The position numbers and the translations under genes were made by a program. A stretch of DNA of 40,411 nucleotides from Fibrobacter sp. (lineage in GTDB: Bacteria; Fibrobacterota; Fibrobacteria; Fibrobacterales; Fibrobacteraceae). The stretch covers positions 1-40,411 of the forward strand of contig JAFVTX010000054.1 in NCBI GenBank assembly GCA_017503015.1, given 5' to 3'. The notes under the pieces were generated by a model, which was not told the DNA's origin, did no database searches, and saw only the letters and a program-made list of their open reading frames with translations. This document shows, piece by piece, positions 1 through 40,411 of the stretch (its first letter is position 1; every line of letters begins with the position of its first letter).

Positions 1-1
1 C

Positions 2-1294
2 AGCTGGAAAGCCGGAAAAGAAGGCGAATCCCGCTATGGCGACTCCGTCACCACCAACTGCTACGTGTTTGAAAATGGCGCCTGGCGTAGCGCCAACGAT
101 TCCGACTGTAGCCTGGAACTGGACGGTTGTACCGATGCCAAGGAAGGGACTGTCGGAAAGGGCAGCGACAAGAGCTGGTACATTTGCAAGGACAACAGCT
201 GGGAAGAAGCCTCCACTATGGAGAAAGACACCTACGGCTGGAAGGACGCTTCCGAAGGCGACATCAAGAAAGGCGACGTGACGGACACCGTCTATGTGTT
301 CAACGGCAAGAAATGGAGTGTCGCAGACGAAATCGAATCCGTGCTGGGCGGTTGCGTGAAGGCTACGGCAGATTCTGTAGGTAAGGTTAAAAACATCTGG
401 TATATCTGCAAGGGCGGCGAATGGACCGAAGCCAAGCAAATCGAATACGACACCTACGGCTGGGAAGCGGGCAAAGACGGAGACGCCAAACAAGGCGATG
501 TTTACAGCAGCACCTGCTATGTCTATGACGGCGACGCCTGGCGCCAGGGCGACTACAATGATTGCAATCTGGGCATGGGCGGATGCACGAAGGCTCGCAA
601 GAACGAAGAACAGACCAAGGATGGCAAGAAATACGTTTGCTCGGAGTCCTCTGGAAACTACTATTGGAAAGGTGGTGTTATTACTGATGTTTCCCAGGCT
701 GATGGAACTTGCTCCCCCAGCAAGACCAGCATCTACAAGGGCGAAACGGTAAATTGGGTATTCACGCCGGCAACGCTTGCTAGTGGTAGCTCTGTAACCG
801 AAGTAATGGAATATCTGAATTTTGTTAAAAGTCTCACTTGCGACTGGACATTGAATGGCGCCGCCCCGGCATCTTCTAGCGGCAAGTGCGGTTCCGACGG
901 AAAGACAGCGACTGCAACATACTCAACCACCGGGACCTTCTCCGCCTCGGTCAAACTGGGAGAAAAGACAATCAACTGCGGAAGCGTGCAGGTGACTGGC
1001 GCTCCGCTGACAGGTTGCACCTGTGAAGCCAGCGAACCCACCCCGGATGTTGCTGATGGTGCCGTAACCGTCACCTGGACCGTAAGCGGATGCCACGCCC
1101 TTGCAGACATCGCTTCCTACGCTTGGACAGAGGCCACAGGCACCGTGGGCACTGCAACAATGACATTCACCGAAAAAGGCCAAACCGCAAGCCCCACAGT
1201 CAAGGTTACCACCGCAGAAAACACTTCGGTAACCTTGACCTGCCCCACGGTCAAGGCAGTTGATTCCAAGGCTCCTGACTATACGAACCCTTAA
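2..1294 (+). CDS. Secreted repeat protein, 3' part (5' end outside window)
   Basis: The frame is open from the left edge to a TAA, so this is the C-terminal part of a longer protein. A GTG at 65 is internal and not a likely start. The visible protein begins with repeats of about 74 residues: the DTYGW motif recurs at bases 227 and 449, exactly 222 bases apart. Each unit carries GDV, a CYV-like motif, WR, a GGC motif and WYICK, with regularly spaced Cys that could form disulfides. From about residue 225 the repeats give way to a Thr/Ser-rich region with two segments resembling Ig/PKD-type beta-sandwich domains. Such composition is usual for extracellular or cell-surface proteins of Fibrobacter. 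No catalytic motif is visible and the export signal would lie upstream. Function unknown. A strong terminator follows 25 bases after the stop. Confidence 0.8.
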   Translation, partial: SWKAGKEGESRYGDSVTTNCYVFENGAWRSANDSDCSLELDGCTDAKEGTVGKGSDKSWYICKDNSWEEASTMEKDTYGWKDASEGDIKKGDVTDTVYVFNGKKWSVADEIESVLGGCVKATADSVGKVKNIWYICKGGEWTEAKQIEYDTYGWEAGKDGDAKQGDVYSSTCYVYDGDAWRQGDYNDCNLGMGGCTKARKNEEQTKDGKKYVCSESSGNYYWKGGVITDVSQADGTCSPSKTSIYKGETVNWVFTPATLASGSSVTEVMEYLNFVKSLTCDWTLNGAAPASSSGKCGSDGKTATATYSTTGTFSASVKLGEKTINCGSVQVTGAPLTGCTCEASEPTPDVADGAVTVTWTVSGCHALADIASYAWTEATGTVGTATMTFTEKGQTASPTVKVTTAENTSVTLTCPTVKAVDSKAPDYTNP

Positions 1295-1318
1295 GATAAC
1301 GACCAAGTAACTCAATGG

Positions 1319-1343
1319 GGCGGACGCAAGTCCGCCTTTTTTT
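1319..1343 (+). terminator. Rho-independent terminator of the secreted repeat protein gene
   Basis: Stem GGCGGAC / GTCCGCC with loop GCAA, followed by seven T. It lies 25 bases after the stop codon of the upstream gene. Confidence 0.9.
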
Positions 1344-1413
1344 ATCCTCTTATTTTTCTAGATTTGCGTCCCGGAGTCCTAGCTCCTAACCCCTAAATCC
1401 TAGCCCCTACCCC

Positions 1414-2574
1414 ATGCTATTCGAACAAACCATTGCCCACCAGATTCCGAACTACACCCGCGAAGCCGATTCCCTCCGCGGGGAATCCCTTGCCATGCTG
1501 GATTACAAGGACGAGCTCCGCATCAAGGATGCCGCCATCCGGGAATTCTGGGACGTGAACCGCCTGGCCGGCAACCCCCAGAAGGTGGTGGCCAGCCCCA
1601 TGCCCCGCGGTTACCGCACCACCAGCAAGAGGCGCGTGCACATGGAACCGGGCAACCTGCAGTTCGACCGTCAGAATTCCCTGCTGGAGCCCGACGAACA
1701 CAACCGTATCTACGACTTTCTGTTCGAAAAGTTGATTACGCCGGCCTACAAGCCCCTGGCCTACGCCCTGAACTGGATTATCATTCGCGGCACCTACCAG
1801 TACCGGGTGGTGATTTTCAACATCAAGAAGATTGACGCCAGCATCGTGCGCAAGCTGAAGCTGATTGCCGACGCCCTGCAAAAATCGCCTTTCCACGTGA
1901 CGGCGGCACACGCCTACGTAGATACCACCGAATCGGATTACTACCTGGAATCCAAACGCCCTACCGAAGGCCTGAACTTCAAGCAGCTTTACGGCCCGCG
2001 GGAACTTTCGCTCCCTCTCGGCAAGTTCAGCCTCCGCTACCCCGTGACCGGTTTCAGCCAGATTAACGAAAGCCAGATACACAACCTCATCAAGGCGGCG
2101 AGCCGCCTGCTCAGCCTCGGTAAAGAAGACCACTTTCTGGACCTGTACTGCGGTTACGGCCTGTTCAGCTTTGCCCTGGGCGAAGCCGCCAAGGACGTTT
2201 TGGGAGTGGAATGGGAAGGCCCTTCCATCGACTGCGCGAAGGCCTCGGCCAGGCACCTCAAAAAACCGTACCGTTTTATCGCCGGAAAGATTGACGAAGA
2301 ATTTGTGCAGACAAGGCTTCCGCGACCCGTGCCGAACGAACCCGAAAAAATCCTGCTGGACCCGCCCCGAAAGGGCTGCGAACCGGGCGTAATCCACGCC
2401 CTTGCCATGCGAAAGCCCCTACGCATCGCCCACGTGTTCTGCGGCACCGACGAGATTCCCGCCTCCATCAAAGAATGGGAACGCTACGGCTACCGCGTGC
2501 GTGAAGTGCAGCCCCTGGACCTGTTCCCCGGAACGCCGCACCTGGAAACCATCATAATGCTGGAACGAAAGTAG
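1414..2574 (+). CDS. TrmA/RlmD-family RNA (uracil-5-)-methyltransferase
   Basis: SAM-dependent methyltransferase that probably forms 5-methyluridine in tRNA or rRNA. The C-terminal half has the family motifs in order: FSQIN near residue 215, the SAM-binding DLYCGYG at 243-249, DPPRKG near 316, and a Cys at 343 in HVFCGTDEIP. That Cys sits where the family has its catalytic nucleophile (usually in SCNP). FPGTPHLET near the end matches the FP.T.H.E closing motif. There is no TRAM domain and no N-terminal Cys cluster for an Fe-S centre, so the architecture is closer to TrmA than to RlmD. The HVFCGTD context of the nucleophile is atypical, so I cannot say whether tRNA U54 or a 23S uridine is the target. 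386 residues is normal for the family. The upstream leader consists of repetitive CCTA/CCCTA tracts. Confidence 0.8.
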   Translation: MLFEQTIAHQIPNYTREADSLRGESLAMLDYKDELRIKDAAIREFWDVNRLAGNPQKVVASPMPRGYRTTSKRRVHMEPGNLQFDRQNSLLEPDEHNRIYDFLFEKLITPAYKPLAYALNWIIIRGTYQYRVVIFNIKKIDASIVRKLKLIADALQKSPFHVTAAHAYVDTTESDYYLESKRPTEGLNFKQLYGPRELSLPLGKFSLRYPVTGFSQINESQIHNLIKAASRLLSLGKEDHFLDLYCGYGLFSFALGEAAKDVLGVEWEGPSIDCAKASARHLKKPYRFIAGKIDEEFVQTRLPRPVPNEPEKILLDPPRKGCEPGVIHALAMRKPLRIAHVFCGTDEIPASIKEWERYGYRVREVQPLDLFPGTPHLETIIMLERK

Positions 2575-2627
2575 ACGAGAGAACGCCCTGCGGGCTACAG
2601 ACGAGAGACGAGAGATTATAAGAAGAC

Positions 2628-2660
2628 GTCATTAGATTTCGGCTCAATGGCCGAAATGAC
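2628..2660. repeat. Palindromic intergenic repeat (GTCAT...ATGAC type)
   Basis: The element starts GTCAT and ends ATGAC, with arms ATTTCGGC / GCCGAAAT-like around a short loop. It lies between the methyltransferase and MFS genes. The GTCAT/ATGAC ends match the other palindromic repeats in this window (for example 4539-4565, 30126-30152, 36565-36591). Confidence 0.6.
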
Positions 2661-2683
2661 GCATAAGAAGAATCAAGGCATAT

Positions 2684-3889
2684 ATGTCTAACGAAAATGT
2701 GACAATCAAAACAGCCGACAAGAAGCCCGCGCTCTGGACCCGGAACTTCGTGACGGTGGCCGCCGCGAACTTTTTGCTGTTCTTCAGTTTTTACCAGCTG
2801 TTGCCGATTCTGCCTCTCTACATTATCGAAAAATTCCAGACCGACAACGCCACCGCAGGTTTCATCATCTCCCTTTACACCATCGGGGCTTTGGCCTGCA
2901 GGCCCTTCGCCGGATTTTTGGTGGATACCCTCAGCCGTAAGCCTCTGTACTTTTGGACATTCTTCGCCTTTACCGCGTGCTTTCTGGGCTACAAGACGGT
3001 GGCCTTCTTGCCCATCCTTGCCGCTGTGCGTTTTGCCCACGGACTTTTCTTCGGGATTTCCAGCACGGCGAGCAACACCGTGGCTATCGACGCCCTGCCC
3101 GCAAGCCGTCGCGGTGAAGGTATCGGCTACTTCGGCATCAGCGTGAACCTGGCTTTCGCCACAGGCCCCATGACCGGCATGTTCCTGTACGAAGCATTCG
3201 GTGATACCATCGTGTTTATCATTTCCATCGCATTGTGCGTCATCGGCCTTGTCCTGGTGCAGACTTTAAACGTTCCCCGCAAGGAGAAAAAGCCCCACGC
3301 GCCCCTTTCGCTGGACCGGTTTTTCTTGACCCGCGCCGTCCCGCAGTTTGCAAACTTTATCTTCGTGGGTTTTGCCTACGGGCCCGTGACCAACTACATC
3401 GCACTCTACGCCCAGGAGCTGGGCATCGGCGGCTCCGGCTGGTTCTACGCCCTGATTGCGGCGGGCCTTATTTTGAACCGGGTGATGACGGGGCGGCTCA
3501 TCGACAAGGGCTACCTGATTCACCTGGTGGGTACGGGCATGACCCTGAACGTGGTGGCCTACTTTATCTTGGCCTTTAGCCACTCCCCCATCACCTTCTT
3601 TGTGGCGGCATTCCTGATTGGCACAAGCCTCGGGCTTATATTCCCGGGGTATCAGACCATGTGCGTGAACCTGGCACGCCACGACCAGCGGGGTACCGCC
3701 AACAGCACCTACCTCTCCGGCTGGGATATCGGCATTGGGGCAGGTATTTTGGCGGGTGGCTCCATGGCGGGACATTTCGGCAACCACCAGCCCGTATTCT
3801 TGGCCTGCGCCGTGGCGCTGGTGATTGCGGACATACTCTACTTCTCCTGGACTTCAAGGCATTACTTGAAGAACAAGCTAGAAGGGTAA
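2684..3889 (+). CDS. Major facilitator superfamily transporter
   Basis: Integral inner-membrane secondary transporter of the MFS. The 401 residues contain about 12 hydrophobic segments separated by short loops. After the second segment there is a motif A-like loop, GFLVDTLSRKPLY near residue 78-90, and the fourth segment begins with RFAHGLFFG, consistent with motif B. A longer basic cytoplasmic loop (PRKEKKPH, about residue 198) separates the two six-helix halves. The substrate cannot be read from the sequence; drug/sugar-phosphate or siderophore exporters look alike at this level. No clear Shine-Dalgarno precedes the ATG. The Nudix gene starts 15 bases after its stop. Confidence 0.85.
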   Translation: MSNENVTIKTADKKPALWTRNFVTVAAANFLLFFSFYQLLPILPLYIIEKFQTDNATAGFIISLYTIGALACRPFAGFLVDTLSRKPLYFWTFFAFTACFLGYKTVAFLPILAAVRFAHGLFFGISSTASNTVAIDALPASRRGEGIGYFGISVNLAFATGPMTGMFLYEAFGDTIVFIISIALCVIGLVLVQTLNVPRKEKKPHAPLSLDRFFLTRAVPQFANFIFVGFAYGPVTNYIALYAQELGIGGSGWFYALIAAGLILNRVMTGRLIDKGYLIHLVGTGMTLNVVAYFILAFSHSPITFFVAAFLIGTSLGLIFPGYQTMCVNLARHDQRGTANSTYLSGWDIGIGAGILAGGSMAGHFGNHQPVFLACAVALVIADILYFSWTSRHYLKNKLEG

Positions 3890-3904
3890 ACTATCTTTTC
3901 TCCC

Positions 3905-4537
3905 ATGAAACCCTGGAAACTGCTCAAGACAGAATACCTGGTAGACGCCCCCTGGCTGAAAGTGGCCAAGGAGACCTGCGAACTGCCGAACGGAAAGGTC
4001 ATTGACGATTTTTACACGCTTTGGCAGCCGGACTGGGTGCTGATTCTCGCCCGTACCGCCCAGGGCAAGTGGGTTATGACGGAACAATACCGCCACGGCA
4101 CCGGAAAAATCGCCCTGGAGTTCCCTGCAGGAATCATCGACAAGGGCGAAACGCCGGAGCAGGCCGCCCTCCGGGAACTGCAGGAAGAATGCGGGTATGT
4201 GTTAGATGAGAGCAGATCCCCGGTCAAGCCGGGGATGACAAAGTGTGGCGCCAAAAACGAAAATAAGTCAGTCAGTGATTGCCACGAGGCTTCGCTTCTC
4301 GCAATGACAAAGTTCATCGGCACTTTCCCGGTGAACCCGGACAGACATCGCGGTGTATTTCACGTGGTGTTCATCGATGGAGTGGTCAAGGGCGGAAACA
4401 CCCACTTTGACAGCACCGAAGAAATCGAATCTCTGGAACTTTCCGACCAGGAACTGCAGGCGAAAATGGCCGACGGCACCTTCTGCCACCCGCTACAGAA
4501 GGCGGGTTATTTGAAATACAGACTAATCAAAAAATAA
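3905..4537 (+). CDS. Nudix hydrolase (ADP-ribose pyrophosphatase-like) with in-frame repeat insertion
   Basis: Probably hydrolyses ADP-ribose or another nucleoside-diphosphate derivative using Mg2+. A perfect Nudix box (Gx5Ex7REUxEExGU) runs from G76 to Y98 with catalytic REL and EE at 90-95. The preceding strand QYRHG and EFPAG and the following FPVNPDRHRGVFHVVF are typical of the ADP-ribose pyrophosphatase group. Between the Nudix box and that strand, residues about 103-135 are encoded by two palindromic repeat elements (4213-4239 and 4277-4308). They are translated as SRSPVKPGMTK and CHEASLLAMT and have no counterpart in normal family members. The frame stays open, so the gene may still make an active enzyme with a surface loop. 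A TATCTTTT promoter-like element lies just before the ATG, in the 15-base gap after the MFS gene. Confidence 0.88.
   Translation: MKPWKLLKTEYLVDAPWLKVAKETCELPNGKVIDDFYTLWQPDWVLILARTAQGKWVMTEQYRHGTGKIALEFPAGIIDKGETPEQAALRELQEECGYVLDESRSPVKPGMTKCGAKNENKSVSDCHEASLLAMTKFIGTFPVNPDRHRGVFHVVFIDGVVKGGNTHFDSTEEIESLELSDQELQAKMADGTFCHPLQKAGYLKYRLIKK
4213..4239. repeat. Palindromic repeat inside the Nudix gene, copy 1
   Basis: Arms ATCCCCGG / CCGGGGAT around TCAAG, ending in the ATGAC shared with intergenic copies. It is read in frame within the Nudix coding sequence. Confidence 0.85.
4277..4308. repeat. Palindromic repeat inside the Nudix gene, copy 2
   Basis: Imperfect palindrome from GATTGCCACGAGG to CTCGCAATGAC. 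It belongs to a different class (TTGC...GCAA arms) than copy 1, lies 37 bases downstream of it, and is also read in frame. Confidence 0.8.
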
Positions 4538-4538
4538 G

Positions 4539-4565
4539 GGAGATTCCCGCCTTCGCGGGAATGAC
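4539..4565. repeat. Palindromic intergenic repeat
   Basis: GGAGATTCCCGC, CTTC, GCGGGAATGAC. It lies between the convergent ends of the Nudix gene and the downstream minus-strand gene and could act as a transcription barrier, although there is no U-tract. Its reverse complement is nearly identical to the copy inside trpF at 25278-25304. Confidence 0.85.
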
Positions 4566-4572
4566 ATAAACG

Positions 4573-5301
4573 CTATCCTCGAGTCAAGCGGATCAGGAAC
4601 TTGAAGGTTCCTCGGTCACCACCATCGTTGGCAGCGCCGTCTTCGACAAAGGCGTGTAAAGAAAAGGCGAAAGCCACACCTAAGGACCAGGTTTCGCTCA
4701 CCCACCAGTCCTTGCCCACTTCGTACTGCGTGAAGGCGGAAGCCACATCGATATCGCCATCGTCATCTCCGGATACCGCCAAAAAGGCATCCATGCCGCT
4801 GGAAAAGCCCACATAAAAGCCGTTCATCACGGAGCGGGGATTCCGGAAGGGATACACCATAAACCCAAGGCCCAAAGAGAAAGAAAAAGCATAACTGTCC
4901 AAGGATTTCTTTTCATCCGTGTTATACTTCGGGAGACTGATTCCAAAAAGATTTATGCCTTCGCTGTAGGATTTTTCGGTGTAATGATAGTCGGTTTCTC
5001 CGGAATAGGTCGCCAGTTCAAACCGGGAATGTAGCACGATTAAATTGGCAATGGACTTTCCGAACTTGAAATCAAAAAGAGGTGCAGACCAGCCCGAAAA
5101 TTCCCGACTTGTGTTTTCTTCCCAGCTTCCGTCCGAATCTTCCTGGTAAGCCTTCAAATTCGTATAGGCCACGCCTGTCCCTGCACTAAAGAAAAATCCA
5201 CGGTGCTCGTAGGGCGGCCGCGTCTTTTGGGGCTTGGTCTCTTGCCCCCACGAAGTCACTACAAGCAGAGCGACGATCGCTAATATCTTAAAGAACTTCA
5301 T
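4573..5301 (-). CDS. Exported envelope protein, tandem paralogue 2
   Basis: Unknown function. The 242 residues start with a typical signal peptide (MKFFK, hydrophobic AIVALLVV, then SWGQE). The mature part alternates short aromatic- and Gly-rich amphipathic stretches and ends in RLTRG, which suggests a small outer-membrane beta-barrel. It is paralogous to the gene immediately upstream (5308-6081): both have EHRGF after the signal peptide, YPFR...NGF.VG in the middle, GKDWW near residue 195, and LTRG at the end. The start codon lies 6 bases after the stop of the upstream paralogue, so the two form an operon, probably through local duplication. Confidence 0.75.
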   Translation of the reverse strand: MKFFKILAIVALLVVTSWGQETKPQKTRPPYEHRGFFFSAGTGVAYTNLKAYQEDSDGSWEENTSREFSGWSAPLFDFKFGKSIANLIVLHSRFELATYSGETDYHYTEKSYSEGINLFGISLPKYNTDEKKSLDSYAFSFSLGLGFMVYPFRNPRSVMNGFYVGFSSGMDAFLAVSGDDDGDIDVASAFTQYEVGKDWWVSETWSLGVAFAFSLHAFVEDGAANDGGDRGTFKFLIRLTRG

Positions 5302-5307
5302 TAGCGA

Positions 5308-6081
5308 CTATCCCCGAGTAAGCCTAAACGAAAGGGATATCACATTATCGTCATCGTGGGAGTCCACCGTATTCCAGACCAGGCCAGTCCGGGCATAGCC
5401 AAGGCTCACACCAATGGACAAGTGGTCATTCATCCACCAGTCTTTGCCCAATTCCACCTGGAACGCTGTTCCCGAATTGAAACTGACATCACGGGAGCCT
5501 CCGTTGATCAGAGTTACAAACGCAGCATAACCAACGGAACCTCCCACAAAGAATCCGTTCAGGGCCGAATTCTTGTCGCGGAAAGGATAAATCGTGGAAC
5601 CGAAACCGATGTAGGTCCTGAAATTATAGCCGTCAGAGGATTCCATCTCCTTGGTTTCGTCTTCGGTCACCTGCGCGGGGCATTTTTCATTGGCATCACA
5701 AAACACGCGGTATTCCCGGTAACCGTAATCCATTGTTCCCGTAAAGAATCCCAGATTGAAAACCGTATGGAAGGCTATCAGGTTGGCTAAAGCCGTACCG
5801 AACTTGAATTCAAAGACGGGGAATGTTCCGCCGTAGTACTCAAAATAATCGACATCGCGATTCCGGTAATCACTCCCGTAACCATCGTTGTAATGATCAT
5901 GTTCTTCTTTGCTGTTCTTGTACCAGTTGTAGGCCGCTCCGAATGACACGCTGTTGTAAAACCCGCGATGCTCGCGAGGGGCGGGCTTGGCGACAGTCGG
6001 TTCCGAAGGCGCAGATTCAGACTGGGCAAAAACCAGGCCCGCCACCATCAAGACTATAATCTCAAACAATTTACTTTTCAT
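5308..6081 (-). CDS. Exported envelope protein, tandem paralogue 1
   Basis: First gene of a two-gene operon with its paralogue at 4573-5301. 257 residues with a signal peptide (MKSKLFEII...GLVFAQSE). A Pro-rich stretch and EHRGF follow, then beta-rich sequence with YPFRDKNSALNGFFVG, ELGKDWW and a terminal SFRLTRG. The predicted form is an outer-membrane barrel or a periplasmic beta protein. Two Cys lie in a CDANEKC loop that is absent from the paralogue. The AAGGGGAG element 4-5 bases before the ATG is a good ribosome-binding site, and upstream TTTACTATATT (minus strand, about 6105-6115) is a plausible -10 region. No enzymatic motif is visible. Confidence 0.75.
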   Translation of the reverse strand: MKSKLFEIIVLMVAGLVFAQSESAPSEPTVAKPAPREHRGFYNSVSFGAAYNWYKNSKEEHDHYNDGYGSDYRNRDVDYFEYYGGTFPVFEFKFGTALANLIAFHTVFNLGFFTGTMDYGYREYRVFCDANEKCPAQVTEDETKEMESSDGYNFRTYIGFGSTIYPFRDKNSALNGFFVGGSVGYAAFVTLINGGSRDVSFNSGTAFQVELGKDWWMNDHLSIGVSLGYARTGLVWNTVDSHDDDNVISLSFRLTRG

Positions 6082-6229
6082 AAAACTCCCCTTAAAAACG
6101 GCAGTAATATAGTAAATGAGTGGTGAGTGGTTAGGTTGTAGGTCGTAGGTATTAGGGTTGATGCGGTCGGCTCTAACCTCTTATTTACTATCTTTCCATA
6201 CCATAAAAACCTTAATACGGACATTCACT

Positions 6230-9200
6230 ATGAGCATCAAAGATTACCTCGCCGGCGCCAAACAGGCCGGTTCCGTCCAGAAGCTGATGACCCCGGGCCT
6301 CGCCGTGGAATTTATCCAGCCCTGGTACACCCCGCTTTCTACGACTCCTTCTACCACGGGTATTGCTGTCGGCGGTATCGGCTCCACATTCACCGCCACG
6401 CCTGCTGGCACCACACCCGTGATGAACGTGATGCCTGGCGTGCAGGTCCGCACCGAAAAGTCCGCTGACCTCCGCTTCAACAACTTCTTCTTCAAGGAAG
6501 CGGTCTTAAACGCGAAGGCCGCCCTTGTGATTGGCAACTTCGCCGCATTCGGCATCTACAACAACAACTTCCCGCTCCTCGATGCAAACGGCGCGCGCGT
6601 TTTCGGCGATGCCGACATGAAGGACCAGAAGAAGGCAGAAGCCAAGCTCAACAAGGTTCTTGCCGACAAGGCTCTTTTTGCAACGAACAAGGCCGCCTTT
6701 GAACGCTGGCACATTCAGTTCAGCGACCGCACCCAGGCTTTGATCGCTGCAGGCAAGGACACCGCCGCCATCAACCGCGCCGTTCTCATTGACTTCTTCG
6801 ATGGCATGATTGGCGAAAAGGCAGCCCGCGAAGGCGCCCTCACCGCCGCCTGGGCAAACGACTCCGAATTCCTCGGCCAGCCGGGCTACGACGCCGCCAA
6901 GATGAAGTACACCGCCCTCTATCCGGTGAGCGAAACCGTTTACGAAGGCAAGGGTGTCGCTATCACCAAGACCCAGTCCAGCTACGTGACCCCGGGTGAC
7001 GAACGCCTCTCCAGCCTCCCCGTGAGCGCCACCGTGTTCACTCTCGAGAACAACACCAAGGAAACCCGCGAAGTGACGATTGTCCAGATTCAGGACAGCA
7101 TCACGGGCTACATGGCCAAGAAGGACCGCCAGGGCGTTCAGGACTCCAGTTTTGTGCTGGTGCCGTCTGCTCGTTTCCCGAAGGGTGTGCAGTTCGACAA
7201 GGAACTCAAGGATGGCCGTTCCGTTCGCGGTATCGAATTTTTCAACGAAAAGCCGCTCGCCGAAAGCGACTTCAACGGTTGCATGGGCGTGTCCGTCGCC
7301 TGGAACAAGAAGGACAACCTGAACGTTTCCGTGAAGCCCATGTTCTACCAGGACGATGCAGCCTCTGTGCTGAAGGGCGCTCTCCAGAGCGGTCGCGTTG
7401 CAGGCTCTTGGGTCAAGAACGTTTACAGCGGTCGTGAAACGATTGCAGGTGCTGTCGCCGTGACTGCCGTTCTCAAGCCGAAGCAGAAGGTCAGCTTCCA
7501 GTTCAACCTGGTGCTGGATTTCCCCGAAATCAAGCTGAACAAGCTTACCTCTGCCAAGAAGTACACCGCTTTCTTCCCCGAAGCTTATGGCCGCGTGGGC
7601 GCTATCCTAGAAGAAGCCCTCGCCGCCGACAAGAACTTTGACGCACGCCTCAAGGCATTCGAAGCCCTCGTACCAAAGAAGGCTGTGGCCAAGCTCTACA
7701 AGACCGCCGCCAAGCAGGCCGAATTCAAGAGCCTCGCCATCAACACCCTCAGCTTCCTCGCCGAAGCCACCGTGTGGGACAAGGACGACCGTTTCTTAGT
7801 TCGCGAATGCGCAGACTATCCGTTCTTCAACTCCCTGGACGTTTACTTCTACGGAAGCTTCAGCCTCATGGCCCTGATGCCGCGCCTCGACGGCGTGGTG
7901 ATGAAGCGCTTCGGTGATGCGATTCTTGCAGTAAATAACAACCGTCGCCGCCACCACGAATACGTGAACCTCCCCTACGCAGACCTCCCCGATCCGAAAC
8001 TGGAAGGTCCCCGTGCTGTTCGCGGCGCCGTGATTCACGACCTGGGAAGCCCCTTCGATGCCGAACCCGATGCCTACGACTGGCACAACGTGAAGGAATG
8101 GAAGGATCTCGCTCCAAAGTATGTGCTGATGGTGCTCCGCCATTACGTGAAGACGCAGGACAAGCAGAACTTGCAGGATTGCAAGGAAGCCGTTTACGCC
8201 GCCATGCAGTACCTCGAAAAGATGGTGAACGAGGGAGAAAACTTCCCGCTCACCCACGGTACCGACGATACGTTCGACAACCTCTCCAGCCACGGCATTT
8301 CCGTGTACTGCGGTAGCCTCTGGATTGCAGGCCTCCGCGCAGCCGCCAAGATTGCCGAAATCCTCGGCGACAAGGCACAGGCCGACACCTGGAACGCCAA
8401 GGCCGACGCCGCCAACAAGGAATTCGACGAGGCCCTGTGGGACGAAGCCGAAGGCTACTACCATTTCTTCGTGACTCCGATGGAAGCAAAGGACGTTGTG
8501 GCCGACAAGCTCCCGCAGCTAGCCGACGCCATCAAGGACACGCTCGTTATCGACGGCAAGAACGTGAAGGCCGCCCTCAAGACCATCAATGAATGGCTCA
8601 ACTCCGGCGCAATCCCGAGCGACGTGGAACTTTCCAAGAACGAACTCCGCGGACTCAAGAAGGCTTGGCTCACCGCCCAGTGCAAGGAAGCCTTTACCGC
8701 CAGCTGGAACGCAAAGATTGCAAACGACTGCGATGACGTATTCGCCGACACGATGCTCGCCGACACTTACCTCCGTCTGCTGGGTCTCAAGCCGATTAGC
8801 GACGAGAAGAAGGCGAAGGCCAACCTGTTGCGCGTTTTCAACACGAACTACAAGGCCAACAGCCCGCTCATCGGTGCCGCGAACCTTGTTCGTAAGGACG
8901 GCTCTCCGCTGGATGAATTCAACTTCCAGGCTCACGACGTGTGGATCGGTATCCAGTACAGCATCATGTGCGCCATGATGCACCACGGCCTCGAAAAGCA
9001 GGCTGCCGACATGGGCGATTCCATGATTCGCAACCTCTACGAAGAAGCCCGCATCCCGTTTGCCGCACCGGAAGGATTCAACGGTTCCTGCCGCCTGCAC
9101 CCGGAAGCGCTGGTGAAGGCATTCGGTCTTAGCGCTACCGCCGCCGACAAGATGCACAAGGAACTCCTGAAGAAGGGCGCCCTGCTTGCCGACTCCCGCA

Positions 9201-9373
9201 TCAGCCCGAAGCTTCCGCGCAACCTGCCCGCCTTCACCAAGGCATTCGGCAGCATCGCGAAGGCCAACAAGGTCGAAGCGAGCGCGCTGTTCATGCTGCT
9301 CCACAGCACGGCACTCAAGTACACCGCCGGCAAGTACTTCCGCCCCGGCATGGTGTTCGCCCTATTGTATTAA
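6230..9373 (+). CDS. GH116-family glycoside hydrolase (GBA2/beta-glucosidase-like), cytoplasmic
   Basis: 1047-residue glycosidase resembling GH116, a family of beta-glucosidases, beta-xylosidases and non-lysosomal glucosylceramidase. The N-terminal domain has GIAVGGIGS near residue 40, like the family's GIPLGGLG. The catalytic (alpha/alpha)6 barrel shows E526-x-x-D529 followed by SLDVYFYGSF, which fits the nucleophile region. It then shows HDLGSPF...WKDLAPKYVL, and T681-F-D683 followed by SVYCGSLWIAGL, which fits the acid/base region (TYD...AYCGGLW in GBA2). HDVWIGIQYS near 905 corresponds to EVW.G..Y. There is no signal peptide, so it should act on imported oligosaccharides or glycosides. 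The start at 6230 (MSIKDYL) is preferred over the ATG at 6158, because the 24 extra residues come from AT-rich leader with a TTACTATCTTT promoter-like element inside it. The family call is firm; the substrate is unknown. Confidence 0.83.
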   Translation: MSIKDYLAGAKQAGSVQKLMTPGLAVEFIQPWYTPLSTTPSTTGIAVGGIGSTFTATPAGTTPVMNVMPGVQVRTEKSADLRFNNFFFKEAVLNAKAALVIGNFAAFGIYNNNFPLLDANGARVFGDADMKDQKKAEAKLNKVLADKALFATNKAAFERWHIQFSDRTQALIAAGKDTAAINRAVLIDFFDGMIGEKAAREGALTAAWANDSEFLGQPGYDAAKMKYTALYPVSETVYEGKGVAITKTQSSYVTPGDERLSSLPVSATVFTLENNTKETREVTIVQIQDSITGYMAKKDRQGVQDSSFVLVPSARFPKGVQFDKELKDGRSVRGIEFFNEKPLAESDFNGCMGVSVAWNKKDNLNVSVKPMFYQDDAASVLKGALQSGRVAGSWVKNVYSGRETIAGAVAVTAVLKPKQKVSFQFNLVLDFPEIKLNKLTSAKKYTAFFPEAYGRVGAILEEALAADKNFDARLKAFEALVPKKAVAKLYKTAAKQAEFKSLAINTLSFLAEATVWDKDDRFLVRECADYPFFNSLDVYFYGSFSLMALMPRLDGVVMKRFGDAILAVNNNRRRHHEYVNLPYADLPDPKLEGPRAVRGAVIHDLGSPFDAEPDAYDWHNVKEWKDLAPKYVLMVLRHYVKTQDKQNLQDCKEAVYAAMQYLEKMVNEGENFPLTHGTDDTFDNLSSHGISVYCGSLWIAGLRAAAKIAEILGDKAQADTWNAKADAANKEFDEALWDEAEGYYHFFVTPMEAKDVVADKLPQLADAIKDTLVIDGKNVKAALKTINEWLNSGAIPSDVELSKNELRGLKKAWLTAQCKEAFTASWNAKIANDCDDVFADTMLADTYLRLLGLKPISDEKKAKANLLRVFNTNYKANSPLIGAANLVRKDGSPLDEFNFQAHDVWIGIQYSIMCAMMHHGLEKQAADMGDSMIRNLYEEARIPFAAPEGFNGSCRLHPEALVKAFGLSATAADKMHKELLKKGALLADSRISPKLPRNLPAFTKAFGSIAKANKVEASALFMLLHSTALKYTAGKYFRPGMVFALLY

Positions 9374-9401
9374 GACGGCCGAAGACCGCTGCCACAAAAT
9401 T

Positions 9402-9433
9402 AAAACAGGTGTTCCTTTTGGAGCACCTGTTTT
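9402..9433 (+). terminator. Terminator of the GH116 gene, possibly bidirectional
   Basis: Perfect AAAACAGGTG / CACCTGTTTT arms separated by a 12-base loop, followed by TTTTTA-type sequence. A-runs on one side and T-runs on the other could serve both this gene and the convergent lipoprotein gene ending at 9446. Confidence 0.85.
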
Positions 9434-9445
9434 TAAACCATTATT

Positions 9446-10342
9446 TTACATTCCGTTACTAACGTTACTATACATTTCGTTACTAACGTTACTAAATACA
9501 ATCGTATAAATAGCAAACGCAGCGGTTCCACTAGAACCTTGTATTTTAAATTTTAATGCCGAAAGTGATTTGCTAGCCTCTTCGCCTGAAATAGCCGTTT
9601 CTCCACTCCATTGTTGTTCAAAATCAGACCACTTAAAACAACTTACTATCCTAGATTCGCTTTCATCCAGGGTTACCATCGGATTGTTATAAGCTATCGA
9701 CTCATCCATTCCATCGCCTAGACCCATTTCTAATTTGATAGGCACTTGCGACATATAAGCGACACACACACCATCCCAACTAGACGCATCCGCATCCACA
9801 TCATAGCCAACTCCCACAAATGGGTCATTGAGGGCCGTCCCAGAGTTAAAACATGCCGTCCCGCAGATTCCAAAACATTCATAGATAGAACCCTCAAGCG
9901 ACCCGCTGAGCCAAGAAATGGAGGACCTACCGCCATCACTGCCATCGTCATAAGCCCACCAATAAGAATATCCATAACCTGTTATATACGCATCAGGATT
10001 ATTCCCATCCCACAAAGTCAATTTATCTTCACCCTGACTATTTGCAGAATTTGCAGACATATACGCCGACGAAGACACCCCAGAACTTACATCCTCTCCA
10101 GATGGCGAGGTCATTCCTGGTGGTGTAAAAGCTCCTACATCGGGGTATGCTGGGTTATAAACAGGATATGCTGGGTTTACTGCATAAGGATCAACCGGAT
10201 TCGGATCCTCTCCATTGGAGTCGCTTGAAGCGATGCTATCTGCCGCAGCAAAAACGGGTCCATAATCATTCTCCCAATCGCCCGCATAGTCCGTGCAGTT
10301 CCAGAAGAGCAGAGCCGTCATAATTAAAAGAACCTTTTTCAT
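9446..10342 (-). CDS. Lipoprotein with C-terminal carbohydrate-binding-like beta domain
   Basis: 298 residues. The N-terminus MKKVLLIMTALLFWNC is a type II signal peptide with the lipobox ending at Cys16, so the protein should be lipid-anchored in the envelope. A Pro/Asn/Tyr-rich linker (residues about 45-75) and a Ser-rich stretch precede a domain from about residue 105. That domain contains WWAYDDGSDGG, VGVGYDVDADASSWDGV and SALKFKIQGSSGTAAFAIY. This pattern resembles the galactose-binding/CBM11-like jelly rolls found in many Fibrobacter cell-surface proteins; I base that on pattern, not on a family match. It is the last gene of the FISUMP operon, starting 10 bases after the stop of the preceding gene. 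The last 15 residues include the duplicate SNVSNEMY / SNVSNGM, encoded by a 24-base tandem repeat. Confidence 0.75.
   Translation of the reverse strand: MKKVLLIMTALLFWNCTDYAGDWENDYGPVFAAADSIASSDSNGEDPNPVDPYAVNPAYPVYNPAYPDVGAFTPPGMTSPSGEDVSSGVSSSAYMSANSANSQGEDKLTLWDGNNPDAYITGYGYSYWWAYDDGSDGGRSSISWLSGSLEGSIYECFGICGTACFNSGTALNDPFVGVGYDVDADASSWDGVCVAYMSQVPIKLEMGLGDGMDESIAYNNPMVTLDESESRIVSCFKWSDFEQQWSGETAISGEEASKSLSALKFKIQGSSGTAAFAIYTIVFSNVSNEMYSNVSNGM
9450..9496. repeat. 24-base tandem duplication at the 3' end of the lipoprotein gene
   Basis: Two copies of a unit containing CGTTACTAACGTTACTA, spaced 24 bases apart. It encodes the repeated C-terminal SNVSN(E/G)M. Each unit also contains the direct repeat GTTACTA. 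Confidence 0.7.
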
Positions 10343-10352
10343 ATCAACCCCA

Positions 10353-13004
10353 CTAGAAAAGGAACGTTATACCCACAGCAAGGAGGCCGGCCGCCATAAC
10401 ACCAATCCCAACATTTCTTATTGTCTGATGTTTCTTGGCATCATCCAGCCCACTCTGATACTCTTCAGCAGTTGTCGGAGCGGTCGCCGTTGCATGCTCT
10501 GCCTTTTTATCAAAAACAAAGGCTATCACGCCACCTGCAAGGGCGACACCAGCAAAGATCGACACTGGAACCCAATGTTTTTTCTTGCCGCCCCCTTTCT
10601 TCATTCCATCCATCGCATCGTCAGCCGAATTCTGTGGTTTATCCCTATTCCAAGTAACTCCCGATTTTTTCTCTGATTTTGCAACACAGCGGATAGGCAA
10701 ATAAGCCCCCTTTGGACTAGTCCGTACTGAGGCAGCATCCCCATTATCCTCAAAAAACATCGTCATCACAAGATCATTTGCGGCATACGAAAAACGTCCA
10801 TCCACTTCTGTCGATGTCCAGAATGGGACGCCATCTTTCCATAATGCATAAGGTCCATACTTTTCGCCTGGATCATTCGGATAAGGCATTCGTTCCGCCG
10901 AGAAACCATAAAGGTCTGGTCCATTCTTAGACCATGAACCATTTTGCTTAAGAGATTTGGCTGCATTTTCTGATCCACCCACAGTCTTAAACAACGCATT
11001 AACATCGCTCGTATCAGGCAGGCGCCAACCTGACGGGCATGCCTCAACAGCAACCCCCGGCAATCCACGGCCTTGTGCAAGCATCCATTGATAATAGCAT
11101 CCGCCTCCATCCTTAAGGCATGCATTATTCAAACCAAGATGAGAATCATGGGCAGACGAATTCAGATTTTCGAATTTCAAGTTTTCAGCCATCCAAATCC
11201 GGTCCCCGATCTGGATACTGCGATATTCTTGGCCATCCCTCTTATCAACGAAGGTGCCGCCATTTTCATAAATATACTTGTTACGAATTTTTGTAAGGGA
11301 ATCGGCAACGGCAACCGCCCGCGCCTTGATTTTCGACGCTCCTTCAATACAACGGACAGAAAATCCATCTTTTTTATTGTTGTCGCTATTCAGACGCGCA
11401 CCATCGCTGCTGTGAAACAAGCGCACACCGTAGGCATACTTGCTATCGCTTTCAGTAGAAGTCCAAAAGTACGCATTGGTACCATGATCAATAAAGTCTC
11501 CCTTATCACGGCCGCCCTCTTTATAAGCCCCACGACGACCCGCAGGCAACGCCGAAAATCCATAGGCATCCTGTCCATTGCGACCGTCAAACCAACCATT
11601 GACAAACTTGAGCATTCTGCCCGCCATGGATTGTCCACCCACCTCCGTTAGCAAAGTTGTCCATTCAGCCTCACTTGGCAAATGCCAGTCATCAGGGCAT
11701 GCCATCAGTGCCGACATCCACGTGTAGGAACGACCGTACTCGTCACAATCGCCTCCTCTACAGTAGCTATCTTCAGCATCGTAGTTCAGGTTCTCGGCCA
11801 TCCAGGTTTGTGAGCCAATTTTTACTGTTTTGTACTTTTTTCCATCGCGCGTATCCGTTATCATCGACATTGGCTCTTTTATCAACGAACCATAGCTCGA
11901 TTGCAGTCTAGCATTTCCATCATCCATGACACAACGAACATAATAACCCGCCTCATAGCCTTCTCGCTTGTGAAAATCCGCTTCATAGGCATTCACTCCC
12001 AAATAGAAAGCATCTCTATTCCTAGTATCGCCCCAGAAGTAGGCGCCATTTGCTTGCAATGCAAGCGCCGAAGCGCCTCCTTTTCTAAGCAAATACCTCC
12101 ATTCCGTCGTATCCGGCAAATGCCAACCAACAGGGCATACAGATTTTGCAGTCTCATAGAAATAAAGGCGGCCATACTCATCGCAATTACTCGGTTTATT
12201 GCCGTAACACCAACTATCCTTGGTTGCTATGTTGAGGTTTTCTGCCATCCATGTCTGCGATCCAATTTTTACCGTTTTATATTCTGTTCCATCACGAGTG
12301 TCTGTTATCGTCGACGTTGGCCCACCTGTTGAACCATAATCCGACTGCTTTGGGGCACCTACATCATCCTTGACACAACGGACTACGTTATACTCATCAA
12401 CTTTGCTTCCAAAGCCGCCAAGGTTGTAAGCCGAAAAACGATGTGCACTCAATTCCCACGCTCTGGCATATTCACGAGTAACACTCACCGTTGCAGTCCA
12501 AAAAACCATGCTAGGGAAACAGTTTGCACAAAAACCGGGGTCATGAAGATAGGCAGAGAAACCACTTGCATTGGTTCCTTCAGGAGCTTCGCTGGATTTC
12601 ACCAACAAGGCACTGGGAGCATTCCAGGAACCGCCCCATTTTTTTTCCACATAATCATCCAGTTCTTTCCACTCGCCATATTGTGGCAAATGCCAGCCAT
12701 CGGGGCAAACACCTTGAACATCATCGCAACGATCTTGTTCTGAATATGAGCAACCATTCTCGTAACCCATGGCCTCTGTCCAAGTGTAGAGGCGACCATA
12801 CTTGGAGCAACTAGGATCACTCTTATAACAGCGGCTGTTCGAAGCCTCGTAGTTCAAGTTCTCCGCCATCCAGATTTGTCTGCCGATTTTCACGGTCTTA
12901 TACGTTCTCCCATCACGGGAATCGGTCACGGTCGCTTTTTGTGCAGCAGCAACAACCGCACCTACAAAAAGCAGAAACAAAACTGTCTTTATTGTTTTTT
13001 TCAT
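10353..13004 (-). CDS. Exported protein with four FISUMP domains and C-terminal membrane helices
   Basis: 883 residues, signal peptide at 1-21 (MKKTIKTVLFLLFVGAVVAA). Four FISUMP domains start near residues 26, 235, 383 and 585. Each opens with D.RDG..Y(K/R)..(K/Q)IG...WMAENL, continues with (C)P.GWHLP, and ends in a WTST/FWT block and RC(V/I). Family members occur mostly in Fibrobacter and Bacteroidetes and their function is unknown; the Cys and Trp conservation suggests extracellular binding domains. After the fourth domain come a short polar linker, a hydrophobic segment (HWVPVSIFAGVALAGG), a charged loop and a final hydrophobic segment (GVMAAGLLAVGITFLF). The protein should therefore be membrane-anchored at its C-terminus. 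GGAGG lies about 7 bases before the ATG. Middle gene of a minus-strand operon. Confidence 0.87.
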   Translation of the reverse strand: MKKTIKTVLFLLFVGAVVAAAQKATVTDSRDGRTYKTVKIGRQIWMAENLNYEASNSRCYKSDPSCSKYGRLYTWTEAMGYENGCSYSEQDRCDDVQGVCPDGWHLPQYGEWKELDDYVEKKWGGSWNAPSALLVKSSEAPEGTNASGFSAYLHDPGFCANCFPSMVFWTATVSVTREYARAWELSAHRFSAYNLGGFGSKVDEYNVVRCVKDDVGAPKQSDYGSTGGPTSTITDTRDGTEYKTVKIGSQTWMAENLNIATKDSWCYGNKPSNCDEYGRLYFYETAKSVCPVGWHLPDTTEWRYLLRKGGASALALQANGAYFWGDTRNRDAFYLGVNAYEADFHKREGYEAGYYVRCVMDDGNARLQSSYGSLIKEPMSMITDTRDGKKYKTVKIGSQTWMAENLNYDAEDSYCRGGDCDEYGRSYTWMSALMACPDDWHLPSEAEWTTLLTEVGGQSMAGRMLKFVNGWFDGRNGQDAYGFSALPAGRRGAYKEGGRDKGDFIDHGTNAYFWTSTESDSKYAYGVRLFHSSDGARLNSDNNKKDGFSVRCIEGASKIKARAVAVADSLTKIRNKYIYENGGTFVDKRDGQEYRSIQIGDRIWMAENLKFENLNSSAHDSHLGLNNACLKDGGGCYYQWMLAQGRGLPGVAVEACPSGWRLPDTSDVNALFKTVGGSENAAKSLKQNGSWSKNGPDLYGFSAERMPYPNDPGEKYGPYALWKDGVPFWTSTEVDGRFSYAANDLVMTMFFEDNGDAASVRTSPKGAYLPIRCVAKSEKKSGVTWNRDKPQNSADDAMDGMKKGGGKKKHWVPVSIFAGVALAGGVIAFVFDKKAEHATATAPTTAEEYQSGLDDAKKHQTIRNVGIGVMAAGLLAVGITFLF

Positions 13005-13055
13005 TAATCTGTTCCTCCAAAAAAAAGAATAGGCGGAACTTTTGTAACAATCACA

Positions 13056-15029
13056 TTACGGAAAGGCCTTGACACAACGAACTGATGCAACTGTTTTACC
13101 CACATTCTTCAACGAAAATTCCGTTCTCGTCGAATAGCCACCTATTCCATCAGAACAATCATCTGAACCGACCGCAGGATCTTCATGCAACTTCAGGGCC
13201 GGCAAATTTTCCGTCATGTCGACAGTCAAAATTTTCTTCGAGGCACTCCAGAAGTTGGCAATATACTTGCTATCAACGGGACCGCCACACTCCGCCCTAC
13301 ATTCGGAACCCAGCACAAAGTCATCCGGCATAAATCCGATAGCGGCAAAGCCAAGCCTGTCCGAGCCATTTAGACGGTAGCCCTCCCTTCGCATGCAATC
13401 ATCATCTTCCTCATAATGAACATCCCCGTATTCGTCTTCATAGGCATACTGGCAATCATCGCTTTCCAACTGCCCCCAAACGCCTTTGGCCAGGCAATCC
13501 GTTACGCGGATATCACCACCACACAAATTTTGGGCGTTAACAACCAGTTCGATCCAATCCTCGTCGGTCGGCAAGCGCCAGCCTTCTGGGCACGCATTCA
13601 AGGCATCTTCATACAGGAATGCATGCTGCCCGTGCAGATTGCTGTAGCAGACATCCTGGCCAGTTCCTTCACCGAGTTTCGTCTTGTAATCCACATTTTC
13701 GGCCATCCAAACCCGGTTGCCGATTTTTACAAACTTGTACCCTTTCCCGTCACGGGAATCAACAATCACACCGGTATCCGGGTCGCCCTCGACACAACGA
13801 ACGGACACCCCGTAATCCTTACGGATGGTTCGCGTCTGCGCCGAATTTTTCCCAGTTTCCAGCTCTAAAGCGTAAGCAGACGTTTTTGCCGCCTCCGACG
13901 AAGACCAGAAATAAGTTGAAATCATCCCATTTTCATAGGTACCTTTTTTTTCGTCGCGGAATCCAACGGGAAAAGCCGAGAATAAGTACGAGTCCGTCGC
14001 AGGATCCCCTTTCCATGAGTCCTGCATTTTCAAAGCCATCCCCGCTACAGATTTTCCACCTGCGGCAGACACAAGTGAATCCAATTCTGACTTATGAGGA
14101 AGATGCCACCCTGAAGGGCACACCGTTTGCGCGACATCCCACGCATAAAGCCGACCCACCATGCCACACATGGACTCGTCATCATTCAAGCACCAGCTTT
14201 TCTTTACCTTGTAATCTAGGTTTTGCGCCATCCAGCGGACACCGCCAATGGTCGTAGTCCTGTAATATTTGGAATCCCGTCCATCTATCAGTACCGTCTT
14301 TTCTTTGTTTTGAACCGACGACTCACTCTTGATGCATCGAACCGCAAAACCATAGCCTCTTTCCAGCCCTTCGACACTGCTTATGTCATTTTCATCATCA
14401 ATTTTTAGACGCAGTGCATTATCCCTATCATAGTCTGCTGTCCAATATCCGGCCATATTCCCTCTGCGCTTTATAACGCTATCCTTATAGCTAAAGAACC
14501 CGCTAGGTATCGCAGCAAAGCCAAGAGTGTCAATCCCCCCGGTAACACCCTTAACCGAAAACCACAATTTTGTCCCCTGAGCCCCTTTGTCCGCAAACCA
14601 CTGTTCTGTTCCTTGTAGGCTTCTTTTTAGTTTCTTGTAATCCCAATACGAAGGAAGCACAAACCCTTCGGGGCAGGCTTTCAAGGCGTCTTCATGGGTA
14701 TAGAGGCGGCCGTACAACTCACACGAATCACATACGCTACTGTCTGTCGCGTAGTTCATGTTTTGGGCAATCCAAAATTGGTCTCCGATTTTTATCGCAT
14801 GGTATTTTTGTTTGTCACGAGCATCAACTATTTTTTCATACTTGAATTGACTCTGATAAAAAACTTCGACCGGCGAGAAAAAGTGCGAGACGACAAAGTT
14901 TTTTGCCATTCCCAGGAGTCCCGACATATACAGCACCCCAAAGACCAGGACTGGGGCGGCAATCGCCACAAGAACAAGAATCGCTTTATTTGGCGTTCCG
15001 GCATTTTTTGAAAACATTTCTTGCGGCAT
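13056..15029 (-). CDS. Membrane-anchored protein with three FISUMP domains
   Basis: 657 residues. A single N-terminal hydrophobic segment (about residues 16-38, ILVLVAIAAPVLVFG) without a cleavage site suggests a signal anchor that leaves the rest outside the cytoplasm. Three FISUMP domains begin near residues 68, 250 and 421, each with D.RD...Y....IG...W(I/M)AQN or WMAEN, then CP.G(F/W).LP, and a terminal VRC. The first is the most diverged (HAIKIGDQFWIAQNM). The third contains an acidic Asp/Glu/Tyr-rich insertion (about residues 535-555) with extra Cys. It sits 20 bases after the small membrane protein gene and 51 bases before the second FISUMP gene, so the products are probably made together. 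Biochemical role unknown. Confidence 0.87.
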   Translation of the reverse strand: MPQEMFSKNAGTPNKAILVLVAIAAPVLVFGVLYMSGLLGMAKNFVVSHFFSPVEVFYQSQFKYEKIVDARDKQKYHAIKIGDQFWIAQNMNYATDSSVCDSCELYGRLYTHEDALKACPEGFVLPSYWDYKKLKRSLQGTEQWFADKGAQGTKLWFSVKGVTGGIDTLGFAAIPSGFFSYKDSVIKRRGNMAGYWTADYDRDNALRLKIDDENDISSVEGLERGYGFAVRCIKSESSVQNKEKTVLIDGRDSKYYRTTTIGGVRWMAQNLDYKVKKSWCLNDDESMCGMVGRLYAWDVAQTVCPSGWHLPHKSELDSLVSAAGGKSVAGMALKMQDSWKGDPATDSYLFSAFPVGFRDEKKGTYENGMISTYFWSSSEAAKTSAYALELETGKNSAQTRTIRKDYGVSVRCVEGDPDTGVIVDSRDGKGYKFVKIGNRVWMAENVDYKTKLGEGTGQDVCYSNLHGQHAFLYEDALNACPEGWRLPTDEDWIELVVNAQNLCGGDIRVTDCLAKGVWGQLESDDCQYAYEDEYGDVHYEEDDDCMRREGYRLNGSDRLGFAAIGFMPDDFVLGSECRAECGGPVDSKYIANFWSASKKILTVDMTENLPALKLHEDPAVGSDDCSDGIGGYSTRTEFSLKNVGKTVASVRCVKAFP

Positions 15030-15049
15030 ACCGCATTCCCCAGCAACAA

Positions 15050-15394
15050 TTATTCTTTCATCTCTGAACTGTCGGGCTTTATTTCTTCAATCGATTTCTT
15101 TATTTCTTCTTTAAAGCCTTTATAGACAGCCCCAGAAAAGTTACCTGTTTTTTCACCAACAGACTGACCAATCGAAGCGGCGCCAACATCAGAAGAAACG
15201 ACCTTATCTACAACAGACAAGACCGCCGTACTCATGCAGCCAATTGTGGCAACAGCAAATATGACTGCTAGTATTAGATTCTTCTTCACGCTTGCCGACC
15301 GGGTATACAACCGATAGAAGACCACCATCATTTCAATGATAGCCCCTATTCCAAAGGCAACCCCTAAAAACCAAAAAATATATATCTGGACCAT
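15050..15394 (-). CDS. Small membrane protein, first gene of the FISUMP operon
   Basis: 114 residues with two predicted membrane helices (about 3-25 and 38-60) and a polar, Lys/Glu-rich C-terminal tail of about 50 residues. There is no recognisable domain. I chose the ATG at 15394 over a longer frame starting at 15424. GAGG lies 5-6 bases before this ATG, whereas the extra 10 residues would come from the terminator hairpin of the preceding gene. Position and spacing (20 bases to the FISUMP gene) suggest a partner of the membrane FISUMP protein. The gene starts directly behind a terminator, so its expression depends on read-through or an unseen promoter. Confidence 0.65.
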   Translation of the reverse strand: MVQIYIFWFLGVAFGIGAIIEMMVVFYRLYTRSASVKKNLILAVIFAVATIGCMSTAVLSVVDKVVSSDVGAASIGQSVGEKTGNFSGAVYKGFKEEIKKSIEEIKPDSSEMKE

Positions 15395-15403
15395 AATGAC
15401 CTC

Positions 15404-15441
15404 AAAAAAAGGGGACAAATACATTTTTTTGATTTGTCCCC
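15404..15441 (-). terminator. Intrinsic terminator after the TM2 gene, abutting the next Shine-Dalgarno
   Basis: On the minus strand: GGGGACAAAT, an 11-base loop, ATTTGTCCCC, then seven T that run straight into GAGG, the ribosome-binding site of the gene starting at 15394. The 10 bp stem is perfect. Confidence 0.9.
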
Positions 15442-15453
15442 AACCTGTTTTGT

Positions 15454-15921
15454 TTACCTAATCACATAATACGGATTTGGCTTGAACAAGATAATGAGCC
15501 AGTCAATAAACCAGCCAACACCACCCAAGCCGAGAGTACAAAGCCACAGCAAGCCCGTCAAAATCTTTCCTTCGTAGAAGCGGTGGAAACCAGCCCAACC
15601 GAAGAATGTACAGATCAGGAAAGCCGCCCACTTGTTAATTTGTTTACCTCTCGCATAGCCATCCATGTTGATATTCTGGTTGGAATTCGAATTGTTGATG
15701 ACTATCTGCGGCTGGGCGGGGGCGGCAGCGGGAGCAGGTGCACTTTGCGGAGCCTCGCTCTCAACCGGGATAACAGTATAGTCGCTGCCGTTGGCATAGA
15801 CTTCGACCTTTTTACCCACAGACGGAACAAAAGTCAGAAAGCCTTTGCCGACTTCAAAACAAGACCCATCTTCCTTGCCGATGGTCACCGAGGCATCGTT
15901 TATCTTGATAATTTTAGGCAT
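15454..15921 (-). CDS. TM2-domain membrane protein
   Basis: 155 residues. The N-terminal part is a beta-rich cytoplasmic-type segment (residues 1-50). An Ala/Pro-rich linker and an Asn/Ser-rich stretch (NNSNSNQNIN) follow, then a C-terminal TM2 domain (about 88-150). Its signature is K..AF..C.FFGWAGFHRFYEGK, a second helix with TLGLGGVGWFIDW, and the terminal FKPN. TM2 domains are two-helix modules of unknown function, often fused to soluble domains. The start at 15921 (MPKIIK) is chosen because the 23 residues encoded upstream look like AT-rich leader. The hairpin at 15404-15441 terminates transcription just after its stop. Confidence 0.85.
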   Translation of the reverse strand: MPKIIKINDASVTIGKEDGSCFEVGKGFLTFVPSVGKKVEVYANGSDYTVIPVESEAPQSAPAPAAAPAQPQIVINNSNSNQNINMDGYARGKQINKWAAFLICTFFGWAGFHRFYEGKILTGLLWLCTLGLGGVGWFIDWLIILFKPNPYYVIR

Positions 15922-16027
15922 AACTGAAAGTCCTTTTTTAGGAATGTTAATGATTCGCAATCTTAAATGTAAAAAAAAAAACAAAGTCAAGCGCTTTCTT
16001 CAATCTTGACATTCTGTAAACGAAATT

Positions 16028-16672
16028 TTACAATTTACCAAGAAAACGAACGATTTGGAACACCTTCTCCTTAAAGGAGAAATACTGGATATCGGCGTTC
16101 TCTTGGTCTATCACGAACCTGTGGTAATCAAAATTGCATATGCACTTGCTCACCGCACCCATATTGGCGTATTCTACGTACAGGGTGTCAGCTTTTCGCT
16201 TTTGGGCAATATCCTCCCGAACATCGCAATAATCCATCACATCAGTCACTTCCACATAGTAGGTTCCGTCGTTTGCCAGCTTCAGCGTAGCCTCCGGAAG
16301 CTCCTTCGAAGCGGTTGCGCCACCTTCCGTTGAAGCCTTTGCCATCGACAGGCCATCCTTCTGGCATTCGCCCCTAAGGAACCCTGCCTTCTTCAGTTCA
16401 GAAGGGGGCTCTTCCGAACCCGAGGGTTCCTTGCTGCCGGCGGAACTGCTCTCGACAACAAAAGAGGAACTCTCCGCGCTACCGGAGTCGTCAGATATCT
16501 CTGCCCCGCTGGAACTAGACGGTTCCGGAGGAGAAAGCTTTTCCTGCGCCAACGAAGATTCTTCCTGCGACGACGAAGATTCCTCCAGTGACACATCCGC
16601 CGAAGACGTATCGTCCCCGCAGGCCCAAAGCATCAGCGACAGAACCGCACCGCAGGCAAAGATCTTTTTCAT
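16028..16672 (-). CDS. Lipoprotein with Ser-rich linker, unknown function
   Basis: 214 residues. The type II signal peptide MKKIFACGAVLSLMLWAC places the lipid-modified Cys at 18, followed by GDD. A low-complexity Ser/Glu/Pro linker (about residues 20-95), typical of Fibrobacter surface lipoproteins, precedes a compact C-terminal domain of about 110 residues. That domain has Cys in GECQKDG, DYCDVRED and KCICNF, likely disulfide-bonded, and is predicted to be beta-rich (TLKLANDGTYYVEVTD). GAGGGAG lies 6-8 bases before the ATG. The promoter is not clear. I do not recognise the C-terminal domain. Confidence 0.72.
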   Translation of the reverse strand: MKKIFACGAVLSLMLWACGDDTSSADVSLEESSSSQEESSLAQEKLSPPEPSSSSGAEISDDSGSAESSSFVVESSSAGSKEPSGSEEPPSELKKAGFLRGECQKDGLSMAKASTEGGATASKELPEATLKLANDGTYYVEVTDVMDYCDVREDIAQKRKADTLYVEYANMGAVSKCICNFDYHRFVIDQENADIQYFSFKEKVFQIVRFLGKL

Positions 16673-16710
16673 GCTTTTCTCCCTCGTCTACTTTATACAG
16701 CAACCAAATA

Positions 16711-16738
16711 AAAAAAGAACCCCGCCGAAGCGAGGTTC
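16711..16738 (-). terminator. Terminator of the pentapeptide-repeat gene
   Basis: Minus strand: AACCTCGC, TTCG tetraloop, GCGGGGTT, then a C and seven T. It lies 23 bases after the pentapeptide gene's stop. Confidence 0.88.
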
Positions 16739-16760
16739 CAAATCCGTTAATTAGGAACGA

Positions 16761-18185
16761 CTAGAAATCGTCATCGTCAGAGTGTTTTTTCTTCTTTTTC
16801 TTTTTCTTCTTAGGCATGGCGTCTTCGGCAACCTTGTCGCCCTGCTTCTTGTTCACCACCACTTCGGCAGCCTTTTCACCGGGCTTGGTGAAGCCGAACT
16901 GACGGGGATCAAAGCCCTTGGGGAACTTGGTCTTGTTGTCGTAAAGCACGCGCTTTGCCGTGAACTTTTCAATCTTCGCGTTGCTCAGGTCGGCACCGGA
17001 GAAGTCCACGTCTTCCATCTTGGTATCGGCGTCAATTTTAACACCCTGGAGGTTCGCATTCAAGAAGCTCACCTTGATGAGCTTTGCACCGGCAAGGCTC
17101 GTGCCAGACATCTGGGCCAGCTGGAAGTCGGAGCGTTCGATGGTGGAATTGGCGAAGTTGCTCTTAGTGAGATCGGCCTTATCGAAGATGCTCTTGAAGA
17201 TGTAGGCACCGTCGAAGACGCTCTTCACCAGGTCGGCTTCCTTGAAGATGTTCTTTTCAACAGAGGCGTCGTAGAAAGAGGCCTTGTCGAGCTTGGCCTT
17301 TTCGAAGTCGTTCTTGGCCACGGAACTCTTGTCGAACACCACACCGGTCAAGTCCTGCTTGGCAAACTGCATGTTCTTCACAGTAGCCTGGGCGAACTTG
17401 GCACGCTGGAGCTGGGTCTTGGACAGGTCCACGTCGTTGAAGGTGGTCAGGGAGAGGTCAGCGTCCTGCATGTTCACGTTCTTGAACTCGGCACCGCTGA
17501 ACTCGGCCTGAGAAAGACCGGCCTTCACAAAGATGACGTCCACCAGGTCCGTGCCCTTGAAGTTTGCGGCAATCAGGTTACAACCCGTAAAGTCCGTGTG
17601 GTTCAGGGTAGCCTTGCGGAAGTCGCTGTTAGCCATCAAGGAACGGGCGAAGTTGGTGTTGGTGAGGTTAGCCTTGGAGAAATCGGCACGGGTAAGGTCC
17701 ACTTCGTTCACGGAGGCCATGGTCATGTCTGACTTGCTGAAGTCCGTTTCTTCGGAGACCTTCATCATGTCAAGACGAGCATTCTTAAGATTGGTCTTGG
17801 GGAACTGGCTGTCCAGGAGCGTTGCACGGTAGAGGTTGGCCTCTTCCATGTCGGCACCTTCGAAGCTGGAGCTACGGATGTCGGCACCGCTGATGACCAC
17901 ACCCTTGAGTATGGCATTGTTGAAGTTCGCTTCGCTAATCACGGCGTTCTGGAAGGACACGCCGGAAAGGTTCGCGCCCTTGAAGTTCGGCTTTTCGCCT
18001 GCAGCACGCTGGAAGTCGGTAACATTCTTGATTGCCTTTGCGTTGCTGAAGTTGAAACCGTCGATACGCTTGTCGCGGAAAGAAATGTTGAGGTCCTTGC
18101 CGGACCATTCACTCTGAGCAAAGCCGCTCATGGCAAGTGCGCCCACAAGGCAAAGGCCAAACTTCGAAATTTTCATCATATTCAT
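16761..18185 (-). CDS. Exported pentapeptide-repeat protein with Lys-rich tail
   Basis: 474 residues with a signal peptide (MMKISKFGLCLVGALAMSGFAQ). From about residue 30 to 410 the sequence is built of A(D/N)(L/F)xx pentapeptide repeats such as ANLYR, ADFSK, ANFKG and ADLTK, predicting a long right-handed quadrilateral beta-helix with only short interruptions. The end is unusual: after VVNKKQGDKVAEDAMP comes a run of nine Lys, then HSDDDDF. A helix of this length is suited to protein binding; no enzyme motif is visible. The ATG at 18185 is preferred because AAAGGGA lies 8 bases upstream. The GTG at 18191 is too close to that site, and ATG codons at 18179 and 18176 are also possible. The gene is divergent from the FAD reductase gene. 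Confidence 0.85.
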   Translation of the reverse strand: MNMMKISKFGLCLVGALAMSGFAQSEWSGKDLNISFRDKRIDGFNFSNAKAIKNVTDFQRAAGEKPNFKGANLSGVSFQNAVISEANFNNAILKGVVISGADIRSSSFEGADMEEANLYRATLLDSQFPKTNLKNARLDMMKVSEETDFSKSDMTMASVNEVDLTRADFSKANLTNTNFARSLMANSDFRKATLNHTDFTGCNLIAANFKGTDLVDVIFVKAGLSQAEFSGAEFKNVNMQDADLSLTTFNDVDLSKTQLQRAKFAQATVKNMQFAKQDLTGVVFDKSSVAKNDFEKAKLDKASFYDASVEKNIFKEADLVKSVFDGAYIFKSIFDKADLTKSNFANSTIERSDFQLAQMSGTSLAGAKLIKVSFLNANLQGVKIDADTKMEDVDFSGADLSNAKIEKFTAKRVLYDNKTKFPKGFDPRQFGFTKPGEKAAEVVVNKKQGDKVAEDAMPKKKKKKKKKHSDDDDF

Positions 18186-18295
18186 ATACACGTTCCCTTT
18201 ATGGAAAATCCAAAATAACGGATACCCCTAAAATAAATAAAAAAATTCAGATAAAGGCAAGAAAAATGTAAAACAATGCTATTTTTTGCCTTGAA

Positions 18296-19489
18296 ATGTC
18301 AAATTTCGCTCAAAAAGAGTACGATGTCATAGTCTGCGGGGCCGGTCCTGCCGGGCTGATGGCGGCCTGCACCCTAGGGTACTTGACCGGCACTGCCAGA
18401 CGGATTCTTCTTTTGGACAAGAAAGCCCCCTGGAAGGAACCCATCTTTTGTGCAGAGGCAGTTTCTGCTGATAGGCTTGCGGCCCTTTGGCCCATTGACC
18501 CAGCCTTTGTGCGGGGCAAACTTTCGGGCATTTACTTTACCTCGCCCAAGCGTTACCGCGCCGAGTTCTACAGCAAGGACTGCGGCCTGATTCTCAACAG
18601 GGCCCTGTTCCACAAGAGCATCGCCGATTCTGCAAAGAACCACGGGGTAGAATGCCATTTTGACACCCTTATCCACAAGCTGGAACGCACCGAGACTGGC
18701 TGGAACGTCCAGGTATCCCAGGGAGACGAATCCGTCACCCTGTCGGCAAAGACCATCATTGACGCCTCGGGCCCCGGGTGCAGGCTCACCCGGAATATCC
18801 CCTGCCTTGACGGAATCGAGTCCGGCGATACGGACCTGGAAACAGGGATTTTCGCCGTAGCAGACGGCATCAAACACAGCCCCGAACACATCGAGCTGTT
18901 CTTCGGTAGCGAATTCCAGGACGGTTATGGCTGGATTTTCCCCCGAGACGGCAAAGAAGTGAACGTCGGTTTCGTGCTGGGCAAGACCGTAAAGAACGGA
19001 GAGCCCCTGCGCCAGAAGCTCATGAATTTTATCGCAAAGAACTACCCGGAAGCGACAGTGAAGGCCGTCTATGGCGGCATGATCGCCTGCGGGCAGTCCG
19101 ACAAGCCTCTCGCCAAATGCGGGCTTTTCAAGGCGGGCGATGCCGCCAGCTGCGTGAACCCCATCAGCCGGTCGGGTATCGTGGAATCCCTGATTAGCGG
19201 AAAGATTGCCGCCGAAGCGGTGGACCAGTGGCTCAAGGACAGCGGAGAAAATCGGGAAGCCATCGAGGCCTCTACCCTCACCCGCTGGATGGAAGCCCTG
19301 GGCAAGAGCCACAAGCAAATCGCCAACGCCAAGGCGGGTTTCAACAGCATTACCGATGACCAGCTGGACAAGGCCGCCAAGCGGCTCTCCAGGCTGCCTC
19401 GAGAAAAACAGACCCTGGTCCGCATTTTCTGGAACGTGCTCTGGTCCTGCCCCTCAGTCATCTGGAAAATGCGCTCGTTCTTGCGTTAA
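18296..19489 (+). CDS. FAD-dependent oxidoreductase, geranylgeranyl-reductase family
   Basis: 397-residue flavoprotein. The N-terminal Rossmann motif GAGPAG at 15-20 binds FAD. GYGWIFPRD near residue 215 and GDAASCVNPISRSGI near 281-295 are the conserved blocks of the geranylgeranyl reductase / FixC-like group, which reduces isoprenoid double bonds or related lipids; the actual substrate is not evident. The gene begins a plus-strand cluster with the SufE-like gene 9 bases after its stop. A CTATTTTTTG element ends about 8 bases before the ATG and may be the -10 region. There is no Shine-Dalgarno, so the message could be leaderless or nearly so. The C-terminus is basic with a short hydrophobic stretch (FWNVLWSCPSVIWK) that may touch the membrane. 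Confidence 0.82.
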   Translation: MSNFAQKEYDVIVCGAGPAGLMAACTLGYLTGTARRILLLDKKAPWKEPIFCAEAVSADRLAALWPIDPAFVRGKLSGIYFTSPKRYRAEFYSKDCGLILNRALFHKSIADSAKNHGVECHFDTLIHKLERTETGWNVQVSQGDESVTLSAKTIIDASGPGCRLTRNIPCLDGIESGDTDLETGIFAVADGIKHSPEHIELFFGSEFQDGYGWIFPRDGKEVNVGFVLGKTVKNGEPLRQKLMNFIAKNYPEATVKAVYGGMIACGQSDKPLAKCGLFKAGDAASCVNPISRSGIVESLISGKIAAEAVDQWLKDSGENREAIEASTLTRWMEALGKSHKQIANAKAGFNSITDDQLDKAAKRLSRLPREKQTLVRIFWNVLWSCPSVIWKMRSFLR

Positions 19490-19498
19490 GGTCGAACC

Positions 19499-19945
19499 AT
19501 GCCAGAATCTATCCAGGAACGACAAGACGCACTCCGGGCGAAATTCGCAAGCTTTACAGACGCCGACGGCAAGTGGGAATACCTGCTGGGTCTCGCCCGC
19601 AACCACAAGGGAATGGACCCCGCCCTCAAGGCGGAAAAGTTTATCATCCAGGGCTGTGCCTCCACCATGTACCTGGTGCCGAACTTCAATGGCGAAATCA
19701 TCCATTTCGAAATGGACGTAGAAGGCGGTACCACCAACCCGCTGATTAGCCGTGGACTTGGAGCGCTGGCGCTCCAGATTTACAACGACCAGACGCCGTC
19801 TGCTATTTTGTCTGTAAATCCGGAATTCTTCAGGGACATCGGCCTGAACGTAGGGCTCTCCCCCACCCGGAGCAACGGCTTTGCAAGCCTCGTGAAACAG
19901 ATTTATTTATATGCCCGCGTCTTTGACGCACTATCCAAAAGGTAA
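19499..19945 (+). CDS. SufE-like sulfur acceptor protein
   Basis: SufE proteins accept persulfide sulfur from a cysteine desulfurase and pass it to the Fe-S assembly scaffold. This 148-residue protein has the family layout: an N-terminal helix with ERQDAL and GKWEYLLGLA, then IIQGCAS with the acceptor Cys at 53 (the family has GCQS), and near the end LSPTRSNGF..LVKQIYLYA, the conserved SufE C-terminal block. Length is normal. No SufS or SufBCD gene is nearby, so its partner lies elsewhere. It sits 9 bases after the FAD reductase gene and 9 bases before the next gene, which indicates co-transcription. No gene symbol is given because SufE and CsdE cannot be separated here. Confidence 0.85.
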   Translation: MPESIQERQDALRAKFASFTDADGKWEYLLGLARNHKGMDPALKAEKFIIQGCASTMYLVPNFNGEIIHFEMDVEGGTTNPLISRGLGALALQIYNDQTPSAILSVNPEFFRDIGLNVGLSPTRSNGFASLVKQIYLYARVFDALSKR

Positions 19946-19954
19946 GGTAGAATC

Positions 19955-20557
19955 ATGTTCAGTTTCTTAAACGGAAAAAGCCCTTTTGACGAAGCAGAAG
20001 AAAAACTAGAAGCCGGGGAAACCGTCAACGGAAGGCCCAAGATGCCAAGCGGTCCCGTCATGGGATGGCAGGACGGGCTCTTCTTGCTGGTGGTTATCGG
20101 CCTGATCGTAGGCGGTTACCAGTATTACCAGCATTCCAAGACCGAAAGCGCCGAGACCTTCGCCCGCTGCAATGCCCTTTTTGACGAGGCGGCCACGAAC
20201 CCCGAAAAATACCTGGATGCAGAAGCCTGCTTCGACAGCACCTGGGACCTGGGATTTGTAAGCGATACCATGGAAGTGCTCCGCCAGAACCGCATGGGCG
20301 AAATCCTGGACAAGCGGAACGCCCAGAAGGATGTGCTGGAAGACGCCAAGGACGCCCTTAGCCAGAAGGATACTGCCAAGGCGGTGGAAATTGTCCGCGG
20401 TTACCAGGGGGCCATGTTCCTGAGGAACTACGACAAGGAAGACTGGGAAAAGATTGCCAAGCTTGAAGTTGCGGCCCCGGCCGATTCGAATGCCACGGCG
20501 GCTGATTCGAGCGCTACGACAGCAAACAACGGTGCAGCCGAAGCAAAGGCCCAGTAA
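19955..20557 (+). CDS. Single-pass membrane protein of unknown function
   Basis: 200 residues. A soluble N-terminal segment of about 38 residues is followed by one membrane helix (about 39-57, GLFLLVVIGLIVGG) and a mostly helical domain. That domain has two Cys (ARC near 74 and EACF near 90) and Asp/Lys-rich helices around residues 110-150. The C-terminal 30 residues are Ala/Ser/Thr-rich and low-complexity. The topology with a short Pro/Lys-containing N-terminus suggests type II insertion with the large domain outside the cytoplasm. It is the third gene of the reductase-SufE cluster, starting 9 bases after the SufE-like gene. I recognise no family. Confidence 0.7.
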   Translation: MFSFLNGKSPFDEAEEKLEAGETVNGRPKMPSGPVMGWQDGLFLLVVIGLIVGGYQYYQHSKTESAETFARCNALFDEAATNPEKYLDAEACFDSTWDLGFVSDTMEVLRQNRMGEILDKRNAQKDVLEDAKDALSQKDTAKAVEIVRGYQGAMFLRNYDKEDWEKIAKLEVAAPADSNATAADSSATTANNGAAEAKAQ

Positions 20558-20595
20558 CCGAGTTTAATCATTTTTGACAACATATATTATATATG

Positions 20596-20622
20596 AAAAG
20601 AGCGTCTAATGGCGCCTTTTTT
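20596..20622 (+). terminator. Probable terminator after the reductase-SufE cluster
   Basis: AAAAGAGCG, 8-base loop, CGCCTTTTTT with internal mismatches, ending in six T. Weaker than the other terminators here. Confidence 0.5.
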
Positions 20623-20687
20623 ATTACACACAATGTAAAAAAAAATGCATTTATTTGCGATTTTTTGATTTTTTTTGGAGAAACCCC

Positions 20688-20718
20688 TTGCCGAGGTTAA
20701 CTTGTATTGATATCTTTG
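20688..20718 (+). promoter_or_regulatory. Promoter of the trpE leader transcript
   Basis: TTGCCG (20688-20693), 17-base spacer, TATCTT (20711-20716). The -10 also reads as TATCTTTG, matching the TAnnTTTG pattern seen before other genes here. The leader-peptide ATG begins 5 bases after TTTG, so the transcript start must be very close to it. Confidence 0.65.
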
Positions 20719-20723
20719 TGCCC

Positions 20724-20780
20724 ATGATGAACTTTGTGACATGTGCAACCCTTAACCGTCGTTGGTGGCGCGGACTCTAA
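20724..20780 (+). CDS. trpL: trp leader peptide upstream of trpE
   Basis: 18-residue ORF MMNFVTCATLNRRWWRGL with two adjacent TGG codons, followed closely by RNA arms able to form alternative hairpins. Ribosome stalling at the Trp codons when charged tRNA-Trp is scarce would favour read-through into trpE. The segment around the stop (GGACTCT...AGAGCCC) can form a pause hairpin, and its 3' arm GAGCCCGG can instead pair with CCGGACTC in the terminator arm with one mismatch. It may start at the first or second ATG, and no Shine-Dalgarno fits upstream. It is homologous in layout to the leaders before trpB. Confidence 0.85.
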   Translation: MMNFVTCATLNRRWWRGL

Positions 20781-20824
20781 CATAGAGCCCGGTATTTGTC
20801 GCAAATCACCCAAGATTTTAAAGC

Positions 20825-20859
20825 AAAGGCTTCCGGACTCACGGAGGCCTTTCTCTTTT
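20825..20859 (+). terminator. Attenuator terminator of trpE
   Basis: Eleven-base-pair stem AAAGGCTTCCG / CGGAGGCCTTT with a 6-base loop, followed by CTCTTTT. It lies between the Trp-rich leader peptide and trpE, with an overlapping antiterminator segment, so it works as a transcription attenuator and not as a constitutive stop. Confidence 0.88.
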
Positions 20860-20948
20860 ACCAAAATCATTGAAATCCTCCGGAAACCAAAGCCTTTGCG
20901 AAACCCTAAACCAGGAACGCAAAAGAGTTTATAAACCAGAGGATCAAA

Positions 20949-22397
20949 ATGACCAACAAGATCAAGCACATTACAGAACAACCGGGTTACGAGCCGCGTA
21001 CCGACAGCATCTACGTGGCACTGCCCGGTGAACGTTACACCCCGTTTTCGCTGGGCAAGAAGCTGGGCGCGAAGGCAATTTTCGAGTCGGCAAGTTTTTC
21101 GCATGGCCGTAGCCGCTATTCTACCTTGATGATAGATGAAGGCTTCCGTCTGCGCCAGAACGACAAGGACGTAAGCATCGTTATCGACGGTAAGGAAAGC
21201 ATCTTCCTCAAGGAAGGCGAGGGCGATATTCTCGATGCCCTCACGCTGATTTCTGCCGAAAATACGGTGCCGCCTAACCAGATTCCTATTCCCTCCTCGG
21301 GTGTGGGTTACCTCGGTTACGAATTCTGCGCCCGCTGCGATACTATCCGCCTCGCTCCGCAGGTGGACGAACTCAACATTCCCGAAGCGGAATTTTTGGT
21401 GGGCCACATCTACATCGTGTTCGACCACTTTACCGAAAAACTTCACCTGTTCGCGCTGAACTACGAAGAACACCAGATTGATTTGAAGGCCGCCATCGAG
21501 AACGTAAAAGCACGTCTTGCCGACTTGGACTTCAGCTACCTCGCTCCCGAACCGCAGTATAGCAAGGGCATTACGATGACCGACCTGGAACAGTCCCGCA
21601 AGGAATACGTGGAAAAGGTCGAAGCCTTGCAGAAGCATATTGTCGCAGGCAACATCGTGCAAGCCGTGCCCTCCCGTCGCATCCAGTTTGCAAGCGACAT
21701 CGCGGCGCTGGATATTTACCGCCGTCTCCGCACGGTGAACCCGTCTCCGTACATGTTCTTCCTGGATTACGGTACGCACCAGTTTATCGGTGCCTCGCCC
21801 GAAAGCCTCGTGCGTGTGCGTGAAGGCATTGCGACGATTCACCCGATTGCGGGTACCCGCCGCCGCGGCAAGGACGATGCCGAAGATGAAGCCCTGATGA
21901 AGAACTTGAAGGGAGACCCGAAGGAACGCGCCGAACACCTAATGCTCGTGGATTTGGCCCGTAATGACCTCGGCCGCGTCTGCGAAGCCGGTACGGTGGA
22001 AACGACCAAGTACATGGAATGCGAAAAGTTCAGCCACGTGATTCACCTGGTGTCTGACGTGCAGGGCAAGGTTTCCAAGACCAAGAAGGCGATTGAAGTG
22101 CTGCGCTCCAGCTTCCCGGCCGGTACGGTGAGCGGTGCCCCGAAAATCAGCGCTATCGAAATCCTTTCGGGCCTCGAAAAGGTCAAGCGTCGCTTCTATG
22201 CGGGTGCGGTAGGTTACATGGAATCCGACGGCGATTTAGATTTTTGCATCGCCATCCGTTGCTGCCTCAAGCAGGGCAAGACCATCAGCCTGCAGGCCGG
22301 TGGCGGCATTGTCGCGGCCTCTAACGCCGACCGCGAATTCGAAGAAACGAATGAAAAGCTCGGAGCAATCAGAGCTGTACTGGAGGGGGAGAAATAG
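20949..22397 (+). CDS. trpE: Anthranilate synthase component I
   Basis: Converts chorismate to anthranilate with the TrpG glutaminase; first committed step of Trp synthesis. 482 residues. The chorismate-binding domain is clear: IVQAVPSRR, GASPESLVRV, IAGTRRRGKD, LVDLARNDLGR, FPAGTVSGAPK, FYAGAVGY, and GGGIVA..N...E. The N-terminal FESAS (about residue 40) corresponds to the LLES element that binds Trp for feedback inhibition in known TrpE proteins, so inhibition by Trp is likely. AGAGGATCAAA before the ATG is a reasonable ribosome-binding site. Expression is controlled by the leader peptide and attenuator upstream. No terminator is seen after the stop; a 149-base repeat-containing gap separates it from trpG-trpD. 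Confidence 0.95.
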   Translation: MTNKIKHITEQPGYEPRTDSIYVALPGERYTPFSLGKKLGAKAIFESASFSHGRSRYSTLMIDEGFRLRQNDKDVSIVIDGKESIFLKEGEGDILDALTLISAENTVPPNQIPIPSSGVGYLGYEFCARCDTIRLAPQVDELNIPEAEFLVGHIYIVFDHFTEKLHLFALNYEEHQIDLKAAIENVKARLADLDFSYLAPEPQYSKGITMTDLEQSRKEYVEKVEALQKHIVAGNIVQAVPSRRIQFASDIAALDIYRRLRTVNPSPYMFFLDYGTHQFIGASPESLVRVREGIATIHPIAGTRRRGKDDAEDEALMKNLKGDPKERAEHLMLVDLARNDLGRVCEAGTVETTKYMECEKFSHVIHLVSDVQGKVSKTKKAIEVLRSSFPAGTVSGAPKISAIEILSGLEKVKRRFYAGAVGYMESDGDLDFCIAIRCCLKQGKTISLQAGGGIVAASNADREFEETNEKLGAIRAVLEGEK

Positions 22398-22431
22398 ACA
22401 AAAATAGTCATGAGTCATCAGTTATGAGTTA

Positions 22432-22480
22432 TCAGTATATAGTTTGGCGCCAAAGGCGCGATTATTAAAACTCAAAACTC
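22432..22480. repeat. Dispersed intergenic repeat, copy 1 (trpE-trpGD gap)
   Basis: Contains TCAGTATATAGTTTGGCG and the palindrome TTTGGCGCCAAA, then GGCGCGATTAT. An inverted copy with few mismatches lies at 28748-28792 upstream of trpB. Both are followed by CACTAACCAC tracts before the next start codon. Confidence 0.75.
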
Positions 22481-22546
22481 AAAGACGCGTAGCGTGACTC
22501 ACAACCCACAACTCACCCCACCAATCACTAACCACAGAGTTTAACT

Positions 22547-24142
22547 ATGATCATCATCATCGACAACTACGACTCTTTTACTTACAACGTCTACCAGGCG
22601 CTTGCCAAAATCACTAACGAAGAAATCCGCGTGCTCCGTAGCCGCGAATGCACCATCGCCGACATCGAAAAGCTCTCCCCGAGCCGCCTCATCGTGAGCC
22701 CGGGACCGGGCCGCCCCGAAGATGCCGGCATCTCCGTGGAAGCCATCAAGCACTTTGCGGGCAAGCTCCCGATTCTCGGTGTGTGCCTCGGCCATCAGGC
22801 TATCGGTTACGCTTTCGGCGCGAAGATTGTGCAGGCCAAGTTCATCAAGCACGGCATCGCCGAAGAAATCGACCTGGACGGCAAGGGACTCTTCCGCACC
22901 ATCGGCAAGAAGAACATCTTCACGCGTTACCACAGCCTGGTCGTTGACGAAGCGACGCTCTCTCCGGACTTCGAAGTGACCGCCCGCGCTACCGACGGCG
23001 ACATCATGGGCATTCGCCACAAGACACTCCCCATTGAAGGCGTGCAGTTCCACCCGGAATCTATTGCCAGCGGCCGTGCCGACGAATTCTTCAAGGCGTT
23101 CCTCAACTACCGTCGCGAACCGCTTGACGTGCGTGGAATCTTGAACACGCTTACCGAAGGCAAGGACTTGAGCCGCGAAACCGCCGAAATGTTCATGGAA
23201 GACTTGACCGACGGCATCATGGACGAACGCCAGATGGCCGCAATCCTTACCGCACTTTCCAGCAAGGGCCCTGTTGCCGACGAAATCGCCGGTTGCGCAA
23301 AGGTACTCAGCAGCAAGAAGCGCAAGTTCCCCTACAGCGGTGATGAACTCACCGACATCGTGGGTACCGGTGGCGACGGCAAGGGCAGCTTCAACGTGAG
23401 TTCGCTTTCCGGCCTGATTGCCGCCAGCTGTGGCGCGAAGATTGCAAAGCATGGCAACCGCGCGGTTTCTAGCAAGTCCGGTGCCGCCGACTTCTACACG
23501 GCTGCAGGCTTCAAGCTGGACATGGCTCCCGAAAAGGCAGCTTCCGTCATCGACAAGACGAACTTCGTGTTCCTGATGGCGCCTGTTTACCACAGTGCCA
23601 TGCGCTTTGCCGGCCCGGTTCGCGGCGTTCTCGGCGTAAAGACCATCATGAATCTGCTCGGCCCCCTCACGAACCCGGCCGAAGCCAAGTACCTGATGCT
23701 CGGCGTCTATAGCACGACCGTGCTGGAGCCGTTCACCAAGGCGGCAAAGGCCCTCGGCGCGAAGCGCGTGATGGTCGCCATCAGTGATGACGGCTACGAC
23801 GAAATTTCGCCCTGCGTGCCGACGACCATCGCCGAAATCCTGGAAGATGGCGAGTACAAGACTTACCGCATCGACCCCAAGGACTTCGGCATCCCCTCCG
23901 TGGATCCCGAAGACCTCGCCGGCGGTACGGGCGTCGACAACTTCAATCTCGCTCTCGACGTGCTGAACGGCAAGGGCCGCCCGGGCATCAAGTACGCCTG
24001 CGCGCTGAACGCCGGTGCCGCCCTCTACATCAGCAAGAAGGCTGCAACCATCAAGGAAGGCTTCGACATGGCCATGAAGGCGATGGAAGACGGCTCGGTG
24101 CTGAAGAAAATCGAGGAAGTGAAGGTCGAAACGAATAGCTAA
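22547..24142 (+). CDS. trpGD: Anthranilate synthase glutaminase fused to anthranilate phosphoribosyltransferase
   Basis: Bifunctional 531-residue protein. Residues 1-190 are the TrpG class I glutamine amidotransferase that supplies ammonia to TrpE: NYDSFTYN at the start, oxyanion SPGPG, nucleophile Cys80 in GVCLGHQAIG, and His169/Glu171 in FHPES complete the triad. From about 200 to 531 is TrpD, which transfers phosphoribose from PRPP to anthranilate: GTGGDG at 273-278, FNVSS, KHGNRAVSSKSG, and LLGPLTNPA. This is the fusion order known from enterobacterial TrpD. The start has only a weak ribosome-binding site, and repetitive ACTAACCAC sequence lies just upstream. trpC-trpF follows after 65 bases and is probably co-transcribed. 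Confidence 0.95.
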   Translation: MIIIIDNYDSFTYNVYQALAKITNEEIRVLRSRECTIADIEKLSPSRLIVSPGPGRPEDAGISVEAIKHFAGKLPILGVCLGHQAIGYAFGAKIVQAKFIKHGIAEEIDLDGKGLFRTIGKKNIFTRYHSLVVDEATLSPDFEVTARATDGDIMGIRHKTLPIEGVQFHPESIASGRADEFFKAFLNYRREPLDVRGILNTLTEGKDLSRETAEMFMEDLTDGIMDERQMAAILTALSSKGPVADEIAGCAKVLSSKKRKFPYSGDELTDIVGTGGDGKGSFNVSSLSGLIAASCGAKIAKHGNRAVSSKSGAADFYTAAGFKLDMAPEKAASVIDKTNFVFLMAPVYHSAMRFAGPVRGVLGVKTIMNLLGPLTNPAEAKYLMLGVYSTTVLEPFTKAAKALGAKRVMVAISDDGYDEISPCVPTTIAEILEDGEYKTYRIDPKDFGIPSVDPEDLAGGTGVDNFNLALDVLNGKGRPGIKYACALNAGAALYISKKAATIKEGFDMAMKAMEDGSVLKKIEEVKVETNS

Positions 24143-24158
24143 AAGAACAATAATGGAT

Positions 24159-24185
24159 GTCATGCCCGCGCAGGCGGGCATCTCC
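24159..24185. repeat. Palindromic repeat between trpGD and trpCF
   Basis: GTCATGCCCGCGC, AGGCGGGCATCTCC: arms ATGCCCGC / GCGGGCAT. It lies in the 65-base gap before the trpC start. A frame open through it (from 24157) would add CPRRRASPF to the protein, but I treat that as untranslated. Confidence 0.85.
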
Positions 24186-24207
24186 TTTCATTTTGAAGTA
24201 CAAAAAC

Positions 24208-25767
24208 ATGAGCGAAGATATTCTTGCGAAGATAGTGCGGATGCGCAAGGCCGACATCGAACGGCTTGGGCTTAACTTTGGCATCGACATTCCGGAAAAG
24301 CGACGCGTAGGCCATACGGAATTCCTCGGGAACGCCGGTGCGATTCTTGAGGTCAAGCGCGCATCGCCATCGAAGGGCGATATCGCTCCGGACTTGGACC
24401 CGGTTGGGCTCGCGACAACATACGCCGAGGCCCACGCCCAGGCGGTTTCGGTGCTGACCGAAGGCAATTTCTTTAAAGGCTCGCTCCGCGACTTGATTGC
24501 GGTAGCCGACCTGATGGAAAAGCGCCGGCAGCAAGGCTTGCATGCATGCGCCGTGCTCCGCAAGGATTTCTTGCTGTACGAAGACGAAATCGACATCGCG
24601 TACCGTTGCGGCGCCGATGCCGTGCTGCTGATTGCACGCATCCTGGATGACGATCAACTCGTGAAAATGGCGAAACGAGCGCAGTCTTTCGATATGCAGG
24701 CCTTTGTGGAAGTCCGCGAAAAGGACGATTTCCGCAAGCTTTCTGTTGTCACGAGCGCACTCGGGGACGATGCCGCAAAAACCATTGTCGCAGGTGTGAA
24801 TTCCCGCGACCTGGCTACATTCCACACCGACCCGCTGATTCCCGCGTCAGTGCGTAGCAAGCTTCCTGCGAAGGCTGTCTTTGAGTCCGGCATTTTGAGT
24901 GCTGGCGACGCTGCCTATGCCCGCAGTCTCGGATTTACGGGAATCCTCGTAGGCGAAGCTGTGGCCAAGAATCCGCCACTTGCTAAAGAAGTTGTGGCCG
25001 CGTTCGAAAGCGGGCGCGAAAATGCCCGCGGTAAGTTCTGGAAGAAATTTGCCGAACGCAGGGATGCCAAAAGGTTTTCCGCAAAGTTCCCTGAGCTTGC
25101 CGAAGGGAGCGTGCGGCCTCATCCGCTCATTAAAATCTGCGGCATCACCCGTGTCGAAGACGGCCTATTAGCTGCCGAACTGGGCGCCGACATGCTGGGA
25201 TTCGTGTTCAGCAACACCAAACGCTTGACTACCGACGAATTCGTGCGCAGTTTCGCCGCGAAAACTCGCTCTAATTTGTCATTCCCGCGCAGGCGGGAAT
25301 CTCCGCTCCTCGTCGGCGTCATCACCGATCCGGAATCAGAAGAAGGCAAGACAGCCATCAAGCTCGCCCGTGAAGGTGTTCTCGATGCCGTCCAGTTCCA
25401 CGGAATTGAACCATCAGCTGCCGACACCGGCCTCGCCCACTACTGCGCTGCCCGCGTAGGCACTCCCGAAGATTTCCAGACCGTCGCCAACCTCCGCACC
25501 CACGGCGAACCACGCATTCTCCTAGACGCGAAAGTCGAAGGCATTCCCGGTGGAACGGGCAAGACCATCCCCGAATCGCTCCTTCGGGAAAAAGCAGGCG
25601 ACATTCCGCTCTGGCTTGCAGGCGGCATCACCCCCGAAAATGTCGGCACAATTTGCGAAAAGTTCAAGCCCGAACTCATTGATGTTTCCAGCGGTGTCGA
25701 AGACGCTCCGGGCGTAAAGAACAGCGATAAAATGCGGGAGTTGTTCGCAGCGATTACTTATAATTGA
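24208..25767 (+). CDS. trpCF: Indole-3-glycerol phosphate synthase fused to phosphoribosylanthranilate isomerase
   Basis: Bifunctional 519-residue protein. Residues 1-270 are TrpC: ILEVKRASPSKGDI with Lys50 and Lys56, LRKDFLLYEDEI, AFVEVREKDDF, GVNSRDL and ESGIL. Residues about 305-519 are TrpF: IKICGITRVEDG, GFVFSNTKR, AVQFHG, LLDAKVEGIPGGTG and LAGGITPENV. The start at 24208 (MSEDILAK) excludes a repeat-derived extension. Two repeat-derived segments are translated in frame: FPELAEGS at 294-301 in the interdomain linker, and LSFPRRRESP at 357-366, between the first helix region of TrpF and the VGVITD strand. The linker copy should be harmless; the second lengthens a loop of the TrpF barrel. 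The 3' end overlaps the convergent lipoprotein gene by 14 bases and no terminator separates them. Confidence 0.93.
   Translation: MSEDILAKIVRMRKADIERLGLNFGIDIPEKRRVGHTEFLGNAGAILEVKRASPSKGDIAPDLDPVGLATTYAEAHAQAVSVLTEGNFFKGSLRDLIAVADLMEKRRQQGLHACAVLRKDFLLYEDEIDIAYRCGADAVLLIARILDDDQLVKMAKRAQSFDMQAFVEVREKDDFRKLSVVTSALGDDAAKTIVAGVNSRDLATFHTDPLIPASVRSKLPAKAVFESGILSAGDAAYARSLGFTGILVGEAVAKNPPLAKEVVAAFESGRENARGKFWKKFAERRDAKRFSAKFPELAEGSVRPHPLIKICGITRVEDGLLAAELGADMLGFVFSNTKRLTTDEFVRSFAAKTRSNLSFPRRRESPLLVGVITDPESEEGKTAIKLAREGVLDAVQFHGIEPSAADTGLAHYCAARVGTPEDFQTVANLRTHGEPRILLDAKVEGIPGGTGKTIPESLLREKAGDIPLWLAGGITPENVGTICEKFKPELIDVSSGVEDAPGVKNSDKMRELFAAITYN
25087..25109. repeat. Repeat-derived segment in the TrpC-TrpF linker
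   Basis: TTCCCTGAGCTTGCCGAAGG matches the CCCTGAGCTTGTCGAAGGG core of the intergenic element at 31051-31099. It is translated as FPELAEGS. Confidence 0.7.
25278..25304. repeat. Palindromic repeat inside the trpF part
   Basis: GTCATTCCCGCGC, AGGCGGGAATCTCC: 27 bases, with 25 of 27 positions the same as the intergenic copy at 24159-24185. It is read in frame as LSFPRRRES. Confidence 0.9.
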
Positions 25768-26590
25768 CCGTCACGGTCCACTCCAATTCGCAATCTGTAG
25801 CATAACCGTCATTCTGCTTTACAGGTGTATTGACCTTGTTCCCCGCATCACTTATGATATAACAGTAGCCAGAAGACTTGAAAACATCTGACTGAATACT
25901 GTTGTGTTCATATACCTGGGGACATATTTGCACTGAATTGGCTCCACCGGAGAAATTCTTTGTGAAATACTGATGCCCAGTCCACTTGCCTATATCGTCA
26001 TCAAGCTTAAACACATCCGTTTTTAGAGAATCTTTCAACTCATCATCAGAATACGTCTTGATAATAAATGAAATCCACGGGTCACCGTCACTATAATCTC
26101 CCTTATGCTTATTTTGATTCTCCCAATTATCAGAAACCTGTTTAAACAATGTTAAATCAATTTCCACGAAGAATTCCTTATACAGGAAAGCCTCTTCTTC
26201 GTTTCCATAAGCGGACTCCGTTGCAGAACTATAACGTGTTGTCTGGTCAATGACAGAACTGCTAGATTTTGCGTCAGAATCCCTTGAATCACGACCATTG
26301 TCAGCCGACTCATTCATCCAATCATAACAACCTTCCGTATCAGAACCAAGGTCCGCAGCAACCCGGGCACTATATCCCGAACACACATTCGAACACACAT
26401 AATAAGCATCTTCACTTTCAACAAAAATTCTCTCACCATTATTGGCAGAGCCACATGTCCCAAGTTCATAAAGAGAGCTTACATTATCCCGTTTATCTTC
26501 TTGGTCACCCGCACTACTACCATCATCGCTGCAAGCAGCAAATAACAGAGGAATGCTCAATATAGCGGTATACTTGATTATCCTTTTCAT
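25754..26590 (-). CDS. Lipoprotein of unknown function
   Basis: 278 residues. The start at 26590 (MKRIIKYTAILSIPLLFAAC) gives a proper type II signal peptide and is preceded by AGGAGG at ideal spacing; a longer frame upstream lacks both. A Ser/Asp-rich region follows the Cys, with Cys in GTCG, YYVCSNVCSG and GCYDW that may pair. The C-terminal part (about 140-278) looks like a beta-sandwich, with FFVEIDLTLF, WISFIIKTYSDDE and ELEWTVTVNYK at the end. It is AT-rich compared with trp. It is the second gene of an operon with the transglutaminase-like gene (10-base gap) and overlaps the 3' end of trpCF by 14 bases. I recognise no family. Confidence 0.75.
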   Translation of the reverse strand: MKRIIKYTAILSIPLLFAACSDDGSSAGDQEDKRDNVSSLYELGTCGSANNGERIFVESEDAYYVCSNVCSGYSARVAADLGSDTEGCYDWMNESADNGRDSRDSDAKSSSSVIDQTTRYSSATESAYGNEEEAFLYKEFFVEIDLTLFKQVSDNWENQNKHKGDYSDGDPWISFIIKTYSDDELKDSLKTDVFKLDDDIGKWTGHQYFTKNFSGGANSVQICPQVYEHNSIQSDVFKSSGYCYIISDAGNKVNTPVKQNDGYATDCELEWTVTVNYK

Positions 26591-26600
26591 GTTTTTCCTC

Positions 26601-27992
26601 CTATGGAATATCGTTGGGTACGATTCCGTACTCGCGGACCGCTTCAATGTCAATCAGTTCCGCATCACCGGATTCAAAATTTCCCGCATCAAGCTGCTCA
26701 TTGAACTTTTCAATGCCCGAACTGTTGGCATAGGCAAATGTCGAAGTTCCACCAATCAGCGTTGTCTCCACAAAATCCAACGTATTACTATTCTTGTCAG
26801 TGCGCCACCCTACAAAAGCGTGTTCAGGGATATTGACAATGAATACCTGCATTCCCAGTGCTTCCAAGATGGAGGCGAACAAAACAGCAGTTTCAATGCA
26901 CAGACCATCGCGGCTTCGGAGAGCCTCGATGGGGTAGTTTATTTTTTGTCCTGTACTTCCTGCACCGTTGTTCTGGAGATAAGTGATTTTTCTTGCCTGC
27001 AAGACTTCGTAGACTGCCTTGACGACGCGCTTGGAACTCTCGACAACTGTTTCGTCGTCGCTGTATTTCTGGTAAACCTTTACGGAGCCTTCCGGAAGTT
27101 TCTTCTTCAGGTCGTTCAGGATGTTCGGAATGGAATCCATGTTGGGAGTGACCCAAACTCCATACCACCAGTTTCTGTTTTTCACACCTTGTAGTTCACA
27201 GCCATTGACCTGCACGGGGTAGAGTGTGGTCGGCTCGGATGCGGAATAGAACAGGATTTCATGGTCGTTTTCCAGTGCGTAGGCACGAACCTGGATATTG
27301 ACCTTTTCGGGAGCGGTAAGTTTGACAGCTTTAGTCATGTCAAAGATTAAAGGCGGAGCGAATACATCCGTTGTGTCGGGATTCACAATGCCAGAAACAC
27401 TTCCCGTATCCGTCCAGTCAGTGATCCAGGCCTTAACCATGATTTTTTTCCAGCTGCAAGGCTCAGTGTCAAAAATGGATATGACTGAAGGACATGCATT
27501 GCGGACTATTACGGATACAGGCACCGGATAGATATCGCCATTACTATTCACATAATCCTTGTACATCAGCGGGTACTGGTTTGCAAAGGCAAGATTAATC
27601 TCTTCTTTGACGGTCCATTTGTAGGCATCTAGCTGCTTTATGATGCTTTGGCTGTAAATGTCATAATAGACAGAATCGTAAAGAGCCGCGTAGAGTGAAT
27701 CGTAATCCGCCTGCTTGAGGCTATCAACCAGCGCTTGCCTGGTGGAATCCATCCATGCCGTACCGAAAGCATTGTCAAAGAGAATTTTATAGACGGTATC
27801 CACATACGGTTTCGCGTACAGGGTATCCCAAAGGGACTCCGTCACCTCGGCCCTGATGGCCGTTGCGAGAGAATCCACGTCTACTGGATCTGCATCACGG
27901 CCATCGGCCCCGTTCTCTCCTGAACAGGACGCGAGCAATAGCCCCAGGGACAAAATACCTCCCACGACAAGCCCAAAACCATTCCATCTCAT
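26601..27992 (-). CDS. Lipoprotein with transglutaminase-like domain
   Basis: 463 residues. The start at 27992 (MRWNGFGLVVGGILSLGLLLASC) has GGAGG about 6 bases upstream and a good lipobox; the open frame above it runs through structured leader and is not coding. After the Cys comes the short Gly-x-x stretch GENGADGRDAD, then a helical region with repeated DSLY.A.YD segments (residues about 35-110) and a beta-rich middle. The C-terminal domain is transglutaminase-like: Cys365 in DGLCIETAVLFASILEALG, His391 in PEHAFVGW and Asp406 in TLDFVE, giving the Cys-His-Asp triad. Such domains act as proteases, amidases or cross-linking enzymes; the reaction here is open. It is likely exposed on the periplasmic or outer surface. 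Confidence 0.82.
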   Translation of the reverse strand: MRWNGFGLVVGGILSLGLLLASCSGENGADGRDADPVDVDSLATAIRAEVTESLWDTLYAKPYVDTVYKILFDNAFGTAWMDSTRQALVDSLKQADYDSLYAALYDSVYYDIYSQSIIKQLDAYKWTVKEEINLAFANQYPLMYKDYVNSNGDIYPVPVSVIVRNACPSVISIFDTEPCSWKKIMVKAWITDWTDTGSVSGIVNPDTTDVFAPPLIFDMTKAVKLTAPEKVNIQVRAYALENDHEILFYSASEPTTLYPVQVNGCELQGVKNRNWWYGVWVTPNMDSIPNILNDLKKKLPEGSVKVYQKYSDDETVVESSKRVVKAVYEVLQARKITYLQNNGAGSTGQKINYPIEALRSRDGLCIETAVLFASILEALGMQVFIVNIPEHAFVGWRTDKNSNTLDFVETTLIGGTSTFAYANSSGIEKFNEQLDAGNFESGDAELIDIEAVREYGIVPNDIP

Positions 27993-28057
27993 AAAGCCTC
28001 CGTTTGTTGAAAATTCAACAGCGGAGTCCGTCTTGTTCAAGGCACTTTCGCCACAAC

Positions 28058-28146
28058 AAAAAAAGGTGTGGAACCGCAAGTGCCCTAAACAGCTGAGGTA
28101 ACGACCAAGTAACCCAATCGTCTGACAGGCACAAACGACCCACACC
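28058..28146 (-). ncRNA. Candidate structured 5' leader or small RNA upstream of the transglutaminase-like gene
   Basis: On the minus strand three nested helices can form: GGTGTGG/CCACACC (28140-28146 with 28065-28071), GTGCC/GGCAC (inside it), and ACGA/TCGT (28118-28121 with 28101-28104). Seven T follow the outer 3' arm directly (28058-28064). The layout is that of a riboswitch-like attenuator, 66 bases before the ATG at 27992. It matches no riboswitch class I know. Confidence 0.4.
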
Positions 28147-28354
28147 ACAGGGTGCGAGCAATCGGCCTTATTCCTAGACGATGAAATATTGGTCGTTTTC
28201 CAGCTGTCTGAATAAGAACGAACTCTAAACTATGTCGTCATAAATATAAGCAAAAAACGGCAAAAAAGAGCAATATTTTCGACAAATGGGACTCAACAGA
28301 CCCAAAATTGCGGTTTTTTGGCAAAAAAATTTACAAAAACTGCGTCACAACCCA

Positions 28355-28383
28355 TTGACAGACAACGAATTAGTATATATATT
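28355..28383 (+). promoter_or_regulatory. Strong promoter of the distal (Trp-less) trpB leader
   Basis: TTGACA (28355-28360), exactly 17 bases, TATATT (28378-28383). Nearly perfect sigma-70 consensus and the best promoter in the trp region. The first leader ORF starts 13 bases after the -10. Confidence 0.8.
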
Positions 28384-28395
28384 GAAGTCATTAAG

Positions 28396-28461
28396 ATGAA
28401 TTTGGCAATCCGCTTTGACGCTAGCGCCGCTATCGACGAGGTTCTCAAAGAAGGGATTTAG
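28396..28461 (+). CDS. Trp-less leader peptide, duplicate of the trp leader
   Basis: 21-residue ORF beginning MNLAIRFDASAA and ending IDEVLKEGI. Its start aligns with the Trp leader 190 bases downstream (AAGATGAAT shared; MNLAIRFD against MNAVIRFN), but the positions of the three Trp codons hold Ser-Ala-Ala. The following TTTTCATCCAGTGTTTAAAA also matches the downstream unit (TTTTCATCAAGTGTTTT). It is therefore a tandem duplicate of a leader/attenuator that has lost Trp sensing. Whether it is translated is inferred from conservation only. Confidence 0.6.
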   Translation: MNLAIRFDASAAIDEVLKEGI

Positions 28462-28489
28462 GTATTGCCATTTTCATCCAGTGTTTAAA

Positions 28490-28522
28490 AAGGCGCTCGG
28501 TGTTCCCGACGCCTTATTTTTT
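28490..28522 (+). terminator. Terminator of the distal leader before trpB
   Basis: AAGGCG, bulged C, TCGG, 5-base loop, CCGA, CGCCTT, then ATTTTTT. AGCGCC at 28423-28428, inside the leader ORF, can pair with GGCGCT of the 5' arm (28492-28497), a possible antiterminator. Confidence 0.8.
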
Positions 28523-28544
28523 GTGTTATTTTGTGAGGAATCCC

Positions 28545-28573
28545 TTGCCAATGGGGTCATGACTTCCTAAATT
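28545..28573 (+). promoter_or_regulatory. Promoter of the proximal trpB leader
   Basis: TTGCCA (28545-28550), 17 bases, TAAATT (28568-28573). It resembles the trpE leader promoter, including the preceding CCC (CCCTTGCC). Confidence 0.65.
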
Positions 28574-28580
28574 TTAGCAC

Positions 28581-28637
28581 ATGAAGATGAATGCAGTAAT
28601 CCGTTTCAACCGTTGGTGGTGGGGCTCTACGAAATAG
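28581..28637 (+). CDS. trpL: trp leader peptide upstream of trpB
   Basis: MKMNAVIRFNRWWWGSTK, 18 residues with three adjacent TGG codons. Just after the stop, GAGTCCG (28637-28643) is an exact complement of CGGACTC (28681-28687) in the terminator's 5' arm and loop, giving a classical antiterminator. Stalling at the Trp codons would expose this arm and allow read-through to trpB-trpA. An internal ATG at 28587 aligns with the start of the duplicate leader and could be the true start. Confidence 0.88.
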   Translation: MKMNAVIRFNRWWWGSTK

Positions 28638-28672
28638 AGTCCGGTTTGCTGTTTTCATCAAGTGTTTTGTAA

Positions 28673-28702
28673 AAGGCTTTCGGACTCCCGAAGGCCTTTT
28701 TT
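28673..28702 (+). terminator. Attenuator terminator of trpB-trpA
   Basis: Eleven-base-pair stem AAGGCTTTCGG / CCGAAGGCCTT (one G-T pair), loop ACTC, then a run of T (28697-28702). It is mutually exclusive with pairing of 28637-28643 to 28681-28687. Confidence 0.92.
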
Positions 28703-28747
28703 GTTTAACCCTTAACCAGAAAAAAGTAATGAGTTATGAGTTGTCAG

Positions 28748-28792
28748 TTGTGAGTTCTTATAGTCGCGCCTTTGGCGCCAAATTATATACTG
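28748..28792. repeat. Dispersed intergenic repeat, copy 2 (upstream of trpB), inverted
   Basis: Reverse complement of the copy at 22432-22480, with the same TTTGGCGCCAAA palindrome. It lies between the trpB attenuator and the trpB start; TAACCACTAACCACT tracts fill the last 40 bases before the ATG. Confidence 0.75.
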
Positions 28793-28854
28793 ACGACTGA
28801 AAACAGACCATCACACATTAAATCCTAACCACTAACCACTGTTTACTAACCACT

Positions 28855-30123
28855 ATGATCACCTCTGACAACGGTTTCTTTGACAAGTTCGGCGGCAAGT
28901 ATGTTGCCGAAATCATCCGCCGCCCGCTGGACGACCTGGAAGCGGCGTTCAACAAGTACATCCACGATCCGGAATTCCTCGAGGAGTTGCACGTTATCCA
29001 GCGCGACTACATTGGCCGCGAGACTCCGCTGTACTTTGCCCCGACGGCGACCGAACTCTTGGGTGGTGCGCAGATTTACATCAAGCTCGAAGGCCTCGCC
29101 AACACGGGCGCACACAAGATCAACAACGCCATCGGTCAGTGCTTGCTCGCAAAGAAGATGGGCAAGACCCGCATTATCGCGGAGACGGGTGCCGGCCAGC
29201 ACGGGCTCGCTACCGCAGCGGCCTGCGCAAAACTTGGCCTTGAATGCGTCGTATATATGGGTGAAGTGGACGTCCGCCGTCAGCAGCCCAACGTAGCCAC
29301 CATGGAAATGTACGGTGCCAAGGTTGTGCCGGTCACGAGCGGTAGCCGCACCCTGAAAGATGCCGTAAACGAAGCCATGCGGGACTGGGCCACGAATTTC
29401 AAGAACACCCACTACGTGCTGGGTTCCGCCCTGGGACCTGCGCCCTTCCCGGATATCGTTCGCACGTTCCAGTCCATCATCGGCGAAGAGGTTAAGCGCC
29501 AGGCTGCAGAACGCCACATCGACATCGCGGCGGTTGTGGCCTGCGTGGGTGGCGGTAGCAATTCCATCGGCGTGTTCACCCCGTTTATCGAAGACAAGAA
29601 TGTGCGCCTGATCGGTGCAGAAGCCGGCGGTATCGGGCCGAATGTGGGCGAAAACGCAGCCCGCATGACAGGCAACGCCAGCCGCGAAGGAATCGTGCAG
29701 GGCTACAAGAGCCGTTTCCTCATTGACGAAGACGGTCAGTCCATGCCGACCCGCTCCATTTCGGCAGGTCTTGACTACATGGGAATCGGCCCACAGCTTG
29801 CCGCCCTCGGCGAATCCGGCCGCGTGGAATTCACCGCCATCCTCGACAAGGAAGCTCTGGAAGCGGTGAAGTTCTTCGCCCGCAACGAAGGCATTCTCTT
29901 TGCCCTCGAAAGCGCCCACGCGGGTGCTGCCGCCATGAAGATTGCGAAGGAACTCCCGAAAGACAAGGCGCTGGTCATCAACATGAGTGGCCGCGGCGAC
30001 AAGGACATCTTTATCACGAGCCCGGTGTTCCGCCCCGAAAAGTGGAAGGAATTTTTGAAAGCCGAACTCAAGCGCCTCGACAACAACGAGGACATCCATG
30101 ATGCGGAGATAATGAACAAATAA
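28855..30123 (+). CDS. trpB: Tryptophan synthase beta chain
   Basis: PLP enzyme that condenses indole with serine to make tryptophan, working as an alpha2-beta2 complex with TrpA. 422 residues, normal for the TrpB1 type. The start FFDKFGGKYV matches the family. The PLP Lys88 is in TGAHKINNA, the catalytic Glu110 in AETGAGQHG, and the phosphate loop is GGGSNS near residue 235. SAGLDYMGIGP and SGRGDKD near the end are also canonical. One small difference is LEGLANTGAHKIN where many TrpB have LEDLNHTGAHKIN. It is first of a two-gene trpBA unit controlled by the double leader upstream. No Shine-Dalgarno is evident; the ATG follows a repetitive ACTAACCACT tract. Confidence 0.96.
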   Translation: MITSDNGFFDKFGGKYVAEIIRRPLDDLEAAFNKYIHDPEFLEELHVIQRDYIGRETPLYFAPTATELLGGAQIYIKLEGLANTGAHKINNAIGQCLLAKKMGKTRIIAETGAGQHGLATAAACAKLGLECVVYMGEVDVRRQQPNVATMEMYGAKVVPVTSGSRTLKDAVNEAMRDWATNFKNTHYVLGSALGPAPFPDIVRTFQSIIGEEVKRQAAERHIDIAAVVACVGGGSNSIGVFTPFIEDKNVRLIGAEAGGIGPNVGENAARMTGNASREGIVQGYKSRFLIDEDGQSMPTRSISAGLDYMGIGPQLAALGESGRVEFTAILDKEALEAVKFFARNEGILFALESAHAGAAAMKIAKELPKDKALVINMSGRGDKDIFITSPVFRPEKWKEFLKAELKRLDNNEDIHDAEIMNK

Positions 30124-30125
30124 AA

Positions 30126-30152
30126 GGAGATGCCCGCCTTCGCGGGCATGAC
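30126..30152. repeat. Palindromic repeat between trpB and trpA
   Basis: GGAGATGCCCGC, CTTC, GCGGGCATGAC. Same family as 4539-4565 and 36565-36591. It sits between two genes that must be co-transcribed, so it is not a full terminator here. Confidence 0.88.
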
Positions 30153-30169
30153 AAAACGGGATTATAACT

Positions 30170-30922
30170 ATGAACTTAATGTCTCATCTCATTGCCGGGT
30201 TTCCGGACGCAGAAACTTCTATCGCCATCGCCGACGCTCTTGTGAAGGGTGGCGCCAACATCCTTGAAATCCAGCTGGCCTTCAGTGACCCCAGCGCCGA
30301 CGGTCCGGCGATTCAGACGGCATCGACCATTGCGCTGGAAAAGGGCTACTCCACCAAGCAGGGACTTGCCATCGTGAAGCAGATTCACGAACGCCATCCC
30401 GAGACGCCTATCTACATCATGACCTACGGCTCCCTGGCCTTTACGCCAGGCGTCGAGAACTTCGTGAAGATGTGCAAGGACGCCGGCGTTTCCGCCTGCA
30501 TCATTCCGGACTTGCCGTTTGACGGAGACGAAGGCTTGACCGAGGCTTGCAAGAAGCACGGTCTTGAAAACATCCCGGTGGCCGCTCCCTCCATGACGAA
30601 GGAACGTCTCGAAACGATGGCTTCAAAGGGCTTCAAGTACATCTACGCCGCACTCCGTGCGGGCACGACCGGCAGCGAGACGACCATTGACCAGGCGACC
30701 CTGGACTTTATTGACACCGTCGGTAAGGGTGGCGCCAAGGTGCTGGGCGGATTCGGCATCCGCAATGGCGAACAGTCCAGAGTGCTCTCCAAGCATGTGT
30801 ATGCCGTGGTGGCAGGTTCCGTTTTCGTGAACATCGTGCTCTCTAACGAAGATTCCGATGAAGGTCGCAAGAAGGCCATCGCCGAAATCGAGGCGAAGGC
30901 TAAAGAGATTTCGGGATCTTGA
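30170..30922 (+). CDS. trpA: Tryptophan synthase alpha chain
   Basis: Cleaves indole-3-glycerol phosphate to indole and glyceraldehyde 3-phosphate, passing indole through a tunnel to TrpB. 250 residues, slightly short, mainly at the N-terminus (MNLMSHLIAGFPD). The catalytic pair is Glu33 in LEIQLAFSDP and Asp44 in PSADGPAIQ. IIPDLPFDGDE, AAPSM, GTTGSET and GGFGIRNGEQ follow in family order. The LEIQ.AFSDPSADG form differs from the commoner LELGVPFSDPLADG but keeps the active-site residues. It lies 46 bases after trpB with a palindromic repeat between them. A terminator at 31121-31141 probably ends the unit after several more repeats. Confidence 0.94.
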   Translation: MNLMSHLIAGFPDAETSIAIADALVKGGANILEIQLAFSDPSADGPAIQTASTIALEKGYSTKQGLAIVKQIHERHPETPIYIMTYGSLAFTPGVENFVKMCKDAGVSACIIPDLPFDGDEGLTEACKKHGLENIPVAAPSMTKERLETMASKGFKYIYAALRAGTTGSETTIDQATLDFIDTVGKGGAKVLGGFGIRNGEQSRVLSKHVYAVVAGSVFVNIVLSNEDSDEGRKKAIAEIEAKAKEISGS

Positions 30923-30939
30923 TACGCCGAAATGATAGC

Positions 30940-31099
30940 GGATCCTCGCCTTCGCGAGGATGACGAGAATTATCGCGAGGATGACGAGAAATACCGCGGG
31001 GTCTTAGGGGCAGGGCCCCTAGGCGTGGGGGTAGGCAAAGACTTGCCTTAGATCCTTCGACGGAGTTTACCCTGAGCTTGTCGAAGGGCTCAGGATGAC
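30940..31099. repeat. Repeat-rich stretch between trpA and purF
   Basis: Contains a GGATCCTCGC/GCGAGGATGAC palindrome (30940-30964) followed by a partial tandem copy ATCGCGAGGATGACGAGAA (about 30972-30990), an AGGGGC/GCCCCT hairpin near 31006-31020, and an element with CCTGAGCTTGTCGAAGGG and TCAGGATGAC (31051-31099). No gene is seen in this 227-base gap. Confidence 0.75.
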
Positions 31100-31120
31100 A
31101 CCTAGGCAAGGCTTTGATGA

Positions 31121-31141
31121 GGGGGATTCTTCCCCCTTTTT
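31121..31141 (+). terminator. Terminator after trpA
   Basis: GGGGGA, TTCT, TCCCCC then five T, 9 bases before the convergent purF stop. Confidence 0.75.
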
Positions 31142-31149
31142 AATATGGA

Positions 31150-32634
31150 CTATTCCTTGTCTTTCTTGGAGTGGCAAGCGCACTCGCCGCCTTCGCAGGG
31201 GCAGTGGTAGCAGTCGCCGGTTTCGGCGTAGTCCTTGCCGGTCCAGCAGAAGGTGCAGAGCTGTTCGGCCGGGAGCCCGATGGCGTGTATCAGGTCGTCG
31301 ATACGCTGGAACGCAAGGGTCGTGAGGTTCAGCTTCTGGCGGATGTATTCCACCATGCCCTTGTAGGCATCGCTATCGGGGTCGGTGTACTTTTCCAAGT
31401 CCGGATTTTCGCCTTCCTGGTCGCGAATATAGCGGCGGGTAATCAGGTCGTACTCGTTCTTGCTGCGGGAGAAGTTGATGAACTTGCAGGGGAACACGAG
31501 AGGCGGGCAGGCGATACGCATGTGGGTTTCTTTACAGCCCAAGGAGTAGAGCTTTTGGGCCTGCTTGCCGAGCTGGGTGCCACGGACGATGGAGTCGTCG
31601 CAGAACACCAGGCGGCGGTCCTTGATGAGCCCCGGAATGGGGATGAGTTTCATGGAAGCCACGCGCTCGCGCTGTTTCTGGTCTTGGGGCATGAAGGAGC
31701 GGGCCCAGGTAGGCGTGTACTTAACGAAGGGGCGGGCGAACTTGATGCCGGCCTCGTGGGCGTAGCCCAGGGCGTGGGAGGTTCCGGAGTCGGGGATTCC
31801 GCAGGCGGCGTCGGCTTCGGTGGGAGTGCGCTTTGCAAGGGCGGAACCGCAGCGGTAGCGGGTCATTTCCACGTTGCGCCCTTCGTAGCAGGAGGCAGGG
31901 TAACCGTAATAGACCCAGAGGAAAGAGCAGATGGCCATCTTGTCGCCGGGCTTGACCAGCGTGGTGTCGCCATCGGGAGTGAGTTCCACGACTTCGCCCG
32001 GGCCCAGGTCGCGGACGTGCTCGTAGCCCAAGTTCTGGAGGGCGCAGCTCTCTTGCAGGGCAATCATGGCGCCGTCTTTTTTGCCCAGCACGATAGGCGT
32101 GCGGCCCCATCTGTCGCGGCTGGCGTAGAACTTGCCTTTTTCGTCCATCAAAAGAATGGAGCAGCTGCCCTTGACTTTTTCGTGGACATACTTGAGGCCA
32201 TCGACGATGGAATCCTGAGTAGCAATGAGGGCGGACACCACCTCGGTGGGCCCCACCATTCCACTGGTGGTGGAATACTGGAGCTGCATGCAGTTGTTCT
32301 TGAAAAGCTCGTTCTTGATTTCTTCGATATTCGTAATCAAGCCCACTGTCACGATGGCGAACGTACCGAGCTTGGAGGTCATGACCAGCGGCTGCGGGTC
32401 TGTATCCGAAATAACGCCAATGCCCATGTTGCCCGAGAAGGTGGCCAGGTCGTGCTCGAACTTGCTGCGGAAGGGAGTGTTCTGGATGTTGTGGATGGAG
32501 CGGTGGAAAGTTCCGTTGGATTTCAGCACCGCCATGCCGCCGCGATGCGTTCCGAGATGTGAATGGTAGTCGGTCCCGAAAAAGAGGTCGCTGACGCAAT
32601 CTTCTTTAGAAACCACTCCGCAAAAGCCACCCAT
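31150..32634 (-). CDS. purF: Amidophosphoribosyltransferase with Cys-rich C-terminal tail
   Basis: First step of purine synthesis: PRPP plus glutamine to phosphoribosylamine. 494 residues from ATG 32634, which has AAGGAG 7-8 bases upstream; a longer frame lacks a start signal. The N-terminal nucleophile is Cys5 after the short propeptide MGGF, within an Ntn-type glutaminase domain (SHLGTHRGGMAV, RDRWGRTPI). The PRPP loop is VFCDDSIVRGTQ. Cys in ICSFLWVYYGYPAS, LVFPCKF and LCTFCWTGK match the four ligands of the 4Fe-4S cluster in Bacillus PurF, so an oxygen-sensitive Fe-S enzyme is likely. After TGKDY, where most family members end, there is an extra tail with CYHCPC, ECACH and a Lys-rich end. 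The substrate-domain sequence is divergent, but the family is clear. Confidence 0.88.
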   Translation of the reverse strand: MGGFCGVVSKEDCVSDLFFGTDYHSHLGTHRGGMAVLKSNGTFHRSIHNIQNTPFRSKFEHDLATFSGNMGIGVISDTDPQPLVMTSKLGTFAIVTVGLITNIEEIKNELFKNNCMQLQYSTTSGMVGPTEVVSALIATQDSIVDGLKYVHEKVKGSCSILLMDEKGKFYASRDRWGRTPIVLGKKDGAMIALQESCALQNLGYEHVRDLGPGEVVELTPDGDTTLVKPGDKMAICSFLWVYYGYPASCYEGRNVEMTRYRCGSALAKRTPTEADAACGIPDSGTSHALGYAHEAGIKFARPFVKYTPTWARSFMPQDQKQRERVASMKLIPIPGLIKDRRLVFCDDSIVRGTQLGKQAQKLYSLGCKETHMRIACPPLVFPCKFINFSRSKNEYDLITRRYIRDQEGENPDLEKYTDPDSDAYKGMVEYIRQKLNLTTLAFQRIDDLIHAIGLPAEQLCTFCWTGKDYAETGDCYHCPCEGGECACHSKKDKE

Positions 32635-32729
32635 GTTGGACTCCTTGTCGTAAAAAAAGGGATTTTGTGCGGAAAAAATTAGAAAAAATGTCCAACCCAA
32701 AGGGACTTTCCTTTAAAAGCACTGTTTAC

Positions 32730-32737
32730 TATCTTTG
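32730..32737 (+). promoter_or_regulatory. TAnnTTTG promoter element before the lipoprotein gene
   Basis: TATCTTTG preceded by TTTAC (TTTACTATCTTTG), 31 bases before the ATG at 32769. Same pattern as the trpE leader and valS promoters. No clear -35. Confidence 0.5.
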
Positions 32738-32768
32738 TGACTGGAGATTCTTTTACAAGGAGCGGAAA

Positions 32769-33602
32769 ATGAAGAAACTCGTCCAGTTTTTTGCTATCGG
32801 CTTGATACTCATGGCGATAACGGCCTGCTCCCCCACTCTCCATTCTATGGGTGCGGCCTCCATGCCCGCTCCCGTGACCCACAGGGCCACCTCGGATAGC
32901 GCCGTTACCGAATTCGAAGTGGCGGCCTCCGGATTCTGGGCCCACAACGGCGACGCGGACAACATCAAGCAGATGAACGGCGGCGGCGGTAACGTGAGCG
33001 CCACCTACCGACTGGGCAAAATCTTTTTCATGAGCGCCGCAGTGGGTGGTTTCGGTGGCTCCCTCAAGTTCAGCTGCGATGAAGACGCCGACTGTAACGA
33101 CATAGTCACCTTTACTAACGAAGAGAAGACAAAAACCTACAGCATCAACGGGTCTGACAACTACAACGACTGGCTGAAAACCAGCGAAGGCAAAAAGTCC
33201 TACAGTTTCAGTAACATACAGGAACGCTTCTTGTTAGGCATCGATGCCAACCTGGGCAAGTACGTTATTCTGGGCGTGGCCGGCGGTATCCAGGCCTACC
33301 AGGGAGGCTCCGACTACGACGAAATCCGCGAAGAACTGGGCGACCTGGGCTACATCGACAACTCCGACGCGAAAAACGGGATAGCTCCCACATCAGCCTG
33401 GTGGATTGGCATGCGTTTCGGCAAGAACGGAAAGTTCGGGAACTTCACCATCGAATTCGACGATGTGTACAAGGGCACTATCGGCGACTGGGTCGGCGCC
33501 CGCAAGTACACCTACGCCCACCCCACCGGATTTTTCCTGGGGGTGACCGAAGGCGACCTGATTTCTTTGGGCGTGTTCGCGGGTAAGCAGTTCGTGTTCT
33601 AG
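32769..33602 (+). CDS. Lipoprotein, predicted outer-membrane-associated
   Basis: 277 residues. The start at 32769 gives the signal peptide MKKLVQFFAIGLILMAITAC with a lipobox Cys at 20 and has AAGGAGCGG just upstream; an open frame above it is spurious. The mature part is Gly- and aromatic-rich with alternating strands: NVSATYRLGKIFFMSAAVGGF, then VILGVAGGIQAYQGG, then WWIGMRFGKNG. It ends in GVFAGKQFVF, with a C-terminal Phe as in many outer-membrane beta proteins. A DEDADCND loop is acidic and contains a Cys pair. Divergent from purF; a TATCTTTG promoter element lies in the gap. No family is recognised. Confidence 0.78.
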   Translation: MKKLVQFFAIGLILMAITACSPTLHSMGAASMPAPVTHRATSDSAVTEFEVAASGFWAHNGDADNIKQMNGGGGNVSATYRLGKIFFMSAAVGGFGGSLKFSCDEDADCNDIVTFTNEEKTKTYSINGSDNYNDWLKTSEGKKSYSFSNIQERFLLGIDANLGKYVILGVAGGIQAYQGGSDYDEIREELGDLGYIDNSDAKNGIAPTSAWWIGMRFGKNGKFGNFTIEFDDVYKGTIGDWVGARKYTYAHPTGFFLGVTEGDLISLGVFAGKQFVF

Positions 33603-33628
33603 GAATTGCTCGGAAAGTTCAATGTAAG

Positions 33629-33652
33629 CGTGTCTTTGGGGCGCGTTTTTTT
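33629..33652 (+). terminator. Probable terminator of the lipoprotein gene
   Basis: CGTGTC, 5-base loop, GGCGCG (two G-T pairs), then seven T. Confidence 0.6.
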
Positions 33653-33668
33653 GTAAATTATCCGACAG

Positions 33669-35009
33669 TTACCGGTTCACTTTCCAGTGACCACCCTTGT
33701 CAGGGCCTATCCGACGGATAAGCCCTTTTTGTTGCAGTTTCTTTATGTTCTCTTTCGTTTTTCTAAGCGAAATTCCTAGAATTTTTGCAAGACCAATTGC
33801 CGTAACAAAGGGATTTTTCTCCATTTCTCTTATTATTATAGCCTGATTTTCAGTGACCTTTTCAGTGACCTTTTCAGTGACCTTTTCAGGCCGTTTATCA
33901 GAAGCATCCAATTGAGGAATTTTGAATTCCAGCATTACATCGCAAGGATGCACCGTATATTCCGTCTTTACGCCATAATCGGCACAAAGCTTGCACATAT
34001 TCTCGATTCCACGTCCCCAGGCTTCCACATAGCCAGCCCTAAAGAACGCATTCGCAATCTTAGGGTTGTATTGTTCTGAACGGTGTCGCTGCATAAGCGT
34101 TTCAGCTGTCCAATTTGCAGGAAAAACACAATCATTGCTGATTAGTACGAGATCTTCATGTATTCGTATTTGGATTTGCACCCCAGAATCGTAATTAGAA
34201 TGCATCAACGCATTGAATACGGCTTCGCGCATGGCATCCTTAGGAATCGGATAACGCTCCACACGAATCAAGCCATCATAACTGATACGAGCCTTAAAAT
34301 ACTTGAGATATATGAGTTCAACAACCCTGTCTGCCTGAATAAATAACGACCCGTAAATTTCATCCTGATATTGCAAATCAGGACCATCACCAAAGAAACC
34401 TATTTTCACATAAGCACCGCCAAACCATCTTTCCGGTTTGCGATGAAAAAGCAGAACCGCAGCCCGAGTCAATTTTCCATTCTCGGTCAAATTCAAATTG
34501 TCGAGCAGTTCTTCATTCGTCATCGCCAAATCCTGCGCAGTCATTCTGCCGGATTTCTTTGCCTCACGACGAAAAATGTCGAAGCTTTCCTTGTCCAAAT
34601 CCCTAAATTCAACACCATCAACAGGCATAGCATCCCATTTTGTCCGGGTCCTGTCCAACAAAAAATGCGTAAGAGCAGGCCCCTGCAAAAGCTGCTTTGT
34701 ACTTCCGCTTCTATAGTGATATTCTCCCCTGTAATTTATGGGTTCAGAACTGGCAGGAACCGATATTTCAATGTATTCCTTTGAATCTGCAGAAAGCAAA
34801 TTCACATCAACAAGCATGCCTAACGATTCCCTAATCTTGTTCGGGATATCTTCCATGAGCCTTTTGGCGTTCAGCACACCGCATACTTGTCCATCGTCGC
34901 TGACGCCGATATACAACTTGCCGCCCTGCGCATTGGCAAAGCCGCAAATCCACTTGAGATATTCATCCCTCCACGACGACTTGTATTCGATATTTTGACT
35001 TTCTGGCAT
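33669..35009 (-). CDS. AlbA_2/Schlafen-type domain protein with HATPase_c_4 and winged helix
   Basis: 446 residues, a putative ATP-binding transcriptional regulator (COG2865-like architecture). Residues 1-120 are an AlbA_2 (Schlafen-AAA_4) domain: ESQNIEYKSSW, GFANAQGGKLYIGV.DDG, and YHYRSGS. Residues about 250-350 hold the HATPase_c_4 region with REAVFNALMHSNY and EAWGRGIENM. The C-terminal 55 residues form a winged helix (AIGLAKILGISLRKTKENIKKL). Between the last two is the repeat EKVTEKVTEKVTE (about 373-387), encoded by a 12-base tandem repeat. AGAGAGG precedes the ATG by 6 bases. AT-rich, and co-oriented with the NYN gene 185 bases upstream, from which a terminator separates it. Confidence 0.83.
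   Translation of the reverse strand: MPESQNIEYKSSWRDEYLKWICGFANAQGGKLYIGVSDDGQVCGVLNAKRLMEDIPNKIRESLGMLVDVNLLSADSKEYIEISVPASSEPINYRGEYHYRSGSTKQLLQGPALTHFLLDRTRTKWDAMPVDGVEFRDLDKESFDIFRREAKKSGRMTAQDLAMTNEELLDNLNLTENGKLTRAAVLLFHRKPERWFGGAYVKIGFFGDGPDLQYQDEIYGSLFIQADRVVELIYLKYFKARISYDGLIRVERYPIPKDAMREAVFNALMHSNYDSGVQIQIRIHEDLVLISNDCVFPANWTAETLMQRHRSEQYNPKIANAFFRAGYVEAWGRGIENMCKLCADYGVKTEYTVHPCDVMLEFKIPQLDASDKRPEKVTEKVTEKVTENQAIIIREMEKNPFVTAIGLAKILGISLRKTKENIKKLQQKGLIRRIGPDKGGHWKVNR
33847..33890. repeat. 12-base tandem repeat inside the AlbA_2 gene
   Basis: Three copies of TTTTCAGTGACC plus eight bases of a fourth, coding for the KVTE repeat. The unit length keeps the frame, so copy number could vary without breaking the protein. 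Confidence 0.9.
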
Positions 35010-35063
35010 TTTGCACCTCTCTTTTTGATGTTAGAGGCGTTTTCGCAGAAACCGAAAGCTGAT

Positions 35064-35104
35064 TAAAACGAAAACGCACCTCGCCATTTGTAAAGCGAGA
35101 TGCG
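35064..35104 (-). terminator. Terminator of the NYN/OST-HTH gene
   Basis: Minus strand: CGCATCTCGC, 10-base loop, GCGAGGTGCG (one mismatch), then TTTTCGTTTT. Confidence 0.75.
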
Positions 35105-35194
35105 TCGGGCATTAATGTACCTAATATCCCTAATATTGGCAAGGGGTGTAAGGAAATTTTACAAAGGGAAGGAATTTATCGCAACATTCATTTT

Positions 35195-36361
35195 CTATTC
35201 TATAACACCACGATATGCCGACAAGAGAGAATGAACTTCATCATCAGTCGTATACCGACCATAAAGCAGTGCTTTTATTTCTGACTCCTTGGCTTTAAAG
35301 CCCGCGTCTTTCAATCCGGCCGCCAAACGATCAAGCATAGCCTTATCTATTTCGTACCAGTATTTATTATTCTTTTCAATCTTCCAAAGTTTTTCTTCTT
35401 CTGTACCATTAATTTTCACCAACTTTGCTTTATAAAAAATTCCTAGGACTCGATTAATAATTCCACTAGTCGTTCCAATCATATTCTTTGATGTAATTTC
35501 CTGCACAAGAGCCTGCTTGCTCTTTGATTTCTGCGCGGTTTTATCACAAACCAACTTAAATATTTTACGTAAAGTCGCCTTCGGAAAAACATCCCACCCT
35601 TTCTTCTTCAAAATTTTCGCCAAAGTCATTTGTGCATCTTCTTGCACATTCACTTTCTTCTTGACTAGTGACACAACAAGAGTCCCATTCCCGTCATCTT
35701 TTATTTCCGCAAAATCAGTAGCATTTACAAAATCCTTGAATGTTTTAAATCCAAGTCGTTTTTCACTGAAAGCGTTGTCCCGTTCCAACATTTTAGACTT
35801 AAGCGCAGACAAGTGAATAGAGCCGTCTTCTTCTTGCAAAATAGATTGAAGAATGTCTATAAAATCAATTTTTTCCGAAACGAGCATACTATTACGTTCG
35901 GTTTCGTCAGCATTTTCCTCATCGGCATTATCCGTGTAGATATACCTTGAGCAAGAATTCTTAACACATTCGCTGAGCGGGGATTTCGGACCAACACCTA
36001 TCACGTCCTTTCCTTGTTCACGTAGTTTACGGAATAACGGAGAAAAATCAGAATCACCAGTTGCAAGCACAATCCACTGGGCCTGCGATTCAATCGCCAC
36101 TTCCATGGTATCAACAGTCATTTTAATATCTGTAGAATTTTTCCCACTGACAGGATGGAATGTATGTATCAGTTCAAACCCATTTTCATTCAGCACAGAC
36201 TGCAACGGGGCCAACTGCGTAGTAGACCACTTGCCATACGCCTTGCGTACGACTACTTGTCCCAGGGAACGCAGTTCTTCCATCAGGGTTTCAACACCGC
36301 CGTTCTTTACCCAAGAGGTCAAGTTTTCCGCATCAATGAAAATTGCAACGTGATTAGACAT
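35195..36361 (-). CDS. NYN-domain putative ribonuclease with OST-HTH/LOTUS domain
   Basis: 388 residues. Residues 1-140 form a NYN (PIN-like) nuclease domain: [10 protein letters not shown] with Asp10, [11 protein letters not shown] with Asp78, and [11 protein letters not shown] with Asp103 and Asp105. These are the acidic metal-binding residues expected of an active RNase, followed by the GKDVIGVG strand. Residues about 165-235 look like an OST-HTH (LOTUS) RNA-binding domain ([22 protein letters not shown], then GFKTFKDFV). The C-terminal part holds two further helical segments that may be additional degenerate HTH units ([38 protein letters not shown]). NYN plus OST-HTH proteins occur widely in bacteria and are thought to act on RNA; the target is unknown. 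AT-rich, with a repeat cluster upstream. Confidence 0.85.
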
Positions 36362-36425
36362 TCACTTTACCTATTTTTTTACAGGATTCCTTTTTTAAAT
36401 CTACAAAAAGAATGGGGTTTTAGGG

Positions 36426-36540
36426 GCGGAGCCCCACCTTGGTGGCCATGCGCACTAAGCACTTCCCCAAAGAGGATAACTCTACTATGGCAACAAGTTG
36501 CCAAGTATCGTATAAAAGCGCTAAGTGCTGTCCGCCCTAG
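36426..36540. repeat. Long composite repeat, copy 1
   Basis: Begins GGAGCCCCACCTTGGTGGCC and ATGCGCACTAAG, contains about 65 bases of unique sequence, and ends CTAAGTGCTGTCCGCCC. The ends match copy 2 at 36642-36719. Confidence 0.7.
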
Positions 36541-36564
36541 GCGAAGGGGTAGCGGAAGACGAAG

Positions 36565-36591
36565 GGAGATCCCCGCCTTCGCGGGGATGAC
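36565..36591. repeat. Palindromic intergenic repeat
   Basis: GGAGATCCCCGC, CTTC, GCGGGGATGAC. Same family as 4539-4565. Confidence 0.88.
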
Positions 36592-36641
36592 TTTCGGCTG
36601 GAGCGAGGGGAAGGCCTTCCCCTTTTTAATAAAAAAACAAG

Positions 36642-36719
36642 GGAGATTCCCACCATGGTGGCCATGCGCACTAAAAGCAAAGCTTTAAGTGCTGTCCGCC
36701 CGGTCAAGCCGGGAATGAC
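36642..36719. repeat. Composite repeat, copy 2, split palindrome
   Basis: GGAGATTCCC and GGGAATGAC are the two halves of a normal palindromic repeat, but 59 bases lie between them. Those bases include CACCATGGTGGCCATGCGCA and TAAGTGCTGTCCGCCC, both shared with copy 1 at 36426-36540. The gap 36362-36751 holds no gene. Confidence 0.75.
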
Positions 36720-36735
36720 AATAGGGGCATTTTAC

Positions 36736-36743
36736 TAAATTTG
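36736..36743 (+). promoter_or_regulatory. TAnnTTTG promoter element before valS
   Basis: TAAATTTG, preceded by TTTAC and followed by TGCCCACT then ATG. Only 8 bases separate the element from the start codon. Confidence 0.55.
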
Positions 36744-36751
36744 TGCCCACT

Positions 36752-39499
36752 ATGGAAACTCGTTACAATTCTAAAGATGTGGAAGCCCGATGGCATAAGA
36801 CCTGGGCTGAGAATAACAGTTTTGCACCCAGCGGAAAGGGCGAACCGTTCTCGGTCGTGATTCCGCCCCCGAACGTTACCGGCGCGCTCCATCTGGGACA
36901 CGCGCTCAACGATACGCTCCAAGATATTTTGGTACGCTACCGCCGTAAGACGGGCCGCGACACGCTGTGGATTCCGGGTACGGACCACGCGGGCATCGCC
37001 ACGCAGGCCGTGGTCGAAAAGCGCCTTTTCCAGGACGAACACAAGACCCGCCACGACATTGGCCGCGATGCGCTGGTGGAACGCATCTGGAAGTGGAAGG
37101 ACGAATACGAAGCCCGCATCACGAAGCAGCTCAAGAGCCTGGGCGTCAGCTGCGACTGGAGCCGTCAGCGCTTCACGCTGGACCCGGTCTGCGCAAAGGC
37201 CGTGCGCCACGCCTTCTTCAACCTGTTCAAGAAGGGCCTCATCTACCGCGGCAAGCGCCTGGTGAACTGGGATACCAAGCTCCAGACCGCCGTCGCCGAC
37301 GACGAAATCTACTACGAACACGTGAAGGGCCACTTCTGGACGTTCAAGTACCCCCTGGCCGACGGTTCGGGATTTATCCCCGTTTCGACCACCCGTCCGG
37401 AAACCATCATGGGCGATACCGCCCTCGCCGTGCACCCCAACGACGAACGCTACGCGCAGTTCATCGGCAAGATGCTCAAGGTGCCCTTCGTTGACCGCGA
37501 AATTCCGGTGATTGCCGATGCTATCTTGGTGGACAAGGACTTCGGTACGGGTTCCGTGAAGGTGACGCCCGCACATGACCCGAACGACTATGCGACGGGT
37601 CTTCGCCACAAGCTCCCGATGATCAACATCATGAACGATGACGGCAGCTTGAACGAAAACGCCGGCAAGTTCCAGGGCCTCAAGGGCCAGGCCGCACGCG
37701 ATGCCGTGGTGGCAGGGCTTGAAGAACTCGGACTCCTCATCAAGGTGGAAGACCACGAAATGGACGTGGGTCACTCCGACCGTTCCAAGACTGTGATCGA
37801 GCCGTACCTCAGCGACCAGTGGTTCGTGAAGATGGACGTGCTCGCCGAAAACGCGATGAACGCAGTGAAGTCGGGCGAAATCAAGATTATCCCCGAACGC
37901 TACGCCAACAAGTATCTGGACTGGCTTGCCGAAAAGCGCGACTGGTGCATCAGCCGCCAGCTCTGGTGGGGCCACCGCATTCCCATTTGGCACACCGACG
38001 CTAGCGAAGACGAACTGAAGGCCGCATTTGCGGGCCGCGACGACATCTACTTCTACAAGGCCGAAAACGGCGGCTACCTGGTGTGCAGCCAGGAAGAAGA
38101 CCTGAAGTCTGACGCCGTGCCGGGTCACGAACTCAAGCAGGAAGAAGACGTGCTCGACACGTGGTTCTCCAGTGGACTCTGGCCGCATTCTACCATGGGC
38201 TGGCCGGGAAACACCGACACGCTCAAGCGCTACTACCCCACCAGCGTGCTCGTGACGAGCCGCGACATCATTACGCTGTGGGTCGCCCGCATGGTGCTCT
38301 TCAGCCAAGAGAACATGGGTACGGTCCCGTTCCACACGGTGTATATTCACCCGAAGATTCTGGACGGCAATGGTCAAACCATGAGCAAGTCCAAGGGCAA
38401 CGGCGTGGACCCGATGGATATCGAAGAGAAATACGGCACCGACGCTCTGCGTTTTGTGATGGCAAGCCTCTGCACCGACAACCAGGACGTGCGCCTGCCG
38501 GTGAAAAAGGAAAAGCAGCCGGATGGCCGCGAAATCAACACCAGCGAAAAGTTCGAAATCGGCCGTAACTTCAGCAACAAGCTGTGGAACGCCTGCCGCT
38601 TCCTTTACCCGCAGCTCGAACAGGCCGGTGCGCTTGCTGCCGAACTCCCGATGGACAAGAGCTTGTTCGCTCTCGAAGACAAGTGGATTCTTAGCCGCCT
38701 GCAGACGACCATCAAGGACGCCACCCGCATGCTCGAAGAATACCACTTCGCCGAACTCGCCGGGTTCCTGTACCGCTTCGTGTGGGACGACGTGTGCTCC
38801 AGCTACTTGGAAATCAAGAAGTCCGTGATCAACAGCGAAACGCTCACCGCCGAGAAGAAGAACGCCATGGCCATCCTCAGCTACGTGCTGAAGAACGTGC
38901 TCGACCTGCTCCACCCGGTGATGCCGTTCATTACCGAAGAGCTCAACAGCATCCTGTTCCAGGGCAGCGAAATGGTGATCAGCCGCGCATGGCCCAAGGC
39001 CGACGAATCGCTCATTGACGCAAAGATCGAAGCCGCATTCGACCAGGCATTTGCCGTGGTGGAAAGCGTGCGTGGCGTGCGTGGCCGCTACAACGTGAGC
39101 CCCGCCACCAAGCTGAACGCCGTGGTGAGCGTCGACGACGCCGCAACGGAAGCCAGCGTGAAGGACTGCATGGCAATCATCACCGAACTTTCGGGTCTTT
39201 CTGACCTGAGCGTCGCCGTGAAGGCCGTGAAGCCGAAGTTCAGCGCCAGCGCCGTGGTACCCGGTGGCGAACTCTACATCCCGCTGGAAGGTATCCTCGA
39301 CCCGGCTGCAGAAATCGCCCGCCTCGAAAAGGAAATCGAGAAGGCCAAAGCATTCGCCGCTTCGATTGAACGCAAACTCTCGAACGAAAAGTTTGTGAGC
39401 GGCGCCCCCGAAGCAGTTGTGAACGCCGAACGCACCAAGCTCGCGACGCAGCAGGACATTATTGCGAAGAATGAGGCTGCGCTGAAGGAACTGAAGTGA
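36752..39499 (+). CDS. valS: Valyl-tRNA synthetase
   Basis: Class I aminoacyl-tRNA synthetase charging tRNA-Val. 915 residues, normal length. PPPNVTGALHLGH holds the HIGH-type motif at 47-50. The editing domain has STTRPETIMGDTALAVHP and GTGSVKVTPAHDPND. RDWCISRQLWWGHRIPIWH follows, then TMSKSKGNGVDP with the KMSKS-type motif at 544-547. The C-terminal 60 residues form the arm-like coiled coil seen in ValRS (EIARLEKEIEKAKAF). The ATG at 36752 is chosen over a GTG three codons upstream, which would overlap the -10 element. No Shine-Dalgarno is present and the -10-like TAAATTTG ends 8 bases before the ATG, so the message may be leaderless. A strong terminator follows at 39577. Confidence 0.96.
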   Translation: METRYNSKDVEARWHKTWAENNSFAPSGKGEPFSVVIPPPNVTGALHLGHALNDTLQDILVRYRRKTGRDTLWIPGTDHAGIATQAVVEKRLFQDEHKTRHDIGRDALVERIWKWKDEYEARITKQLKSLGVSCDWSRQRFTLDPVCAKAVRHAFFNLFKKGLIYRGKRLVNWDTKLQTAVADDEIYYEHVKGHFWTFKYPLADGSGFIPVSTTRPETIMGDTALAVHPNDERYAQFIGKMLKVPFVDREIPVIADAILVDKDFGTGSVKVTPAHDPNDYATGLRHKLPMINIMNDDGSLNENAGKFQGLKGQAARDAVVAGLEELGLLIKVEDHEMDVGHSDRSKTVIEPYLSDQWFVKMDVLAENAMNAVKSGEIKIIPERYANKYLDWLAEKRDWCISRQLWWGHRIPIWHTDASEDELKAAFAGRDDIYFYKAENGGYLVCSQEEDLKSDAVPGHELKQEEDVLDTWFSSGLWPHSTMGWPGNTDTLKRYYPTSVLVTSRDIITLWVARMVLFSQENMGTVPFHTVYIHPKILDGNGQTMSKSKGNGVDPMDIEEKYGTDALRFVMASLCTDNQDVRLPVKKEKQPDGREINTSEKFEIGRNFSNKLWNACRFLYPQLEQAGALAAELPMDKSLFALEDKWILSRLQTTIKDATRMLEEYHFAELAGFLYRFVWDDVCSSYLEIKKSVINSETLTAEKKNAMAILSYVLKNVLDLLHPVMPFITEELNSILFQGSEMVISRAWPKADESLIDAKIEAAFDQAFAVVESVRGVRGRYNVSPATKLNAVVSVDDAATEASVKDCMAIITELSGLSDLSVAVKAVKPKFSASAVVPGGELYIPLEGILDPAAEIARLEKEIEKAKAFAASIERKLSNEKFVSGAPEAVVNAERTKLATQQDIIAKNEAALKELK

Positions 39500-39522
39500 C
39501 ACAAGCCGCAAACGCGGATTGT

Positions 39523-39566
39523 GTCATCCTGAGCGGAGAGGCGCAAGCCTCGTAGTCAAAGGATCT
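39523..39566. repeat. Intergenic repeat, TCATCCTGAG...AGGATCT type
   Basis: Starts TCATCCTGAGCGGAGAGG and ends GTAGTCAAAGGATCT. This is a mirror-like element of the class seen at 31051-31099 (GATCCTTCGA...CTCAGGATGA). Confidence 0.65.
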
Positions 39567-39576
39567 AAAAAGCATT

Positions 39577-39607
39577 AAGAGGTGTTCTTAGAACACCTCT
39601 TTTTTTT
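39577..39607 (+). terminator. Terminator of valS
   Basis: Perfect 11 bp stem AAGAGGTGTTC / GAACACCTCTT, loop TTA, followed by six more T. It sits 7 bases before the stop of the convergent toxin gene. Confidence 0.92.
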
Positions 39608-39613
39608 GTCAAC

Positions 39614-39892
39614 CTATTTTCCGAATAAATCCGAATGTGAGCCAGTCGCTGTCGCCGAAAGAATCAATTCATCATTAAATATCTGATACATCAAAAGCCA
39701 ATCCGGCTCAATATGACATTCTCTAAAATCGGACAAAGTTCCAACCAACTGATGATCTCGATTGTTAGGCGGAAGTGGTTCACCTTTCGACAACTTATCC
39801 AGTACAGCGATTAATTTGTTTAAGTCTTTACCACGTTTTTTCATGACCTTGACATCATGCTTCATGCGGCTAGTGTACTTAATCTGGAACAA
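39614..39892 (-). CDS. YafQ-type endoribonuclease toxin (RelE/ParE superfamily)
   Basis: 92 residues, toxin of a type II toxin-antitoxin pair; YafQ cleaves mRNA in the ribosome. The layout matches the family: KRGKDLNKL, GEPLP, RDHQL, ECHIEPDWLLMYQI and GSHSDLF. His47, His60, Asp64 and His86 correspond closely to the catalytic His50, His63, Asp67 and His87 of E. coli YafQ, so the nuclease looks intact. The start is a TTG at 39892 with GGAGG about 8 bases upstream; the first in-frame ATG would remove the conserved first strand. It lies 3 bases after the antitoxin stop, so translation is probably coupled and kept low. Confidence 0.9.
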   Translation of the reverse strand: MFQIKYTSRMKHDVKVMKKRGKDLNKLIAVLDKLSKGEPLPPNNRDHQLVGTLSDFRECHIEPDWLLMYQIFNDELILSATATGSHSDLFGK

Positions 39893-39895
39893 AGG

Positions 39896-40159
39896 CTATT
39901 CCTCCAGCATAGAGGCAACAGCATCTGCAGCCGTGGCATAAGGGCCATGGAGATTCTTGCGACTACGTGTATCTTCAATAGCCTTTTCCAAGGATAAGTC
40001 CTCGGGTGCATGACGGACTTCAAAAGGAATCCCTTTATGCTCAATGGCAAAAGTCAAGAATATGCGGATAGCCGTAGATGTATCCATACCGAGAGACTGG
40101 AACAAGTCGTCCGACTTCTTTTTCAGGTCATCATCGACCCTCATTTGCAGCGTAGCCAT
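39896..40159 (-). CDS. DinJ/RelB-type antitoxin
   Basis: 87 residues. The N-terminal ribbon-helix-helix MATLQMRVDDDLKKKSDDLF...GMDTSTAIRIFL is typical of DinJ and binds DNA for autoregulation. The C-terminal part (DLSLEKAIEDTRS...) should wrap the toxin. ATG 40159 has AGGAG 7-8 bases upstream and removes ten upstream residues that have no family match. The order antitoxin then toxin, with a 3-base gap, is the usual operon layout. The promoter at 40181-40209 is near consensus. Confidence 0.9.
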   Translation of the reverse strand: MATLQMRVDDDLKKKSDDLFQSLGMDTSTAIRIFLTFAIEHKGIPFEVRHAPEDLSLEKAIEDTRSRKNLHGPYATAADAVASMLEE

Positions 40160-40180
40160 AGTCAAGCTCCTTTTTCCGTA

Positions 40181-40209
40181 AATATACATTATTCATAAGC
40201 ACAAGTCAA
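40181..40209 (-). promoter_or_regulatory. Promoter of the toxin-antitoxin operon
   Basis: Minus strand: TTGACT (40204-40209), 17-base spacer, TATATT (40181-40186). The -10 lies 21 bases before the antitoxin ATG. The antitoxin would be expected to bind around it. Confidence 0.75.
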
Positions 40210-40287
40210 TAAAATTGTATAAAAACGTATTGACAAATCATTACACTTTCTATCAAGACGATCCTTTTTCTGACCATCACTGAAAAA

Positions 40288-40411
40288 GGTTGACACTTTT
40301 TAGGTGATTTTACTGACCGGGTTGACAGTTTCTCTGACTTGGTTTACACCTTTTCCCCGGTATATCGATCCCGGTTGACAGTTCAACCGACTTGGTTGTC
40401 ACTGCCGACTG
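40288..40411. repeat. Irregular direct repeats at the right edge
   Basis: GGTTGACA recurs at 40288, 40320 and 40373. The second and third copies also share GACTTGGTT (40336 and 40389), a 53-base period. The array runs off the window. It could be the end of an insertion sequence with several transposase-binding repeats, or an operator array. No gene is visible here. Confidence 0.5.

Follow-up and report, generated by a model that had tools for sequence, protein, structure and literature searches.

A tandem trp leader ahead of trpBA in Fibrobacter and a candidate small RNA gene in its upstream copy

The trp locus and its two leader units

The window, meaning the whole 40,411-nucleotide stretch of Fibrobacter DNA analysed here, has a trp region with trpE (from 20949), a trpG-trpD fusion (from 22547) and a trpC-trpF fusion (from 24157). 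At least two minus-strand genes and both leader units stand between this last fusion and trpB (28855..30123, plus strand), which keeps the name given in an earlier note on this DNA and whose 90-99% identical relatives have the same leader recurring ahead of them. Records named as Fibrobacter have TrpB 97-98% identical to that of the window, and the genus is assigned on that basis. The next gene is trpA (30170..30922, plus strand; Pfam Trp_syntA), and the tandem leader pair stands in Fibrobacter ahead of trpBA, the genes for the final step in making tryptophan. Terminator-like sites numbered three, versus 0.5 expected. A separate WW leader, MMNFVTCATLNRRWWRGL, with its own terminator precedes trpE (20724-20860; ATG at 20724, ...NRRWWRGL), and the trpE and trpB leaders are the two Trp attenuators of the window genome.

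The distal unit (28355-28523) is the upstream duplicate of the proximal leader, and the elements of both units lie on the plus strand. Promoters were called from consensus and conservation. The distal promoter, TTGACA-17-TATATT (28355..28383; TTGACA at 28355-28360, TATATT at 28378-28383), matches the consensus at 11/12 positions and is the best in the stretch. The leader ORF MNLAIRFDASAAIDEVLKEGI (28396..28461; ATG at 28396, TAG at 28459-28461, 21 codons) is not conserved in relatives. RNA folding and pair counts placed a helix P1, with a 5' strand ATGAATTTGGCAATCC (28396..28411) that contains the leader start codon and a 3' strand GGTATTGCCATTTTCAT (28461..28477), and a helix P2 (28412..28442) that occupies the place of the Trp codons; a third helix, P3 (TCTC/GGGA, 28443..28456), was placed by pair counts. 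The linker CMAGTGTTT (28478..28486) follows, and then an intrinsic terminator (28491..28523) made of a stem at 28491-28514 plus TATTTTTTG. The linker is common to both units of the clade (28478-28486 and 28659-28667) and its columns are nearly invariant there, but not in outgroup leaders.

A covariance model was built on distal copies alone, 20 in number, and searched against the whole window genome. It detected the distal unit at 93 bits and the entire length of the proximal unit with a score of 53.9 bits (E 9.5e-8 genome-wide), and no further match in the window genome reached E 1. This likeness goes beyond chance, indicating at the level of sequence that the two units are homologous and that the tandem duplication described in the earlier note is real, with the coordinates given there.

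Among 111 genomes of the family, many of them metagenome bins, 55 gave a model match, all in Fibrobacter (1 of 11 genera), and the distal unit was present in 50 of the 55 genomes having either unit. The remaining five (G012, G029, G034, G055 and G080) have the proximal unit only, and in all five trpBA lies away from trpCF. Six genomes have trpBA away from trpCF, with the distal unit lost in five of them; these are counts of genomes, and the trpB tree has weak branches. The distal unit is degraded in G089, where the -10 is missing. In G026, outside the distal-unit clade, trpCF is followed directly by one Trp leader and trpBA, and this arrangement is the pre-duplication state. In G038 the distal unit lies past the 3' end of trpCF and is followed by convergent ATP-synthase-like genes, and trpBA is on another contig; this layout is to be taken cautiously because it comes from a metagenome assembly. 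Neither unit was present in G018, where trpB directly follows a trpCF that bears a WWW leader. A WWW attenuator of trpCF itself (M..ANRWWWGS..) was seen in some relatives, at about 225-390 of L178 (G048) and 5' of trpCF in L203 (G018).

The proximal Trp attenuator

The proximal unit (28545-28700) has a promoter matching TTGCCA-17-TAAATT (28545..28573), called from consensus, and a CCCTTGCCA...TTCCTAAATTT block recurs 5' of the Trp leader in relatives. Its leader ORF MKMNAVIRFNRWWWGSTK (28581..28637) carries three Trp codons at 28614-28622. Only about 7 bases separate the -10 from the ATG at 28581, so the transcript would be leaderless or nearly so, as judged from the promoter. Pairing energies define strand 2 as GAGTCCGG (28637..28644) and strand 3 as TTCGGACTC (28679-28687) in the 5' part of the terminator (28671..28700). 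Over 24 distinct leader-terminator combinations, strand 2 paired with strand 3 at a mean of -16.5 kcal/mol versus -9.9 kcal/mol for shuffled arms, an antiterminator advantage of about 6.5 kcal/mol. WWW was present in 16/16 distinct proximal codon windows, chosen by TGGTGGTGG, and the flanking codons change little; outgroup Trp leaders retain WW or WWW. The proximal unit also forms the same closing helix as the distal unit (fold z -4.1). With both tandem Trp codons and an antiterminator, it is an ordinary ribosome-mediated Trp attenuator, as the earlier note had recognised. It resembles E. coli-type trpL attenuators in its tandem Trp codons, its 1:2, 2:3 and 3:4 pairings and its terminator, whereas the distal unit differs from them in lacking tandem Trp codons, a 2:3 pairing and a conserved frame. 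In one genome, G096 (L181), a deletion has removed the proximal -10 together with the start of the leader and its first codons, and the distal unit, WWW and proximal terminator are retained; this is either a natural variant or an assembly error.

Loss of the switch and retention of the fold in the distal unit

We compared the distal ORF among 36 distinct cores. It spanned 2, 9, 15, 18, 21, 27, 29, 44, 45 or 50 codons or stayed open through the terminator. GTG starts occurred in 13 of 34 comparable cores, and most codon changes altered the amino acid. No tandem regulatory codons in a conserved frame were found in the distal ORF, which held 0 or 1 Trp codon and so lacks tandem Trp codons, as the earlier note had seen. 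The idea that the distal leader peptide senses another amino acid was rejected, since the frame is not conserved. Pairing of the distal core with the 5' arm and loop of the terminator, the only part covered by the swap test, gave -10.5 kcal/mol for the core's own terminator, -10.2 for swapped and -10.3 for shuffled ones. An antiterminator formed via P1, P2 or P3 was rejected on this test, and the two attenuators in series that the earlier note had expected transcripts to pass are not supported. The distal terminator arms comprised 23 distinct sequences, with the hairpin kept throughout this drift, and nearly all copies have the stem and T-tract of an intrinsic terminator. These results indicate that the distal unit, as far as predicted pairing goes, has lost both the Trp codons that serve as sensor and the antiterminator made by strands 2 and 3. 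They also bear on a second sensor, a distal fold serving as riboswitch or attenuator for another signal with the terminator as its output. A structured core followed by a terminator, and covariation within that core, would suit such a device, but the core pairs with the terminator arm no better than chance, the terminator sequences vary freely while the core stays, the leader offers neither a conserved frame nor a repeated codon, the inner fold was rebuilt in one clade, and Rfam gave no gathering-score match in the window, where relaxed thresholds yielded only sub-threshold matches for this region. We regard a second sensor as quite improbable.

In the closing helix of the distal unit, ATGAA..GGCAATCC pairs with GG..TTGCC.TTTTCAT and encloses P2 and P3. 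In both units the start codon pairs with the linker TTTTCATC, which the earlier note had aligned between the two copies. This linker and part of the ORF start common to the units are the two strands of one helix (ATGAA with TTCAT), so that the likeness described in that note stands but is an RNA feature as much as a peptide one. For E. coli trpL, the literature of the 1980s describes a similar masking of the leader start by the leader RNA itself. The consensus structure paired 97.1% of cells, with 18 changed on both sides, and 0/500 shuffles reached as high, which is support and not proof because related sequences can beat shuffles without structure; the distal covariation rests on few pairs. 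Versions with slid partners paired 28-59% of cells, again support and not proof because the structure was derived from the same sequences. The distal fold z was -3.3 for the window copy, and five other clades gave -1.9 to -4.3. A three-way junction forms the inner fold in most clades, and the GTG-start clade has one long hairpin with the closing helix unchanged. In several clades (L003, L031; window 28412-28442 with 28478-28486) the P2 loop has CGCTTG, the complement of CAAGTG in the linker, and L003 and L046 show a paired loop/linker change, CTAG/CTAG. We do not claim a loop-linker pseudoknot because the pairing does not hold in the clade of the window or in the CTCG clade.

Four-fold-site differences in trpB between representative clades were 0.26-0.46, mostly at least 0.30. 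Mean pairwise identity across divergent clades was 0.79 for the 50-base distal promoter block, where the spacer is preserved as well as the hexamers, and 0.74 for the distal core with gaps scored as mismatches. The proximal promoter and core gave 0.85, and flanking DNA 0.38 upstream and 0.39 just 5' of trpB. Identity this far above the flanks, despite the divergence of trpB, indicates selection on the distal unit across most of its range, so that it is not simply decaying. A Trp repressor site as the cause of promoter conservation was ruled out, as no TrpR was found in the genome. That the unit is a functionless, decaying leftover of the duplication appears very doubtful: its broken ORF, its loss in at least five genomes and the G089 copy without a -10 fit decay, but conservation far above the flanks at about 30-46% four-fold-site divergence is a strong argument against it, joined by the spacer kept as well as the hexamers and by compensatory changes in the fold. 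Of the possibilities raised in the earlier note, selective retention of the distal promoter (79% identical) and terminator hairpin agrees with these data, and general decay does not, yet the -10 is gone in G089 and the unit as a whole in at least five genomes. Alignment to related genomes, which that note had looked to for a conserved frame and terminator, revealed frameshifts, while the distal unit and its hairpin persist.

A candidate small RNA gene and its main rival

The distal unit has its own predicted promoter and a terminator, a conserved structure and no conserved ORF. Promoter, structure and terminator conserved without a conserved ORF or antiterminator are best read as a small RNA gene. 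The unit is thus probably a constitutively terminated stand-alone RNA of about 125 nt, derived from the attenuator and kept as a non-coding transcription unit. On this reading, the trp leader would have been duplicated, and the copy would have dropped the Trp-codon sensor and the antiterminator. Its own promoter would make a short RNA of about 125 nt, with the start codon locked in the long closing helix with the linker, and the RNA would end, largely constitutively, at a terminator independent of translation. The product may work as an RNA in its own right, for instance by acting on trp transcripts in trans or by serving as a decoy for a factor that recognises the helix-plus-linker motif, which it still has in common with the working leader. 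Quite possibly, although somewhat less likely than not, this is a new clade-specific sRNA family; such an RNA would regulate the trp genes in trans or sequester a factor recognising the start-codon helix and the CAUCAAGUG linker of the working leader.

Evidence on the RNA-gene reading also comes from an intervening gene. At least 14 genomes of two clades retain the distal unit with a gene for a DHH + DHHA2 lipoprotein-like protein (family II pyrophosphatase-like) separating it from the proximal unit. A pyrophosphatase-like protein with a lipoprotein-like signal inside the trp region was seen at 2474-3628 of L161 and in relatives. In the GTG-start clade the distal terminator is strong, with some 90 bases or more between it and the gene. 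The other clade includes five genomes in which the terminator has a weak T-tract and the gene starts about 13 bases past the stem. The distal unit could be the leader of this gene, since lost in the window genome, as the gene lies directly 3' of it in these 14 or more genomes of two clades. We consider this extremely unlikely, because in most such genomes the two are set apart by a strong terminator and some 90 bases or more, the gene is absent there in most unit-bearing genomes, and homology ties the unit to the trp leader.

The main rival to the RNA-gene reading is a basal trpBA promoter, in which a constitutive distal promoter and a leaky terminator would feed a small, tryptophan-independent flow of polymerase to trpBA and, in some genomes, also to the pyrophosphatase gene, acting ahead of the proximal attenuator. 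The distal unit has the same orientation as trpBA and is close to it in most genomes, it is usually lost (5/6) once trpBA no longer adjoins trpCF, the five weak T-tracts lie right ahead of the pyrophosphatase gene, and G096 kept the distal promoter without a proximal -10 and leader start, all of which would fit such a promoter. However, the terminator hairpin is strong in nearly all other genomes, read-through would meet the proximal attenuator anyway, and a leaky promoter needs no conserved fold or linker, and we judge a basal promoter unlikely both for trpBA and for the pyrophosphatase gene. The reading as an RNA gene is favoured by persistence of the unit where the pyrophosphatase-like gene intervenes and at trpCF in G038. 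Counted against it are the clade-variable inner fold, the weak T-tracts in five genomes and the few covarying pairs, and the loss in 5/6 genomes with trpBA away from trpCF could hint at a cis role. Hfq was not found in the window genome, which counts against an sRNA; Hfq is dispensable for many sRNAs.

We found no report of attenuation in Fibrobacter in the literature searched. In Sinorhizobium meliloti, rnTrpL is a terminated trp leader RNA that begins with the trpL ATG and, according to a passage of PMC7298713 citing Melior 2019, is reported to destabilise trpDC mRNA in trans. As described in that passage, rnTrpL shares with the Fibrobacter distal RNA a short, terminated trp leader form starting at or near the AUG and trp genes in separate units, and it differs in being a by-product of a working attenuator, whereas the distal unit is a separate duplicate without attenuation whose trans action is putative. 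The rnTrpL work shows that a trp leader, once terminated, can have activity in trans (PMC7298713), and the distal copy, free of attenuation duty, suits testing such action. The Salmonella mgtCBR operon likewise has two leader elements in a row ahead of one operon, but both of its short ORFs are thought to matter (PMC3641672), whereas in Fibrobacter the attenuator logic lies in one unit and the promoters are separate.

If the RNA-gene reading is true, a cis-acting attenuator would have been caught turning into a separate RNA gene. One genus shows all the stages: G026 in the pre-duplication state, copies that are intact, copies with a rebuilt fold, one whose promoter is dead, and genomes that have lost the unit. 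One genome, G006 (L160), has two distal units, at 2303 and 3057, about 750 bases apart and ahead of the pyrophosphatase-like gene.
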